From NCBI GenBank assembly GCA_017303905.1, contig JAFLBH010000002.1, positions 310,001-374,000 of the forward strand: 64,000 nt of DNA. The letters run 5' to 3'. The first letter of the stretch is position 1; each line of letters opens with the position of its first letter. The notes beneath the pieces were generated by a model, which saw only the letters and a list, made by a program, of their open reading frames with translations, was not told where the DNA came from and made no database searches. This document shows, piece after piece, positions 1-64,000 of this stretch. The position numbers and the translations under genes were made by a program. The DNA comes from Bacteroidota bacterium. GTDB lineage: Bacteria; Bacteroidota; Bacteroidia; B-17B0; Aurantibacillaceae.

Positions 1-1481
1 ACTGATGTTGGAGTAGCGCTCGCATTAACGGTTGGTGAAGGTATTACAGACACTGTTATTACCGTACTGCCAGTACAAACTCCAGTCACTCCCCTAACGG
101 TATAAGTGGTGGTAACGGTTGGGTTTGCGATAACAGAAGTTCCCACTGAAGAGGATAAAGTAGCAGAAGGCGTCCACGTATAATTCGTGGCACCGCTTGC
201 GGTTAAAGTAACTCCGGGACCTGCAGAACATTTTACAGGGTTAGCAGGTGAAACACTAATTGTAAGAGGAGCTATTGAACTGGTTACACTGATTGTGCCG
301 GTGCCAAGACATCCCGTAACCGGATTTCTAACTATAACGGTATACACACCTGCGGCATTTACAATTGCGGTGGATAAGTTATTTGGCCCAACAACACCCG
401 GACCTGTCCAAGTGTAAGTATGGGGTGCTGTATTAGGTAAAACAGATAAAGTAGCGGCTGGACTTGTACAAGTTAAATTTCCTGATTTAGTTACTGTAGG
501 AGTGATAACTGAACCGGCATTAATAACAGTATAAGTTATGCTAGCTGATTTTGTAGGACAACCCGGACTTGTCATGTTACACGTATAAACACCGGATGCA
601 GTTACATTCACGCTAGCATTATTCACTGATGTTATAATTCCGGGACCTGACCAAGTATAAGTTACAGGTGTTATGGAAGCAGGAACTGTTGTGGTTAGCG
701 TTACCATTGTATTTGTACAACTAATGGAAGCGTTTGGCGTAGCAGTAATCGTAGCAGGGAAATCAGTACGTAAATAACAAGAACCGAAATCGCCGGGAGC
801 CGGATAAGTAGAAGGTGTTAAAGTAAAGTTGACAGTTGTGCCTGAAATTACACCAACATAATAACCGGTACCGTTGTTGGCAGTCACTGTATTTCCAACG
901 ATTGCAAAACCTCCACCGGCTCCTGCCGTAGCAATACCTGTTACAGCGTAAGAACAAGTTAGAACTCCCAATGAGTTGTAAACATGTAATCCTTGAGGGT
1001 TTTGTGTACGTAAATAATAAAAATTATCCTGATCATCACCCACCAAGTCAAAAGGTCCGCCCGCGGCTAGTGCAGGAATTGTAGCCAATAAAACTGCCGG
1101 GCCTGTTCCATTCCATCTCCAAACTTGTCCGCTACCTCCAACAATATTATATAAGAAATTTTTACTTGCGCCAGGATTTACAGCTGCGGCCACCCCCGCA
1201 GATTGTCCGGTGTTAACCCAAATTGCACCATTATGGTACCAATAGTTTCCGGCAGAGGTTGTCCAATATGTTGGATTTGGCGCAGGAAAACCGAAATTAG
1301 GACCAATTGCTAAACCTGCTCCCGGAACGTTAATCGCAGATAAAGTCGATGTATTAGGAATGCCTGTTGAACTCTCATACATCGTAGTTCCGGGCATTGC
1401 ATAATAATTATTACAGTTTGGTAATTGTGCAAATGAAACAAATGCGGCAATTGAAAAAAGTAGCAGATAAATTTTCTTCAT
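1..1481 (-). CDS. Secreted Ig/PKD-like repeat adhesin, N-terminal part (partial)
   Basis: An open frame starts at the ATG at 1481 and runs without a stop to the window edge (493 codons visible). The first about 18 residues form a Sec signal peptide (MKKIYLLLFSIAAFVSFA, then Q). The next about 230 residues are Gly/Asn/Trp-rich and resemble the beta-propeller-like heads of Bacteroidota surface proteins. From about residue 255 there are repeated Ig/PKD-like modules of about 80 residues, each with a conserved Cys, a YTWxGPG or YTW core and a Gly-x-Tyr-Thr motif. Such proteins are normally T9SS cargo with a C-terminal sorting domain, which would lie beyond the edge; that is inference. It is transcribed on its own, 176 bp from the CotH gene. 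Only a shorter out-of-frame ORF can be called here if the missing 3' end is ignored. Confidence 0.8.
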   Translation of the reverse strand, partial: MKKIYLLLFSIAAFVSFAQLPNCNNYYAMPGTTMYESSTGIPNTSTLSAINVPGAGLAIGPNFGFPAPNPTYWTTSAGNYWYHNGAIWVNTGQSAGVAAAVNPGASKNFLYNIVGGSGQVWRWNGTGPAVLLATIPALAAGGPFDLVGDDQDNFYYLRTQNPQGLHVYNSLGVLTCSYAVTGIATAGAGGGFAIVGNTVTANNGTGYYVGVISGTTVNFTLTPSTYPAPGDFGSCYLRTDFPATITATPNASISCTNTMVTLTTTVPASITPVTYTWSGPGIITSVNNASVNVTASGVYTCNMTSPGCPTKSASITYTVINAGSVITPTVTKSGNLTCTSPAATLSVLPNTAPHTYTWTGPGVVGPNNLSTAIVNAAGVYTVIVRNPVTGCLGTGTISVTSSIAPLTISVSPANPVKCSAGPGVTLTASGATNYTWTPSATLSSSVGTSVIANPTVTTTYTVRGVTGVCTGSTVITVSVIPSPTVNASATPTS

Positions 1482-1657
1482 ATTCTTAATGTCGTTTCGT
1501 TAACCGGGGGAGACAGTTAAAGAGTATCCAAAATTAAAAAAATGCAGGAAACCAGCAAGGCTATTCACTCATTTAACAAGAAGTTAACTTGCTGATTTCC
1601 AAAGCATAGTAATAGACACTAAAAAGCATTACTTTAATATTCGTTTTTAGCAGAAGA

Positions 1658-3238
1658 TTATTGAATCACAATTTTGGCTCGACCAATTTTACCACTCGCT
1701 GACTTTTTGATCAACAAATAAATGCCCGGAGGTGGAGTAGCAAGTTGTAAGGTATAATAAGACGACTCCATTAATTGATAATCAGTTTTTACGATTTGCT
1801 TTCCGGTAAAATCATAAAGCATAAATTGTGCAAATTCAAATCCTCCTGTTTCATTCGAAATATTGATGTAATCAGAAGAAGGATTAGGAAATACAGTCAA
1901 ATTATAAAGTCCTTTGTCTTCAATAGAACAGGTTTTATCCCAGCCTTTCAGTTGATCTACCACCCACTCTCTTTGCATTTCGATGAATGGAAAAATACCG
2001 GGATATCGTATTCTTAAAACAAAAGAAGATTTAGTTAATGAAACTTCATCTTTATTTTCTTCCGTTAAAGCATATTTAAAATCTTCATAAGAATTATATC
2101 TATACGGATCGGTTTTATAGGAAGAATCAATGAGGGCATGGCGCTTTACGGCGTACTTTCCCAAATGATTTAAGGTGAAGTTATTTTGAATCAACCGGCA
2201 ACTGAAATCCAAATATTCGTTCTTATAATCATCATAATCGAAAATACGTTTGATTAATGGTCGGTCATTAATCTGTGGGGTTGGGATTAAATATCCGTTT
2301 AACAAGGATGTTCCGCTTATGATTTTAATATCCTGAAATGTTTCGTTCATGTCCCAAGGAATCCATCTTATTTTTCCATCGGGATGATCGTAGAGATAAA
2401 AATTATTTCCTCCACCCCAATAACTGTCCCAACTCCTCACACACTTCTCTATTGCCAAAACTTTTAAATATGTATGTATATCGAAGCGTGCCTCTAATTT
2501 TTGTCTGAAATCGGACGAATAATCGTTATTTATTAAATCAACAAAATTGATAAAGCCGGTCCAGTCGTCGGCTGTTTCATTGGTGTTGAGTTTAAACTTT
2601 TTGTCTTTATACGCCTGTTTGTCATTACCCAACCATTGCAAAAACATCTGCGCTCCCCTATCCGTTTTGTACAAGTTCCCATCATTAAAGGCACTTCCGT
2701 AATGCATTTTCAAAAAGGTTTTATCTACATTTTCTATTATAATATACAAACCAATATACTCTTCATTCACAAACAAGCGAGCAAAGGAAGTACGCGGTGC
2801 AGGAATTCCTTCATCTCTGAATAATTTATTACATAAAGCATCATGCATTAAAGAAGGATCGTTAGTAAAATTATTCAGGTTAATTTTCTTTAAACCATCA
2901 AATGTTTGATTGTTGTTAAACTCATCGAAGGCTATTTTGTAAGGTTTCTTTTTACCAAAATTAGCAATGGAATTAGAGGCATTTCCTTTTTCTCGAAAGC
3001 CACAGTTCATAATGGAAACTCCATCGAAAGTCACATTACTTTTGCGGTACACCTCAGGATACAAATCAGGATTGGCAAAATTCAAATCAAAATCATTCTC
3101 TAAAGTATCAAACCAATGTTCGAGGTCAATTGTCACTTTTATGACGTGAACAACGGTATCGTTAAACACATTACTTCCAATCTGAGCAAAGGAGCTCAGA
3201 TTGAAACACACAAACAGGTATATGATTAACCTCTTCAT
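1658..3238 (-). CDS. CotH-kinase family protein with T9SS type A sorting domain
   Basis: 526 residues. A signal peptide (first about 18 residues, ending SFAQ) is followed by a CotH-like domain at about residues 25-400. CotH proteins are atypical surface or spore kinases. The conserved blocks are visible: FREKGNASN, the KINLNNF segment, ENVDKTFL, and WDSYWGGGNNFYLYD leading to RWIPWDMNETF, where the Asp/Asn of the WDMN motif match the metal-binding part of the fold. The last about 80 residues (TVFPNPSSDYINI...GIYLLI) are a type A T9SS C-terminal domain, so export to the cell surface is expected. Its start codon overlaps the stop of the upstream lipoprotein gene by 4 bases (ATGA), indicating translational coupling. 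The substrate is unknown. Confidence 0.85.
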   Translation of the reverse strand: MKRLIIYLFVCFNLSSFAQIGSNVFNDTVVHVIKVTIDLEHWFDTLENDFDLNFANPDLYPEVYRKSNVTFDGVSIMNCGFREKGNASNSIANFGKKKPYKIAFDEFNNNQTFDGLKKINLNNFTNDPSLMHDALCNKLFRDEGIPAPRTSFARLFVNEEYIGLYIIIENVDKTFLKMHYGSAFNDGNLYKTDRGAQMFLQWLGNDKQAYKDKKFKLNTNETADDWTGFINFVDLINNDYSSDFRQKLEARFDIHTYLKVLAIEKCVRSWDSYWGGGNNFYLYDHPDGKIRWIPWDMNETFQDIKIISGTSLLNGYLIPTPQINDRPLIKRIFDYDDYKNEYLDFSCRLIQNNFTLNHLGKYAVKRHALIDSSYKTDPYRYNSYEDFKYALTEENKDEVSLTKSSFVLRIRYPGIFPFIEMQREWVVDQLKGWDKTCSIEDKGLYNLTVFPNPSSDYINISNETGGFEFAQFMLYDFTGKQIVKTDYQLMESSYYTLQLATPPPGIYLLIKKSASGKIGRAKIVIQ

Positions 3239-3969
3239 TTACGTGGTAAACGATGATTGTTATTTAATGAAGTATAGTACTTCTTGTAATTCTTCTTTAA
3301 GAAATGTAACCCAACGCTGAAATTTACGCCGCTTTGATTGTTCTTATTCGCGAGATTAAACTGCATGCCAAGCTTTACATGTAAACGTAGCTGTTCGTTC
3401 AATTTGCGTTCAAATCCGCTGTATGGTTCAAAGGTAAATTGTAATCCGTTATTATAACGAATGGCCATGGCATTCAAATCGGAACCTACAAAAAAGCAAT
3501 TCCTCTTGGTTGTGTAATTTCCATAAACATAGCGCTGAAATCCTAATCCAAACTTCTTTACATTATAAGGTGATGCAGAATTATAGGAATAATGAAAATA
3601 ATACATTTTTGTTCCGCGTAAGCCCCATCCCAACTTCAACTGCATGCCCGCACCACTACCCGGATACGATTCATTTCTGAACACTGAAAAATATGGCGAG
3701 TTATAAATACCGGTATTAAAGCCTAAAAAGAATGTACTGAACTTTTTTCCAATAATGGTGTCTACATCACTCCACTTAACAATCGTGGTTGACTCATCAA
3801 TACGTTTTAATTTAAGTTTAGTTGAATCGGTATAAAATACAGTTCCTGTAACTGAATTACTATCATTTAAAACAACCTCTTCCTTGATTAAACGCTTGTG
3901 GTTAATGCAAGATTGAGACAAGCAAATGACAATCGCAGTAATGGCCGATAAGTTGAATTTGGATAACAT
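3235..3969 (-). CDS. Predicted lipoprotein with beta-barrel-like C-terminus, unknown function
   Basis: 244 residues. The N-terminus is a lipoprotein signal with the lipobox region LSQSC at about residues 17-21. Residues 30-75 form a short beta-rich domain (SVTGTVFYTDSTKLKLKR) of the kind that reads 'transform X into a membrane or response protein' in Bacteroidota. Residues 80-235 alternate aromatic and polar residues in a pattern expected of transmembrane or surface beta-strands. No family is recognised with confidence. It sits directly upstream of the CotH protein with a 4-base overlap, so the two are probably co-expressed and may act together at the cell surface; that is inference. Confidence 0.6.
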   Translation of the reverse strand: MLSKFNLSAITAIVICLSQSCINHKRLIKEEVVLNDSNSVTGTVFYTDSTKLKLKRIDESTTIVKWSDVDTIIGKKFSTFFLGFNTGIYNSPYFSVFRNESYPGSGAGMQLKLGWGLRGTKMYYFHYSYNSASPYNVKKFGLGFQRYVYGNYTTKRNCFFVGSDLNAMAIRYNNGLQFTFEPYSGFERKLNEQLRLHVKLGMQFNLANKNNQSGVNFSVGLHFLKKNYKKYYTSLNNNHRLPRK

Positions 3970-4039
3970 ACGTTTAACACGGTGATTTCCGTGCTATAAC
4001 GAAGATACAATTAAAATAGAAGTATTAAAAGCTGCTTAA

Positions 4040-6382
4040 TTACTTTTGCTTGGCCTTTTGCATCGGATTCTCACCTGTGCTTTGTCCGCGTATGACAGCT
4101 TTGTTTTTAAACACATCAAATTTAGCGGGTTCTCCTGCTATATTCCAGTTGTTATTTTTCTCATTGATATCACAGGTCTCTCTATACGGGTCTAATTGAA
4201 TTGACACCACTTTATTTGGCTTCATGAATGTTTTGGTGACTTCGTTTTCATTTTTGCGCCATATGTAAGCGTTAATTCTATCAATTTCCGTTGTCCCATC
4301 TTCATAATTCCACTTAATAATAATAGGCATCACAGTTCCGCCTTTATTACTGAATTTTAATTCGTAAACGTAATTATTCTTGATCTTATTAAACTGACTA
4401 TCTGGCATTAATTCCAAATTTTCGAAACGATTTTTCACTTCTTTCGTTACTGTTTGTTCAGGTTTGTAGTAATAATAAAAATCGCGTAAAGTAGTATCCA
4501 CATCAATTAAAAACTTCATGCCAGACTCACGGTTACGGATTTTTGTAATGTGCTCAAATTGCTTTGGTGCAGGGTAATGTTTTATTGTATCCATTTTCAT
4601 CGGAATTTGTTTTCCATTTTCCAAGCGATAAGCCTTTACTGTATCTAAGGCAATATCTACCGGTGTAATATCGTAAAACCAAGCTCTCCAAAACCAATCT
4701 AAATCAACGGCTGAGGCATCTTCCATGCTACGGAAAAAATCTGCCGGCGTTGGATGCTTAAATGCCCAGCGCGTACAATAGGTTTTAAAAGCGAAGTCAA
4801 ATAATTCGCGGCCCATTACGGTTTCACGTAATATGTTTAAAGCTGTTGCGGGTTTACCATAGGCATTCGGACCAAAATGAATGATGTTCTCGCTATTCGT
4901 CATGATGGGCTCCAATTGATTTTTAGGTAAACGCATATAATCAACCATTTTGTGCGCAGGTCCACGTTGTGAATTAAAATTCGGATCAAACTCCTGCTCT
5001 GTCAAAAATTGAACAAAAGTATTTAATCCTTCATCCAACCAGCTCCACTGACGTTCATCGCTATTAATTATCATTGGGAAAAAGTTATGCCCCACCTCAT
5101 GGATAATTACGAGTAACATTCCGTTTTTAGTTCCTTCGGTGTAAGTACCATCTTTCTCCGCTCTTCCGAAATTGAAACAAATCATTGGGTATTCCATACC
5201 ATTTGCTGCTTCTATACTTTGTGCAACAGGATACGGATAATCGATGGTGTATTTAGAATATGTTTTAATGGTATGTGCTACCGTTTTAGTTGAGTACTTA
5301 CGGTATAAAGGATACGCTTCCTTTCCATAAAAACTCATACACATGGTTTTATGCTTCCCAACAAAAGCAGGCATAGCGTCCCACACAAATTTTCTTGACG
5401 ATCCCCAAGCGAAATCACGAACGCTATCCGCTTTGAAAATCCAGGTTTTGGTTGCCGTTGATTTATTCTTTTCTGCTGATTTTGCCTCCTCTAATGTTAC
5501 CACTTCAATCACGTCTGTTGATGTTTGCGCTTTTTGCCAGCGTTGCATTTGTGTTGCATTTAAAACCTGTGCAGCATTTTGAATTTCGCCGGTAGAACAA
5601 ACCACGTGATCGGCAGGAACTGTCATTTTCACTTTGAAATTTCCGAAAGCCAATGCAAACTCACCACGACCTGTAAACTGTTTGTGTTGCCAACCTTGAA
5701 AATCGCTATACACACACATGCGCGGATACCATTGGGTTAACGTAAAAATATGATTGCCGTCTTCAGGAAAAAACTCATAACCACCGCGACCACCTGTTTC
5801 CATACGGTTGCTCATTTTATATTTCCATTTTACTTTGAACTTAACTTTTGCGCCTGCATTCAATGCTTTTGGTAAATCAACACGCATCATGGTTTGATTG
5901 ATTGTGTACTTGAGCGGTTTTCCCAACTCATCTGTTACTTCCAAAATTTTATCTCCCAAGCCAAGCTCCACTAAAGTTTGTTTGCGGGTAAGTCCCTTTA
6001 ACTCATCTTTCGTCACCGGTTGATCAATTTTGTTTTCGTCAAAATAATTAGCATCCACATTTGGGTCGTGTTGATTTTCATCGAGCTGTAACCAAAGGTA
6101 TTCGAGTTTATCGGGTGATTGATTATAATATGTAATCCACTCGCTACCCAACACAGTAAGATTTTTCTCATCCAAAGTTACATCGATATCGTAATCCGCT
6201 TTCTGTTGCCAGTATTTTGTTCCCGGTGCACCGGAAGCAGTACGGTATTCGTTCGGACTTTGCAAAATAGTACCAAGCTGTTCGAATTTATTGCCGTGAT
6301 TAGAAGTTGGATTGTTCTGAATGTTTTGCGATTGCGAAAACAAAAAAGCAAATGCGGCCAAAGCCGTTGTTATTTTTTTCAT
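4040..6382 (-). CDS. M1 family zinc metallopeptidase
   Basis: About 780 residues from the chosen start. Secreted aminopeptidase of the M1 (gluzincin) family. The zinc-binding motif HEVGH lies near residue 428, with the third ligand in WLDEGLNTF 18 residues further on. Upstream is NGMEYPM, the family's GxMEN-like substrate-binding loop. A long N-terminal beta domain and a C-terminal beta/helical region flank the catalytic domain. The frame is open up to an ATG at 6415, but that would add 11 residues before the signal peptide MKKITTALAAFAF. Start 6382 gives a clean signal and an exact ATGA overlap with the upstream HupE-like gene, so it is preferred. Likely periplasmic or surface peptide trimming. 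Confidence 0.9.
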   Translation of the reverse strand: MKKITTALAAFAFLFSQSQNIQNNPTSNHGNKFEQLGTILQSPNEYRTASGAPGTKYWQQKADYDIDVTLDEKNLTVLGSEWITYYNQSPDKLEYLWLQLDENQHDPNVDANYFDENKIDQPVTKDELKGLTRKQTLVELGLGDKILEVTDELGKPLKYTINQTMMRVDLPKALNAGAKVKFKVKWKYKMSNRMETGGRGGYEFFPEDGNHIFTLTQWYPRMCVYSDFQGWQHKQFTGRGEFALAFGNFKVKMTVPADHVVCSTGEIQNAAQVLNATQMQRWQKAQTSTDVIEVVTLEEAKSAEKNKSTATKTWIFKADSVRDFAWGSSRKFVWDAMPAFVGKHKTMCMSFYGKEAYPLYRKYSTKTVAHTIKTYSKYTIDYPYPVAQSIEAANGMEYPMICFNFGRAEKDGTYTEGTKNGMLLVIIHEVGHNFFPMIINSDERQWSWLDEGLNTFVQFLTEQEFDPNFNSQRGPAHKMVDYMRLPKNQLEPIMTNSENIIHFGPNAYGKPATALNILRETVMGRELFDFAFKTYCTRWAFKHPTPADFFRSMEDASAVDLDWFWRAWFYDITPVDIALDTVKAYRLENGKQIPMKMDTIKHYPAPKQFEHITKIRNRESGMKFLIDVDTTLRDFYYYYKPEQTVTKEVKNRFENLELMPDSQFNKIKNNYVYELKFSNKGGTVMPIIIKWNYEDGTTEIDRINAYIWRKNENEVTKTFMKPNKVVSIQLDPYRETCDINEKNNNWNIAGEPAKFDVFKNKAVIRGQSTGENPMQKAKQK

Positions 6383-6969
6383 TCCTGAAGGATATTTAGA
6401 AAACGTGAGTAACATAAAATTAAAGCGACAACGAAAATAAGTGATGTAAGTCCGGTTTTAAAGTACATTTCGACAGAGCTCAGTTTTTTATTCATTAGAA
6501 AGAACAAACCAAATAATACTGCCACAAAAATGACCTGACCGACTTCCAATCCTAAATTAAACATCAGCAAAGGCATAACGATAGATTGTTGGTGCCCCAG
6601 CATGGATTTAAGCAGGAAAGAAAAACCCATTCCGTGTACTAAACCAAAGCAACAAATTATCACGTAAATTACCGTCCCCCTATTTGGGGTATTTTTGTTT
6701 TTCAGGAGTACAAATAAGGCTGTAACAGCGATAGTAAGTACAATCAGAAACTCAATGAGAGATTGGTTAACATGAATAAGGTTGGTAACGCTAAGTGCTA
6801 AAGTTAAAGAATGACCGAGGGTGAATGCGGTAATTAAGCCCAAAAGTTTTTTCCATTGAGTTGTAGGGTATGAGAGTGCTAATAAGGCCATAAACAACAT
6901 ATGATCGTAACCATGCCAATCTAAAATATGCTCGAAGCCCGTGCTAAACCAAATGGAGTTGTTAATCAT
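6379..6969 (-). CDS. HupE/UreJ family membrane protein
   Basis: 196 residues, almost entirely transmembrane (about six helices). It carries the HupE/UreJ_2 signature: GFEHILDWHGYDHMLF near the N-terminus, GHSLTLAL, FGLVHGMGFS and FNLGLEVGQ. The clustered His, Asp and Glu residues inside helices are those thought to move a metal ion, nickel in characterised HupE/UreJ proteins. No hydrogenase or urease gene lies in the window, so the cargo here is open. It is in an operon with the M1 peptidase (4-base overlap), and its start codon is only 36 bp from the divergent DUF6702 gene. Confidence 0.85.
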   Translation of the reverse strand: MINNSIWFSTGFEHILDWHGYDHMLFMALLALSYPTTQWKKLLGLITAFTLGHSLTLALSVTNLIHVNQSLIEFLIVLTIAVTALFVLLKNKNTPNRGTVIYVIICCFGLVHGMGFSFLLKSMLGHQQSIVMPLLMFNLGLEVGQVIFVAVLFGLFFLMNKKLSSVEMYFKTGLTSLIFVVALILCYSRFLNILQE

Positions 6970-7005
6970 TTTGCTAAATTTACAATGTATAACAGTAAAT
7001 AAAAA

Positions 7006-7491
7006 ATGGCTCTTATAAAAAGTATTTTTTTATACTATTGGATGTTGATGCATCCGTACTATTTAAGTGTAACTGAATTAAAATACAATACAGCCGAAAA
7101 AAGTATGGCTATTTCCTGCAAAATGTTTACCAATGATTTGGAAGATGCCATTAAAAGAAGTTCAGGAAAAACTACCGACCTATTAAACCCAAAAGATAAA
7201 AAAGAAGTTGACAAACAATTAGCGGAATATATTAGTAAGAGGCTTAAAATTTCAATCGATGGTAAAGCTTGTAGCCTAAAATATTTAGGTTATGAAAAAG
7301 AAGAAGACTGCATTTGGACGTATTTGGAAATTGAAAAAATCGCTAAACCGAAAAATTTGAAAATTGAAACCACTTTATTGTATGATTTTCTGAAAGAGCA
7401 GATAAATATTGTTCATGTTGAAGTAGACAATTATAAAGAAAGCAGTAAAGTGAGCAATCCGGACAGTAAAATGGAGTTTAAACTTCCGTAA
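7006..7491 (+). CDS. DUF6702-like protein
   Basis: 161 residues. An N-terminal hydrophobic stretch (about residues 4-17) looks like a signal or anchor. It is followed at once by HPYYLSVTELKYN, then a beta-rich domain with ISCKMFTNDLEDAIKR and a C-terminal strand pair. This pattern matches the DUF6702 family of Bacteroidota, which has no assigned function. It is divergently transcribed from the HupE/UreJ and M1 peptidase genes. From memory, members of this family often neighbour those two genes, which would point to a shared envelope or metal role. The assignment is by eye. Confidence 0.65.
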   Translation: MALIKSIFLYYWMLMHPYYLSVTELKYNTAEKSMAISCKMFTNDLEDAIKRSSGKTTDLLNPKDKKEVDKQLAEYISKRLKISIDGKACSLKYLGYEKEEDCIWTYLEIEKIAKPKNLKIETTLLYDFLKEQINIVHVEVDNYKESSKVSNPDSKMEFKLP

Positions 7492-7493
7492 AA

Positions 7494-8171
7494 TTATTTT
7501 GTGCTTATAGTTGAAAACAAAAGGTTCTCCAGGAATACTATCAGTTTTTTATCCTCCTTTTCATTTGGAAAATCTGTTAAAGCAGGCAGATTATTTTTAA
7601 AGAATTTTTGCGCGTGAGCCATTTCCACCACCGTACTGGCTAATGAATGCGGGAATTTGTATTTAGGACTGTAACTTAAAATCAAATCTGACAGACGTGC
7701 GCACAAATCTTTATAAGGTTTAAACAATCGGTCTTTATTATCGCTGCTTACGTGTCGGGTTAAGTACGCTTTAGAGCCTTCCCACATAACAAGTTGTTGC
7801 AATCTTTTTACGCTTAAATAGTCAGGCACTTCCGCATCATCCCCTTCAATCACCAATAATTCGATGGCTTTCTTTAATTTTTTCTCAGGAGAAGTGAGAT
7901 TATTGATGGAGAAAACAATCTTATATTCGAGATAACTCCAATAAAAAGTCATTAAATAAATCAGGAGGCGGTGTTTATTTTCAAAATAACGGTAGATACC
8001 GGCCTCTGTTGTATTAATGGCAACCGCCAGTTTTTTAAAGGTAAACTCTTCGAACCCAAGCTTATTAATAAGCTCGAGACCATGCTTAAGTATTTTACGG
8101 CCCAGTTCCGATTGTTCGGGGTCGCGTAAAAATAACTTTTCATTCATTTTTATATGAACAGAGAACTCCAT
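7494..8171 (-). CDS. TetR family regulator of the adjacent export locus
   Basis: About 225 residues. The N-terminal TetR helix-turn-helix is clear: a helix ending in LINKLGFEEFTFKKLA, then INTTEAGIYRYFENKHRLL, the recognition-helix region with the family-typical YRYFxNK. The C-terminal all-helical half is the ligand and dimer domain; the ligand is unknown. The frame is open up to 8192, but a TACATTTG box at 8190-8197 on this strand would place the transcript start inside that longer ORF. The second Met, at 8171 (MEFSVHIKMNEKLF), is therefore chosen. It is divergent from the TMD-HlyD gene, and the intervening DNA contains repeats likely to be its operators. Confidence 0.85.
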   Translation of the reverse strand: MEFSVHIKMNEKLFLRDPEQSELGRKILKHGLELINKLGFEEFTFKKLAVAINTTEAGIYRYFENKHRLLIYLMTFYWSYLEYKIVFSINNLTSPEKKLKKAIELLVIEGDDAEVPDYLSVKRLQQLVMWEGSKAYLTRHVSSDNKDRLFKPYKDLCARLSDLILSYSPKYKFPHSLASTVVEMAHAQKFFKNNLPALTDFPNEKEDKKLIVFLENLLFSTISTK

Positions 8172-8189
8172 AATATTGTTATGATGGTA

Positions 8190-8197
8190 CAAATGTA
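8190..8197 (-). promoter_or_regulatory. -7 box for the TetR gene
   Basis: TACATTTG on the minus strand matches the Bacteroidota -7 consensus TAnnTTTG. It would start transcription near 8184, which excludes the upstream ATG at 8192 and supports the start at 8171. No convincing -33 element is visible. Confidence 0.5.
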
Positions 8198-8212
8198 TAA
8201 AAAATCTTAAAT

Positions 8213-8263
8213 AATACTACTTTATATGATAGTAATACTATCTTTTTAACAATTATTACTATC
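8213..8263. promoter_or_regulatory. Operator array between TetR and the export operon
   Basis: Three copies of the core TACTA (8215-8219, 8236-8240, 8257-8261; written as AATACTAC, AATACTATC and ATTACTATC) lie exactly 21 bp apart, two helical turns. The middle copy is half of a perfect 7-bp inverted repeat, GATAGTA-A-TACTATC, at 8228-8242. The third copy overlaps the predicted -7 box of the export operon. The position between divergent genes suggests TetR binding sites. Confidence 0.65.
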
Positions 8264-8267
8264 TTTG
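8260..8267 (+). promoter_or_regulatory. -7 box for the export operon
   Basis: TATCTTTG matches TAnnTTTG. It ends only 11 bases before the ATG at 8279, so the mRNA leader would be very short (about 5-8 nt) if this box is used. It overlaps the third operator-like repeat, so bound repressor would block it. Confidence 0.45.
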
Positions 8268-8278
8268 ATGCATAAATT

Positions 8279-10534
8279 ATGAAAATGAAGCCGATTCAAT
8301 TAATATATAAATGGTTCTTTAATGAAAGGGAAACACTGTACCGAATTTACCTTTTAGCCACGCTGCAGGGTGCTATGTATCTCATCATCCCCTTGGGTAT
8401 TCAAGGTATTATTACTTACACAATGGCGGGACAATTCTCAGCCTCATTAATATTATTAGCAGGCATTACCATTTTGGCTGTTCTTTTTGCCGGATTATTT
8501 CAATTATGGCAAATGCGTATTAACGAAACCCTTCATGAAAAGATCTTTGCTTCCTTATCCGAAAAAATCACCCATTTGCTTGGCGAAAAAGAAAGAGGTA
8601 CACATATTACAAGTAAGATTAATCAATTCTTCGAGGTGGTAACACTTCAAAAAGGAATCAGTAAAATATTACTTGAGTTTTCATTTGCAGTTATAAGTAT
8701 TTTATTCGGTTTAATTATTTTACCTGCTTACAGCTCTTGGTTCCTCATTTTTAGTTTCATCATGACTATTTCTTTCTATCTTATTTTGAAAAATTACGGA
8801 CAGAAAGCGGTAGATACGAGTATTAAAACATCTAAAAACAAATATAACCTGGGAAATCAATTTGCAAGTTATTGTCAATCCATAGTGTCTCCGGAAAATC
8901 AAATTAAAGCGCAGCAGGAGTTAGACGAATACCTTGTTAACAGACAATTACATTACAAAGTATTAGAAACTCAATACAAAGTTATCTTAACATTTAAAAC
9001 CATTTTCGTGAGCATTCTTTTATTCGTTGGTGCATTTTTGGTTCAAACAGGCGAATTGAATATCGGACAATTTGTAGCCTCCGAAATCATTGTGTTGCTT
9101 GTGATAAATTCGGTTGAGAAACTGGTGACCAACTTAAGCACCGTATATGATTTAATTACCGCGCTTTATAAAGTGGAAGAAATTTTTGAAGCACAACCCT
9201 CCTCTTCTTTTTTAAATAATGCCCGCATCAGCGAACCCGTATTTCAAAAAATATACCGCCATAAATATTCGAAAGCAATTAAAGCGCTTTCTTATACGGT
9301 TTTATTTACTGCGCTTGGTTTATTGTTTTTTCCGTGGACACAAAACATTGAAGCAAACGGAAAAGTAACAACATTGAATCCGGAAAACAGACCGCAAACA
9401 ATTAATTCACGCATTGCTGGTCGAATTGAAAAATGGTTTGTAAATGAAGGTGATTATGTAAAGCAAAACGATACCATTGCCTTCATTTCAGAAGTAAAAG
9501 ATGAGTATTTCGATCCGCAACTCATTAGTCGTTCCGAAAGTCAAATTAAAGCCAAAGAATCATCGATTGTGTCCTATGAACAGAAAATTAACGCCATCGA
9601 TTTACAGGTTGACGCCTTAACTTCTAATCTAAAACTAAAAACAGAACAGATTAAAAATAAATTCTTACAAGGAAAAAATAAATTAGCCAGCGACAGTGCC
9701 GAAATGATTAGCAGCGCTAATAACTATAAGGTTGCCGAAGAACAATTTAAACGCTATGAGGATTTATTAAACAAAGGAGTAATTTCAAAAACAGATCTTG
9801 AAAACAGAAAAGTAAAAGTACAGGATGCCTTAGCTAAAAAAATTGACAGCGAAAACAAATTCATTAACAGTAAAAACGAATTATTAAACATTGAACTTGA
9901 ACTTAATTCGGTAAGACAAGATTACAATGAAAAATTAATGAAAGCCGAGTCGGATAAATTTTCGAGTATGTCTGCTTTATACGATGCGGAAGCGACCTTA
10001 ACCAAAATGCAAGGACAATTAGCGAATTATTCGGTGAGACAAACTTATTACTACGTATTAGCGCCACAAACCGGATTTATTACAAAAACTTTTTCGCAAG
10101 GAGTTGGAGAAGTTATTAAAGAAGGTTCACCTATATGCAGTATTGTTCCGGAGAGCAAAGAACAAAGCATTGAATTATATGTCGATCCAATTGATTTACC
10201 GTTAATGCGTAAAGGACAAAATGTACAAGTGATATTTGACGGTTGGCCGGCATTTGTATTTAGCGGATGGCCGGGTGTTAGTTTTGGAACTTTTAGCGCA
10301 GAAGTAACAGCAATTGATAAAACCATTAGTGATAATGGAAAATTCAGAGTTCTTGCCGTAAATAAAAAGGGAGAGAAATGGCCTGACGCTATTCAAATTG
10401 GTGGTGGTGTAAAAGGCTTTGCTTTATTAAAGGATGTTCCGCTTATCTATGAATTATGGCGAAAGGTGAATGGTTTTCCGCCTGAGTTTTATCAAGAAAC
10501 AAAAACAGCTAAAAATTCAAAAGGAACTAAATAA
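8279..10534 (+). CDS. ABC-exporter transmembrane domain fused to HlyD-type adaptor, no ATPase domain
   Basis: 751 residues in two recognisable halves. Residues about 20-305 are a type I ABC exporter membrane domain (helices near 22-45, 53-75, 132-152, 155-172, 240-257, 266-282; GELNIGQFVASEI before the last helix). Residues about 318-745 are a complete HlyD/AcrA-type membrane fusion protein: one inner-membrane helix (334-352), a lipoyl half-motif with GRIEKWFVNEGDYVK, a long coiled coil (about 415-590), the second lipoyl half (APQTGFITKTFSQGVGE) and a beta-barrel end. The nucleotide-binding domain that normally follows the membrane domain is missing: no Walker A, LSGGQ signature or Walker B is seen. 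It is followed after 1 bp by tolC. It may be a natural fusion using a separate ATPase, or the product of an internal deletion near nt 9197-9235. Confidence 0.8.
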   Translation: MKMKPIQLIYKWFFNERETLYRIYLLATLQGAMYLIIPLGIQGIITYTMAGQFSASLILLAGITILAVLFAGLFQLWQMRINETLHEKIFASLSEKITHLLGEKERGTHITSKINQFFEVVTLQKGISKILLEFSFAVISILFGLIILPAYSSWFLIFSFIMTISFYLILKNYGQKAVDTSIKTSKNKYNLGNQFASYCQSIVSPENQIKAQQELDEYLVNRQLHYKVLETQYKVILTFKTIFVSILLFVGAFLVQTGELNIGQFVASEIIVLLVINSVEKLVTNLSTVYDLITALYKVEEIFEAQPSSSFLNNARISEPVFQKIYRHKYSKAIKALSYTVLFTALGLLFFPWTQNIEANGKVTTLNPENRPQTINSRIAGRIEKWFVNEGDYVKQNDTIAFISEVKDEYFDPQLISRSESQIKAKESSIVSYEQKINAIDLQVDALTSNLKLKTEQIKNKFLQGKNKLASDSAEMISSANNYKVAEEQFKRYEDLLNKGVISKTDLENRKVKVQDALAKKIDSENKFINSKNELLNIELELNSVRQDYNEKLMKAESDKFSSMSALYDAEATLTKMQGQLANYSVRQTYYYVLAPQTGFITKTFSQGVGEVIKEGSPICSIVPESKEQSIELYVDPIDLPLMRKGQNVQVIFDGWPAFVFSGWPGVSFGTFSAEVTAIDKTISDNGKFRVLAVNKKGEKWPDAIQIGGGVKGFALLKDVPLIYELWRKVNGFPPEFYQETKTAKNSKGTK

Positions 10535-10535
10535 A

Positions 10536-11942
10536 ATGGCAAACCTAAAACACATAACTCTTCTACTAGTATTTTGCCATGGTTTAATAATGGGACAGAG
10601 TTCGATGATGCCATCAGGCTTAAGCCTTAAACAATACATTAGTAATATAGAAGAGAATTATCCTCTGGTACAGCGTGCCGACAATCTCATCCATCAGGCT
10701 AAATTAAATTTAAAAGCGCAAAGAGGTCAGTATGATCCGTTTATTAAAGCCGATTACAACAATAAATATTTTGATGGAAATAACTACTATTCGGTTTTAA
10801 ATTCAGAAATAAAACAACCACTTTTTACTTCACAATATTTAAAAGCGGGTTATGAGTTTGGTGATGGTATTTATTTAAATCCGGAATCAAAAACCAGTTC
10901 GTATGGTTTACCATTTGTTGGCTTTGAGGCGGCACTCTTGCAAGGTATGTTTTTTGATAAACGACGTGCCGGCGTATTAAAAGCACGTGAATACATCGAT
11001 TATGGTAAAGCGGAGAGAAATGAAATTGTGAATGATGTTTTATTTAACGCGATTAATGCGTACAGTGAATTAAGTTTTGTGAATAAACAACTTACCATCT
11101 ACAGGTATTTTATTCAACTCGCTCAAATCAGAAATAACGGTATTAGCGCCTTGGCGCAAATTGGCGAAAAACCATTTATTGACACGGTTGAAGCGTCTAT
11201 CATTTATCAAAGTCGCGTTCTTGAATTACAAGCCCTTGAAATCGAAAACAGAAAGAAAAAAGCATCGGTGAATTCATTTAACTGGTTTCAAAACGGTAAT
11301 ACCGATTTACAATTTGATTTCACACCCGACTCTCTCGATCAATTATTTGAAGTATATAAAAACATCATGGTGCGTGAATTGAATATTGATAGTATTAACA
11401 ACCCCATCATTCAACAATATAAAATCAAGCAAAATATTTTAAAAATAGATAAACGTTTAAAAGCCGAGATGATAAAACCACAATTAGACGTTAAATACAA
11501 TTTTCTCACAAACGATAACGGTGCCTTTAATCCCCAATTAACAAGCAATAATTACAGATGGGGCGCTACCCTTTCCTTTCCGCTTTTTTTAAGAACACCA
11601 AGAAACGAATATAAAATAGCCGGCTTAGATGTTTTAAATGCCAAATTGGAAACGGAGACAAAAAGCAATGAGCTCAACAATAAAATTAATTTTACTGTTA
11701 AAGCACTCACAGTTATTACGGAGCAAATTAATAACGCGGCCAAAAATGTGGCGCTCAGCAAACGACTTTTGGAAGCTGAAAAATTAAAATTTGATAATGG
11801 AGAAAGCTCCTTGTTTCTATTGAATATGCGTGAAAATAAATGGCTGGAAACTGAGCTTAAGTTAGCGGAATACAAACTTAAATTCATTGAAACGGTGTTA
11901 CAACTTGTACACCTGAAAGGTAACTTAAACTATAAAGCCTAA
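10536..11942 (+). CDS. TolC family outer-membrane efflux protein
   Basis: About 468 residues from the chosen start. It has a signal peptide (MANLKHITLLLVF...MGQ), then two structural repeats rich in long helices typical of TolC: LSLKQYISNIEENYPLV and AQRGQYDPFIKADY in the first half, KPQLDVKYNF and LSFPLF in the second. The outer-membrane channel would connect to the HlyD half of the upstream protein. The frame is open from 10470, but that start lies inside the upstream gene and precedes the signal peptide by 22 residues. The ATG at 10536 is 1 bp after the upstream stop and is preferred. Confidence 0.88.
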   Translation: MANLKHITLLLVFCHGLIMGQSSMMPSGLSLKQYISNIEENYPLVQRADNLIHQAKLNLKAQRGQYDPFIKADYNNKYFDGNNYYSVLNSEIKQPLFTSQYLKAGYEFGDGIYLNPESKTSSYGLPFVGFEAALLQGMFFDKRRAGVLKAREYIDYGKAERNEIVNDVLFNAINAYSELSFVNKQLTIYRYFIQLAQIRNNGISALAQIGEKPFIDTVEASIIYQSRVLELQALEIENRKKKASVNSFNWFQNGNTDLQFDFTPDSLDQLFEVYKNIMVRELNIDSINNPIIQQYKIKQNILKIDKRLKAEMIKPQLDVKYNFLTNDNGAFNPQLTSNNYRWGATLSFPLFLRTPRNEYKIAGLDVLNAKLETETKSNELNNKINFTVKALTVITEQINNAAKNVALSKRLLEAEKLKFDNGESSLFLLNMRENKWLETELKLAEYKLKFIETVLQLVHLKGNLNYKA

Positions 11943-11947
11943 TTGAT

Positions 11948-12259
11948 ATGATTTTATTAAATGTAATTACAAAAGACGAAAAGGTTCTAGATACCATCAT
12001 TCAACAAGTGCTGGAACACAGGTTCAGTAAGAGTGTGCAATTGGATCATGAAGTGAATTTCTATCTCCATGGTTCCGAGATACGCGAAATAAAAACTCCA
12101 AAAGTAAGTTTCATAACTAAAGCTTTACTGTATAAAGAAATTGAGGAAATGCTTTTTGGTATAGCAGGCAGTCACAATATTACAATATATTCTATACCAA
12201 TCGGACAAATGAATGAGGCTTACGCCAATGAAATACGAAATTATTTGAAGGCTGTTTAA
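11948..12259 (+). CDS. CutA1-like small protein
   Basis: 103 residues. The order of elements fits the CutA1/GlnB-like ferredoxin fold: an N-terminal strand, a helix (DTIIQQVLEHRFSKS), a strand with YLHGSEIRE in the place of the family's YxWxGxI, a second strand and helix (FITKALLYKEIEEMLF), then HNITIYSIPI, matching the usual HPYExPxIxxxPI. The match is weak and the family's function (trimeric, implicated in metal tolerance) is not settled. It follows tolC by 5 bp and overlaps the next gene by 1 base, so it belongs to the export operon. Confidence 0.5.
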   Translation: MILLNVITKDEKVLDTIIQQVLEHRFSKSVQLDHEVNFYLHGSEIREIKTPKVSFITKALLYKEIEEMLFGIAGSHNITIYSIPIGQMNEAYANEIRNYLKAV

Positions 12260-12864
12260 TGAAGTGGTGTTCTTTCATAGCATTATTCATACTTATAAAT
12301 TTTAAAATCAAAGGTCAATCATACGACCTTGGCACCAAAGTTATCTATCTTGGTTCATCTGCTGCCATTCGTCATCTCGATCAAAATATCACGAACTCGC
12401 AAACAACCGATTATTACAAAACACCCATTATTGCAATAGGTTTAGATTATTGTTTTAGCCGAATAAGAGAGGTAAGTAATTCACGACTTGGCATTGGTCC
12501 GTACTTTTCTACTTGGTCGGCCAAACGAATTTACACCGATGATAAAAACAATCAATGGGAAAAAAGCTGGAGTGATTTTGCTTTTGGGGCTAGGTTTACA
12601 CATCACTTAACCTACTTTATTCGCGAAAAATTAGATGTATGCAGCGGAGTTATCTTTGGAGCTCGTTACCGCCATTATCATTTTATTGAGAAAGAACAGG
12701 CAGGTTTACCGGTAAATTATCGCGATAAACAATGGTTGCCAATGGCAGGAATCACTGCTACGATTAAGTACTACTTTTATAAGGATATAGGCTTATTTGC
12801 GGAAGGAACTTTAGGTTACAAAACCGATTCGTTCTTATTCGGTTTATGCTATAAAATCAATTAA
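12259..12864 (+). CDS. Predicted outer-membrane barrel protein, unknown
   Basis: 201 residues. A signal peptide (first about 19 residues, ending KGQ) is followed by alternating hydrophobic/polar strands rich in Tyr, Gly and Arg and ending in FLFGLCYKIN, as for small eight-stranded outer-membrane barrels. No specific family is recognised. It shares one base with the CutA-like gene upstream (TAATG) and its last 8 bases overlap the convergent SpoIIE gene. Its position suggests it is the last gene of the TetR-controlled export operon. Confidence 0.55.
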   Translation: MKWCSFIALFILINFKIKGQSYDLGTKVIYLGSSAAIRHLDQNITNSQTTDYYKTPIIAIGLDYCFSRIREVSNSRLGIGPYFSTWSAKRIYTDDKNNQWEKSWSDFAFGARFTHHLTYFIREKLDVCSGVIFGARYRHYHFIEKEQAGLPVNYRDKQWLPMAGITATIKYYFYKDIGLFAEGTLGYKTDSFLFGLCYKIN

Positions 12865-14245
12865 TCTTAACGCCAATTACCAACACATCATCAGTTTGCT
12901 CCATATTCCCTTTCCAATCATAAAACGCTTTCATTAAAGTGTCTTTTTGTAGTTGAAATTTTTTTGTGTGATTAGTCAGAATAATCTCTTCAAATTGCTT
13001 ATAACGAAACTTCTTTCCTTTTGGTCCTCCAAACTGATCGGCGTAACCATCCGTGAACGTATAAACAATATCACCCTTTTCTAATTGAAATTTTTGCGTT
13101 GTAAATGGTTTTGGGTCATGAAAAAATCCGCAAGGTTGCTTGTCGGCTTTCATATCCATAATTTCATTGTTACGCACTACATAAAATGAATTATTGGCCG
13201 CTGCATACTGCAATTCGTTTGTTTTAGTATTTATACCACACAAAACAATATCCATACCGTCTTTATTCTCCTCTGTACTGGCTCCCTGCTTTAGTGTATT
13301 AATGATTTTATCTCGCAAAAGGTTTAATATTTCTGCCGGATCTATTGATTTTCTGGTATCAATGATTTCTTCCAAAAAAGACAAGCCCAACATCGTCATA
13401 AATCCGCCGGGCACACCATGTCCGGTACAATCTCCGGTTGCATAGTAAATAAAATCATCCTTTTTCCTTACCCAATAAAAATCACCGCTTACAATATCCT
13501 TCGGTTGAAACAAAACGAAACTATCGGCGAAGTGTTTATTAAAATCAATTTCGGTAGGAATGAAAGCGCGTTGAATTCTTTTCGCGTAATTAATGCTATC
13601 TGTAATTTCCTTCTTTTGCTCTACTACGGTGTTTCTCTCCTCCTCTATCACTTCCTTTGATTTGGCCAATTCAAGTCGACTCCTGATTTCATTTAAGGTT
13701 AAACGATAACGTGTACGAATCAGAAAGGCGCTAAACAGAGCTACAGTAAGCACCAATAAACCTCCGCTGATAACAAACTGATCAACACTTAAATTACTGT
13801 TTGCGGCGTAAAAAGCAATGTTGCAAATAACAGTGATGATGAGTAGAATGATAGAATAAATAAAATCCCAGTACACCAACATACCCACACCAATAAACAA
13901 CACCATGTAGGCAAAAGCGTGCTTCTGTAAATGTTCCAAATCCATTACGCTCCACATATATGCGTTTTGTATGGAGATACCCAACACCAAAACGAAAAGC
14001 GTCATGTATATGTTAAGCTTATGGAATTTTTTGGAAAGCAGTATAAGTGCTGTAATTCCGGATACAGATGCTCTGAATAATAAAAACGGAATCCAATAAT
14101 CAGGAATGATAAAATAATCGCTGATGAACCATACCAAATTCAGCACAACCCCTACCCAACAGGTAATTACCTGAAAACGTTCGGTGGAACGATAAAATTC
14201 ATTTTCTACCTCCTGCTTGGAAACGGATATGTCAGTCGCAATCAT
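12857..14245 (-). CDS. SpoIIE-type PP2C phosphatase with membrane N-terminus
   Basis: 462 residues. About six transmembrane helices (residues 28-175) lead through a charged helix (LAKSKEVIEEERNTVVEQKKEI) and the linker DSINYAKRIQ into a SpoIIE/PP2C-like Ser/Thr phosphatase domain. Metal-binding Asp/Gly motifs are visible: KDIVSGDFYW, GDCTGHGVPGGFM, FTDGYADQFGG and EQTDDVLVIGV. Such proteins dephosphorylate anti-anti-sigma (STAS) or other partners in response to a membrane signal; the signal is unknown. Two relatives with different N-termini lie at 35701-36741 and 40692-42668. It is converging with the export operon. Confidence 0.88.
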   Translation of the reverse strand: MIATDISVSKQEVENEFYRSTERFQVITCWVGVVLNLVWFISDYFIIPDYWIPFLLFRASVSGITALILLSKKFHKLNIYMTLFVLVLGISIQNAYMWSVMDLEHLQKHAFAYMVLFIGVGMLVYWDFIYSIILLIITVICNIAFYAANSNLSVDQFVISGGLLVLTVALFSAFLIRTRYRLTLNEIRSRLELAKSKEVIEEERNTVVEQKKEITDSINYAKRIQRAFIPTEIDFNKHFADSFVLFQPKDIVSGDFYWVRKKDDFIYYATGDCTGHGVPGGFMTMLGLSFLEEIIDTRKSIDPAEILNLLRDKIINTLKQGASTEENKDGMDIVLCGINTKTNELQYAAANNSFYVVRNNEIMDMKADKQPCGFFHDPKPFTTQKFQLEKGDIVYTFTDGYADQFGGPKGKKFRYKQFEEIILTNHTKKFQLQKDTLMKAFYDWKGNMEQTDDVLVIGVKIN

Positions 14246-14293
14246 ATTAGATGCAATTTAGAAAATAAAACGTAAAATCAAAACACTAAATAA

Positions 14294-15940
14294 TTAGTGT
14301 TGCTTTTTAGTAACCGTTTTAAGGTTTAAAAGGTTCATTGGATTGGTAGATAAGCCTTCTATGTTGTGGCTAACCAAGCGGATAATTTGGTCGTAGTATA
14401 ATGGAATAACCGGAGCGTCGTCCATAACCATTTGATCCATTTTTTGATACAATACCGTTTTTATACTATCATTTGTCTCATGAATGGCGTTTTCAAATAA
14501 GATATCAAAATCAGGATTTTTGTAATGTGAAAAATTAAAGCCTGCCGGACAGAAATTTTTGCTGTAGAACATGCTCATGTAGTTTTCTTCATCGGCATAA
14601 TCTGCCACCCATGATTTTTTATACATGTTATATTCGCATGAAGCAACCGCCTGACGTAAAACAGAAGGCTTATCAACACTGATTTTCATTTTCACATTGA
14701 TTTCAGCTAATTGCGATTGAATAAACTCAACTTGCTCTTTGTAATTATCTGTAGTATGTAAAGTAATTTCAGGCAAGCCCTTTCCACCCGGGAAACCGGC
14801 TTCAGTCAGTAACTGACGTGCCTTATCCTGATTGAAAACGTAGCCCTTAATTTTAGTGGTATCGTATGCCTTTAATCCTTTCGGAATAAATCCGGCAGTA
14901 GCCGCAACACCCACATTATTTCTTAAATAAGTAATTAATTTTTGGCGGTCGAAACCATAATTAATTGCTTGGCGTACCTTTTTTAATCGTAAAGGAGAGT
15001 TTTTTACAATGTCGATGTTCTCATCTATTAAAATACCAACATAATCGGTTTTAAGGAAGGTTTGTTTTTGAAGTATAAACTTCTTAGCGTAAACATCGCG
15101 AAGTTCTCCGCTTTTATCTAACACCTCGTTAATATTAAAGGCATCAGCGCCACTTAACATATCAAACTTTCCGTTTAATAATTCCATAAAGGCAGTTTCA
15201 CGGTCTTTTACAAACGAAACAGATACAGCATCTAAATAAGGTAACTTATTTCCTTTCTCATCAGTCTCAAAATAATTCGGATTTTTAATCATGTTAAGTT
15301 TCGTTCCTTCTTCCCACATTTTAAGAACAAAGGGACCGGTGCCTACGGGATTTCTTCTAAAATCCTGTTTGTATAAATCAACAGCTTCATGAGGTACCAC
15401 TGAAAAATATTTCATGGTTAAAATATTCAAGAACGCACTGAATGGTTCTTTTAGATAAATCTCAAAAACAGAATCATTGATAGCGGCAAAACCACTGTAA
15501 TTTGTTTTTTCGCTTCGGTCGATATTATTTAAAAGTGATAAAGCGCTGCTCACTTTTGCATCAAACAAGCGGTTGTATGAGAACACAAAATCTTTTGCCG
15601 TTACCTTACGGCCCTTTCCGTTTTCGAAAGCAGGGTTATCGTGAAAGTATACGTCGCTGCGTAAATAAAACGTGTACTTTAATCCATCATTACTCACTGA
15701 AAATTTTTGGGCAATACACGGAATAACATTTAACTTATCATCCGTTTGAACCAAACCATTAAATAATTGATTAACGGCCCAAATATTTTCGAGATTACTC
15801 GAAGCGGCAGGATCTAATGAGGTGATTCCTGCCATTTCATTATAGTTAAATACCGTTTTGGTAGATGTTTCTTTTTTTTCGTCGCCGCAAGAGAAAGCCA
15901 ATAGCGCGCTTGCTGCTATAAGTAATAGGGATTTACGCAT
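14294..15940 (-). CDS. Oligopeptide/dipeptide-type ABC substrate-binding lipoprotein
   Basis: 548 residues. A lipobox (LLAFSC, Cys about residue 18) precedes a family-5 solute-binding domain (DppA/OppA/SBP_bac_5). Family landmarks: SLDPAASSNLENIWAVNQLFNGL at the N-terminus, LKYTFYLRSDVYFHD, VTAKDFVFSYNRL, PVGTGPFVL, VRQAINYGFDRQKL, and DDAPVIPLYYDQ near the end. It binds peptides or related solutes outside the inner membrane. The cognate permease and ATPase genes are not adjacent. It stands alone between the SpoIIE and DUF4835 genes on the same strand. Confidence 0.9.
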   Translation of the reverse strand: MRKSLLLIAASALLAFSCGDEKKETSTKTVFNYNEMAGITSLDPAASSNLENIWAVNQLFNGLVQTDDKLNVIPCIAQKFSVSNDGLKYTFYLRSDVYFHDNPAFENGKGRKVTAKDFVFSYNRLFDAKVSSALSLLNNIDRSEKTNYSGFAAINDSVFEIYLKEPFSAFLNILTMKYFSVVPHEAVDLYKQDFRRNPVGTGPFVLKMWEEGTKLNMIKNPNYFETDEKGNKLPYLDAVSVSFVKDRETAFMELLNGKFDMLSGADAFNINEVLDKSGELRDVYAKKFILQKQTFLKTDYVGILIDENIDIVKNSPLRLKKVRQAINYGFDRQKLITYLRNNVGVAATAGFIPKGLKAYDTTKIKGYVFNQDKARQLLTEAGFPGGKGLPEITLHTTDNYKEQVEFIQSQLAEINVKMKISVDKPSVLRQAVASCEYNMYKKSWVADYADEENYMSMFYSKNFCPAGFNFSHYKNPDFDILFENAIHETNDSIKTVLYQKMDQMVMDDAPVIPLYYDQIIRLVSHNIEGLSTNPMNLLNLKTVTKKQH

Positions 15941-16020
15941 ATTACAAATATTGCAAATCGACGGGTGCTTTAGGGGGAAGCCGGCTTGCTTTTATGCACA
16001 GCGTATTGTGAAAAGGAAAA

Positions 16021-16923
16021 TTAGTTATTTGAGATCTTCAAATACTTCGTGGTGTTAGCCGGGTCGACCAACATAAGCTTTTCTACGGCTTTTGATTTTT
16101 CTTCAGGCAAGCCTTTAGAAAATACATTCACCAATTCATCGCCCTTGGCATTAAAGAAAATTTGCATGTTAAAGGAAGCAGGACGATTGTTGTAAACCGG
16201 AATCAATAAATCAAGGGAACTTAAAATGTTAGCACGACCTTGATCTACCTTATCACTCATAATGTCCAATCCTTCGCGGTGATATTTGTAGTTACAATCG
16301 CGGATGCCCTGAAATACGGGTTGCAATTGATTCTCGATTAACCAATAGCGGTTTTTTGTTCCTTCAGATGATTTCCAACCTTTTTCGGAAGTGGTTTGAG
16401 CATTGTTAACGATGGTTTGCGCCATTTGCCAATATTGAGTTCCGCCTAATGGCGAATAACTGTCGTAATCCATGGCGATTACTACATAAGCATAAAATGC
16501 AAGAACGGAAGTTAAGTTGTTTTGGAAAGTGTTTAAGTTAAATTCAAGCTGCGTAAACTGCTGAAATCTGAATTGAAAATTTTCATCAATATAATTGAAA
16601 AGCGGGGAATAATATGAGCTTTTGTAAACCGGTCTGCGACTTTGTATCTGTATGGTTCCCAGATATTCATCCGTACTTAACTTCTGTGTTACGTTAATTA
16701 AAATGGAGCAATCTATACGTTCTTGTTGGGTGTATAAATCTTTAGTCCATTTGGTATTATTCATGAACTCAAAAACGATTTTTTGCATTTGTTCGAACAC
16801 TTGCTTTTCAACGGTACCTTGCACTTGTTGCGAAACAATACTTACCTGACAATTTAATTCTTGCGCCGAAATCTGTAATCCCGCAAAAACAAAAAAGAGT
16901 GCTATAAAAATCCTTTTGAACAT
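16021..16923 (-). CDS. DUF4835 family secreted protein
   Basis: 300 residues with a signal peptide (ending ISAQE). Conserved DUF4835 features are visible: LNCQVSIVSQQVQGT directly after cleavage, the EFMNNTKWTKD block, PLFNYIDENFQF, and VVIAMDYDSYSPLGGT. The role of the family is unknown, but it is nearly always encoded beside coaBC in Bacteroidota, as here, where its ATG overlaps the coaBC stop by 1 base. It is probably periplasmic. Good family match, no known biochemistry. Confidence 0.85.
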   Translation of the reverse strand: MFKRIFIALFFVFAGLQISAQELNCQVSIVSQQVQGTVEKQVFEQMQKIVFEFMNNTKWTKDLYTQQERIDCSILINVTQKLSTDEYLGTIQIQSRRPVYKSSYYSPLFNYIDENFQFRFQQFTQLEFNLNTFQNNLTSVLAFYAYVVIAMDYDSYSPLGGTQYWQMAQTIVNNAQTTSEKGWKSSEGTKNRYWLIENQLQPVFQGIRDCNYKYHREGLDIMSDKVDQGRANILSSLDLLIPVYNNRPASFNMQIFFNAKGDELVNVFSKGLPEEKSKAVEKLMLVDPANTTKYLKISNN

Positions 16924-18128
16924 TATTTAATAGTTAGAAAATGAGCTTTAATGTGGTTAATGACATCAACGGCTATTTCTTGTTTACTTTTAAACTCAAA
17001 ATTAACCAAATTATTGTGTTTATCAATGATAGTAACGGTGTTAAAGTCGGCACCAAAAGCCGGATTTTTTTCAGAAGTGGTATTAGCTACAACCATATCC
17101 AGGTTTTTTACTTCCAGCTTTTTGCGGGCATAATCCAAAGTATCATTCGTTTCAAGCGCAAAACCCACCAATATCTGTTTTTTCTTTTTACGGCCTAATT
17201 CGGCAAGGATATCATTTGTTTTTGTGAGCTCTAAGCTCATTTCATTATCCTTCTTTTTAATTTTTATATCACTCGCAGCAGAAGGTTTATAATCCGCCAC
17301 AGCGGCCGTTAAAATAGCCACATCACATTGGTCATAAACTTTTGTGCAAGCCTCATACATTTCTTGCGCCGACTCTACGCGCTTGAGATTAACATTTTTG
17401 TTTTTTGGCGAATAAGCCGAAGGTCCTAATACCAAAGTAACCGCAGCACCTTGCGCAGCCAGTTCGTCAGCAATTGCAATTCCGGTTTTACCTGAACTTC
17501 GGTTACCGATAAATCTTACCGGATCGATAGCTTCATAAGTAGGCCCTGCATTCACCAAAAACTGTTTACCTGCCAAAGGCATAGTACTTAATAAATCACT
17601 TTCAATAAACTTAATAATATTCTCAGGCTCAGCCATTCTACCCTCGCCGCTTAAACCACTGGCTAACTCACCGCTCTCGGCAGGAATAATGATATTTCCA
17701 TTGTTTTTTAAAGTCTCCAAATTTGATTTAGTACTTGGATGCTGATACATATCCAAATCCATGGCGGGTGCAATATAAACCTTAGAACGGGCCGATAAAT
17801 ACACCGCGCAAAGCAAATTATCGCAAATTCCTTGAGCCATTTTTGCCATGGTGTTTGCCGTGGCCGGAGCTATTAAAATCAAATCGGCCCATTCGGCTAA
17901 TTGTACATGGTTATTCCAATTAGAACGGATATCAAAAAAATCAATCAGTACTTCATTTTTACTGAGAACAGAAAGAGTTCCGGGCGTAACAAATTCTTTA
18001 GCGCTTGGCGTCATCACCACCTTAACCTGAGCACCGGCTTTCACAAAAAGTCGAACCAGATGAGCGCATTTATAAGCAGCAATTCCTCCGCTAATACCTA
18101 AAACAATATTTTTATTCTGAAGCACCAT
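16923..18128 (-). CDS. coaBC: Bifunctional phosphopantothenoylcysteine synthetase/decarboxylase
   Basis: 401 residues, the usual length. The N-terminal flavoprotein (CoaC) half decarboxylates phosphopantothenoylcysteine: GISGGIAAYK, the APATANTMAKMA flavin loop, and PAMDLDMYQHP in the place of the PxMNxxMW motif. That Asn is Asp here, which I believe is common in this phylum. GLSGEGRMAEP follows. The C-terminal CoaB half (ATP/CTP-dependent ligase) begins near residue 190 with NAGPTYEAIDPVRFIGNRSSG and has ILTAAVADYKPS. It makes 4'-phosphopantetheine for coenzyme A. Gene order bamD-rpoZ-coaBC-DUF4835 is typical of the phylum. A hairpin with a U-tract lies just ahead of its start codon. Confidence 0.95.
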   Translation of the reverse strand: MVLQNKNIVLGISGGIAAYKCAHLVRLFVKAGAQVKVVMTPSAKEFVTPGTLSVLSKNEVLIDFFDIRSNWNNHVQLAEWADLILIAPATANTMAKMAQGICDNLLCAVYLSARSKVYIAPAMDLDMYQHPSTKSNLETLKNNGNIIIPAESGELASGLSGEGRMAEPENIIKFIESDLLSTMPLAGKQFLVNAGPTYEAIDPVRFIGNRSSGKTGIAIADELAAQGAAVTLVLGPSAYSPKNKNVNLKRVESAQEMYEACTKVYDQCDVAILTAAVADYKPSAASDIKIKKKDNEMSLELTKTNDILAELGRKKKKQILVGFALETNDTLDYARKKLEVKNLDMVVANTTSEKNPAFGADFNTVTIIDKHNNLVNFEFKSKQEIAVDVINHIKAHFLTIK

Positions 18129-18133
18129 AAAAA

Positions 18134-18166
18134 CAAAAGGCAGTAAGCGTAAAGCCGACTGCCTTT
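18134..18166 (-). terminator. Hairpin with U-tract between rpoZ and coaBC
   Basis: AAAGGCAGT (18136-18144) pairs perfectly with ACTGCCTTT (18158-18166) around a 13-nt loop. On the minus strand the stem is followed by TGTTTTT and then at once the coaBC start codon. It may be a terminator for bamD-rpoZ or an attenuator controlling coaBC. Confidence 0.5.
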
Positions 18167-18186
18167 AATATAATTAAGATAAAATC

Positions 18187-18510
18187 TTATTCACTTTTGT
18201 TTGGGTTACGGTAATAGATTTTGTCTTCTAAAAATTCTTGAACAGAAATTAAGCTTGGTTTAGGAAGCTTTTCGTAGAATTTTGAAATTTCGATTTGCTC
18301 ACGGTTTTCAAAAATCTCTTCTAAATTATCAGAATGACTTGAAAATTCCTGTAATTTTGCCGATAACTCTTCCTTCATTTCAGAGCTGATTTGGTTAGCA
18401 CGTTTGCTCATGATAGCCACCGCTTCATAAATATTTCCGGTAACTCCATCAAATTTGCGGATATCACGAGTTACAGTAGTTAATTCGGCATTAGTCTTTT
18501 TAAAATCCAT
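18187..18510 (-). CDS. rpoZ: RNA polymerase omega subunit
   Basis: 107 residues. Small helical subunit that stabilises the beta-prime subunit of RNA polymerase. The diagnostic core is NIYEAVAIMSKRANQIS at about residues 26-42, equivalent to the NRFxLVxxAxxRARQL core of RpoZ. The C-terminal tail with SKFYEKLPKPSL is typical of Bacteroidota omega proteins. The gene begins 1 bp after the bamD stop, forming an operon. Confidence 0.88.
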   Translation of the reverse strand: MDFKKTNAELTTVTRDIRKFDGVTGNIYEAVAIMSKRANQISSEMKEELSAKLQEFSSHSDNLEEIFENREQIEISKFYEKLPKPSLISVQEFLEDKIYYRNPNKSE

Positions 18511-18511
18511 T

Positions 18512-19327
18512 TTATTGCGCTTTAATTAAATTCTCTTTTACTTGTTTGCTGCTTGTATAAACAGCTTCTACTTTTTCCAAAAATTTACTTTGGGGATACA
18601 AATCTACGAATTTTAAGTAATTATCAATAGCTCCATCCAATCTTTCGAGTTTTTTTGAAGGAATACTGTTAATGGCCAGCAAATAGTAAGAGTCAATCAT
18701 CAAATAATAGCTCTCTTCCACATGTTTTGAGTCAGGAAACTCCTTTATAAAATTCTTACTGGCGGTAATCGTAGCCTTGTAATCACTCAGCTTAAAATAC
18801 TGTTTCATAATGTCATAATCCTTATTTTCAAGCTTTTGGCGTAATTTATCGATTAAAACATTGCAAGTGTCAATACGGCTGCTTTCGGGAAAATTATCCA
18901 CAAACGTTTGGAATTCCTTTATCGCGTTTTTTGTATCCGTTTGATCGAGGGTGTAGTATGGTGAATTTAAATAATAGCAATACGCGTTCATGAAATAACA
19001 CTCTTCGGCATGTTTACTGGAAGGAAATTGACGCACAAAATTCTTAAAGTGGTACTGCGAAAGAGCGTAATCACCTTGGTAATAATTACAATAAGTGTAA
19101 TAATAATATACCTCTTCAGCCTTTTCGCTACCCTTATAAATAGGAATTAATTCGTCGTAAAGCTGAATAGCTTTCACGTAATTTTCCTTTTTATAATATT
19201 CGGCTGCCTTTGCCAGTTTTTTCTCGTAATCTGAACTTTTTGTTAAACGGCTAAAGCGCCAGGCTTCGCATGAAGCAAAAAGGATAATGATACTAAAAAC
19301 GAAAAGGTATTTGGTGATTTTTTTCAA
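18512..19327 (-). CDS. bamD: Outer-membrane assembly lipoprotein BamD
   Basis: 271 residues. Lipoprotein signal with lipobox FASC (Cys about 20) and then five TPR-like helical pairs, including YEKKLAKAAEYYKKENYVKAI and YQGDYALSQYHFKNFVRQFP, the classic BamD/YfiO pattern. It belongs to the BAM complex that folds outer-membrane proteins. It heads the operon with rpoZ and coaBC, as in many Bacteroidota. Confidence 0.92.
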   Translation of the reverse strand: MKKITKYLFVFSIIILFASCEAWRFSRLTKSSDYEKKLAKAAEYYKKENYVKAIQLYDELIPIYKGSEKAEEVYYYYTYCNYYQGDYALSQYHFKNFVRQFPSSKHAEECYFMNAYCYYLNSPYYTLDQTDTKNAIKEFQTFVDNFPESSRIDTCNVLIDKLRQKLENKDYDIMKQYFKLSDYKATITASKNFIKEFPDSKHVEESYYLMIDSYYLLAINSIPSKKLERLDGAIDNYLKFVDLYPQSKFLEKVEAVYTSSKQVKENLIKAQ

Positions 19328-19385
19328 TGCTTTGCAAAAATAGGTATTTGATACTTAGCAAAAAAGCTTTTAAAGTATTCAAAAC

Positions 19386-19414
19386 AAAAAAGCCCCGGAA
19401 AACCGGGGCTTTTT
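19386..19414 (-). terminator. Rho-independent terminator of the T9SS protein gene
   Basis: The perfect stem AAAAAGCCCCGG/CCGGGGCTTTTT with an AAAA loop (19399-19402) is flanked by A and T runs, so it could work in both directions. It follows the stop at 19435 and precedes bamD. Confidence 0.88.
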
Positions 19415-19434
19415 AAATTAATTTAAGAAATTAA

Positions 19435-20484
19435 TTATTTGTTTAAGATTAATTTCTTGGTGATAGTGTTGTTACCAGAAGTTACATTAACGAAATAAAC
19501 ACCACTGTTGTACTCAGTTAAATTAAGTTCATTAACAGCTGCACCATTAATACCTTTTTTGCTAATGATAACCTGACCTAATGAGTTTGTTACATTCACA
19601 TCATAAGTTAAGTTAGACAAAGTAGATACTAAAGTGAAGATACCATTAGATGGATTTGGAACAACTTGGAAGAAGTTTGCTAATTCATTCTCAGTTAAAC
19701 CTGTGATTGAAGAACAACCTAAAATAGGCCAAATACCTAATTCGAAGTTGATAGTTCCACCCCAGTTAGTTTTCATATCAAACCAAGCACCGGTAGCATC
19801 TTTTTCCCAACCACTTGTAGTTGGAGCCTGGAACATTTGGTAAATTACAGCAGTATCTCCTAATATAGTTGGTAATTCAACTGAAGCGAAGAAACCTGAA
19901 CCTGAAATAGCAACAGGAGTTGTAAATGCAAATGGAACAACACCAATAGAGCTGGTTGAAGTAAATGCAGTTAATACCTGACCCATTGTAGCTGAAGTAC
20001 CACCGATAGCAGTAGTTGGTGATGGACCACCGGCCATTGAACCATTATAAATATTAATTCCCATAGTATTAGTTGGAGCACCTTTAGTACCGCGACCAGT
20101 AGTTGGGTTTTTGTACATTACTACGAAACATCCTGTAACAGACGGAGAAGTTAATGCGCTATAAGCTGAACCTGCGTAATAAGTAGCTTTTGCAGCATCA
20201 CCATAACAGTTGTTACCTGCTACGAATCCACCGTAACCAGGGATTGTAGATGAAGGTGAACAAGCTGAACCTGGAATAGTGTAAATAGTCACAGTTGTAG
20301 TTGGAGCAAATGCGTTAAAGTTGTAAAGTGTATCACACTGTAATGGCATTGCGCTGGTTTTTGCATAACCTGTGTTAGAACTTAATGTCTCGCGAACACC
20401 GATATCAACAACTTGTTTACCGCTTTGAGCGAAAGAGAATGCTGCAGCGAAAACTGCAACTCCAGAAAGTAATTTTTTAATCAT
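19435..20484 (-). CDS. Secreted protein with T9SS type A sorting domain
   Basis: 349 residues. A signal peptide (MIKKLLSGVAVFAAAFSFA, then Q) is followed by a beta-rich Ser/Thr/Gly domain of unknown fold (about residues 20-265). The C-terminal about 80 residues are a type A sorting domain (FFQVVPNPSNGIFTL ... GVYFVNVTSG ... KKLILNK). The product is exported through the outer membrane by T9SS and usually anchored there. A TAACTTTG box at 20511-20518 on this strand matches the -7 consensus, and a strong terminator follows, so it is a monocistronic, probably well-expressed gene. The stop region also folds: AAGAAATTAAT (19425-19435) and ATTAATTTCTT (19449-19459). Confidence 0.85.
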   Translation of the reverse strand: MIKKLLSGVAVFAAAFSFAQSGKQVVDIGVRETLSSNTGYAKTSAMPLQCDTLYNFNAFAPTTTVTIYTIPGSACSPSSTIPGYGGFVAGNNCYGDAAKATYYAGSAYSALTSPSVTGCFVVMYKNPTTGRGTKGAPTNTMGINIYNGSMAGGPSPTTAIGGTSATMGQVLTAFTSTSSIGVVPFAFTTPVAISGSGFFASVELPTILGDTAVIYQMFQAPTTSGWEKDATGAWFDMKTNWGGTINFELGIWPILGCSSITGLTENELANFFQVVPNPSNGIFTLVSTLSNLTYDVNVTNSLGQVIISKKGINGAAVNELNLTEYNSGVYFVNVTSGNNTITKKLILNK

Positions 20485-20642
20485 TTTGGTTTTTTTTATT
20501 GGTTAGGTTGCAAAGTTAATCAAAAAGTTTTGGATTATTGGACTTTTAACAATTAACAAAGCACCGATAAAAACTAATTTTTTCGCCAAAAAAAAATTGT
20601 GAAAAAAATTGGTAAATAGCATCTTATATATAGCTTAAATGC

Positions 20643-20650
20643 TAATTTTG
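20643..20650 (+). promoter_or_regulatory. -7 box for the giant SPOR protein gene
   Basis: TAATTTTG matches TAnnTTTG and lies downstream of the first in-frame ATG (20639), so that ATG cannot be the start if this promoter is used. The start at 20696 fits, with a leader of about 40 nt. No clear -33 element. Confidence 0.45.
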
Positions 20651-20695
20651 ACTAAAATTCTGTATCATATCAATTCATTTGTCCGTATAAACGGT

Positions 20696-23600
20696 ATGTT
20701 TTCCAAAACCCGGGTTTTCTTTATTGGATTTATTCTTATTAATTTACTGCTATCCAGTAACTTAAATGCGCAGCAATTTAAAAACGAACAGGAATTAAGA
20801 AAAGAGGCCGACAAACTTTTTGATGATGATGACTTTACAAAAGCCTACAATCTTTACGCGCAATTAGTGGCGCTTTACCCAAAAGATCCGGAGTTGAATT
20901 ACAAATTAGGAGTTTGTATGTTGTATTCGGAAGCAGATAAGAAAAAATGTTTTTCATACTTAAAATTTGCAGCCACTCACCCTTCAGATGCCCCAAAAGA
21001 CGCTAAGTTTTATTATGCAAAGGCTTTCCACATCAATTACCTGTTTGATGAGGCAATTTATTTTTACAAAGAGTATAAAAAAGTGGGCAGCCCCTCACAA
21101 CAAAAGAAACTTCAGGTCGATAAAGAGATTACTTCCTGCGTTAATGGTAAACGTTTGTTAGCATCCCTTTCCGAATTGGTGGTGATGAATAAAAAACAAC
21201 TGAATGAAACCGATTATTTCAGAAGTTACGACTTAAGTACCATCGGCGGAAAGCTCCTAGTAAAACCGGATCAATTCCGCACTTCTTACGATAAAAAGAA
21301 AAAAGAGAAATCAGTTGTTTACATTCCGAAATCAGGTGATAAAATTTATTTCTCCAGTTTTGGTGAAGATGGCAGTACAGGAAGAGACATTTATTACGCC
21401 GTGAAAGTTTCTCCCGATAAATTCTCAAAACCAGTTAAACTTCCAACCATTAATACTGAGTTTGATGAGGATTATCCTTTCCTCCATCCTGATGGTCGTA
21501 CTTTATACTTCAGTTCAAAAGGCTTTAACAGCATGGGTGGATATGATGTTTTCAAATCTACTTATGATGATGCAACAGGAACCTGGTCTTCTCCTGTTAA
21601 TTTAGAATTCCCAATAAACTCACCGGATGATGATTATTTATTCGTTACCGATTCATCCGAAAAATACGCTTACTTCTCCACCGGTCGTCAAAGTCCACCG
21701 GGTAAAATTGATGTATTAAAAGTAAAAACAGAACGCGTTCCTATGACTGTTGCCTTTATTAAGGGAACCGTTTTAAAAGAAGATGCGCGTCAAAGTTTAC
21801 TTTCTAAAATTACCGTAAAGGATATGGAAACCGGTAAAGTAGTTGGCGTGTTTCAGGCAAAAGATAATGGCGATTATTCGATGGAAGTTCCAAACGGCGG
21901 TAAATTATTATACACTGTAGAAACTCCGGGATTGCCTGTACAATCCGATAAAGTAATTCTTCCAATGGCCACTTCATTTGCGCCATTTAAGCAATCTATT
22001 TCTTACGATAATAAAGTGTTGAAGATTATCAATTACTTCGATTCACCACCGGATGACAACAGCTATTTACAATACTTAGAGTTAATTGAAAAGAAAGCGA
22101 AACTTGAGGTTAATGAAAACGACGTCAAAGCTGCCACTGTAAGTCAACCGTTAGCTACTAACGAAAAAGATCCTAAAGCCGTTACCACAACGAACCCGAC
22201 TGTAACGCCACCGGTTACAGATACAAAAAAACCGAATGAGGATGTAAAAGTTAACGCAGCCAATACAAATTCTACCACGGCTGTAAAACCGACTTACAGT
22301 AACGACCAATTAGTAAACATTGCTAAAGAAGATGCACAAGAAGCTTATACCGAAGCTAACAAGATTAACCAGGATGCAAGTGATGCGAAAGAATTAGCTG
22401 AACAAAAGAAAATAGAAGCGGATAAATTAAAAACTCAAGCGGATGAAGCGGCTACTTATGCCATTTCTGTAACAGATCCTATTAAAAAGGAAGAAGCAGT
22501 AAAAGAAGCTGAGAAGATTAAATCGGATGCAGAATCGGCCGCAAAGGTGGCTGAAACGCTAAACGAATTAGCGAAAAGTTTAGAGAAGGATGCCCTTGCC
22601 AAGAAAAACGAAGCTGATTTAAACAATCAATACGCCATGCAACTGGAAAGCGTTGCAAAAAACAAGAACAATAAAGAAGCGGCCAACAAACTGAATGAAT
22701 TACAGCAACAAGTATCAGCTATTGGAGAACCTAAAAAAGAATCGGATGCCGTTTATGAGAAAATAAAATCAAACGCCGAGCAAAAACAAACGGAGATAGC
22801 CAAAGCGGAAGCTAAATCCAATGAAATTAAAAATGAAATTATTGATATCAATAAAGAGATTAATCTGAATGAAACCGAAATTAAAAACACGAAAGATAAA
22901 TCTCTTAAGAAAAGTTTAACGGCTCAAGTTAATGAATTAAAAGTTGATTTAGAAAAGAAAAACACTGAATTAGCTGCTAATGAAAAGAAAGTAGAAGATT
23001 TAAAAACTGCCGCTAAAACAAATGAAACAGAACTTTACTTAGCGAATCAAATCAAAACAACCGATTCCAAAACCGCGGTGGCTACTCCTATTCTTCCGTC
23101 TGCAACAACTACCACCACTTCTTCAACTCCGGTTACGGCCAAAGTTACACCTGAAAGTGTAGCGGCGAAGTATAACGAGAAACTCAATCCGATTGCCGGA
23201 AACGAAAGCAAGGAAAATCTTCAAAGCTCAAATATTATTTTATCCGATTATAATAAAGAGTTAACTTCTTTAATCGTTGCCGACAATAATAAATTAAAGT
23301 CTGCCAAAACAGAAGCTGAAAAAACAGCACTTAAAAATGAAATTGCAGCTTATCAAAAACAAAAAGATGCTAACGTAAAGCAGATAGCGGCTAATACGAA
23401 TAAAATAAACGGACAAGAACCGGCGGTGGCGATTACCAATTCGCCAACTGCTACATCCGATAAAACAACGGCCATTACGTCGAATACAACATCGGCATCA
23501 ACAGCCAACACCATTGCCTTTGATGGTAAAGACGATTTAAATAAATTAACGGCGCTTAAAGCCAATGTAAATACTTCTAACAATCCGGCCTTTGCGTATA

Positions 23601-26600
23601 ATGATTATAAAGATGCGAATGCGATTAACTTAAAGAAAGAAGCAGAAACTAAATTAAAATCAACCGAAACAACCAAAGCTGAATTAGATAAGGCCATTAG
23701 CAAAGCGGAAGAATCCATTAAAACGAATACAGCAACTAGTGCGGGTGGAAATAAGGAGGCATTATTAGCGCAAGGTGATGCTCTATCGTCAAAAGCTAAA
23801 GAAACGCGCGCGACTGCTAACACTAAATCCGGCGATGAAAAAGAAAAGTTATTAGCTGAGGCTAAACAATTGGATACAGATGCGAATAAAAAATATTTAG
23901 AAGCGGCGGACTTAACTAAAAAACAAAACAAGTTTAACTTCGATTTAAATAACCAAAATATTACTGAGCTAGTTAATCAGGCTACTTATTTAAACAAAAA
24001 CACACCTGAAAACACCGCCAATTTAAATGAAGCCAATAAATTAAATACGGAGGCTAACAATTATTTGAAACAGGCTATTGCGATGCGCGACGAGGCTAAC
24101 GGACTCGGCAGTGATGCCGCTAAGTTAGGTACCATCAGTAATGCAGAAGAAAAAGAAGCGGAAGCTTTAGCAAAACAACAAGAAGCCATCAAAATATTAT
24201 TAAAATCAAATCCGGGTTACGAACTTAAAAAAGCTGAATTTAATGAAAACCCGAATGCAGGCGTGTTAAGTCAGGTTAATCAGAAATACAACCAGTTGAA
24301 CAAAGAAAAACTGGATGCGTATATGACCTTAAGTAAAGCCAATCAAAACGAATTTAAAGCGCAAAACACCAAGTTATCGCAAAACCCTGCCATTAAAAAC
24401 AATAGCAATGCGGAAGCCGTTAGTTTAAAGAAACAAGCCGAGGTAGCCAATACACAAGCGGTGGGATTAATCAGCAAAGCTTTAACCGAAAACAACAGCG
24501 AAGCAAAACAGAACTTATTATTAGAAGCAAATAAAAAAGAAGTTGAAGCCTTGGCGCTCTTAACTAAAGCGAATGAACAATTACAAAGCGGTGCGATTGC
24601 TTCCAATGAAAAACCAATTACAGAAACAAAAGAACCTGTTACTGAAACTAAAGAGCCTGTTACCACCAATACTGTTGCTGTAACGGAAACCAAAGAACCT
24701 GTAACGACGAATACAGTAGCGGTTACTGAAACGAAAACGCCTGTTACCGAAACTAAAGAACCTGTAACAACAAATACAGTAGCAGTTACTGAAACTAAAA
24801 CACCTGTGAAGGAAACAAAAGAACCTGTTACCAGCGGTACAGTTGCCGTAAACGAAACAAAAACACCTGTTAAAGAAACGAAAGAACCTGTGGTGAAGGA
24901 AACAAAAGAACCGGCTGTAAAAGAAACCAAGGAACCGGTTGCAACCGTAACGCCTACAAAAACTTCTACACCTAAAACAACTACTTCTGTTGCCGCAAAT
25001 ACACCAACCATCAATCCTGAATATAAAGTGGTGAAGGATGAATCGGTTAAATCAACGATTGGCTTTATCGATCAGAATCCTGTGGCACATAAAAACAGTG
25101 AAGCCTCTTCTGTGAAAACCAATGCCATCACTAACCTTATTGCTTTAGGTAACGAATACGGTGCTATCGAAGATGAGATTAAGAAAACACCGGGAAGTCA
25201 GATGGGTATCGAAGCAACCAAAGCGAACATTGATAAATTAAATAACGAAGCGGATACTTACGACAAACAAGCTTCTGATAAACGTAAAGAAGCTGCTGAG
25301 AAAACAGGTGAAGAGAAAGATCAGTTGGTGAAAGAAATCACAGAACTTGAAAACAAATCGTTTATTACAAAAACAAATAGCGCCGACTTACAAAAACAAT
25401 TGAACGAGGCGCAATTGAAATACAACGACGCGGCCATTGCTAATTACATAGAAAAAGCAAAAACCGCAGAAGCGCCTGAATTAGCGGAAATACAAGATGC
25501 CCTTACACAAATTAATAATTCCAAAAAGCAAGCAAGTAATTTAAGAGATGAAGCCAACAGCATAACCAATTCTTCGGCTAAATTAGGTGCTTACAGTAAC
25601 GCGGAAGAAAAAGAAGCGGAAGTTCTAAATAAACAAGCTGAAATCATCCGTTCATTACGTAAATACGATTTAACTTACTCTCCTGCTCCATTGGTAATCA
25701 ATACCAACGCGGAAGATAATATCAGTCCGGAGTTAAAGATGAAGAAAGACGCCGTGTTGCAAAAACAAAATACCGAACTTGAAAATCTGAACCGTGCTAA
25801 TGTGATGGAGTATGAAACGCTTAACGAGCAATTGCCTGTTGTATTAAATGAAAAACAAAAACAGAATAAAGCGGATGCTGAAAATTTAATTACATCTAGC
25901 AAACAATTGAACGATAAAGCTAACCAAACATCGGATGCTAAATTAAAGAAGGATTACTTAAGCCAGGCGGCTAAAAAGAGTCAGGAAGCTGTGGTTGCTT
26001 TAAACAAAGCGTACGAGAAAGACCTTATTGCTAAAAACACGAAACCAACCAAAACAACTACTAAACCTGTAAAAGAAAAACCTGTAACCGAAACTTCTGA
26101 GCCGGTGGCAACCACTAAACCGATGAAAGAAAAGCTGGTGAAGACAGTAAAAGAGAAACCTGTAAAAGAAACGTCTGAACCTGTTGCAACTACTAATACT
26201 TCAAAAGAAACAACAAGCGCCGGAACGAATCAGGTTACTTTAAATGTAAAAGGTTTAGAAATTAAAACCGGTAATGTTTACAGCGCTTCTAATCCAATTC
26301 CTGTGGATCAAAAAATCCCGGATGGACTTGTCTTCCGCGTACAGGTTGGTGCGTTTAAATCACCTATTCCTAATAATACATTCAAAGGTTTAACGCCTGT
26401 TAATGCGCAAACAACGCCTAACGGTTTCTTACGTTATACCGTGGGTAATTTTGAGAAGTTTGAAGAAGCAACCGGCGTTAAAAATGATTTACGTAAAATG
26501 GGCTACAACGATGCATTTGTAGTTGTGTTCTATAACGGTCAGCGTATTACGGTTAATGAGGCGATTAATATTTTACAGAAAGAGGGTAAAGAAGTTATTG

Positions 26601-27430
26601 CTACCAACAATACCAGTGCAGGTATTCCTAACAACGCCAACATTGCCAAGAACATCGCGCCTGCTGTGCCTAAAAATGAATTTGTAGTAGTAACGAAAGA
26701 ATTAGAAAAATCAAACGGTCTCTTATTTACCGTTCAGATTGGTGTTTACTCGCGTGAAATCACCCGCTCTCAATTATGGAAACTGGAACCAATTTATACT
26801 GAAAAATTGCCTAGCGGATTATACCGTTATACAGCCGGTATCTATAACGACGATGTAAAAGTAGTGAGTGATAAACGCAAAGTGGTTGACTTAGGTATTA
26901 AAGACGCGTTTGTTTCTGCTTATTATAATGGTAAACGTGTTCCGTTCACAGAAGGACAAAAAATAAAATCGGAAAATCAGAATTTAAAGATGGAAGCTGA
27001 GAATCCGATTGTATTCCCAAGTGAAAATACAGGCGGTTTACCTCCTAAAGCAACTGCGGGCACTGAAGAACCTACACCAACGGTTGCGCCGTTTAAAAAC
27101 AATGTTACCTCTGCTCCTGCTCCAACACCTGAAAATGGTGTGAAAGTTGGCGATGAAGGTGTAAGCTTTAAGGTACAAATAGGCGCTTACCGTAATCAGG
27201 TGCCAAATGAAGTGGCTTCTAAATTCTTAAACATCAAAACCTGGCCGGTAGATGCTAAGTTTGTAAACGGATTATATATTTACACGGTTGGTAATTTTAC
27301 CGATGCTAAATTTGCGAAACAATTACGTGATGAAGTAATTGGATTAGGAATTACCGATGCATTCATCTCAGTGTACCAAAACGGCAAAAAACTCTACGGA
27401 CAAGAAGCAAGTAATTACTTGAATAGATAA
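20696..27430 (+). CDS. Giant TPR-PD40-coiled-coil protein with three C-terminal SPOR domains
   Basis: About 2,244 residues from the chosen start, which gives a signal peptide MFSKTRVFFIGFI...NLNAQ; the ATG at 20639 adds 19 residues and overlaps a promoter box. Order: TPR repeats (about 30-150); PD40/WD40-like propeller blades with IYFSSFGEDGSTGRDIYYA and LYFSSKGFNSMGGYDVF (about 205-340); a carboxypeptidase-regulatory-like beta domain (about 355-420); about 900 residues of Ala/Lys/Glu/Asn coiled coil; a TKEPVTE-type low-complexity repeat (about 1305-1422); a second coiled-coil block similar to the first; then three SPOR-like units near 1875-1965, 2005-2090 and 2155-2244 (each begins FRVQVGAF, FTVQIGVY or FKVQIGAY). 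SPOR domains bind glycan strands of peptidoglycan. The front resembles PorE, but with SPOR in place of OmpA. Probably a periplasmic scaffold between envelope and wall. Confidence 0.85.
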   Translation: MFSKTRVFFIGFILINLLLSSNLNAQQFKNEQELRKEADKLFDDDDFTKAYNLYAQLVALYPKDPELNYKLGVCMLYSEADKKKCFSYLKFAATHPSDAPKDAKFYYAKAFHINYLFDEAIYFYKEYKKVGSPSQQKKLQVDKEITSCVNGKRLLASLSELVVMNKKQLNETDYFRSYDLSTIGGKLLVKPDQFRTSYDKKKKEKSVVYIPKSGDKIYFSSFGEDGSTGRDIYYAVKVSPDKFSKPVKLPTINTEFDEDYPFLHPDGRTLYFSSKGFNSMGGYDVFKSTYDDATGTWSSPVNLEFPINSPDDDYLFVTDSSEKYAYFSTGRQSPPGKIDVLKVKTERVPMTVAFIKGTVLKEDARQSLLSKITVKDMETGKVVGVFQAKDNGDYSMEVPNGGKLLYTVETPGLPVQSDKVILPMATSFAPFKQSISYDNKVLKIINYFDSPPDDNSYLQYLELIEKKAKLEVNENDVKAATVSQPLATNEKDPKAVTTTNPTVTPPVTDTKKPNEDVKVNAANTNSTTAVKPTYSNDQLVNIAKEDAQEAYTEANKINQDASDAKELAEQKKIEADKLKTQADEAATYAISVTDPIKKEEAVKEAEKIKSDAESAAKVAETLNELAKSLEKDALAKKNEADLNNQYAMQLESVAKNKNNKEAANKLNELQQQVSAIGEPKKESDAVYEKIKSNAEQKQTEIAKAEAKSNEIKNEIIDINKEINLNETEIKNTKDKSLKKSLTAQVNELKVDLEKKNTELAANEKKVEDLKTAAKTNETELYLANQIKTTDSKTAVATPILPSATTTTTSSTPVTAKVTPESVAAKYNEKLNPIAGNESKENLQSSNIILSDYNKELTSLIVADNNKLKSAKTEAEKTALKNEIAAYQKQKDANVKQIAANTNKINGQEPAVAITNSPTATSDKTTAITSNTTSASTANTIAFDGKDDLNKLTALKANVNTSNNPAFAYNDYKDANAINLKKEAETKLKSTETTKAELDKAISKAEESIKTNTATSAGGNKEALLAQGDALSSKAKETRATANTKSGDEKEKLLAEAKQLDTDANKKYLEAADLTKKQNKFNFDLNNQNITELVNQATYLNKNTPENTANLNEANKLNTEANNYLKQAIAMRDEANGLGSDAAKLGTISNAEEKEAEALAKQQEAIKILLKSNPGYELKKAEFNENPNAGVLSQVNQKYNQLNKEKLDAYMTLSKANQNEFKAQNTKLSQNPAIKNNSNAEAVSLKKQAEVANTQAVGLISKALTENNSEAKQNLLLEANKKEVEALALLTKANEQLQSGAIASNEKPITETKEPVTETKEPVTTNTVAVTETKEPVTTNTVAVTETKTPVTETKEPVTTNTVAVTETKTPVKETKEPVTSGTVAVNETKTPVKETKEPVVKETKEPAVKETKEPVATVTPTKTSTPKTTTSVAANTPTINPEYKVVKDESVKSTIGFIDQNPVAHKNSEASSVKTNAITNLIALGNEYGAIEDEIKKTPGSQMGIEATKANIDKLNNEADTYDKQASDKRKEAAEKTGEEKDQLVKEITELENKSFITKTNSADLQKQLNEAQLKYNDAAIANYIEKAKTAEAPELAEIQDALTQINNSKKQASNLRDEANSITNSSAKLGAYSNAEEKEAEVLNKQAEIIRSLRKYDLTYSPAPLVINTNAEDNISPELKMKKDAVLQKQNTELENLNRANVMEYETLNEQLPVVLNEKQKQNKADAENLITSSKQLNDKANQTSDAKLKKDYLSQAAKKSQEAVVALNKAYEKDLIAKNTKPTKTTTKPVKEKPVTETSEPVATTKPMKEKLVKTVKEKPVKETSEPVATTNTSKETTSAGTNQVTLNVKGLEIKTGNVYSASNPIPVDQKIPDGLVFRVQVGAFKSPIPNNTFKGLTPVNAQTTPNGFLRYTVGNFEKFEEATGVKNDLRKMGYNDAFVVVFYNGQRITVNEAINILQKEGKEVIATNNTSAGIPNNANIAKNIAPAVPKNEFVVVTKELEKSNGLLFTVQIGVYSREITRSQLWKLEPIYTEKLPSGLYRYTAGIYNDDVKVVSDKRKVVDLGIKDAFVSAYYNGKRVPFTEGQKIKSENQNLKMEAENPIVFPSENTGGLPPKATAGTEEPTPTVAPFKNNVTSAPAPTPENGVKVGDEGVSFKVQIGAYRNQVPNEVASKFLNIKTWPVDAKFVNGLYIYTVGNFTDAKFAKQLRDEVIGLGITDAFISVYQNGKKLYGQEASNYLNR
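24607..24960 (+). repeat. TKEPVT low-complexity repeat inside the SPOR protein
   Basis: About 15 copies of a 7-18 residue unit built from ETKEPVT, ETKTPV and TNTVAVT. Near-identical DNA copies make this segment prone to length change. It separates two related coiled-coil blocks. Confidence 0.8.
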
Positions 27431-27655
27431 AAGAATTTAGTTTTAATGAACGTTCCCCATTACCACAAATTGGTGAGCAATGCATGATTTTGTTAGCATC
27501 TATTGAACTTACAGGTAATATGTCGACTCTCGGTAGATAAATTATTTCGGACGGACAGAAACATCAATTATCCAATTTGCAGACAATTTATTGCCTTAAA
27601 CGTAAAAATAAGTTAATTAACGTATTATTAAGTTGTATAACTGAAATATAAGTTA

Positions 27656-27663
27656 TAGTTTTG
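27656..27663 (+). promoter_or_regulatory. -7 box for the M56/BlaI pair
   Basis: TAGTTTTG matches TAnnTTTG, with TTG 20 bp upstream (27633-27635). It would start transcription about 11 nt before the ATG at 27681. Confidence 0.45.
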
Positions 27664-27680
27664 CTTAAAATCGTAAACCC

Positions 27681-28988
27681 ATGACAAACATCCTTGTTAT
27701 TTACCTACTTGAGAGTTCATTATGCCTATTACTCTTTGTAGCAACATACAGACTTTTGATATGTAATCTTACACACTTCTCATGGATGAGATTTTATCTT
27801 ATTTGTAGTCTGACTTTAAGTTTAGTATTACCATTAATCATTATTCCAATTCAATGGGATACTCATATATTCACAAAAGAGTCAATATCAAATGTACTTC
27901 AATTGCCAACAAAGACATCAGACACATATATTAACAATCCTACTCAGACCAATTTAGTAAATACAACTCCGCAATTTACAACCCAAATAATACTGTTATA
28001 TTTCGTCCTAATCATTTACACTACAGGAGTTGCTTTTAAATTATATTCATTTTTAAAGAATTTGAATAACATCCTTAGCTTCATAAGGAAAAATCCTAAA
28101 GTTAAAGAAGCGAATTATTGGATAGTTAATTTAAAAAATGAAGTGCCTGCTTTTTCCTTCTTTAATTATATTTTTATTAATAGTAATTACAAAAGTCTTT
28201 CTGCTCTAGAATTGCTGCTTATTAAAAATCATGAGATAGTGCATATTAAACAATATCATACACTTGATCTTATCTTTTTTGAATTAGCAGGCATAGTCTT
28301 TTGGTTCAACCCATTAATGGGTTATTTAAAAAAATCCATACAAGAAATTCATGAATATATAGTTGATGAAAGGATTGCAGGTCATGGAGAAAACAAAAAA
28401 GTTTATGCCCGTTTACTATTAAACTTAGCATCAGACGGTAAAGTGTTTGATCTATCCACAAATTTTACTGGTGAACATATTAAACGCAGGATTTTGATGA
28501 TAGCAAAGCAGAGGACTTCTGCAAAACATAAGCTTTTATTCACTGTTCTTATTCCAATTACATCAATTCTGCTATTATCTTTCTCTTATCTTGAAAGATC
28601 TAAGTCGCTTACTCATAGAAATACCCAATCAAAAACGTCGTCGGCTAATCATTTAGAATTAATAAAATACTGTGGCGTTTATCTTCCATCCAAACCTGGT
28701 CCCGTTAACTTAGAAATAAAAATTAAGAACAACTCATTAGTGACTTACTTGGTTTTGGTGGAGCTTGAAAAAAAATCGATTGCCGGAATTCCATGGACGC
28801 AAGATCCGGCAAGTTGGACAAAAGAACTACAATATGTCTCAGACCACAAATTTGCTGACTCTACCCTTTATAAAAACGCCAACACTATCGAGTTTGTTCT
28901 AGATAATAAAAATGATGTAACAGGATGCCTTTTTACCCATCGAGAAGGCCTTAATTTTGTAACTCACGAATTTAAAAAGAAAAATTAG
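27681..28988 (+). CDS. M56 (BlaR1/MecR1-like) membrane metallopeptidase
   Basis: 435 residues. Transmembrane helices lie near residues 6-28, 36-58, 105-125 and 290-308. The zinc site HEIVH (in IKNHEIVHIKQYHTLD) and the downstream Glu in EIHEYIVDE match the M56 family, whose members cleave a BlaI-type repressor after sensing an outside signal. The usual penicillin-binding C-terminal domain is absent. Instead, residues about 325-435 form a beta-rich module with KYCGVYLPS near its start, resembling small lipocalin-like or DUF3471-type domains. The partner BlaI repressor follows 33 bp later. The signal is unlikely to be a beta-lactam; what it is cannot be read from sequence. Confidence 0.85.
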   Translation: MTNILVIYLLESSLCLLLFVATYRLLICNLTHFSWMRFYLICSLTLSLVLPLIIIPIQWDTHIFTKESISNVLQLPTKTSDTYINNPTQTNLVNTTPQFTTQIILLYFVLIIYTTGVAFKLYSFLKNLNNILSFIRKNPKVKEANYWIVNLKNEVPAFSFFNYIFINSNYKSLSALELLLIKNHEIVHIKQYHTLDLIFFELAGIVFWFNPLMGYLKKSIQEIHEYIVDERIAGHGENKKVYARLLLNLASDGKVFDLSTNFTGEHIKRRILMIAKQRTSAKHKLLFTVLIPITSILLLSFSYLERSKSLTHRNTQSKTSSANHLELIKYCGVYLPSKPGPVNLEIKIKNNSLVTYLVLVELEKKSIAGIPWTQDPASWTKELQYVSDHKFADSTLYKNANTIEFVLDNKNDVTGCLFTHREGLNFVTHEFKKKN

Positions 28989-29021
28989 TATCTCAATACG
29001 ATCAAAAAAACACCAATAACT

Positions 29022-29384
29022 ATGGAAGAACTAACAAAAGCGGAAGAACGGGTCATGCTAATAATTTGGAAACTGCAAAAAGCGTTTGTAAAAGATATAC
29101 TAGCTGATATTGATGACGAACCAAAACCTCCATATAATACAATCTCGTCCGTAGCAAGAATTTTGGCTAGTAAAGGTTATCTCAAGTATAATAGTTACGG
29201 AAAAACATATGAATATTATCCGGCAATTTCTAAATCCGAATACAGGAAATTGAAAGTAAAAAAAATGCTATCTGGTTATTTTAGTGACTCTCCATCGACA
29301 CTTCTATCCTTTATGATTAATGAAGAAAAACTCAATAAGAAGGAAATTGAGAAAATGAAAGAGATAATAAAACAAATAAAATAA
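29022..29384 (+). CDS. BlaI/MecI/CopY family repressor
   Basis: 120 residues. Winged-helix N-terminus (LTKAEERVMLIIWKLQKAFVKDIL, then PYNTISSVARILASKGYLKY) as in BlaI/MecI, and a C-terminal dimerisation helix pair. BlaI-type repressors bind as dimers and are cut by the partner M56 protease, here encoded just upstream. The order protease-then-repressor is the reverse of the Staphylococcus bla operon. No target operator could be identified. Confidence 0.88.
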   Translation: MEELTKAEERVMLIIWKLQKAFVKDILADIDDEPKPPYNTISSVARILASKGYLKYNSYGKTYEYYPAISKSEYRKLKVKKMLSGYFSDSPSTLLSFMINEEKLNKKEIEKMKEIIKQIK

Positions 29385-29758
29385 ACCAGAAATATGTGTG
29401 GTAAATTTTTTTGTGCCACACAAACCAATAAAAGTAGTCTGGTGCCATTGGGCGGACACGGGTTATCGCTTCAGCCGCAAAGCCTGCTGCGCAGACAGAA
29501 ATATTTGTTGCGGCTTTCGCTAAAAAACATTTATCTTTAAATATAGTTTTTCGGGTATAGACTGTTGACGGCAATAAGCCGCACATCGTAAATCCGGGGA
29601 ACGTTATAGCCAATGCAGCGGCACGAAGACTAGATTCTAACAGAATCAACAAGTTTTCAACATTTTAAGGGTATTCAAATCACTGACAATCAATTTGTTT
29701 ACATTTGCTTACCTTATTGACAAGGTGAGCAACTAACAACTTATTAACAAAAGTTAAA
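29385..29758. other. Gene-free structured spacer before the Doc operon
   Basis: 374 bp without a credible ORF. It holds several inverted repeats: TGTGTGG/CCACACA (29395-29401 and 29416-29422, a possible terminator for blaI), AGCCGCAA/TTGCGGCT (29473-29480 and 29508-29515) enclosing CTGCGCAG, and GATTCT-AAC-AGAATC (29633-29647). The middle 200 bp is visibly richer in G+C than its surroundings. It may be a remnant of a mobile cassette, but no integrase or attachment site can be shown. The last 60 bp are the toxin-antitoxin promoter. Confidence 0.5.
29700..29730 (+). promoter_or_regulatory. Promoter and operator of the Doc toxin-antitoxin operon
   Basis: The -7 box TACATTTG (29700-29707) is followed immediately by the inverted repeat GCTTACCTT-ATTGAC-AAGGTGAGC (29707-29730; 9-bp arms, one mismatch) covering the likely transcription start. 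This is the layout expected for autoregulation by a DNA-binding antitoxin. Confidence 0.6.
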
Positions 29759-30760
29759 ATGAAAGATTTGACAGTATCGCCTATAGACAGGCAAAATATT
29801 TTAAATAATCCTGAGGCTGTTACAAATATACAAAAATATTTAGGAGTAGCCGGAATGCTATTCCAAGGTGAATATAGATTTACTAAAGAACAAATCGCAG
29901 AATTCTATGGTGTCGACACTAGCACAATAGACTCATATTTGACAAAATATGAAAATGAATTGCGACATAATGGATACGAACTATTCAAAGGAACAAGCTT
30001 AAAAGACTTCAAAAAAGAATTTGGCGGAATACTTAACCTGCCAGCTAAAACTACTCAACTGGGCGTCTTCAATTTTCGTGCTTTTCTCAATTTCGGAATG
30101 TTGCTGGTTGAAAGCGAAATGGCGAAAGCAATTCGTAGCAAAATGTTAGACATTGTTCTAGATACACTAAATCAAAAGTTAGGCGGCTCAACTAAGTACA
30201 TTAATCAACGAGATGAGGACTTTTTTCATAGCATGTTAAAAGAGCCGCATTATCGAAAAGAATTCACCACAGCATTACATCAATATATTGAAATGGGCAA
30301 TTATAAATACGCCTATTTCACTGATGAAATATACAAGTGCATATTCCTTGAAAATGCAAAAGAATACAAACAAATACTCATGCTCGAAGAAAGCGAAAAT
30401 GTTAGAGACACAATGTATTCTGAAATTCTTAATCTAATTGCTTCTTTTGAAACTGGTCTTGCACATGAAATGGAACTCAGGTATAAAGAGCTTGGGAGAA
30501 AACTTTCCAAACATGAAATGGATGAATTGTTGAAGAAGTTCTCTGATCATCCACTACACAAACCACATATTGAAAACGCTCGAACAAAAATGGCCACTCG
30601 TGATTATGGGTTCAGACAAGCCCTTCATGATAATTTAAAAAATTATATCAGCAGTATAGACCTCTCGGACTATCAAAGATTCCTTGGAGAAAAAAGCAAA
30701 ACACTCAATGAAAGAATTGACGAGAATATTGATGTGTTTAAAAGATTAAAAGATAGATAG
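29759..30760 (+). CDS. RhuM-like DNA-binding protein, probable antitoxin partner of Doc
   Basis: 333 residues. The N-terminal third carries a helix-turn-helix-like segment (RFTKEQIAEFYGVDTSTIDSYL, then ENELRHNGYELFKG), resembling the DNA-binding start of Virulence-RhuM and related proteins. The rest is charged and helical with no motif I can name. It ends 1 bp before the Doc-type toxin gene, so the two form an operon. It is far larger than Phd (about 70 residues), the usual Doc antitoxin, and may do more than neutralise. An inverted repeat covers its promoter. Confidence 0.65.
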   Translation: MKDLTVSPIDRQNILNNPEAVTNIQKYLGVAGMLFQGEYRFTKEQIAEFYGVDTSTIDSYLTKYENELRHNGYELFKGTSLKDFKKEFGGILNLPAKTTQLGVFNFRAFLNFGMLLVESEMAKAIRSKMLDIVLDTLNQKLGGSTKYINQRDEDFFHSMLKEPHYRKEFTTALHQYIEMGNYKYAYFTDEIYKCIFLENAKEYKQILMLEESENVRDTMYSEILNLIASFETGLAHEMELRYKELGRKLSKHEMDELLKKFSDHPLHKPHIENARTKMATRDYGFRQALHDNLKNYISSIDLSDYQRFLGEKSKTLNERIDENIDVFKRLKDR

Positions 30761-30761
30761 C

Positions 30762-31187
30762 ATGGTATATTTCGATACAAACCATGCGGTCCAGGTGCAT
30801 GATGACATAATTGAAAAATCAGGAGGAAATTCTGGCGCTTTGAATATCGGACTTTTGGATAGCGTTTTGGAACATATACAAAATGACGATTACTATCCAA
30901 ATATAGAAGACAAAATCACACATCTATTTTACTCAATAAATAAAAATCATGCTTTTAATGACGGCAATAAAAGATCATCAATTGCATTATCAGCATATTT
31001 CATGGAAATTAACGGTCTAGGTTTTGAAGTAAATAGATTTTTGATTGAAATGGAAAACATTGCGGTAGACGTGGCCGACAATAGAATTGATAAAGGCTTG
31101 CTAGCTGAAATTGTTTATTCCATAATCTACGAAAGCGACTTTAGCGAAGAATTAAAACTTAAATTAATCTCTGCTAAAACTACTTGA
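30762..31187 (+). CDS. doc: Doc (death-on-curing) Fic-fold toxin
   Basis: 141 residues, close to the 126 of phage P1 Doc. The full Fic/Doc active-site motif HAFNDGNKRSS is present near residue 64, and the preceding helices (LGLLDSVLEH-like, THLFYSINKNHAF) fit the family. Doc toxins phosphorylate elongation factor Tu and stop translation. The motif has Lys after Asn (GNKR), the Doc kinase form, rather than the GNGR of AMP-transferring Fic proteins. It pairs with the large DNA-binding protein immediately upstream. Confidence 0.85.
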   Translation: MVYFDTNHAVQVHDDIIEKSGGNSGALNIGLLDSVLEHIQNDDYYPNIEDKITHLFYSINKNHAFNDGNKRSSIALSAYFMEINGLGFEVNRFLIEMENIAVDVADNRIDKGLLAEIVYSIIYESDFSEELKLKLISAKTT

Positions 31188-31258
31188 CTTATAAATACAC
31201 TGGATATAACATCAGCTAGGCGATAAACCCTAAAATAATAATACAATAAAATCTTACC

Positions 31259-31333
31259 ATGAGCTTCTTCGATAAAATATATGACCTTATTTCATGGATT
31301 AAAATCTTTTTATCTCCCTTTATTAGTTTTTAG
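31259..31333 (+). CDS. 24-residue hydrophobic micro-ORF upstream of the barstar gene
   Basis: ATG to TAG encodes 24 residues: an amphipathic start (MSFFDKIYDL) and a membrane-like end (ISWIKIFLSPFISF). The segment DLISWIKIFLSP resembles EVINWLKIFASP at the start of the first membrane helix of the barstar protein encoded 22 bp downstream, and the DNA is also similar. It could be a real small membrane peptide, a leader peptide, or the stub of a decayed duplicate. Nothing else proves translation. Confidence 0.4.
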   Translation: MSFFDKIYDLISWIKIFLSPFISF

Positions 31334-31355
31334 GTAATATCAATAGTGCAAAACA

Positions 31356-31913
31356 ATGACACAAAAAACCATAGACCTTGGTGGCATTAAATCAAGTTTA
31401 GACTTTCATAATAAACTATCTGCAGAATTAAATTTCCCATCGTATTATGGTAAAAATTGGGATGCATTTTGGGACATGATTTCAAATTCAGTTGACCTAC
31501 CAAATGTTATTAGATTTACAAATTGTGGGCATGCCAAAAAGGTGTTACCTAAAGATTGGTTAAAATTTCAACAATGCTTTTACGATTTAAAAAATCAATA
31601 CCCAAATATCAAATGCGATGCAGTCTTTGTTGCAGGCAACGGTAATAAAAATCCATTAGATGATGTTTTTGAGGTTATAAATTGGTTAAAAATATTTGCT
31701 TCACCTGTAATTATTGGAGTAATAATATCAACTTTAATTTGGTTCAATTCCGAGTCTATTTACGTCAGGTTAATGAGCGTACTTATTTTAGTACTAAGCA
31801 TTGTTATCGGTATATACTTTGCTGAATCAATACGAAGAACAGAAGGCACACAGGAATTCATGGCCACCATTTACCGCACACCTGAATTGGATAAGGAAGA
31901 GGGAATTAAATAA
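31356..31913 (+). CDS. Barstar-family protein with two C-terminal membrane helices
   Basis: 185 residues. Residues 1-100 match the barstar (barnase inhibitor) fold: FHNKLSAELNFPSYYGKNWDAFWDMI is the family's conserved helix and loop, with the Tyr, Gly, Asn, Trp and Asp that form the RNase-binding face. Residues about 109-131 and 136-157 are two hydrophobic helices, followed by a charged cytoplasmic tail. Free barstar is about 90 residues and soluble; membrane anchoring is unusual. No barnase-like RNase gene is visible nearby. It may hold an immunity protein at the inner membrane, next to incoming toxin; that is inference. Confidence 0.75.
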   Translation: MTQKTIDLGGIKSSLDFHNKLSAELNFPSYYGKNWDAFWDMISNSVDLPNVIRFTNCGHAKKVLPKDWLKFQQCFYDLKNQYPNIKCDAVFVAGNGNKNPLDDVFEVINWLKIFASPVIIGVIISTLIWFNSESIYVRLMSVLILVLSIVIGIYFAESIRRTEGTQEFMATIYRTPELDKEEGIK

Positions 31914-31934
31914 GTCTATCGCTCAAAAAATATA

Positions 31935-31974
31935 TTTGGACATTTAGATTTTATGTAATAACTTTGTAATTACA
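31935..31974 (+). promoter_or_regulatory. Promoter with operator for mazEF
   Basis: TTTG (31935-31938), 20 bp, then TAACTTTG (31959-31966) form a good Bacteroidota promoter. The inverted repeat TGTAAT-N9-ATTACA (31954-31959 and 31969-31974) overlaps the -7 box, fitting autorepression by MazE or MazEF. Confidence 0.6.
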
Positions 31975-31988
31975 TTCATATACATCTA

Positions 31989-32234
31989 ATGGACGTTTCA
32001 TTAATATCTATAGGTAATTCAAAAGGCATTCGCCTTTCTAAGACCATTCTTGAAAAATATAACATTCAAGATACAATTGAATTGGTTCTTGAAAAAGGTT
32101 ATATCATTCTGAAACCAAAAACAAAAGCAAGAAAAGGCTGGGATAAGGCTTTTAAAAAAATGCATGAGAACGGTGATGATAAGCTAATTATTTCTGATGT
32201 ATTTAAAGACGAAGATTTCGAAGAATGGAGTTAA
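31989..32234 (+). CDS. mazE: MazE-like antitoxin (AbrB/SpoVT fold)
   Basis: 81 residues. The N-terminal swapped-hairpin AbrB DNA-binding domain is clear (LISIGNSKGIRLSKTILEKYNI, then IELVLEKGYIILKP). The C-terminal tail, with GWDKAFKKMHENGDD and DFEEWS, is acidic and is the part that wraps the toxin. It overlaps mazF by 10 bases, the classic coupled arrangement. Confidence 0.88.
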   Translation: MDVSLISIGNSKGIRLSKTILEKYNIQDTIELVLEKGYIILKPKTKARKGWDKAFKKMHENGDDKLIISDVFKDEDFEEWS

Positions 32235-32548
32235 AACAATATCAAATTGTGTTGGTTAATCTCGATCCCACAATTGGCAGTGAAATGAAAAAAACTCGCC
32301 CTTGTATCATTATCTCACCGGATGAAATGAATAAATACCTTCAGACAATTGTTATTGCGCCAATGACAAGTAATTCGAAAAGCTATCCGACAAGAGTTCC
32401 GGTTAAACATAATAAAACAAAAGGCTGGGTGGTTCTTGATCAAATAAGGACTATCGACCGACAACGTATTGTAAAAGTTCTGGACAAGCTTTCAGAAAAA
32501 GAAATTTACGAGGTTAAGACCACTATTCACGAGACCTACGTTGCATAA
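32225..32548 (+). CDS. mazF: MazF/PemK-type mRNA interferase toxin
   Basis: 107 residues. PemK/MazF beta-barrel: QIVLVNLDPTIGSEMKKTRPCIIISPDEMN includes the Arg-Pro and the loop next to the active site, then VIAPMTSNSKSYPTRVP with the conserved Thr, and GWVVLDQIRTIDRQRI. MazF enzymes cut single-stranded mRNA at short sequences. It is translated from within the last codons of mazE, so the antitoxin is made first. Confidence 0.9.
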   Translation: MELKQYQIVLVNLDPTIGSEMKKTRPCIIISPDEMNKYLQTIVIAPMTSNSKSYPTRVPVKHNKTKGWVVLDQIRTIDRQRIVKVLDKLSEKEIYEVKTTIHETYVA

Positions 32549-32590
32549 AACAAGAGACTCGCAACAAGACACAAAAAAAATCACTTAAAA

Positions 32591-33370
32591 TTAAATAATT
32601 CTCTTGATGACTCTTAACATGTGAGAGTACTTTTTATTTTCTGAATGAAAAATGCCGTAATGATCAAATCTGTCAATTCTTACTTGTCCCGATGCGTGAA
32701 TGATGCGTTGATTGTCGAGTAATATTCCCACGTGGATGATTTTTCCTTCCTCATTATCGAAGAAAGCTAAATCACCGGCTTCCGCTTCTTCCACAAAACT
32801 TAAAGGATGTCCTAATTCAGCTTGTTGGTAGGCGTCTCTCGGTAATTTATACCCATTGAGTTTGTACACCAATTGTGTGAAGCCCGAGCAATCAATGCCA
32901 AATACACTTCTTCCACCCCATAAATAAGGCGCGTTTAAAAATAAGTGTGCGCTTGCAAGAATATCTTTGGCTTCTTTTTTATAAGATGAATTGGTAGAGC
33001 TCCCGTCAAACGAAAAAACTGTATTCTCCACTTTGCATTCTCCATTTAAAAACGAAGGCAAGGTAGCGCCGATGGGAATCGGAAAAGTGAGTCCCGAATT
33101 TTTATTGGTAATTAACTGCATTAACTCGGTGGTCACAATCGGCGTTTGCAAATCGAGTAATTTGAAAGTTGCTTCAGAAATTTTGGTGTGTTGCTTTTTA
33201 TTAATCCAGCATTCGTATTTATCGTAAGCGGTAACAATCTGCACCCAATCTTCGGTTTGTTCCTTTACGCTGTAATGTTCCCCAAATAAAAGCTGCGTTA
33301 CCATTTCGCTGGTATTAGAAGCTTCCTTACGGCAAGGCACCACACTTAATAAACAAACACCGAAATACAT
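32591..33370 (-). CDS. NlpC/P60 cell-wall endopeptidase
   Basis: 259 residues. The N-terminal half carries one or two SH3-like segments (residues about 20-110). The C-terminal papain-like NlpC/P60 domain has the catalytic Cys in GRSVFGIDCSGFTQ, His in KIIHVGILL and the third polar residue, His, in RIIHASGQ. It hydrolyses D-Glu to diamino-acid bonds in peptidoglycan stem peptides. The hydrophobic N-terminus (MYFGVCLLSVVPC) is short and the export signal is uncertain. It is convergent with mazF. Confidence 0.88.
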   Translation of the reverse strand: MYFGVCLLSVVPCRKEASNTSEMVTQLLFGEHYSVKEQTEDWVQIVTAYDKYECWINKKQHTKISEATFKLLDLQTPIVTTELMQLITNKNSGLTFPIPIGATLPSFLNGECKVENTVFSFDGSSTNSSYKKEAKDILASAHLFLNAPYLWGGRSVFGIDCSGFTQLVYKLNGYKLPRDAYQQAELGHPLSFVEEAEAGDLAFFDNEEGKIIHVGILLDNQRIIHASGQVRIDRFDHYGIFHSENKKYSHMLRVIKRII

Positions 33371-33413
33371 GGTACTAAGATAAGTTTTTAGATAAAGATT
33401 TCAAATTAAAGGG

Positions 33414-33665
33414 TTAGCCACTGATTACACGGATTTTCACGTATGTTGTTTGAGGAAATATTAGCCACTAATGACACGAATCAAACTAATCTGTGTTAGT
33501 TAGTAAATCCAATAATTAACTTCTGTGAAAATCTGCGTTATCCGCGGGAAAATAAAGAACAGATTCCTCCCTTCGGTCGGAAAGACAAATCACAGCGAAT
33601 GTCATGTCGTCCCGATAACTATCGGTAGTAGTCGAGACATCTTATTAGCCACGAATTTCACGGAT
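33414..33665. repeat. Three copies of a 21-bp TTAGCCAC...CACGGAT element
   Basis: Copies at 33414-33434, 33461-33481 and 33645-33665, all in the same orientation, differing at 3-6 positions. Confidence 0.6.
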
Positions 33666-33740
33666 GGACACAAAACTATACGCATAATTTAGCGGTTATA
33701 TAAATTGACTTCTGCGAAAATCTGCGTTATCCGCGGGAAA
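33519..33740. repeat. Two copies of a 33-bp direct repeat
   Basis: 33519-33551 and 33708-33740 differ by one base. Each runs from ACTTCTG to TTATCCGCGGGAAA and contains the palindrome CCGCGG. They flank the third copy of the 21-bp element. Confidence 0.75.
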
Positions 33741-33748
33741 TATAAAAC

Positions 33749-33785
33749 AAAAAGACCTGCAGAATTACTCCACAGGCCTTTTCTC
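33749..33785 (-). terminator. Probable terminator of the thiolase gene
   Basis: AAAAGaCCTG (33750-33759) pairs with CAGGcCTTTT (33773-33782) with one mismatch; A and T runs flank the stem. It lies 25 bp past the thiolase stop. Confidence 0.55.
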
Positions 33786-33809
33786 GTTGTTTGTGTTTGT
33801 TTGTGTTTA

Positions 33810-34988
33810 TTATTGTAAGTTCTCGATGACAACTGCTGAAGCACCGCCTCCACCGTTACAAATTCCGGCAGCGCCATACTTCGCTTTGTTTTGTTTTAAT
33901 ACGTTAATTAAAGTCACAATGATACGGCATCCTGAAGAACCTAATGGATGTCCTAATGATACTGCTCCACCGTTTACGTTAACTTTAGAAGGATCGAGCT
34001 TCATGATTTCCATATTCGCTAAACCAACTACAGCAAATGCTTCGTTTAATTCGTAATAAGAAATATCACTCATTTTTAATCCTGCTTTCTCAACTGCACG
34101 TGGTACCGCGATACTTGGCGTAGTTGTAAACCAATCCGGATTTTGTTCAGCATCCGCGTATCCTTTAATTTTTGCCAAAGGTTTAATTCCTAAAGCATCT
34201 GCTTTTTCTTTGCTCATTAAAATAACAGCAGAAGCGCCATCATTCATGGTAGAAGCATTCGCAGCAGTTACAGTTCCGTCTTTAACGAACACCGGTTTTA
34301 AAGCCGCAATTTTTTCGAAGTTTACATTTTTGTATTCTTCATCTTCCGCAAAAAGAACATCTCCCTTTTTTGTTTTAACGGTTAAAGGAATGATCTCATC
34401 ATTAAATTTTCCTGCCGACCAAGCTGCTGCTGAACGCTTGTAAGATTCAATTGCAAAAGCATCTTGTTGTTCGCGGGTAATGCTTTTTTCCTTCGCGCAG
34501 ATTTCAGCGCAATTTCCCATTGGGTAATTACCATATACATCTGTTAAACCATCTTTCGCTAAACCATCGATGATTTGTCCGTGACCATATTTTGCGCCCC
34601 AACGGTTGTTCTCTAAATAATAGGGAACCTGGCTCATGCTTTCCATTCCACCTGCTACAACAACATCGTTATCGCCCAACATAATACTTTGCGCGCCTAA
34701 CATAATTGCTTTCATACCTGAAGCACATACTTTATTTACAGTTGTACAATGAACAGTATCAGGTAAGCCTGCAAATTTCGCGGCTTGACGAGCAGGAGCT
34801 TGTCCTAAATTCGCCTGCATAACAGAGCCCATGAATACTTCCGTAACATGTTTCGGATCTAAGTTAATGCGCTCTAATGCACCTTTAATGGCTGCTGCGC
34901 CTAATTTTGTTGCAGGTACACCTGCTAATGTTCCGCCAAACGAACCCATTGGAGTACGAACGGCTGCTACTATATAAACTTCTTTCAT
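33810..34988 (-). CDS. Acetyl-CoA C-acetyltransferase (thiolase)
   Basis: 392 residues, normal for the thiolase II family. The nucleophile Cys lies in NKVCASGMKA (about residue 88), His in LNEAFAVVG and GHPLGSSGCRI (about 348), and the second catalytic Cys in GICNGGGGAS (about 378). It condenses two acetyl-CoA to acetoacetyl-CoA or the reverse; it may serve isoprenoid precursors, ketone-body or fatty-acid routes. It is a single gene with its own terminator. Which physiological direction applies cannot be told from sequence. Confidence 0.93.
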   Translation of the reverse strand: MKEVYIVAAVRTPMGSFGGTLAGVPATKLGAAAIKGALERINLDPKHVTEVFMGSVMQANLGQAPARQAAKFAGLPDTVHCTTVNKVCASGMKAIMLGAQSIMLGDNDVVVAGGMESMSQVPYYLENNRWGAKYGHGQIIDGLAKDGLTDVYGNYPMGNCAEICAKEKSITREQQDAFAIESYKRSAAAWSAGKFNDEIIPLTVKTKKGDVLFAEDEEYKNVNFEKIAALKPVFVKDGTVTAANASTMNDGASAVILMSKEKADALGIKPLAKIKGYADAEQNPDWFTTTPSIAVPRAVEKAGLKMSDISYYELNEAFAVVGLANMEIMKLDPSKVNVNGGAVSLGHPLGSSGCRIIVTLINVLKQNKAKYGAAGICNGGGGASAVVIENLQ

Positions 34989-35160
34989 AATTCTAATATT
35001 TAAACCCTTTTAAAAAGAGCGCACTAATGTAAGGTTTTACTTTAGATATGGTAAAACCCTTAGACGAATTTTGATTAACAAATAAGGGATTTATTAACAC
35101 CATGAGATATTTTAATAACCAGGGAATATTCGTACATTAGATTGCGACAGGCCTTTCAAA

Positions 35161-35670
35161 ATGTTAAAAAATATTCATTTAAAAGTAAGTGCACTTATTC
35201 TGTTTGTTTTGTTTTTAGGATGTAAAAAATATCCTGAAAATGAAATGATAAACTTACGTACCGCTAAACAAAGACTCTGTAATAAAGGCTGGTATTTAAA
35301 TAAATATACTATTAATGGCGATGATCATACTCTGGATGAAGTTACTGTGACATGGGGGGGATTAGGAAGTATGGCGTCTGCAACATGTATACGTAAAAAT
35401 ACAGGATTTGGTTTTGAAACAAGTAAAGACACCTATGACAATAACATGTATGCATTCAAGGCTAAATTTAATTGTGAAGAAGGATGGTTTGGTGACAGAT
35501 GGATATTTTCAAAAAAGAAAAGTCATATAAATCTACAAACCAATTTCTTCCCGAAAATGGCTAGCTACGATTGGATGATTGTAAAATTAACCGATAAAGA
35601 ATTAATAATTGAAAACACAGACTTAAACAATCGAAAATACAGAGCTGAATTGAGTCATACGAAGAATTAA
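35161..35670 (+). CDS. Predicted lipoprotein, unknown function
   Basis: 169 residues. Lipobox region LFLGCKK puts the acylated Cys at about residue 21. The rest has about eight predicted beta-strands, with paired Trp/Cys landmarks (LCNKGWYLNKYTING, NCEEGWFGDRW), a layout seen in lipocalin-like Bacteroidota lipoproteins. No named family is recognised. It lies alone between the divergent thiolase gene and the convergent SpoIIE gene. Confidence 0.65.
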   Translation: MLKNIHLKVSALILFVLFLGCKKYPENEMINLRTAKQRLCNKGWYLNKYTINGDDHTLDEVTVTWGGLGSMASATCIRKNTGFGFETSKDTYDNNMYAFKAKFNCEEGWFGDRWIFSKKKSHINLQTNFFPKMASYDWMIVKLTDKELIIENTDLNNRKYRAELSHTKN

Positions 35671-35700
35671 CAAAAATCTGTAGAGAAATCTATTTGCTAA

Positions 35701-36741
35701 TTAAATACGAAATCCAATTAAAACCATATCATCGGTTTGTTCATTTTTTCCCTGCCAGTTTTTTAACTTAGTTTCAAAATGTTCTTTTTGCTTTTTGACA
35801 TCATTTGTATAGATGAGAGCAAGGTCATTGAAAATTTCTTTCTTGATTTTTTTATTCGCGGGTCCGCCAAACTGATCGGTAATGCCATCAGAGAATAAAT
35901 AAATCATATCGCCGTTTTGAACATTTAAAGTATGTGTAACAGGTGCATTTTTAACGTGAGGCTGAAAACTTCCAACAGTACATTTATCGCCGCTTAAGGT
36001 TTGTACTCCATTTTTAGAAACCCACATCATGCTTCGTGTGGCTCCGGCAAATTCAACGATGCCTTTGCTCTTATTAATATGAACGATGCCCACTTCCATT
36101 CCATCGCGCAATGCTTCTTCATTATTTTGTTTGAGGGTTGCTTTCACTAATGAATTCATCTTATCCATGATTTCAGATGGATTCTTTAATTTTTCATCCA
36201 TCACCGCGCGTTGCAATGCAGTTTGTCCGACTAAAGATAAAAACGCACCGGGAACGCCATGTCCGGTACAATCTACAACAGCTAAAATAACACAATCACC
36301 GGTATGACAGGCGTAATAGAAATCACCGCTCACAATGTCTTTTGGCTTGTACAACACAAAATGTTCTCCAATAGATTGCATGGTTTTGCTGTCGGGTAAT
36401 ATGGTGTTTTGAATATGCTTCGCGTAATTGATGCTATCGGTGATGTCTTTGTTTTTTTGCGTCAACAACTCTGCATTTAAGCGGTGAAGTTTTGCGTTTT
36501 TTGAACGGTTGTATAAGAAGAGTGAAAGAAAAACGATAGAGGCTACTGATAATAAAATAATATTGTTCAGTAACATTTTATGGTCTTTGGGGTAGCATAC
36601 CATGTAAGCATCTTCACTTCCAAAAAAAACATCTTTGAAACTCAAATGCTCTTTAAATTTTGAAGTGTCTTTTGGTAATCCCGCAAAACAAGTAACACCA
36701 AGCGCGAGGAATAAAATAGCTGAGAATAATTTGAATTTCAT
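35701..36741 (-). CDS. SpoIIE-type PP2C phosphatase, short N-terminus
   Basis: 346 residues. Signal-like first helix (MKFKLFSAILFLALG), a short periplasmic segment, one transmembrane helix (about 58-77), then the linker DSINYAKHIQ and the phosphatase domain: KDIVSGDFYYA, VDCTGHGVPGAFL, FSDGITDQFGG and EQTDDMVLIGF. It is the simplest of three SpoIIE paralogs in the window, with about 55 residues outside the membrane for signal sensing. It probably acts in a partner-switching or stress pathway; the STAS partner is not obvious nearby. Confidence 0.88.
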   Translation of the reverse strand: MKFKLFSAILFLALGVTCFAGLPKDTSKFKEHLSFKDVFFGSEDAYMVCYPKDHKMLLNNIILLSVASIVFLSLFLYNRSKNAKLHRLNAELLTQKNKDITDSINYAKHIQNTILPDSKTMQSIGEHFVLYKPKDIVSGDFYYACHTGDCVILAVVDCTGHGVPGAFLSLVGQTALQRAVMDEKLKNPSEIMDKMNSLVKATLKQNNEEALRDGMEVGIVHINKSKGIVEFAGATRSMMWVSKNGVQTLSGDKCTVGSFQPHVKNAPVTHTLNVQNGDMIYLFSDGITDQFGGPANKKIKKEIFNDLALIYTNDVKKQKEHFETKLKNWQGKNEQTDDMVLIGFRI

Positions 36742-36770
36742 CGATTAAACTTAAGAAAATTATATCGGAA

Positions 36771-37172
36771 TCAAAACAGAACGACTTTATACTTTTGCGC
36801 CATTTTTTGAATTTGTTCATCGCTGATAGCGTGAATATTTTTGCTGTGATGTCTGTTCTCAACCGTTAAAACATGAATGTGATAATTATACTGTTGTGCT
36901 AATTTAAAATAAGGTTCCATCTCCCACTCTAGCGTAAATGCATTATCTAAAAAAATCTTCTTGCTTCCCTGCTCCATGGCTTTTTGCGTATTCAATTCGC
37001 AGTGTTTATAGGCTAAATGATTTTCATCGAATTTAAAATTATAAACGCCATTCTCATTTGTAAAATAATCATCCACCGAAAACACCGGATATTTTCCCGC
37101 TTCACTCAGGAGTTTAGCCAAGGTAGATTTACCACTCCCGGGGAGTCCACGTAAAATAATGAGTGATTTCAT
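36771..37172 (-). CDS. Small P-loop kinase-like protein
   Basis: 133 residues. Walker A GLPGSGKSTLAK at residues 9-20. The segment FSVDDYFTNENGVYNF and the central KKIFLDNAFT fit the polynucleotide-kinase/N4BP2-like group of P-loop proteins that phosphorylate small or nucleic-acid substrates. Substrate unknown. It is 4 bp downstream of the DUF1684 gene and 29 bp upstream of the SpoIIE gene, all on one strand, so the three are probably co-transcribed. Confidence 0.7.
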   Translation of the reverse strand: MKSLIILRGLPGSGKSTLAKLLSEAGKYPVFSVDDYFTNENGVYNFKFDENHLAYKHCELNTQKAMEQGSKKIFLDNAFTLEWEMEPYFKLAQQYNYHIHVLTVENRHHSKNIHAISDEQIQKMAQKYKVVLF

Positions 37173-37176
37173 ATAG

Positions 37177-37791
37177 TTATTCCTTAGGAGCTTTTACGCC
37201 GGCTTCAACTTTCAGTTTTAAAAAATTCTCTTTTGGAGGAATGGGACAAGAATACTTGTGATTGTAAGCGCAATACGGATTGTACGCTTTATTAAAATCA
37301 ATAATGATGCGCTTAGCATCTGTAGCATTCAAATCAATATACCGTCCGCCGCCATAAGAGGTAGAACCACTGGTTAAATCTTTAAAGGGCAAGAACAAAT
37401 AATCTTTGTACTCCGGTTTGTTCAGCAAATCCATGCTTTGATAAACATTTAGTTTATATTTTTTGCGCTTTACTTTAAAAGTAATCTCACCGTACTTCAC
37501 ATATTTAGGTTTTCGTTCGGTGGTGGTTGGCATTTCAAAAATTTCTTGTCCCGGCGTTACTTTTAAATTTGCAACAACTACTAAATTCATATTGATGGGA
37601 TAAAAATCGTGCCCCTTAAATTTTAATCGATCTTCTTTCGTTAATGGTGAGTGGGTAGAATCGGCATATTCATTATTCATGTCGTTTTGAAAAACATCAA
37701 TGGTTTGCAGAATGCTGTCTTTCTTAATTTGCGCGTGATACTTTGCAGTTAACAATAAGAAGAGGATAACTAGTATGTTACTGGCTTTCAT
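37177..37791 (-). CDS. DUF1684 family secreted protein
   Basis: 204 residues with a signal peptide (ending YHAQ). The family's strongest signature is near the C-terminus: GGRYIDLNATD, then DFNKAYNPYCAYN and YSCPIPPKENFL. A conserved F-x-G pattern lies at the start. DUF1684 proteins are widespread and uncharacterised; the Cys pair (CAYN..CPIPP) may bind a metal. First gene of a short operon with the P-loop kinase. Confidence 0.85.
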   Translation of the reverse strand: MKASNILVILFLLLTAKYHAQIKKDSILQTIDVFQNDMNNEYADSTHSPLTKEDRLKFKGHDFYPINMNLVVVANLKVTPGQEIFEMPTTTERKPKYVKYGEITFKVKRKKYKLNVYQSMDLLNKPEYKDYLFLPFKDLTSGSTSYGGGRYIDLNATDAKRIIIDFNKAYNPYCAYNHKYSCPIPPKENFLKLKVEAGVKAPKE

Positions 37792-37874
37792 TTATCGATT
37801 AATTATGTGAATTTTAGAAATTAGGATAAATATAATTCAATTCCGCGTGAACAAATAAACTTGTTTGTTGTTTT

Positions 37875-38759
37875 ATGGAAAACATGACCGGAAAATATAA
37901 CATTAAGGACCTTGAAGTGCTATCCGGCATTAAGGCACACACACTGCGCATTTGGGAGCAGCGCTACGGTATTTTACATCCACAAAGAACCGATACAAAC
38001 ATTCGTTTATACAGTAACGAAGATTTAAAACGCATCTTAAACGTAAGTACCCTAAATAAAAGCGGTATTAAAATATCCAAAATCGCACAATTACAGGAAG
38101 CGGAAATAAATGAGGCGGTAAAAAAACTGATTGTAACGGCCGATGATAAAGATGGATTAATTGATGGGCTCATAGTAGCGATGGTGGATTTAAATGAAGA
38201 AATGTTCAATCGGATTTTTTCAATTAACACAGTAAAAGAAGGCTTTGAGAAGACTGTTATAGAAGTGATATTTCCGTTTCTAAAAAAAACGGGCGTGATG
38301 TGGCAAACCGATTCGATTAATCCGGCCCAAGAACATTTTGTTACAAATTTAATCCGCCAAAAATTAATCGCTGCCATCGACAATGTTAATGGTTATCATA
38401 GCGAAACCTCAAAAAAAATCACCTTCTTTTTACCGGAAGGCGAATTACATGAAATTTCTCTTTTGTTGTATAATTACATGGCCAAAACCCGTGGCTACAA
38501 TACCGTGTATTTAGGGCAATCAGTACCGTTTAATGATTTAATTAAAGTCAATAGTATTAGTGCCAGTGATTATTTTGTTTGCGTAATTACTCAAGCATTA
38601 AAAGAAATTGAAATATCTGACTATTTACAGCGACTATCAGAAGCTCTACCTACCCAAAAAATATTCGTTTCGGGCTATCAAGCCGTTCAAAATCCAATAA
38701 AGTCACCAAAAAACGTAACAGTTTTCAAAACACCGGGCGACTTTATCCAATTACTTTAA
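37875..38759 (+). CDS. CarH/LitR-like MerR regulator with B12-binding domain
   Basis: 294 residues. MerR-type HTH at about 8-75 (YNIKDLEVLSGIKAHTLRIWEQRYGI), a four-helix linker and a C-terminal cobalamin-binding Rossmann domain. The W-x9-EH motif that cups adenosyl-B12 in CarH is present (W143, E153, H154). The lower-ligand motif DxHxxG reads E190-x-H192-x-x-S195, so the ligand His remains while Asp and Gly are altered. CarH-type proteins are light-sensitive repressors of carotenoid genes, and the downstream neighbours are a sigma factor, crtB and crtZ. It lies 134 bp ahead of the sigma gene. Light/B12 response is inference. Confidence 0.82.
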   Translation: MENMTGKYNIKDLEVLSGIKAHTLRIWEQRYGILHPQRTDTNIRLYSNEDLKRILNVSTLNKSGIKISKIAQLQEAEINEAVKKLIVTADDKDGLIDGLIVAMVDLNEEMFNRIFSINTVKEGFEKTVIEVIFPFLKKTGVMWQTDSINPAQEHFVTNLIRQKLIAAIDNVNGYHSETSKKITFFLPEGELHEISLLLYNYMAKTRGYNTVYLGQSVPFNDLIKVNSISASDYFVCVITQALKEIEISDYLQRLSEALPTQKIFVSGYQAVQNPIKSPKNVTVFKTPGDFIQLL

Positions 38760-38819
38760 CAACTTTAATCTGTTCAATTACAAGTATTTAAGACACAAAT
38801 GCTCTCTTTTTACATTTTT

Positions 38820-38893
38820 TTGTTTAATATTTTATTGTTATTATTAAACAATATATTACATTTGTTTAATAATATTATTAAATCATTAAACAA
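38820..38893 (+). promoter_or_regulatory. Sigma-factor promoter embedded in two identical palindromes
   Basis: Two copies of TTGTTTAAT-N14-ATTAAACAA lie at 38820-38851 and 38862-38893, starts exactly 42 bp apart, four perfect half-sites. The promoter ATTG (38834-38837), 19 bp, then TACATTTG (38857-38864) sits between them, and the -7 box overlaps the third half-site. The last half-site ends on the A of the start codon. Probable operator for the CarH-like regulator. Confidence 0.75.
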
Positions 38894-39375
38894 TGACAAC
38901 GATAGAATTCAATACCTTATTAGTTGAGCAATCCAAATCCTTAAAGGGGTTTGCGCTTAATCTAACCCGTGATTCGGAAGCTGCCGCCGATTTATTGCAA
39001 GATACTATTGTTAAAGCCATCCAGTATCGTGATAAATTTGTGCGATCCACGAATTTCAAAGCCTGGATGCTAACCATCATGAAAAACACATTTATTAATA
39101 ATTATAGAAGAAATAAACTTCGTGAAAATTCATTTAAAGAAATAATTTATACCAGCGATACGAAGTACAACTCTACCGAAAATATAATTAACACTAAGGA
39201 ATTACAAAAGAGAATCAACGAATTAAGTGATGAATATAAATATCCGCTTGAACAATTTATTAACGGTTATAAATATCAAGAAATAGCAGAACAAATGAAT
39301 TTGCCAATTGGTACGGTAAAAAGTCGTATCTTTTTTGCTCGAAATAAAGTTATTAAATCATACCAAAACAATTAA
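38893..39375 (+). CDS. ECF sigma factor of the carotenoid cluster
   Basis: 160 residues. Region 2 (about 10-80: LVEQSKSLKGFALNLTRDSEAAADLLQDT, then FKAWMLTIMKNTFINNYRR) and region 4 (about 110-155: KYQEIAEQMNLPIGTVKSRIFFARN) of an extracytoplasmic-function sigma factor; region 3 is absent as expected. The start ATG at 38893 overlaps the last operator half-site. It directly precedes crtB by 7 bp. By position it should direct pigment genes, here or elsewhere. Confidence 0.9.
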   Translation: MTTIEFNTLLVEQSKSLKGFALNLTRDSEAAADLLQDTIVKAIQYRDKFVRSTNFKAWMLTIMKNTFINNYRRNKLRENSFKEIIYTSDTKYNSTENIINTKELQKRINELSDEYKYPLEQFINGYKYQEIAEQMNLPIGTVKSRIFFARNKVIKSYQNN

Positions 39376-39382
39376 TCTTTAG

Positions 39383-40219
39383 ATGAAAGAGCTATTCGAT
39401 ACAGTAAGCGTAAAATGCAGTAAGCTAACAACCACAAGCTACAGTACTTCATTTTCACTTGGTATTAAACTATTAGATAAACAATTCAGAGAGCCTATAT
39501 ATTCCATTTATGGCTTTGTTCGCTTTGCCGATGAAATCGTTGACACATTTCACGATTACGATAAGCAATATTTACTCGATAAATTCAGAAAAGATACGAT
39601 GGAGGCCATCGAACAAAAAATAAGCCTAAATCCCATTCTTAACAGCTTTCAAAAAGTGGTACATCAATTTGATATTGATATGCAACTTATCACTACTTTT
39701 TTGGATAGCATGGAAATGGACTTAAATAAAAAGGAATACGACAAAGCCCTTTACGATAAATATATTTTAGGTTCGGCTGAAGTGGTTGGTTTAATGTGTC
39801 TGAAAATTTTCACAAACGGTAACCGCGATTTATATAATCAGCTTGAATACTACGCCATGAAGTTGGGTGCAGCCTTTCAAAAAATCAATTTCCTTCGTGA
39901 TTTACAGGCCGATTACCACGTCATGGGGCGCACTTATTTCCCGGGCATCAATTTCGAAACGTTTAACGAAACTGAAAAAGTAAAAATAGAACGTGATATA
40001 GAAGCAGATTTCTCAATGGGATATGAAGGCATTAAGCAATTACCTAAAAATTCTCGTTTTGGTGTATATATCGCTTACGTTTATTATTACGCGCTTTTCA
40101 AAAAAATAAAAAACACACCGGCTCATCGTATCATGAATGAACGTATACGTGTGCCGGATAATGAAAAATACTCTCTGCTTTTACGCTCCTACGTGAAGCA
40201 TAGTTTAAATATGATATAA
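39383..40219 (+). CDS. crtB: Phytoene/squalene synthase family protein (CrtB)
   Basis: 278 residues. It joins two geranylgeranyl diphosphates to phytoene. Both Asp-rich magnesium sites are present: FVRFADEIVDTF (DEIVD, about residue 51) and the second INFLRDLQADY (about residue 173), with YSTSFSLGIKLL at the N-terminus. It sits 7 bp after the sigma factor and shares 1 base with crtZ. In relatives crtI is usually between the sigma factor and crtB; here it is not. Confidence 0.9.
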   Translation: MKELFDTVSVKCSKLTTTSYSTSFSLGIKLLDKQFREPIYSIYGFVRFADEIVDTFHDYDKQYLLDKFRKDTMEAIEQKISLNPILNSFQKVVHQFDIDMQLITTFLDSMEMDLNKKEYDKALYDKYILGSAEVVGLMCLKIFTNGNRDLYNQLEYYAMKLGAAFQKINFLRDLQADYHVMGRTYFPGINFETFNETEKVKIERDIEADFSMGYEGIKQLPKNSRFGVYIAYVYYYALFKKIKNTPAHRIMNERIRVPDNEKYSLLLRSYVKHSLNMI

Positions 40220-40689
40220 TGATTGCAGCTTATGTTATAATAACCATCGTTTCTTTTTGTGCCATGGAATTCGTTGCATGGTTTACACACAAATACATTA
40301 TGCATGGTTTATTATGGGTATTACATAAGGATCATCACACCGGACATAAGCACGCATTTGAACGTAATGACGCTTTTTTTGTCATCTTTGCCCTACCCGG
40401 TGCTTCTTTAATCATTGCCGGTACTATGAACGGATTTAATGAGTTGTTTTTTGCCGGACTTGGAATTACACTTTATGGCGCTGCTTATTTTTTAGTGCAC
40501 GATGTGTTTATTCATCAACGTTTCAAGCTATTCAGAAACTCCACAAACCCATATTTACTTGCCATACGCCGCGCACATAAAGTGCATCATAAGAAAACTG
40601 AAAAAAATGGCGGCGAATGTTTCGGTATGCTTATTGTTCCGATGAAATACTTTCGCAATGAAATTGGAACTCTCGCTAAACAAAGCTGA
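40219..40689 (+). CDS. crtZ: Carotenoid hydroxylase (CrtZ-type, fatty-acid hydroxylase superfamily)
   Basis: 156 residues, four membrane helices. Four His boxes bind the di-iron site: HKYIMH, HKDHH, HDVFIHQR and HKVHHKK. That is the beta-carotene 3-hydroxylase pattern, making zeaxanthin from beta-carotene. It overlaps the crtB stop by 1 base (TAATG) and ends 2 bp from the convergent SpoIIE gene, so it closes the cluster. Confidence 0.9.
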   Translation: MIAAYVIITIVSFCAMEFVAWFTHKYIMHGLLWVLHKDHHTGHKHAFERNDAFFVIFALPGASLIIAGTMNGFNELFFAGLGITLYGAAYFLVHDVFIHQRFKLFRNSTNPYLLAIRRAHKVHHKKTEKNGGECFGMLIVPMKYFRNEIGTLAKQS

Positions 40690-40691
40690 TT

Positions 40692-42668
40692 CTAAACTCT
40701 AATTCCCATTACTAAAACATCATCCAATTGCTCGAAAGCACCTTTCCAGTCATTGAAAGTTTTACTTAATTGTTCCTTTTGCTCGGATAATGATTGGGTA
40801 CTTATTTGAACAAATTTTTCTTCGAGCTGCTTGAATTTAAATTTCTTGCCTTTAGGTCCGCCAAACTGATCCGGATATCCGTCGGAGGTTAAATAAAACA
40901 TATCTCCCTTCTCAATCGTGATATTAATGTTTGTAAAATCACGATGCATTTCCGTATAAGAAGCCCCAATCGGATGTTTGTCGCCACGATGTGTAATCAA
41001 TTCACCGTTTCTTACCTGATACATGATATGATTGGCGCCGGCAAAAACAAATTCATTTTTCTTTTTATTCCATTTGCACAAAGTAATTTCCATTCCGTCT
41101 CTAATCACACTCTCCTCCTCTGTTTGCTTTACCGTTGCCTCGAGGCCGATATTAATCTGATTTAATATTTGCGCGGGAGAAGTAAGCTTACTTTCAAACA
41201 ATGCCTGATTCAATAAATTAACGCCCACAATACTCATAAACGCACCGGGAACTCCATGTCCTGTACAATCCACCAAAGCAAAATACACATCATCGCCAAT
41301 GTGTTCTACCCAATAAAAATCACCACTCACAATATCCTTTGGCTGAAAAAACACGAACGAGTCAGGCAAACAGCGTTGCATTTTTTCCTTAGTCGGAAAA
41401 ATAGCTTGTTGAATACGCTTTGCGTATCGAATACTATCTGTAATATTCTTATTAAACTCGGCTAATTCAGCATAAGCTTTATCAATAATAAGTTTTTGTG
41501 ATTCGATGGCTGTGTTTTTTTTCTCTAACTCTTCGGCTACTTTTTGTTTATCTTTAAATCGTTTAAATATTAAAGTAGATACCAGCAAAAAGGAAATTCC
41601 GCTTACAACCAAAATAATGATGAGTGAATTTTTCTTACGATTACTGATTTCATTTTCTTGCTCCTTTAATTTTTGTTGAAGTTTTATTTCTCCTAACTCC
41701 GCTTCTTGTTCCTTGTTTTTAAATCGAGCTTCCATCTCCGCAATATGATTCATATTTTCGATATTGCGTATGCTATCTTTTAAACCCATTAATTGCTTTT
41801 GAATTTGATAGGCCGACTTAATATCACCTTTCATTTCATAGGCATCTCGCAAATTAAACAAGGCATACTTAACATCTTCTTTTGCCTGAAATCTTCGTGC
41901 TATACCTAAAACCTGATTCGAAACTTCAATGGCCTTATCCGGATTCTTTTGTTTGATATAAATAGTTCCGAGATTCTCCATGCTGGCCATTATTCCCATG
42001 GTGTCCGCAATATTTTTTCTAATCTCATAACCTTTGCCATGAAATTCCAACGCGCTTTTAAAATCTCCCTTTTGCAAATAAATAAGTGACATGTTATCAT
42101 AACAAGAACCTAATTGCATCTGATTATTATCCTTCTGATAAATTGCCAATGCCTTTTTATAATAAGCCAATGAACTGTCTAATCTACCCAACTCATCAAA
42201 TATAATAGCGAGATTTCCATAACTGGCAGCCATTCCTTCTTCATCACCCAGCTCCTTACTTAACCGAATATTCTTATAAAAATAATCCTGCGCCTGATTG
42301 TACATTCCCTGATACCAGTAGATAACTCCCATACTGGTATAACATTTAGCTAAGCCTGCCTTGTGCTTATTTTTTGTAAAGAGATTTGCTGCTAATAAAT
42401 TATACTTTAAGGCAGCACGGAAATTACTTTTGTATTCTTCACAAAACGCGAACTGCAAAGCTGCTTCGGCCTGCAGGATTTCATTTTTTATATCGATGGC
42501 TTCCTCATACGCCACACGAATCCATTTTTGTGCCGAATCAACATTTACATTCTTGAATTCAAAAGTAAACGCCAATAAACTGGAAACACTTTTTGGTCTG
42601 CTCTCCGCGTTTTTATAAACGTTAAACAAACTATCTAAGCCATCAGCTGATAATTTATTTAACGCCAT
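40692..42668 (-). CDS. TPR-containing SpoIIE-type PP2C phosphatase
   Basis: 658 residues. Six or so TPR repeats (about 40-300, e.g. MGVIYWYQGMYNQAQDYFYK and YDNMSLIYLQKGDFKSALEF), a coiled coil, one transmembrane helix (about 347-368), a second coiled coil, the linker DSIRYAKRIQ and the phosphatase domain (KDIVSGDFYWV, VDCTGHGVPGAFM, SDGYPDQFGG, EQLDDVLVMGI). The called start lacks a signal peptide. The frame continues upstream to an ATC codon at 42704, giving KKVLYIFAFLTMALNKLSA, a perfect signal peptide if ATC were ATG. The true start is probably there, by mutation or sequence error. Confidence 0.88.
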   Translation of the reverse strand: MALNKLSADGLDSLFNVYKNAESRPKSVSSLLAFTFEFKNVNVDSAQKWIRVAYEEAIDIKNEILQAEAALQFAFCEEYKSNFRAALKYNLLAANLFTKNKHKAGLAKCYTSMGVIYWYQGMYNQAQDYFYKNIRLSKELGDEEGMAASYGNLAIIFDELGRLDSSLAYYKKALAIYQKDNNQMQLGSCYDNMSLIYLQKGDFKSALEFHGKGYEIRKNIADTMGIMASMENLGTIYIKQKNPDKAIEVSNQVLGIARRFQAKEDVKYALFNLRDAYEMKGDIKSAYQIQKQLMGLKDSIRNIENMNHIAEMEARFKNKEQEAELGEIKLQQKLKEQENEISNRKKNSLIIILVVSGISFLLVSTLIFKRFKDKQKVAEELEKKNTAIESQKLIIDKAYAELAEFNKNITDSIRYAKRIQQAIFPTKEKMQRCLPDSFVFFQPKDIVSGDFYWVEHIGDDVYFALVDCTGHGVPGAFMSIVGVNLLNQALFESKLTSPAQILNQINIGLEATVKQTEEESVIRDGMEITLCKWNKKKNEFVFAGANHIMYQVRNGELITHRGDKHPIGASYTEMHRDFTNINITIEKGDMFYLTSDGYPDQFGGPKGKKFKFKQLEEKFVQISTQSLSEQKEQLSKTFNDWKGAFEQLDDVLVMGIRV

Positions 42669-42715
42669 GGTTAAAAACGCGAATATGTAAAGTACTTTCT
42701 TGATACAGCAATACC

Positions 42716-45700
42716 TTACATATTTCTTCTATACTGTCCGCCTACTTCAAATAATGAATTGGTGATTTGTCCGAGTGAACAATATTTCACCACTTCCATT
42801 AATTCCGCAAAAATATTTTGGTTTTGAATGGCGGTGTGTTGCAACTTAGATAAAACCTCAGCCGATTTCTCTTTATGAGATTTATGTAATTCCTGCAACA
42901 TGGCAATTTGATATTCTTTTTCTTCCTTGGTTGAGCGAATTACTTCCTGTGGTATAATGGTTGGAGAACCTTTAGAACTTAAGAAGGTATTTACACCTAC
43001 AATCGGATATTCTCCTGTATGTTTCAACATTTCATAATACAAGCTTTCTTCCTGTATTTTTCCGCGTTGATACATGGTTTCCATAGCACCTAACACGCCA
43101 CCACGCTCTGTTATCTTATCAAACTCACTTAATACAGCTTCTTCTACTAAGTCGGTTAATTCTTCAATGATAAATGAACCTTGTAAAGGATTTTCATTCT
43201 TCGCTAAGCCTAATTCGCGATTAATGATTAACTGAATGGCCATAGCTCTACGCACCGATTCTTCGGTTGGAGTTGTGATGGCTTCATCATACGCGTTTGT
43301 ATGTAATGAGTTACAGTTATCATAGATTGCATACAAGGCTTGTAAGGTGGTGCGAATATCATTGAAATCAATTTCCTGTGCATGTAACGAACGTCCTGAT
43401 GTTTGAATATGATACTTCAACATTTGACTTCTTTCATTACCACCGTATTTTAATTTCATGGCTTTGGCCCAAATTCTTCTGGCAACGCGACCAATTACGC
43501 TATACTCAGGATCAATACCATTACTGAAGAAGAAAGATAAGTTAGGTGCGAAATCATCAATGTGCATTCCGCGACTTAAATAATATTCCACAAATGTAAA
43601 TCCGTTTGCAATGGTAAATGCCAATTGAGAAATTGGATTCGCGCCTGCTTCCGCAATGTGATAACCCGAAATAGAAACAGAGTAAAAGTTTCTTACTTTG
43701 TTATCGATGAAATACTGCTGTACATCTCCCATCACACGTAAGCTAAACTCCGTACTGAATATACACGTATTTTGCGCCTGATCTTCTTTCAAAATATCCG
43801 CCTGTACAGTACCTCGTACTTGCGATAACGTACTGGCTTTGATTTTTTCATAAACATCTTTTGGTAAAACCTGATCACCGGTTACACCTAATAACATTAA
43901 GCCCAATCCGTCGTTTCCATCAGGTAATGCTCCCTGGTATTGCGGACGCTTGGTTCCTTTGGTTTTATAGATGGCTTCGATTTTCTTATTAACCTCTGCC
44001 TCCAGACCGTTAGCCTTAATGTACAATTCGCACTGTTGATCGATGGCTGCATTCATGAAAAATGCGGCCATGGTTGGAGCCGGACCGTTAATAGTCATGG
44101 ATACTGAAGTTTTAGGATCCGCCAAATTAAATCCACTGTAAAGCTTCTTGGCATCATCCAAACAACAAATACTTACACCGCTGTTTCCGATTTTCCCGTA
44201 AATATCCGGACGGTAATCAGGGTCGTTACCATAAAGTGTTACACTGTCAAAAGCTGTACTTAAACGTGCAGCAGGTAAACCTTTACTTACATAATGGAAA
44301 CGTTTGTTGGTACGTTCCGGTCCGCCCTCTCCGGCAAACATACGTGTTGGATCTTCACCTTCACGTTTAAACGGATAAATTCCCGAGGTATATGGAAATT
44401 CTCCCGGAAAATTTTCCTGGAGATTCCATTGCAGAATATCGCCCCAAGCCGTGTATTTCGGTGAAGCAATTTTCGGAACCTGTGTATGAGATAGAGACTC
44501 GTAATGTGTTTTAATCTTTAATTCTTTGTCGCGCACTTTGAAAACATAAAACTCATCGCTATATAATTTCTTCTTCGCTTCCCAGCCTTCAATTAATTTT
44601 AAGTTATGCGGATCTAAATCCAGTTTTATTTTCTCGAATGCTTCTTGCAATCCTTTAATCAATCTGTCTTTATCGTCAACTGATGACGCTTTCAAAGTTT
44701 CGATGGATTTTTGTAAGCTGTAAAGTCGCTGAGCAATTTCAGATTGTTGTTTTGCTCTTTTATCGTAATTGCGATTATTCTCGCTGATTTCACTTAAGTA
44801 ACGTGTTTTTGATGGTGGAATGATGTAAATCTTCTCACTCATTTCGTTCGTAATAACGAAATTGGATTTTAACTTTTGGTTACCTGTTTTCTCTACCATT
44901 TTATCCATCACGGCACGATACAAACGATTCATGCCGGGATCATTAAATTGAGAGGCAATAGTACCGTGTACAGGTAATGTTTCATCATCCGCTTCAAACA
45001 AATTATGATTGCGCTTGTATTGTTTCTTTACATCACGTAAAGCATCAAGTGCGCCGCGCTTATCAAATTTATTCACCGCAATAATATCCGCGAAATCCAG
45101 CATATCAATTTTTTCTAATTGTGATGCTGCTCCGTACTCCGGTGTCATCACATATAAACTCATATTGCTATGCTCGATGATTTCTGTATCGCTTTGTCCG
45201 ATTCCACTGGTTTCGAGAATCACTAAATCAAATCCGGCAGCTTTACAAATATCAACTGAATCCTGAACGTGTTTGCTTAATGCCAAATTACTCTGACGCG
45301 TAGCTAAGGAACGCATGTAAACTCTGTCGTTCTTGATAGCGTTCATTCGAATACGGTCGCCTAACAATGCACCGCCTGTTTTGCGTTTACTAGGATCAAC
45401 TGAAATAATCGCTACCTGTTTATCTTTAAAATCAATTAAGAAACGACGAACCAATTCATCCACCAAACTCGATTTACCCGAACCACCGGTACCGGTAATA
45501 CCAAGCACAGGAGTGGTAGAAACTTTTGCTTTCTCACGAACTTTATTCAGCATAGCGGTACTTTCTTCATTAAAGTTTTCAGCTGCTGAAATTAGTTTTG
45601 CGATTGATTTATGATCGCGCTCGATTAAATGAGCGACCTCACCATTTAAATTTTTTCCTGTTGGGAAATCACACTTCTGTAATAAGTCATTAATCATTCC

Positions 45701-46096
45701 CTGCAATCCCATCGCACGTCCGTCATCGGGAGAATAGATACGAGTGATGCCATAATTATGTAATTCTTCAATTTCTGTAGGAAGAATAACACCGCCACCG
45801 CCGCCAAATAATTTAATATGACTGCATCCCTTCTCTTTTAATAAGTCGTACATGTATTTGAAATATTCCACGTGACCTCCTTGGTAGGAAGTTACTGCAA
45901 TCGCGTTTGCATCTTCTTGAATCGCACAGTTTACAACTTCTTGCGCGCTTCTGTCGTGACCAAGATGTATGACCTCAGCTCCGCTTGATTGAATAATACG
46001 ACGCATGATATTGATAGCGGCATCATGTCCATCGAACAAAGCAGCGGCTGTTACAATGCGAATTTTATTTTTTGATTGGTAAGGGGTTGTTTCCAT
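42716..46096 (-). CDS. icmF: Fused acyl-CoA mutase IcmF (B12 domain, G-protein chaperone, mutase)
   Basis: 1126 residues, the usual length of IcmF. Residues about 10-140 bind cobalamin ([12 protein letters not shown], base-off His at about 24, then VIHLGHDRS and [10 protein letters not shown]). Residues about 195-420 are the MeaB-like GTPase chaperone with Walker [13 protein letters not shown] (about 199-210) and [12 protein letters not shown]. Residues about 560-1110 are the (beta/alpha)8 mutase, with [22 protein letters not shown] and [19 protein letters not shown]. IcmF interconverts isobutyryl-CoA and n-butyryl-CoA, some members pivalyl-CoA. The G-protein domain loads and repairs the B12. 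Exact substrate cannot be set by eye. It precedes the TPR phosphatase on the same strand. Confidence 0.92.
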
Positions 46097-46272
46097 AGTC
46101 TAAGTACAAAATATCCAACCAAATTTAAGTTTCTGAGTGGATTTTTACAAATTAATACAATAACTAATAAGAATAAAATCATTTGTTAATCAATTACTTA
46201 ATTAAGCATTTCCTGCTTCAGAACAAATCATATTTTTTAGCTACTATTTAATGTTACAACATGTCATTTTCG

Positions 46273-46337
46273 TGACTTAAGTCATAAATAGGACTGTCTC
46301 AAGTCAATTTCTCTAAATGTTTTAGCAGATAGTTTTG
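46273..46337 (+). promoter_or_regulatory. Activator-like operators and -7 box for the SprB-repeat operon
   Basis: The 12-bp palindrome TGACTTAAGTCA (46273-46284) and a second, imperfect copy TGTCTCAAGTCA (46295-46306) are exactly 22 bp apart. The -7 box TAGTTTTG is at 46330-46337. If transcription starts near 46343, the sites centre at about -64.5 and -42.5, as for Crp/Fnr-type activators. Confidence 0.55.
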
Positions 46338-46361
46338 CTGCTGAACTAAAAAAAACCCGCA

Positions 46362-49300
46362 ATGAAAAAAACAATTAAGAACTCCTTGCAATCATTAAAA
46401 TTATTTGCACTAGGAGTTATTGCGCTAACAGGAACTTTCAACACAACACGTGCTCAAAGTCCTTGCATGCCAACAGTTCCTTCTTTCACAATTAACCTTA
46501 CCGGTAATCCTGATAGTGTATGGTATTCGCCAAACATTTCTCGTAATGACCAATGTTGTTCGGCAACATCACCTGCTCAATGTATTTATTTTAACCTGAC
46601 ACTAGATCCAAACGTCGCGGGTATTCAAATCGACATGGTTGGTGCTGATCCGGCAGGTTCATTGTTTTATGATATCGGTTGTACAGGAAGTTATCCAGGT
46701 GGAACAATTAAGTGTATTAGTGGGGTTGGTCCTCATCAAATCACTTTTTGTAAGCCCGGTGGAAATAAAAACGTTTACATCATTACTTCTGTATCTAAAC
46801 CTTTATTCCCAAAGGACGATACTGTAAGGATTGGTTGTAAGAAAAAATTAAATTCTTATGGAATTTTAAAAGGTACTGCTGTTTGGGCAGCCATCTCAGG
46901 TACATCTGCAGCACAGAACGCCTACTTTAATACATTCCTAGATTCAGTAAATATTGCAAGTCCGACTTATAGTCCGGCTGCAAATGCACCAGCGTATATT
47001 GATTATAAAGTGTGTGGTTATCCAACGGCTTCGGCTTGCGGATTCAGCTTAACAGTATGCGATACAGTTCGCATCTACAACTTTCCAACTCTAACAGGAA
47101 CAGTAACACCTAATCCTGCTACCTTTTGTAATATTGGCCCAGGGAGTGGTGTTAACTTAACAGGTCTTGCGAGCGGCGGATTGGCGCCATATTCCTATGC
47201 ATGGATTAATACGTCGAGTGTTGTTGTTGGTACAGGAACATCCTACTTCGCTAATACGGCGGGTTCATATCAATTAAGAATTAACGATGCGTTATCTAAT
47301 CCAGGTACTTGTCCGGCTTATTTTGCGCCTGTATCAGTAAGTCAGGGCACTTTACCAATAGTAAATGCCGGACCTAGCCAAAAAGTGTGTGCCAATACTC
47401 CTACAGCCACTTTAACCGGAACGGTTCAATATGCAAGCGGAGGTGTATGGTCAGGAGGTTCAGGTTCTTTCAATCCGGGCAATACATTTTTAAACACAAA
47501 TTATACAGCGAGTCCGGCTGAAATTGCTGCCGGGTTTGTAAAGTTATACTTGACAAGTTCTGGTTCAGGTGGAGGTTGTTCTAACACGAAAGATTCCACT
47601 ATAATTTATTTCTCGCCTTCAATGACCGTGGGAATTAATTCTGGAACACTAGCTTGTTATAATAGTACAACAACATTAAATGCAACCTTCAGCGGTGGAA
47701 CTGCACCATATACTTATTTATGGTCGACTGGTGCAGTTACAAGTTCGATAACAGGTGGGCAAGGAAATTATGGAGTAACCGTTACAGACAGTGTGGGATG
47801 TAGCGCTACAACAATTCCATATATCAATGTAATTGCACCTCCTGCATTAGCATTAACATTTAATGTAAGTAACGTAACAGTTAATGGCGGAAATAACGGA
47901 TCTGCAACTGTAAACGTTACAGGCGGTACACCTGTTTACTCTGTAACATGGACACCTGGTGGAGCGAATACCTTTTCCATTGGCGGATTAACTTACGGTA
48001 TCTACACTGCTACAATTAAAGACGCAAATGGTTGCGATATTTCCGGTAGCACTGTAGTGAACGAACCAAGATGTTTAGCCTTTACCGCCAATGCAACCTC
48101 AACTAATGTTTTATGTTATGGTGATGCGAATGGAATTGCTACAGTAACAGTTTCAGGCGGAGTACCGGCTTATACATATACCTGGAATTCCTCACCTCAG
48201 CAAACTACACAAACCGCTACAGGTTTACCTGCCGGTGTGTATTCTGTTTTAATTAAAGATTCAAATGTACCGGCCTGTTTTCAAACGGCTAATGTAGTTA
48301 TCTCTGAGCCATCACAACTTTTAAATGTAATGACACACACCAATGTTTCTACGGTAGGTGGAAATAATGGTGCTGCTGCTTCGAATCCATTTAACGGAAC
48401 CACTCCGTACACATACTTATGGAGTACTGCAGCTACAACTTCTTTGATTACGAATTTAACTGCGGGATCTTATTCAGTAAACATTACGGATAAGAACGGA
48501 TGTACAAAAGCGGATAGCGTGCGCATTACACAACCTCCTTGTAATGGATTAACTTTAAATGTTCTTACCAATAATATTTTATGTTATGGAGGAAATAACG
48601 GTTCGGCCCTTGCGGTTGTTGGTGGTGCGAGCGGAAGTTACACGGTGAATTGGAGTACCGGAGCAACCGGATTATCAATTAACGGATTATCTGCAGGCAA
48701 CTACTCTGTTACCGTAAACACAAAAGAATGTTACGAGAATTTCAATTTTACAATTACACAACCACCACTTTTATCTGTTGGTTTATTACCAACTAATGTA
48801 AGTTGTGCGGGTGCAGGCGATGGTTCTATCAACTTAACTGTTTCAGGCGGAACATTCCCATATAATTTTGTTTGGAATACAGGCTTAGGTTCTGAAGACT
48901 TGACATGGTTGAGTCCGGGAACCTACTCTGTTCAAATCACCGACGCGAATGGTTGTACTGCTATAGCTTCAGCTGTAATTACTGAACCAAACACATTAAC
49001 TATTACCGCTGTAACATCAAGTAGTGTTTCATGTGTAAACGGAACCAATGGTTCTGCATCCATCAACGTAAGTGGTGGTACTGCACCATATACTTATACT
49101 TGGTCGACCGGAGCAACCACTTCTACCGTTTCTAATTTAGCAGGTGGTGGATATACAGTTGTAGTAAAAGATGCTAATAATTGTATCGCTACTCCATCTG
49201 TTGTTGTAATCGGTATTCAGTCTCCTGACTCAGTGAAAGTAGGAACATTCAGTGTTTCATGTTCTGTACCGGGTTCAGGATTAACTCAAGTTTATACAAC

Positions 49301-52300
49301 TCCAACCGGAGGCGTTGGATCTTATTCTGTTTCTTATAACGGAGGATCTTATATCGCTGCTGGAACACCTACCCTATTAGCGAATGGCACAACATACACT
49401 GTTTTAGCCAAAGACTTAAACGGATGTATATCTCCATTATCTCAAACTTTAAGCATCTTGAATGAAGTTAAAATCGACAGTGTTCGCTTCGCAAAATGTT
49501 ATACTGTAGGTACAACTTCTACTATGGTAACAGCCTACCCTAGCGGTGGAGCATCCGGCAGTTACTCTGTATCCTTCAATAATGGCACCAGCTACCTTGC
49601 TGCAGGAACTTACACAAGTAATTTACCAGTAGGTGCTTCTTATACGGTTGTAGTAAAAGATTCCAGAGGTTGTATTTCAGGGTCTCAGGTTATCACTCTT
49701 CCAACAGTATTAAACGGCACTGCAACAGTAACTTCTAATTACAATGGTCAAAACATTAGCTGCTTTGGATTAACTGATGGTAGCGCTTTGGCTACTGCAA
49801 GCGGTGGTACAGGTGCGTATACTTATACTTGGTCTACCAGTCCTGTACAAAACACAGCAGCAGCATCCAATTTAGGCGCTGCAACCTATAGCGTAATTAT
49901 CAAGGATGGCAACTCTTGTTCAATTACAAGAACCGTAACCTTAACACAACCGGTAGCAGTTACTGCAACAGCGGTAGCTACATCTAATTACAACGGACAA
50001 AACATCAGCTGTTTTGGATTCAGCAACGGTACAGCAAGTGTGTCTGCCGGCGGCGGAACATCTCCATTTACCTATGCATGGAACTCCATTCCTTCTCAAA
50101 CAACAGCTAGCGCGAGCGGATTAAGCGCAGGTACTTATTCAGTTGTTGTGAAAGACGCTAATAATTGCAGCATAACAAAAACAGTTACATTAACTCAGCC
50201 TGCTTCTATTACTTCAACAGTATCTGTAACTTCTAACTTTAACGGTCAGCAAGTATCTTGCTTTGGCGCAACTAACGGTTCGATTACCGCTCTTGCATCC
50301 AATGGAACTGCTCCATTCACTTATACTTGGTCTACTACTCCTGTACAAACAGGAACCATTGCAACTGGTGTTGGCGCCGGCACATACAGTGTGGTAATTA
50401 CCGATGTAAATGGCTGTAGCCACACTAAAACCATCACGGTTACAGAGCCTCCGGTTATTGCTGCAAGCACTTCTATTACGTCTAACTACAACGGACAAAA
50501 CGTAAGCTGCTTCGGATCAACCAATGGTTCTGCAAGTGTTACAACTACCGGCGGAACCACTCCGTATACTTATACATGGACCACAACTCCTGCACAAACT
50601 ACAGCATCAGCGACTAACTTAGGTGCAGGTGTATATAGTGTAACAGTTACCGACGTAAACGGATGTGCAACTGTAAAAACAGTAACATTAACTCAGCCAA
50701 CCGCTGTTGCTTCTACCATGTCAATTACATCTAACTACAATGGACAAAACATCAGTTGTTTCGGATTAAGCGACGGTTCTGCTTTAGCAACAGCTACAGG
50801 CGGTACCGGTACTTATTCATATACATGGACAACTGTCCCTGTTCAAAATACAGCTGCAGCATCTAACTTAAGTGCCGGCACATATACAGTGACTATTAAA
50901 GACATCAACAACTGTACAATTACCAATACAGTTATATTGACTCAACCAACTGCGGTTACATCAACTGCTGCAGTTACATCTAACTATAACGGTCAAAACA
51001 TCAGCTGTAATGGTTACAGCGATGGTACGGCTACAGTAACAGCCAATGGCGGAACAAGTCCATATACTTACCAATGGAACTCTATTCCAACACAAACCAC
51101 AGCCTTAGCCACAGGTTTAAGTGCAGGCACCTACTCAGTAGTAATAAAAGACGTGAATAACTGTTCAATTACAACAACAGTTAACTTAACCCAGCCTGCT
51201 GCAATTACTTCTACCTTAGCTGTGATTTCTAATTACAACGGTCAAAACGTAAGTTGCTTCGGAGCAACAGACGGTTCAATCACTGCTGTAGCTTCTAATG
51301 GTATTGCACCGTTTACTTATACATGGTCAACCACTCCTGTTCAAACCGGAACTTTAGCAACAAGTGTTGGCGCAGGAACATACAGTGTGATCATTACAGA
51401 CGCTAACGGTTGTAATTACACTCGCACCATTTCAGTATCTCAGCCTCCTGCAATAGCAGCTACAACTTCAATCACTTCAAACTATAACGGACAAAACGTA
51501 AGCTGTTTTGGTTCTACGAATGGATCTGCAAGTGTGACGACAACAGGCGGTACTGCTCCATTCACTTACTCTTGGACAACTGTTCCTAGTCAAACTACGG
51601 CAGCAGCCAACAATATCGGAGCCGGTACATATAGTATTACCGTAACCGACGTAAATGGTTGTAATATTACAAGTACTGTTACATTAACTCAACCAACTGT
51701 AGTAAATGCGCAGATCTTTGACTTAAGTAACTACGCAGGTTATAACATCAGCTGTTTTGGTGCATCTAACGGATATATCGATATAACAGTTAATGGCGGA
51801 ACAGGTGCATATACTTACACTTGGTCGAATGCTGCAACAACCCAAGACTTAAACGGGTTAACAGCCGGTAATTACTCTGTAGTTGTGACTGATATAAATG
51901 GTTGTAAAGACACATTAAATGTACCATTAACAGAACCAACACAATTAGTTGTTACCATAGATTCTTTGAGTAATTACAATGGATACAACATTAGTTGTTA
52001 CGGCGGAAATAATGGATTTGCTTATGTAAGTGTTATTGGTGGCGTAACTAACTACACCTACACTTGGAGCAACACCAGCACTAATCAAAACTTATCCAAT
52101 GTAACTGCAGGCACTTACTCTTTATTGGTAACTGACCAAAACAGATGTAATGCAACTATCGACACTACATTAACACAGCCTCCTGCAATTACCTTTAGCG
52201 CTGCGGTAACATCTCCATTGTGTAATGGCGTGCCTACCGGATCTATCAACGCAACATTAGGCGGCGGTGTAACACCTTTCACTTACACTTGGTCAACAAC

Positions 52301-53144
52301 AGCAACAACTGAAGACTTGATCAACATCGGTGCAGGAACTTACACATTAGTTTATTCTGACAATAATGGTTGTAAGGATACAGTTAGTGTAAGCGTTACT
52401 CAACCCGACTCGATTAAGATTGACGACAGAGTTGATAATTTAAAATGTAATGGCGATACTATTGGTAACATCTTTATCAACCCGGTTGGAGGTACTGCTC
52501 CTTATACTTATAGCTGGTCGACTGGGGATACTACTCAGAACTTACTGAACATTAACAGCGGTACTTATGTACTGGTTATTACAGATGCTAATGGCTGTAC
52601 TTTCACTGACACCACAAAGATCACTGAACCGGATTCATTGAAGCTAACCTTAACGAGTCCGATACAGTTCAGCGGTTATAACATCAGTGGCTATAGTGGT
52701 AATGATGGTTCAATTAACCTGAATGTAACAGGCGGTACTACTCCTTACACCTACTTATGGTCGAACGGAAGTACCTCTCAAAACCCAAGCAACCTGACTG
52801 CCGGAAATTACTTTGTAACTGTTACCGACACTAACGGTTGCAGAATTTCAGGAGACATCACCTTAACTCAGCCTTTAATTCTTGAAATGCCACAAGGTTT
52901 CTCACCAAACAACGATGGTAAAAATGATTTCTTCGTTGTGCACGGTATTGAAGCTTATCCTGACAATAAGTTAACTATCTACAACCGTTGGGGCAACATT
53001 GTTTACAGCAAGGAAGGTTATCTCAACGAATGGGATGGACACAGTAACAACGGACAGGAATTGCCAAACGCGACTTACTTCGCCATTCTTGAAGTAAACA
53101 AAGGAGAAATTGTATTAAAAGGATTTGTTGAATTAAGAAAATAA
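46362..53144 (+). CDS. SprB-repeat surface adhesin with T9SS type B sorting domain
   Basis: 2260 residues. Signal peptide (first about 31, ending TRAQ), an N-terminal Cys-rich domain of about 190 residues, then about 20 SprB/PKD-like repeats (residues about 430-2170), each with SCFG or a similar Cys, a TYTWS core, AGTYSVxxxDxNGC and a TQPxA end. Residues about 2175-2260 are the gliding-motility/CHU_C type B C-terminal domain (MPQGFSPNNDGKNDFFVV, then YNRWGNIVY and NEWDG). Such proteins are carried by T9SS and may move along the surface. PorP/SprF and PorE-like genes follow, as for sprB-sprF operons. A four-unit block of the repeats has been duplicated at DNA level. Confidence 0.92.
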   Translation: MKKTIKNSLQSLKLFALGVIALTGTFNTTRAQSPCMPTVPSFTINLTGNPDSVWYSPNISRNDQCCSATSPAQCIYFNLTLDPNVAGIQIDMVGADPAGSLFYDIGCTGSYPGGTIKCISGVGPHQITFCKPGGNKNVYIITSVSKPLFPKDDTVRIGCKKKLNSYGILKGTAVWAAISGTSAAQNAYFNTFLDSVNIASPTYSPAANAPAYIDYKVCGYPTASACGFSLTVCDTVRIYNFPTLTGTVTPNPATFCNIGPGSGVNLTGLASGGLAPYSYAWINTSSVVVGTGTSYFANTAGSYQLRINDALSNPGTCPAYFAPVSVSQGTLPIVNAGPSQKVCANTPTATLTGTVQYASGGVWSGGSGSFNPGNTFLNTNYTASPAEIAAGFVKLYLTSSGSGGGCSNTKDSTIIYFSPSMTVGINSGTLACYNSTTTLNATFSGGTAPYTYLWSTGAVTSSITGGQGNYGVTVTDSVGCSATTIPYINVIAPPALALTFNVSNVTVNGGNNGSATVNVTGGTPVYSVTWTPGGANTFSIGGLTYGIYTATIKDANGCDISGSTVVNEPRCLAFTANATSTNVLCYGDANGIATVTVSGGVPAYTYTWNSSPQQTTQTATGLPAGVYSVLIKDSNVPACFQTANVVISEPSQLLNVMTHTNVSTVGGNNGAAASNPFNGTTPYTYLWSTAATTSLITNLTAGSYSVNITDKNGCTKADSVRITQPPCNGLTLNVLTNNILCYGGNNGSALAVVGGASGSYTVNWSTGATGLSINGLSAGNYSVTVNTKECYENFNFTITQPPLLSVGLLPTNVSCAGAGDGSINLTVSGGTFPYNFVWNTGLGSEDLTWLSPGTYSVQITDANGCTAIASAVITEPNTLTITAVTSSSVSCVNGTNGSASINVSGGTAPYTYTWSTGATTSTVSNLAGGGYTVVVKDANNCIATPSVVVIGIQSPDSVKVGTFSVSCSVPGSGLTQVYTTPTGGVGSYSVSYNGGSYIAAGTPTLLANGTTYTVLAKDLNGCISPLSQTLSILNEVKIDSVRFAKCYTVGTTSTMVTAYPSGGASGSYSVSFNNGTSYLAAGTYTSNLPVGASYTVVVKDSRGCISGSQVITLPTVLNGTATVTSNYNGQNISCFGLTDGSALATASGGTGAYTYTWSTSPVQNTAAASNLGAATYSVIIKDGNSCSITRTVTLTQPVAVTATAVATSNYNGQNISCFGFSNGTASVSAGGGTSPFTYAWNSIPSQTTASASGLSAGTYSVVVKDANNCSITKTVTLTQPASITSTVSVTSNFNGQQVSCFGATNGSITALASNGTAPFTYTWSTTPVQTGTIATGVGAGTYSVVITDVNGCSHTKTITVTEPPVIAASTSITSNYNGQNVSCFGSTNGSASVTTTGGTTPYTYTWTTTPAQTTASATNLGAGVYSVTVTDVNGCATVKTVTLTQPTAVASTMSITSNYNGQNISCFGLSDGSALATATGGTGTYSYTWTTVPVQNTAAASNLSAGTYTVTIKDINNCTITNTVILTQPTAVTSTAAVTSNYNGQNISCNGYSDGTATVTANGGTSPYTYQWNSIPTQTTALATGLSAGTYSVVIKDVNNCSITTTVNLTQPAAITSTLAVISNYNGQNVSCFGATDGSITAVASNGIAPFTYTWSTTPVQTGTLATSVGAGTYSVIITDANGCNYTRTISVSQPPAIAATTSITSNYNGQNVSCFGSTNGSASVTTTGGTAPFTYSWTTVPSQTTAAANNIGAGTYSITVTDVNGCNITSTVTLTQPTVVNAQIFDLSNYAGYNISCFGASNGYIDITVNGGTGAYTYTWSNAATTQDLNGLTAGNYSVVVTDINGCKDTLNVPLTEPTQLVVTIDSLSNYNGYNISCYGGNNGFAYVSVIGGVTNYTYTWSNTSTNQNLSNVTAGTYSLLVTDQNRCNATIDTTLTQPPAITFSAAVTSPLCNGVPTGSINATLGGGVTPFTYTWSTTATTEDLINIGAGTYTLVYSDNNGCKDTVSVSVTQPDSIKIDDRVDNLKCNGDTIGNIFINPVGGTAPYTYSWSTGDTTQNLLNINSGTYVLVITDANGCTFTDTTKITEPDSLKLTLTSPIQFSGYNISGYSGNDGSINLNVTGGTTPYTYLWSNGSTSQNPSNLTAGNYFVTVTDTNGCRISGDITLTQPLILEMPQGFSPNNDGKNDFFVVHGIEAYPDNKLTIYNRWGNIVYSKEGYLNEWDGHSNNGQELPNATYFAILEVNKGEIVLKGFVELRK
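49734..51725 (+). repeat. Eight tandem 249-bp units in a duplicated four-unit block
   Basis: TCTAACTACAACGGACAAAA-type unit starts occur at 49734, 49983, 50232, 50481, 50730, 50979, 51228 and 51477, all exactly 249 bp (83 codons) apart. By sequence the units run A-B-C-D-A-B-C-D, so a 996-bp block is present twice; a degenerate ninth unit follows at 51726. Confidence 0.9.
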
Positions 53145-53171
53145 AACCATAAACATTAATAGATATTAATC

Positions 53172-54095
53172 ATGAAAAAAATAAGTTTAATAATCATCTG
53201 CGTACTTTCTTTATCGAAGGCCTTTGCTCAGCAAGATCCTATGATAAGCCAGTACATGTTTAATGGCTTGTTCCTAAACCCTGCATATTCAGGTAGCCAC
53301 AAGTATTATACATCCAGTTTATTGCACAGAACCCAATGGGTTAATTTTCCCGGAGCACCAAAAACCCTATTGTTCGCCGTTGACGGATTAGCACCAACAA
53401 AATCAGAAAACATGGGTGTTGGGTTAATAGTTTCCCACGACCGAATCGGTGCCGTTGAGCAAACCGACATCTATGCTAACTATGCCTATCAGTTAAAACT
53501 TAAAAAAGGAAAATTAGCATTTGGCTTAAAAGCCGGTGTCTCGAATTATGTTTTTAAGAGCGATGGTTTAGTTATTTGGGATCAAGGTGACGAAATGTTT
53601 ACAGGAAGAAGAAATGCCTGGTTACCTAAATTTGGTTTCGGCGCTTATTACTTTGCCGACAATTGGTATGCAGGACTCTCCATCCCTACTTTAGTTGCCT
53701 ATGACGCGAGAAAAGATTTCAGTTTTGACGTGAACAAAGGTTCATTCTTACACCGGCACTATTATGCTTATGGCGGATATGTATTCAAGCTTAACGATAA
53801 GTTTAAATTAAAGCCAAGCGCATTAATTAAATACTTACCGGCTGCACCGATAGAAGCAGACATAAACATGAATTTATTGTATAATGATCAATTCTGGATT
53901 GGATGCTCTTACCGCTCTATGGATGCCGTAGTATTTATGGTAGAATATCAAACCAATGCCCGCTTCAGAGTTGGCTATGCATTTGATTTAACCACTACTA
54001 AGATCCGTAAGTACTCTGCAGGAACCCATGAAATCATGATCGGTTACGATTTTGGTAAAGACATCATTAAAGAAAAAACACCACGTTACTTCTAA
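53172..54095 (+). CDS. PorP/SprF family T9SS outer-membrane protein
   Basis: 307 residues. Signal peptide (ending AFAQQ) and the highly conserved family start DPMISQYMFNGLFLNPAYSGS. The rest is a 12- to 14-stranded barrel with the SprF landmarks HRTQWVNFPGAPKT, GLIVSHDRIGAV and YAYQLKL. SprF-type proteins bind and deliver individual type B cargo such as SprB, and this gene directly follows such cargo by 27 bp, so it is the expected partner. It precedes the PorE-like gene by 9 bp. Confidence 0.93.
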   Translation: MKKISLIIICVLSLSKAFAQQDPMISQYMFNGLFLNPAYSGSHKYYTSSLLHRTQWVNFPGAPKTLLFAVDGLAPTKSENMGVGLIVSHDRIGAVEQTDIYANYAYQLKLKKGKLAFGLKAGVSNYVFKSDGLVIWDQGDEMFTGRRNAWLPKFGFGAYYFADNWYAGLSIPTLVAYDARKDFSFDVNKGSFLHRHYYAYGGYVFKLNDKFKLKPSALIKYLPAAPIEADINMNLLYNDQFWIGCSYRSMDAVVFMVEYQTNARFRVGYAFDLTTTKIRKYSAGTHEIMIGYDFGKDIIKEKTPRYF

Positions 54096-54104
54096 ATAAG
54101 TTTT

Positions 54105-56006
54105 ATGAAAAAGATTATAATAACATCCCTAGCTATCTCCATATTTATTTCCAGCTGTACAAATGGCTTGTATAAAAAAGGGGTAAAAAATTACGACAAA
54201 CTGGCCTACCACAAAGCCATCGAGAACTTTGAAAAGTACTTAACAAAGAAGGATGAGCCAATTGACGCTAAAGTAAAATTAGCCAACGCCTATCGCCTGG
54301 TAAATGATTACCCGAATGCCGAAAAATGGTATTCGCGCGTAGTGAATTCAGCCGATATTGATCCAAGTAATTATTTCTACTATGGTAAAATATTAATGAA
54401 TGCGGGTAAATACGATGAGGCTAAAATCTGGTTAACAAAGTATTTAGAAAAAGTACCGGATGATTTTGTAGCGGAAATGCTATTGGTGTCTTGCAAATCA
54501 ATTGACACCTTTAAAAAAGACACAACCCTTTATTCAGTAAAAGAAGCTGAAATTCCTGAAATCGCCACTGCATTTGGGGAAACGCCATACGGCAAAGGCA
54601 TCATGTTTACTGCCGACAAAGTAACTTTCAAAAATTCGAATACCTCCACCTGGACCGGACGTTCGTACCTGGATATTTACTTTACAGCCAAAGATGAAAA
54701 CGGAAAATGGTTAAGTCCGATGTTATTGAAAGGTGATGTGAACGGAAGATATCATGAAGGTCCTGCTTGTTTTAGCAAAGACGGGAAAGTTGTGTACTTC
54801 ACCAGAAGTAATTACATTAAAAAGAAACGTGCTAAAAGCTCAAAGGATGAAAACAACCTTAAGATATTCAGAGCTGAATTAGTTGGCGATAAATGGACTA
54901 ATGTTACCGAATGTTCATTTAACAGTGATGAATATTCCTGTGGTCACCCTACAATGGCGGATGACGGAAAAACATTGTACTTTATTTCTGACATGCCGGG
55001 TGGATTAGGCGGAACAGATATTTATAAAACTGTTTGCGATGGAGCATCATGTACTAAACCTGAAAACCTTGGAACAGCTGTTAATACCAATGGAAACGAA
55101 ATGTTCCCCTATATGCATAGCGATGGTACGCTTTATTTTTCATCGGACGCGCATAATAACTTAGGCGGACTGGATGTATTTATGACCTCTTATGATGAAA
55201 GAAATAAAAAATGGTTGCAGGTAGAAAACTTAAACTATCCTTTAAATACCAATAAGGATGATTTCGCTTTTGTTTTAAACGAAGACAATAAAACCGGTTA
55301 TGTTTCTTCAAACAGAGGAGAAAGTGACAAGATATATGAAATCACGAAGAATGATCCGACCTTTATTTTATCTGGGTATGTAAATCAGAAAGGGAAGCCC
55401 GGTTTGGCGATTGATTCTGCTATCATTGAAATCCATAATCTAACTACAAAAACAAAGGAAATGATTTTAACGAACAAAGCCGGAACTTATAAGATTAAGT
55501 TAAATGCTAAGTGCGAGTACATGGTTAAATCTTGGAAACCGATGTATTTTACAATTACCCCTCCAAAAAGTTTTTGTATGATTGGTAAAAAAATATCTGA
55601 AAACTTTACTGCTAATTTTGAGTTGGATCAGATTATCATTGAAAAACCAATTGTTTTGGAAAACATTTACTATGATTTAGACAAATGGTTTATCAGACCT
55701 GATGCGGCCAAGGAACTCGATCGTTTGGTGCAAGTGATGATGGACAATCCTAAATTAACTATTGAATTAAGCTCTCATACAGATTCTCGTGCCGGTGACC
55801 AATATAACCTTGTTTTATCGGATAAGCGTGCAAAAGCAGCCGTTGAATACATTGTTTCAAAAGGAGTAGATGCAAAACGTATGCGTTGGAAGGGTTATGG
55901 AGAAAGTAAATTAGTAAATCAGTGTAAAAACAACATTGATTGCTCCGAAGAACTACACCAGCAAAACAGGAGAACCGAATTTAAGGCTATTAAACTTTCT
56001 AAGTAG
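54105..56006 (+). CDS. PorE-like OmpA lipoprotein (TPR, PD40, OmpA)
   Basis: 633 residues. Lipobox FISSC (Cys about 18); TPR-like repeats (about 20-125); PD40 propeller blades (about 150-410, e.g. LYFISDMPGGLGGTDIY and LYFSSDAHNNLGGLDVFM); a carboxypeptidase-regulatory-like beta domain (about 420-500); and a C-terminal OmpA domain (about 520-633) with SSHTDSRAGDQYNLVLSDKRA, where Asp and Arg hold diaminopimelate. That order is PorE of the T9SS, which links the secretion machinery to peptidoglycan. Third gene of the adhesin operon, with a terminator after it. Confidence 0.92.
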   Translation: MKKIIITSLAISIFISSCTNGLYKKGVKNYDKLAYHKAIENFEKYLTKKDEPIDAKVKLANAYRLVNDYPNAEKWYSRVVNSADIDPSNYFYYGKILMNAGKYDEAKIWLTKYLEKVPDDFVAEMLLVSCKSIDTFKKDTTLYSVKEAEIPEIATAFGETPYGKGIMFTADKVTFKNSNTSTWTGRSYLDIYFTAKDENGKWLSPMLLKGDVNGRYHEGPACFSKDGKVVYFTRSNYIKKKRAKSSKDENNLKIFRAELVGDKWTNVTECSFNSDEYSCGHPTMADDGKTLYFISDMPGGLGGTDIYKTVCDGASCTKPENLGTAVNTNGNEMFPYMHSDGTLYFSSDAHNNLGGLDVFMTSYDERNKKWLQVENLNYPLNTNKDDFAFVLNEDNKTGYVSSNRGESDKIYEITKNDPTFILSGYVNQKGKPGLAIDSAIIEIHNLTTKTKEMILTNKAGTYKIKLNAKCEYMVKSWKPMYFTITPPKSFCMIGKKISENFTANFELDQIIIEKPIVLENIYYDLDKWFIRPDAAKELDRLVQVMMDNPKLTIELSSHTDSRAGDQYNLVLSDKRAKAAVEYIVSKGVDAKRMRWKGYGESKLVNQCKNNIDCSEELHQQNRRTEFKAIKLSK

Positions 56007-56040
56007 AACTGATTTTAACAAATACCGGCATTATTTAATA

Positions 56041-56067
56041 AAAAACCGCCCTTTTGGCGGTTTTTTT
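56041..56067 (+). terminator. Terminator of the SprB-repeat operon
   Basis: Stem AAAAACCGCC/GGCGGTTTTT (56041-56050 and 56056-56065) with loop CTTTT and a following T run. Confidence 0.92.
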
Positions 56068-56138
56068 ATATTAACAATTTGATTTATAAATTAAGTTTTC
56101 ATTAATTTTATATTCAAATCTATTAAACCAATTAAATA

Positions 56139-57824
56139 ATGAAAAAATCTACTCTAATTTTTGGATTGATGGCGGTAGCTACCCTTGGCTTTAGTCAAGC
56201 CACCATGATGGTAACTGCTCCACCATTTAATAACGCAACTACGCAAGTAAGAGCCCCTAACGGCACAGCTACATCAGCTTATATGCGCGGTGCAGCAATT
56301 GTTCAAGCATCCGAGTTAACAGGTATTGCTGCCTCTACAACATTAACTTCTTTTGGTTACACAACCACTGTAGGTGCTGATGCGGCGGTTACAGGTACAA
56401 TTGTTGTTTATTTGCAAAACACGGGTGATGCAACTTATAACAAAGGTACTAACTGGGGAACTATCACAACCGGTATGACTACAGTTTATACAGGAACGAT
56501 CACCTTACCAACAACGGCAACTACCTTTGACCTTCCGTTAACCACACCGTTTGTTTACACGGGTGGGGCTATGTATGTTGCTTATGATTTCTATTCGGCC
56601 GGACCTTACGCTACAGTTCCGGTAACATATGCCGCTAACAATGGAATGGCTGCAAGTTGTGTTTCTGGTTCTAGTGGTTCTGCTGCACCAACTACACTTT
56701 CTTCAACTGCATTCCGTCCTTGTTTCCGTTTTGGATTTGCTAATCCTTTAACTAACGACATGTCGGTGGAATCTATTAGTTCATTAGGAAATATTCCTAA
56801 TAACATTTTCACCAACCATGCTGTAACTGCTGTTGTTAGAAATAACAGTAATACAACTTTAACCAATGTTGGTGTAGGATTAAACGTTACAGGTGTAAAC
56901 ACATTTACAAATGCTCAGTTTATTCCATCTATTGGTGCCGGTAACACTGCAACTGTTACTTTTGCGCCATATACTTTAACAAGTATTGGAACAAATACTA
57001 TTTCTGTTGGGGTATTACCTGATCAAAACAACGCAAATAACCAACAAAATTTTAACCAAACAATTTCTTGTAATACTTGGGGCTTCGGTCAAAATCCAAT
57101 GACTTATACAGGATCGGTTGGTTTCAATACAGGTGAAGGTATGATTTTAAGTCGCTTCAATGTACCTACAGCACAAACTGTAGTTGGAGCAAACTTAGCC
57201 ATATCTACTAATACTGCTAACGCCGGTAACCCTCTTTATGCAGCTTTAGTTGATAACAGCGGAAATATTTTAGCAACAAGTAACACTATCACTATTATGC
57301 CGCCGATGTATGGTACTTGGCAGAGCTTTACTTTCACTCCGGGTGTAGCTATTACCGGCGCTACTGATTACCATATCGGATTAGTTCAGACTGCAAATAC
57401 AGCATTAGGTTACTTCCCAATGGGTACATACCCTGTTTCGAGTGTTCCTGCAACTTTATACAGTACACGTACATTGACCGCTTCAGCATTAACTCCATTA
57501 ACTACCAACTTAGGTATCATGGGTATTGAAGCGAATTTTGCCGGAGCTTGTATTACAGGTATTAATAATGTTGAAAAAGTAGAAGGTAATGTTAGCGTTT
57601 ACCCTAACCCTGCTTCAACTTTTGTAAACGTTAAGTTACAAAGCCAATCAGGTGACGCAACTGTTGCAGTTTATAACGCAATCGGTCAAATGGTTATTGA
57701 GCCATCAGTTATTTCTACTGATAACAGCAAAATCAACGTAAGCAACCTTCCAAAAGGTGTTTACATCGTAAAAGTTGTGAATGGAACAGAAACCAGCAAT
57801 ACTAAAATTGTAATTGAGCGCTAA
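56139..57824 (+). CDS. Secreted protein with T9SS type A sorting domain
   Basis: 561 residues. Signal peptide (MKKSTLIFGLMAVATLGFS, then QA), two beta-sandwich regions (about 25-205 and 205-310, the latter with VTAVVRNNSNTTLTNVGVGL, a CARDB-like pattern), a third about 320-470, and a type A sorting domain (VSVYPNPASTFVNV ... LPKGVYIVKVVNG ... KIVIER) in the last about 85 residues. It is monocistronic between two strong terminators. The molecular role is unknown; CARDB-like domains are usually adhesive. Confidence 0.85.
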   Translation: MKKSTLIFGLMAVATLGFSQATMMVTAPPFNNATTQVRAPNGTATSAYMRGAAIVQASELTGIAASTTLTSFGYTTTVGADAAVTGTIVVYLQNTGDATYNKGTNWGTITTGMTTVYTGTITLPTTATTFDLPLTTPFVYTGGAMYVAYDFYSAGPYATVPVTYAANNGMAASCVSGSSGSAAPTTLSSTAFRPCFRFGFANPLTNDMSVESISSLGNIPNNIFTNHAVTAVVRNNSNTTLTNVGVGLNVTGVNTFTNAQFIPSIGAGNTATVTFAPYTLTSIGTNTISVGVLPDQNNANNQQNFNQTISCNTWGFGQNPMTYTGSVGFNTGEGMILSRFNVPTAQTVVGANLAISTNTANAGNPLYAALVDNSGNILATSNTITIMPPMYGTWQSFTFTPGVAITGATDYHIGLVQTANTALGYFPMGTYPVSSVPATLYSTRTLTASALTPLTTNLGIMGIEANFAGACITGINNVEKVEGNVSVYPNPASTFVNVKLQSQSGDATVAVYNAIGQMVIEPSVISTDNSKINVSNLPKGVYIVKVVNGTETSNTKIVIER

Positions 57825-57841
57825 TCAGCTCAAGCACTTAC

Positions 57842-57875
57842 AAAAAACCGCAGGAAATCCTGCGGTTTTTTTTTT
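57842..57875 (+). terminator. Terminator of the T9SS type A protein gene
   Basis: Perfect stem AAAAAACCGCAGG/CCTGCGGTTTTTT with loop AAAT, then a long T run. Confidence 0.93.
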
Positions 57876-57885
57876 GTTGCAAAAA

Positions 57886-57915
57886 TTTGCAATTGTAAAA
57901 AAATTACTATTTTTG
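57886..57915 (+). promoter_or_regulatory. Promoter of the tRNA-Glu gene
   Basis: TTTG (57886-57889), 18 bp, TATTTTTG (57908-57915): both halves of the Bacteroidota promoter, 19 bp before the tRNA. Confidence 0.6.
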
Positions 57916-57934
57916 CACTCCATTTAAACAAAAT

Positions 57935-58009
57935 GGCCCGTTCGTCTAGGGGTTAGGACGCGTCCCTTTCACGGACGAAACACGGGTTCGATTCCCGTAC
58001 GGGCTACCA
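57935..58009 (+). tRNA. tRNA-Glu (anticodon TTC), CCA encoded
   Basis: The cloverleaf is complete. The acceptor stem GGCCCGT (57935-57941) pairs with ACGGGCT (57999-58005, with a G-U first pair). There is a D-arm with GGGGTTAGGAC, an anticodon loop CTTTCAC with anticodon TTC at 57968-57970, a T-loop GGTTCGATTCC, and an encoded CCA (58007-58009). A promoter and a terminator flank it, so it is a single-gene unit. Confidence 0.96.
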
Positions 58010-58012
58010 AAC

Positions 58013-58040
58013 AAAAGACCACTCGAAAGTGGTCTTTTTT
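58013..58040 (+). terminator. Terminator of tRNA-Glu
   Basis: Stem AAAAGACCACT/AGTGGTCTTTT around a CGAA loop, with a T run, 4 bases after the tRNA. Confidence 0.9.
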
Positions 58041-58868
58041 ATTTAAATGCGGTTCACATCTTCGTTTTAAGCGTCTTTCGCCAGCCGGCCAATAATTCAT
58101 CCTTTTCTTCATTAACTTTGCGTTAAAACGAAATAAAACACCGATTACGAGGAATTCAAAAATAAGATGAAAAGATAGCAGCTTTAAATCTTCCGGACTT
58201 TAATAACAAATTTCCATAGGTCTAGTTTAAACGCTAAAATCATACGGTATATAAAATAAAAAGGGATGGAGAAAAAAGAATGTGATCTACTATGACAGAA
58301 GCACAACAAATGACGCTCTTGATCCCCTTCCCAAGCGTTTATAATATTTAACCATAATAAATAACACTTTTGTTCTCGCATATAGATTCACGATTTATAA
58401 CGAAGGAATGATTTTACCTGTATAAACAGGCATGACTATCCCCATAACACAATATAATTATATAATATATCAAACGAGAGAAGCCATTAAAAGTGAATTT
58501 CTCCAATAGAAAACCGATAAAAAGAGAGTTGAATATGTTTAATTACCAATGAAAACAGCAATTCCCTCTATAAGAACTACAAACTACCCTAAGTAATCAA
58601 CAGATAAAATTGCAATTGTTAACAACTGAAATGCTTTTTTCAGAGATCATTTTTGAGAGTAAAAAAATGAATTTCTCCAATGAAAAATTGAAAATCACGC
58701 ATTAAAAAAACAAATGTTATTTTGATTTTCAGAGGAGAAAAATACATTTCCCCTCGGAGGATTGTTATTATTTTGTTAATACTATTTTTTACTTTCCCTC
58801 TGAAAAATTTTTGCGGAATGAAGTTTATATATACATTTGACTCATAATAAAAACAAAAACTATTAATC
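58041..58868. other. 828-bp gene-free region upstream of the H1-like gene
   Basis: No ORF here has convincing codon or family support. A TAACTTTG box (58113-58120) could start an unannotated RNA. The 14-mer TGAATTTCTCCAAT occurs twice (58494-58507, 58668-58681). TTTTCAGAG occurs twice as a direct repeat (58637-58645, 58726-58734) and again inverted (58798-58806), the last two forming a 10-bp inverted repeat. The region ends with the H1-like promoter. Confidence 0.6.
58810..58839 (+). promoter_or_regulatory. Promoter of the histone-H1-like gene
   Basis: TTTG (58810-58813), 18 bp, TACATTTG (58832-58839): a full match to the Bacteroidota consensus, 29 bp before the ATG. Confidence 0.7.
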
Positions 58869-59222
58869 ATGGCAAAAAAAGCAACTAAGAAAAAAGCAGC
58901 TCCAAAGAAAAAAGCTGCTGCAAAAAAGAAGGCTGCTCCTAAAAAGAAAGTAGCTAAGAAGAAATCAGCAAGAAAGCCTAACGCAGCTTTCATGAAAGCA
59001 TTAGCTCCAAGCGCTACATTAGCTAACGTAATCGGTGCTAATTCACTTCCAAGAACAGAAGCAGTTAAGAAAATCTGGGGTTATATCAAGAAGAATGGTC
59101 TTCAAGATAAGAAAAACCGTCGCATGATCAATGCTGATGCTAAATTAAACGCTTTATTTGGTGGCAAAAACCAAGTTAGCATGTTTGACTTAGCTAAAAT
59201 CTTATCTAAGCACTTAAAATAA
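58869..59222 (+). CDS. Histone-H1-like SWIB domain protein
   Basis: 117 residues. The first about 38 residues are a Lys/Ala-rich tail built from KKAAPKKKA-type repeats, as in bacterial histone-H1 homologues. Residues about 42-117 are a SWIB/MDM2-like domain: LANVIGANSLPRTEAVKKIW, YIKKNGLQDKKNRRMINAD and VSMFDLAKILSKHLK. It is expected to bind DNA and compact or organise the nucleoid. It is monocistronic with a strong promoter and terminator and a long structured upstream region, suggesting high or regulated expression. Confidence 0.93.
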   Translation: MAKKATKKKAAPKKKAAAKKKAAPKKKVAKKKSARKPNAAFMKALAPSATLANVIGANSLPRTEAVKKIWGYIKKNGLQDKKNRRMINADAKLNALFGGKNQVSMFDLAKILSKHLK

Positions 59223-59243
59223 TCTATTTAATAGATAAAGATA

Positions 59244-59278
59244 AAAATCCCTCTGTCGATGACAGGGGGATTTTTTTT
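59244..59278 (+). terminator. Terminator of the H1-like gene
   Basis: Stem AAATCCCTCTGTC/GACAGGGGGATTT around GAT (one G-T pair), followed by a T run. Confidence 0.88.
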
Positions 59279-59317
59279 ATTGTAACCTACTCGAAAAATT
59301 GTATCTTAGTTATATAA

Positions 59318-59719
59318 ATGGTAGCCGAGTCAAAAATATCACTCGAAAAAGCAGATGTTTTTCTAATAGAAGATGGTATTCTCGAAAATCATGTGAAAGC
59401 CATGAGTCATATTGAGGAAAGTGATATTTGGGCAATAAAAAAATCAAACCTTTCACTTACGAGTGGAAAACCATATTGCATCTTAGTAACAGCCGGTCAT
59501 TTGTCAAGCATCAGCAAAGAAGCAAAAGAAGTTACAGCCAGTAAAGATTTTGCACAGAACACTATTGCTAAAGCCATACTGGTTGATTCACTCGGACATA
59601 AAATAGTTGGCAATTTATATGTCAAACTCAACAAACCTTACATAAAAACCAAAGTATTTACAAGCCGCGATTTGGCTATAGCCTGGCTTCAAGCACAAAT
59701 AAGAAATAAGCCCGATTAA
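59318..59719 (+). CDS. Small SpoIIAA/STAS-like protein of DUF7793 type
   Basis: 133 residues. It alternates strands and helices in the order of a STAS/SpoIIAA-like fold: FLIEDGILENHVKA, KPYCILVTAGHLSSISKEAKE, NTIAKAILVDSLGHKIVGN and FTSRDLAIAWL. The segment AKAILVDSLGHKIVGNLY recalls DUF7793 proteins of Bacteroidota, recognised from memory only. Since three SpoIIE phosphatases are in the window, a STAS-like partner would be logical, but nothing links them directly. No conserved Ser in a STAS phosphorylation position could be confirmed. Confidence 0.5.
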   Translation: MVAESKISLEKADVFLIEDGILENHVKAMSHIEESDIWAIKKSNLSLTSGKPYCILVTAGHLSSISKEAKEVTASKDFAQNTIAKAILVDSLGHKIVGNLYVKLNKPYIKTKVFTSRDLAIAWLQAQIRNKPD

Positions 59720-59759
59720 AAAATCCCCTCATTATTTGTAAATTTACCCTATTGTGCCG

Positions 59760-60830
59760 ATGAAGAGGGATTCTTTAATATTCATATTTATTTTCTTTAT
59801 AGCTAAAGGTATTTTTTCTCAAGTACCTTTACAGGCCAATGCTGGTCCCGATTTTACAGCTTGTCCAGGTACAACAGTAGTCCTTGGAACGTCTAATGTG
59901 GCTAATGGCGGAACTCCACCCTACTTCTATACCTGGAGTCCGGCTACGGGCTTAAATTCCACTTCGGTCGCTAATCCAACACTTACACCTACGAACTCCG
60001 GAAATTATTTCTTAATGGTAAGTGATGCGAATGATACAAAAGCCTACGATACTGTTTTTGTTTTTGTTCCTAACCTTAATCAATTTAAAGCAGGAAAAGA
60101 TACCGCCTATTGCGCAGGAACAGCCTCTAATATCATTCTTGGAAGCGCTAATAATGCCACTGCCATTTCAGGTTATAGTTTTAATTGGAGTCCTTCTGCC
60201 GGTTTAAATAATGCGAGTGCTCCAAATCCAATCGCTAATCCAACTACATCAACGGTATATTCTTTAACTGTAAGCTACGGACCTTGCTCCTCTCTTACAG
60301 GAACAGTAGACATTTCTATTATCGGCTTAAATATATATACCACTTTTCATGATACAACAATCTTGGAAGGAAGAACCATCTCCCTTTATGCCGTTTCTCC
60401 AGCTACATCCTATACATGGTCGCCAAACTATTTTTTGCAATATGGTAATACCAATAAAGCCGACGTGTCGCCTTTAGTCACTACTACCTACAGTGTTTTT
60501 GCCATTAACGAAAATAACGGTTGTGTTGGAATGGATACCGTATTAGTGCGTGTTACGCCTGATGATGAATTAATTTTTTACAGCGCATTTACGCCGAACG
60601 GTGATGGCGATAACGACTACTTCTATATTGGCAACATATTCAAATATCCTAATAATGTATTGAAGGTATACAATCGTTATGGACAAGTCATCTTTACATC
60701 GGCAGGATACAAAAACGACTGGGATGGTTCGTATCAAGGAAATAAAGTTCCAACAGGTACTTACTTTTACATTCTTGAAAGTGGTACTGATAAAGGAAAT
60801 TACACCGGTTCAGTTACGATTTTAAGGTAA
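59760..60830 (+). CDS. Secreted PKD-like protein with T9SS type B sorting domain
   Basis: About 356 residues. A GTG two codons upstream (59754) is in frame, but the ATG at 59760 begins the signal peptide (MKRDSLIFIFIFFIAKGIFS, then Q) and is preferred. Three Ig/PKD-like domains follow (about 25-105, 105-190, 190-265), with LNSTSVANPTLTP and LNNASAPNPIANP typical of the family. The last about 85 residues are the gliding-motility/CHU_C type B domain (SAFTPNGDGDNDYFYI, YNRYGQVIF, NDWDGSYQGN). T9SS surface protein of unknown role; it stands alone. Confidence 0.88.
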   Translation: MKRDSLIFIFIFFIAKGIFSQVPLQANAGPDFTACPGTTVVLGTSNVANGGTPPYFYTWSPATGLNSTSVANPTLTPTNSGNYFLMVSDANDTKAYDTVFVFVPNLNQFKAGKDTAYCAGTASNIILGSANNATAISGYSFNWSPSAGLNNASAPNPIANPTTSTVYSLTVSYGPCSSLTGTVDISIIGLNIYTTFHDTTILEGRTISLYAVSPATSYTWSPNYFLQYGNTNKADVSPLVTTTYSVFAINENNGCVGMDTVLVRVTPDDELIFYSAFTPNGDGDNDYFYIGNIFKYPNNVLKVYNRYGQVIFTSAGYKNDWDGSYQGNKVPTGTYFYILESGTDKGNYTGSVTILR

Positions 60831-60885
60831 TTCCCCCCTTACCCCCCTCATTTTTCAACCATTTTTCCAAAAAAGTTGATATTTT

Positions 60886-60918
60886 TTTGATACACCCCCC
60901 TAAAAAAGCATACATTTG
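60886..60918 (+). promoter_or_regulatory. Promoter of glnN
   Basis: TTTG (60886-60889), 21 bp, TACATTTG (60911-60918); the leader would be about 33 nt. Confidence 0.55.
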
Positions 60919-60957
60919 TGCCAAATTATTGAAATTTTACATTAACCCCCTATAAAA

Positions 60958-63147
60958 ATGAGCACAAGAAGAATTTTAGCAATGCAGGACGTCGTTAAAC
61001 GCGTACCTGTAAGAATTGAGAAATCCGACAAACCGGTTTCTCAATATTATGGTTCGGATGTATTTGGATTAGATGCCATGCGCGAATTTCTTTCCGAAGA
61101 AGCTTTCGAAAGTATTCAGCAATCCATGAACCAAGGTACTATTGTTGATCGTAAAATGGCCGATCAGGTAGCAGCCTGTATGAAAGCCTGGGCACAAAGC
61201 AAAGGCGTTACACATTTCACACACTGGTTCCAACCACTTTCAGGTGCTACTGCTGAAAAACATGATGGTTTCTTTGAACCTATTGCAGGCGGACGTGCCA
61301 TTGAACGTTTTAGCGGAAATGCTTTAGTGCAACAAGAACCTGATGCGTCTTCTTTCCCTAACGGTGGAATCCGTAACACGTTTGAAGCGCGCGGATATAC
61401 TGCATGGGATCCTACTTCACCTGCGTTTATCTGGGGACAAACATTATGTATTCCAACCATCTTTATTTCGTATACAGGTGAATCTTTAGATTTTAAAACT
61501 CCATTATTAAAATCATTGCATGCAATTGATAAAGCTGCTACCGATGTTTGTCAGTACTTTGACAAAAACGTAACTAAAGTGGTTGCTACATTAGGTTGGG
61601 AACAAGAATATTTCCTAATTGATTCGGCACTTTACAATATACGCTTTGATTTACAACAAACCGGACGTACATTATTCGGACATGCACCTGCAAAAGGACA
61701 ACAATTAGAAGATCATTATTGGGGTTCGATTCCTGAGAGAGTTTCAGCATTCATGCGCGATTTCGAATACGAATCGCATTTATTAGGTATTCCTGTTCGC
61801 ACACGCCATAATGAAGTAGCGCCTGCTCAATTTGAATGTGCTCCTGTATTCGAAGAAGCAAACTTAGCAGTTGATCACAATCAATTATTAATGGATGTGA
61901 TGGAGAAGGTTGCTATTCGTCACAACTTCCGTGTATTATTACACGAGAAACCATATGCAGGCGTAAATGGTAGCGGTAAACATAATAACTGGAGTTTAGC
62001 GACAAATACAGGAAAGAACTTATTATCGCCCGGTAAAACTCCAAAAACCAATTTACAGTTCTTAACTTTCTTCGTAAATACAGTAATGGCGGTGTACGAA
62101 CATGCTGATTTATTACGTGCATCCATTGCATCTGCTAATAACGATCATCGTTTAGGAGCGAATGAAGCGCCACCTGCAATTATGAGTGTATTCTTAGGTG
62201 AGCAATTATCAAAAGTATTGGATGATTTAGAGAAATCCGTACACAGCGGGAAAATGAGTCCGGAGCAAAAAACAGCTTTAAAATTAAACATCGGAAAAAT
62301 TCCTGATATTTTATTAGACAATACCGATCGTAACCGTACCTCTCCATTCGCTTTCACCGGCAATAAATTTGAATTCCGCGCTGTTGGTTCTTCAGCCAAT
62401 TGCGGAGGTCCGATGACCGTATTAAATGCAATTGTTGCCGAGCAATTAATAAAATTCAAAAAAGAAGTAGATACTCTAATTGATAAAAAAGTTGAGAAAG
62501 ACGAAGCTATTTTCCAGGTATTAAAGAAATACATCATTGCCAGCAAAAAAATCCGTTTTGAAGGGAACGGTTACGGTGATGCATGGAAAGCAGAAGCAAA
62601 AAAACGCGGATTAAACAATATCCCTACAACTCCGGGAGCATTGGAAGCTATGATTTCAAAAAAATCACTAGACATGTTTGAGTCATTGGGAATTTTAACT
62701 CACCGTGAGCAAGAAGCCCGTTACGAAATCAACTTAGAAACTTACACCAAGAAAATTCAAATTGAGTCGAGAATTATTGCTGACATGGTAGATAATCAAA
62801 TCATCCCAGCAGCCTTAACCTATCAGCGTGTGTTAATTGATAATGTAAACGGATTGAAAAACATTTTAAGCGGGGCAGATTACAAGAAAGCGAGTGATAC
62901 ACAAATTGCTTTAATTAAGGAAATCAGCGAGCGCGTTTCTATTATCAAAAAGGCGGCGGATGATATGACGGAAGAACGTAAGAAAGCCAACAACTTAGAT
63001 TCGGCTAAAAAACAAGCCCACGCTTATTGCGATAAAGTAAAACCATTTTTTGATACCATTCGTTACAATGTAGATAAATTAGAAAACATTGTAGACGATG
63101 CTACTTGGCCATTGCCAAAATACCGCGAAATGCTTTATTTACGCTAG
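60958..63147 (+). CDS. glnN: Type III glutamine synthetase
   Basis: 729 residues, the length of GSIII and far longer than GSI or GSII. It makes glutamine from glutamate, ammonia and ATP and is the main route of ammonium assimilation in many Bacteroidota. Landmarks: FTHWFQPLSGATAEKHDGF near the N-terminus, ATLGWEQEYFLID (metal-binding Glu), VAPAQFECAPVFEEANLAVDHNQLLMD, KPYAGVNGSGKHNNWSL, and NRTSPFAFTGNKFEFRAVGSS. The C-terminal about 110 residues are the helical GSIII extension. Own promoter and terminator. Confidence 0.96.
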   Translation: MSTRRILAMQDVVKRVPVRIEKSDKPVSQYYGSDVFGLDAMREFLSEEAFESIQQSMNQGTIVDRKMADQVAACMKAWAQSKGVTHFTHWFQPLSGATAEKHDGFFEPIAGGRAIERFSGNALVQQEPDASSFPNGGIRNTFEARGYTAWDPTSPAFIWGQTLCIPTIFISYTGESLDFKTPLLKSLHAIDKAATDVCQYFDKNVTKVVATLGWEQEYFLIDSALYNIRFDLQQTGRTLFGHAPAKGQQLEDHYWGSIPERVSAFMRDFEYESHLLGIPVRTRHNEVAPAQFECAPVFEEANLAVDHNQLLMDVMEKVAIRHNFRVLLHEKPYAGVNGSGKHNNWSLATNTGKNLLSPGKTPKTNLQFLTFFVNTVMAVYEHADLLRASIASANNDHRLGANEAPPAIMSVFLGEQLSKVLDDLEKSVHSGKMSPEQKTALKLNIGKIPDILLDNTDRNRTSPFAFTGNKFEFRAVGSSANCGGPMTVLNAIVAEQLIKFKKEVDTLIDKKVEKDEAIFQVLKKYIIASKKIRFEGNGYGDAWKAEAKKRGLNNIPTTPGALEAMISKKSLDMFESLGILTHREQEARYEINLETYTKKIQIESRIIADMVDNQIIPAALTYQRVLIDNVNGLKNILSGADYKKASDTQIALIKEISERVSIIKKAADDMTEERKKANNLDSAKKQAHAYCDKVKPFFDTIRYNVDKLENIVDDATWPLPKYREMLYLR

Positions 63148-63166
63148 TCAATAAACTACCACAAAT

Positions 63167-63203
63167 AAAAAAAGCCCCGAGTGTAAACCTCGGGGCTTTT
63201 TTA
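63167..63203. terminator. Bidirectional terminator between glnN and the S8 protease
   Basis: AAAAAAAGCCCCGAG pairs with CTCGGGGCTTTTTT around a 7-nt loop. A and T runs on both sides fit the two convergent genes. Confidence 0.92.
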
Positions 63204-63220
63204 TTTTCTAACTATTACAA

Positions 63221-64000
63221 TTAACCTTTAATCTTTACCATGCCTTGTGCCATTTTAACGGCTTCGTATAAGTTTACCACACCACCAGACTTTGTCAATT
63301 CTTCGAACTCGACTAATTCATCTTTAGTACCGGGCTTAATCACCTTGGTATCTTTAAATTCTTTACGGCTTGAAGTCACAATGATTTTTTTGATTTGTTG
63401 CGGTGTTAAGGTCGGGAAATATGATTTTAATACAGCAGAAACGCCGGCAACAACCGGTGCAGCCATACTCGTTCCGCTTGCATCTTTATATTTTCCTTCC
63501 GGTGCCGTAGAATAAATATCTACTCCCGGTGAAAACAAATCCGCGGTACGTTTACCGTAATTACTAAATGGTGCCGCGATTTTTTCATTCTTCTCCCAGT
63601 TTAAAGCAGCTACATCTACAAAATTACTTGCTTCTTTTTTACTGCCTTCAAATTTCTTGCAAGGATAATGCGCTGTTTCATCAATATTAATTCCATCATT
63701 TCCTGTTGCATGAATTAAAAGCACGCCTTTCTTCTCAGCATATTTCACAGCTTCATCTACTGCTTTCTTATCCCAGCTGTATTTCTTTCCAAAGCTCATG
63801 TTAATAATACTTGCGCCGTTATCTACTGCATAACGAATTGCATTAGCAACATCCTTATCGCGTTCATCGCCGTTAGGCACACAACGAACACTCATGATTC
63901 GAACATTATCAGCAATACCATCCATCCCTACTCCGTTTTTACGTGATGCCGCAATGATACCGGCTACGTGAGTTCCGTGAAAACTAAACGGACCTTTACA
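63221..64000 (-). CDS. Subtilisin-like S8 serine protease, C-terminal part (partial)
   Basis: The frame is open past the ATG at 63925 to the window edge; 259 residues are visible, and the start lies outside. The upstream codons encode FHGTHVAGIIAA, the catalytic His motif, so the internal ATG is not the start. The oxyanion Asn region LIHATGNDG and the nucleophile Ser in GTSMAAPVVAGVSA follow. The catalytic Asp should lie just beyond the edge. The protein ends soon after the domain with no T9SS sorting domain, so it is probably periplasmic, or secreted by another route. Confidence 0.9.
   Translation of the reverse strand, partial: CKGPFSFHGTHVAGIIAASRKNGVGMDGIADNVRIMSVRCVPNGDERDKDVANAIRYAVDNGASIINMSFGKKYSWDKKAVDEAVKYAEKKGVLLIHATGNDGINIDETAHYPCKKFEGSKKEASNFVDVAALNWEKNEKIAAPFSNYGKRTADLFSPGVDIYSTAPEGKYKDASGTSMAAPVVAGVSAVLKSYFPTLTPQQIKKIIVTSSRKEFKDTKVIKPGTKDELVEFEELTKSGGVVNLYEAVKMAQGMVKIKG

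Follow-up and report, generated by a model that had tools for sequence, protein, structure and literature searches.

In Streptomyces, the LitR-LitS system places the gene of a CarH/LitR-type regulator beside that of an ECF sigma factor which drives carotenoid genes. The locus described here has the same adjacency of regulator and ECF sigma genes, but in a different phylum. The CarH proteins of Thermus thermophilus (CarHTt) and Bacillus megaterium (CarHBm) resemble the regulator encoded at this locus in architecture, fold, the Wx9EH motif and the lower-axial His (PMC8156234, PMC9304148). They also resemble it in the TnnACA half-site, which is the published half-site of CarH (PMC8156234, PMC9304148), and in an operator that overlaps the promoter for a set of carotenoid genes. 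The known CarH tetramers bind direct repeats of 11 bp, of the form nnnnTnnACAn, arranged in tandem (PMC8156234, PMC9304148), with three or four repeats in the CarHTt and CarHBm operators, whereas the half-sites found here are inverted, face each other 23 bp apart and form paired palindromes. The regulator also differs from the two CarH proteins in having kept neither His132 nor the R176-D201 pair.

The nearest precedent for two dimers on two inverted repeats is the paralogue CarA of Myxococcus xanthus, two dimers of which bind cooperatively to the two inverted repeats of its ~55-bp operator (PMC9304148, PMC8156234). CarA also has a MerR-type DNA-binding domain, and one of its repeats overlaps the promoter, as here. 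The likeness of the two operators is in layout only. CarA is B12-independent, lacks the Trp of Wx9EH that is kept in the present regulator, and requires the antirepressor CarS. Its repeats are well kept only in Myxococcus and Corallococcus coralloides, whereas the pair described here is conserved across a class. Literature searches confined to open-licence papers turned up no account of a CarH operator from Bacteroidetes.

The locus and its doubled palindrome

The window is the whole stretch of DNA that was analysed (64,000 nucleotides). The features that concern us are as follows.

37875..38759, + strand: CarH-like MerR-family regulator, 294 aa (Pfam MerR_1 and B12-binding_2; PDB match; AlphaFold2 model).
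38820..38851, no strand: predicted upstream operator palindrome, TTGTTTAAT-N14-ATTAAACAA (sequence and class-wide conservation).
38834..38837, + strand: probable -33 element ATTG, weak, within the upstream palindrome's spacer; the close relative G006 has it too.
38857..38864, + strand: -7 element TACATTTG, of the form TAnnTTTG (promoter reading and relatives).
38862..38893, no strand: predicted proximal (downstream) operator palindrome, TTGTTTAAT-N14-ATTAAACAA (sequence and class-wide conservation).
38893..39375, + strand: gene of a 160-aa ECF-type sigma factor, presumed to be the gene under control (Sigma70_r2, r4_2).
39383..40219, + strand: squalene/phytoene synthase family gene, crtB-like (PF00494, E 8e-41).
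40219..40689, + strand: crtZ-like (beta-carotene hydroxylase-like) gene (sequence as read and operon position).
42716-46096, - strand: IcmF, a fused isobutyryl-CoA mutase and adenosylcobalamin (AdoCbl) enzyme, about 2 kb beyond the carotenoid operon.

The MerR gene, the operator and the sigma, phytoene synthase and crtZ-like genes are tightly packed on one strand; the crtB-like gene starts 7 bp after the sigma gene, and the crtZ-like gene overlaps the crtB stop. The crtZ-like gene gave no match in Pfam or NCBIfam, and its tblastn homologues (39-49%) lie near CarH or sigma loci. Two divergent crtI-family genes are found elsewhere on the same contig (194-197 kb). The genome also carries a cobalamin adenosyltransferase gene (PF01923), and the presence of this gene together with that of IcmF indicates that the genome uses AdoCbl.

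The interval between the MerR and sigma genes measures 134 bp and is 84% A+T. An earlier note had described two identical palindromes in it, and that description proved exact: the four half-sites stand in the order forward, reverse, forward, reverse with zero mismatches in both palindromes, the gaps are equal at 14 bp, and the palindromes start 42 bp apart. The second palindrome ends with A38893, which is also the first base of the sigma-gene ATG. The half-site, first claimed as 9 bp, is really about 10 bp long (TTTGTTTAAY / RTTAAACAAA, from the logo of the relatives). Across 20,000 dinucleotide-preserving shuffles of the intergenic region, identical 9-mers never came to stand in forward-reverse-forward-reverse order with equal inner gaps.

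A genome-wide search (3.95 Mb) for the palindrome found nothing beyond the two copies at up to one mismatch. At up to three mismatches the same genome gave 26 matches against 30 for the reversed-pattern control, which is background. The 2-mismatch matches (L003, L004) were considered as further operators and rejected as being at control level, and the photolyase and adenosyltransferase genes of this genome had nothing above 3-mismatch chance matches. The full operator is found in the window's own genome at the sigma promoter only.

Two single half-sites were also seen at 195.62-195.70 kb of contig C2 (about 5,600-5,700 of L228), between the two divergent crtI-family genes. They are everted, AATAAACAA then TTGTTTAAC, and are identical in the sister species. 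They are spaced as the two inner half-sites of a 44-bp double operator would be and possibly represent a reduced operator.

The two palindromes are almost certainly sites for the neighbouring CarH-like regulator, and we consider it quite likely that they form its bipartite operator, through which the sigma promoter would be repressed in the dark in an AdoCbl-dependent manner and released by light. We infer the direction of control, the ligand and the light signal from the family of the regulator, its conserved contacts to AdoCbl, the overlap with the promoter and the make-up of the regulon.

The regulator: CarH features kept and lost

The regulator consists of a winged-helix DNA-binding domain, a four-helix bundle with Wx9EH, and a B12-binding Rossmann domain. 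Thermus CarH/LitR (3whp, 5c8d) ranked first in a PDB sequence search. An AlphaFold2 model built from 52 sequences had a pLDDT of 92.8 and matched the TtCarH B12-binding domain with a VIA Z of 22 and an rmsd of about 2.4 over 195 residues (2.3-2.5 to individual TtCarH chains). The W-x9-EH motif reported for the adjacent MerR protein is indeed there (W143, E153 and H154 of 294 aa). The dark-state contacts to AdoCbl are almost always kept among 157 relatives from the class (Thermus numbering: W131 in 156/157, E141 in 157/157, H142 in 156/157), and the lower-axial position H177 is His in 153/157. Wx9EH contacts the adenosyl group and separates CarH from CarA; an intact motif marks a B12-dependent CarH, while the Trp is lost in CarA (PMC9304148). 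Since the motif is intact, the regulator is a CarH by this published criterion. Sequence, fold and signature residues agree on a CarH homologue, and the fold and the AdoCbl-contact residues are shown by computation; the comparisons strongly support a CarH-type protein as the predicted reader of the palindromes. The NCBIfam model for CarH, NF052513, gave 100.8 bits, far under its 400-bit equivalog cut-off, so the protein is to be called a CarH homologue and not the modelled equivalog.

Several features of known CarH proteins are weakened or missing. PF02310 was not detected in this regulator, though it was detected in 32/52 relatives. The B12 motif was sought in the form D/ExHx2G/P-x41-SxT/V-x22-27-GG. 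E190 and H192 are present, the first part reads ExHxxS with S at the x2G position, SG replaces GG, and the middle part is loosely kept; as read from these residues, the motif in this regulator is partly degenerate. The x2G position is G in 103/157 relatives. At the position of the upper-axial His132 of Thermus CarH the regulator has Q144; only 1/157 relatives has His there, and Q is commonest. His132 is the upper ligand of the light state of Thermus CarH, and the TtCarH H132A variant stays largely tetrameric in light, although the same paper notes an earlier report of dissociation (PMC10442372). The residue has been found in 'many CarH homologues' and hence is not strictly required (PMC9304148). 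Because His132 is absent, any light release in this protein cannot follow the Thermus route exactly. The R176-D201 dimer pair of Thermus CarH is replaced by L191 and S216.

These losses bear on an alternative in which the regulator binds the palindromes but is CarA-like, either working independently of AdoCbl or sensing a signal other than light, such as redox state or B12 status alone. Bipartite inverted repeats occupied by two dimers are the CarA mode of binding (PMC9304148), His132 is missing across the clade, and this member in addition lacks the R176-D201 pair and has the partly degenerate B12 motif. However, the Trp that CarA has lost is present in all but one of the 157 relatives and the whole Wx9EH motif is near-invariant, and the operators that relatives carry on photolyase/cryptochrome, folE and crtI genes point to light. 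We therefore regard a CarA-like regulator as unlikely, and an AdoCbl-dependent, light-responsive CarH homologue as the better reading.

Promoter overlap, operator grammar and conservation

Directly 5' of the ECF sigma gene the promoter reads ATTG, a 19-bp gap and TACATTTG. The ATTG at 38834-38837, probably the -33 element, falls within the first palindrome's spacer, and the -7 box overlaps the third half-site (38862-38870) by 3 bp at its TTTG; the earlier note had already placed the one element inside the first palindrome and the other on the third half-site. TAnnTTTG is the sigma-A -7 box of Flavobacterium (PMC9723704), and the sigma-gene promoter is accordingly of the housekeeping type. Measured from a palindrome's start, in most cases that of the proximal copy, the -7 box of the sigma promoter is found across the loci at -5 (20 cases) or +16 (21 cases). 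These two main registers differ by 21 bp, and a few boxes fall at +5 to +15. Either main register places the palindrome over the -7 box or directly beside it, a layout compatible with a block to RNA polymerase.

The regulator might instead be an activator of the classical MerR type, acting by remodelling of a promoter whose elements stand 19 bp apart; the spacer measures 19 bp here, and many MerR proteins activate such promoters (PMC9478572). The proximal site, however, is on or downstream of the -7 box, a blocking position, whereas MerR geometry centres between the promoter elements. A 19-bp spacing is also usual between the -33 and -7 elements of Bacteroidetes promoters. Activation of this kind is very unlikely, and the positions favour repression by the CarH-like protein. 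MliR, a MerR-like regulator of Bacteroidetes, was also considered and set aside as unrelated and without an effector domain (PMC9478572).

The T, A, C and A of TnnACA are found in 98, 100, 100 and 98% of right half-sites, respectively (84 sites). Over 73 intergenic regions, 11-bp direct repeats were not enriched: offset 11 gave 7 counts, which is background, versus 105 for inverted half-sites at the palindrome offset. An apparent 21-bp direct-repeat signal probably arises because the half-sites are themselves near-palindromic (TGTTwAACA). The earlier note had matched the two sites to CarH tetramers binding as pairs of dimers; this is not an established CarH geometry, the known tetramers using tandem 11-bp direct repeats. 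At a looser cut-off of 3 mismatches at least two palindromes were present in 56/73 intervals. Some MerR-sigma intervals have three or four palindromes in a row (L022, L096, L148, L167, L171). Neighbouring palindromes are separated by distances that group near 33-36, 41-46, 53-57 and 62-65 bp. These classes are discrete, a 10-11 bp period describing them better than a uniform distribution (p 2e-4). The best single period was about 9.7, better than 10.5; strict 10.5-bp helical phasing was therefore dropped in favour of discrete classes roughly one turn apart.

For the comparison across the class, MerR loci were gathered without regard to the palindrome. This yielded 157 CarH-like proteins (L005-L207) and 73 loci with the MerR gene followed by a sigma gene on the same strand (72 of them distinct, since L037 and L110 are one contig; at 60% MerR identity they form 38 clusters). 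The earlier note had staked its reading on the palindrome also standing upstream of the orthologous sigma gene in relatives, and it was present in 73/73 MerR-sigma loci at up to two mismatches (shuffled mean 3.2 loci) and in 68/73 at up to one (shuffled mean 0.2 loci). Among the 157 MerR loci, exact 7-bp cores occurred at offset 23 in 68 cases and at offset 24 in 15, with 0-4 at other non-trivial offsets and no peak in the reversed control. The 73 loci gave 113 occurrences of half-sites at offset 23 and 22 at offset 24, whereas the neighbouring offsets 22 and 25 gave 2-3 and any other scanned offset at most 26. The sister species, whose MerR protein is 85% identical, keeps all four half-sites and the two promoter elements, while the spacers have diverged.

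Occurrence of the palindrome was then compared with that of the regulator. It was found in 29/33 genomes with the regulator versus 3/27 without (Fisher p 1.5e-9), and the ratio of sites to reversed-pattern control was 66:9 in the former and 3:7 in the latter. Related sigma genes with no MerR gene adjacent had a site at up to one mismatch in 0/32 cases, and these MerR-less relatives are interspersed among the others in the sigma tree. The sigma factor itself was ruled out as the cause of the motif, since sigma relatives without MerR lack it. Where the sigma and MerR genes of a genome are unlinked (L238, L247, L235), the sigma operator is still present; at L252 even the 42-bp doubled arrangement recurs exactly. 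Co-occurrence by genome, absence at MerR-less sigma genes and persistence when the genes are unlinked thus indicate that the palindrome follows the regulator. The operator, its conservation across the class, its tie to the regulator and its overlap with the promoter were all computed directly.

The tie between half-site and regulator is purely correlational, and the palindromes could in principle be the target of another regulator, with the CarH gene beside them by coincidence. This is highly improbable, as site and regulator occur together across genomes even when unlinked, the regulator's own gene is preceded by a palindrome at 19/157 loci (up to one mismatch), and the conserved bases equal the CarH consensus. 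Chance repeats, for which the A+T-rich composition of the intergenic region might speak, have a negligible probability and are already refuted by the conservation in all 73 loci, the shuffles giving no such set and a close relative keeping the half-sites while the spacers diverge.

Thirty-five CarH-like loci without an adjacent sigma gene had no palindrome at up to two mismatches within the fetched stretch (they include L017, L018, L024, L029, L105, L119, L152 and L172). The operator of these loci may be different or located elsewhere.

Proposed light control and a predicted regulon in Bacteroidia

Beyond the sigma promoter and the regulator's own gene, palindromes in relatives stand before crtI, folE (GTP cyclohydrolase I), a photolyase/cryptochrome-type gene and additional sigma genes, and also before SRPBCC-like and DUF4397-like genes (names read from the sequences). 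Palindromes before photolyase/cryptochrome, folE, SRPBCC-like and DUF4397-like genes were seen at L083, L084, L085, L089, L144 and L164, and more such loci are L230, L234, L237, L245, L248 and L257. Palindromes on carotenoid and photolyase/cryptochrome genes are the content expected of a light regulon, and we predict from the sites a wider class light regulon in the relatives.

For bipartite control by the CarH-like regulator we propose the following course. In the dark, the AdoCbl-loaded protein would fill both inverted repeats cooperatively, as two dimers or as one bridging tetramer. The bound regulator would mask both promoter elements, at -33 and -7, as well as the start region, where transcription of the sigma gene is predicted to begin at about 38870, so that RNA polymerase could not load. 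Light would break the Co-C bond and the regulator would release the DNA, after which the sigma-crtB-crtZ-like operon would be transcribed. The sigma factor may then switch on light-protection genes that have no palindromes of their own in this genome.

The doubled palindrome, conserved across class Bacteroidia, takes the place of the tandem direct repeats of other CarH operators. A broader reading, to which we give about even chances, is that Bacteroidia hold a distinct CarH branch. Such a branch would use paired, spacing-restricted inverted repeats; its light sensing would do without the bis-His switch of His132 and the R176-D201 dimer contact of Thermus CarH, and so with a different dimer geometry and photolysed state; and it would govern a class-wide regulon of sigma, crtI, folE and photolyase/cryptochrome genes.

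The photoreceptor family is already known, and what is new is the arrangement of the known CarH half-site. This arrangement bears on the question of how a single DNA-binding domain can serve direct as well as inverted repeats, and the near-absence of His132 bears on whether the light response needs bis-His ligation. The operator would offer a compact new element for green/blue-light gene control, and its distribution predicts light-controlled genes in many environmental Bacteroidia.
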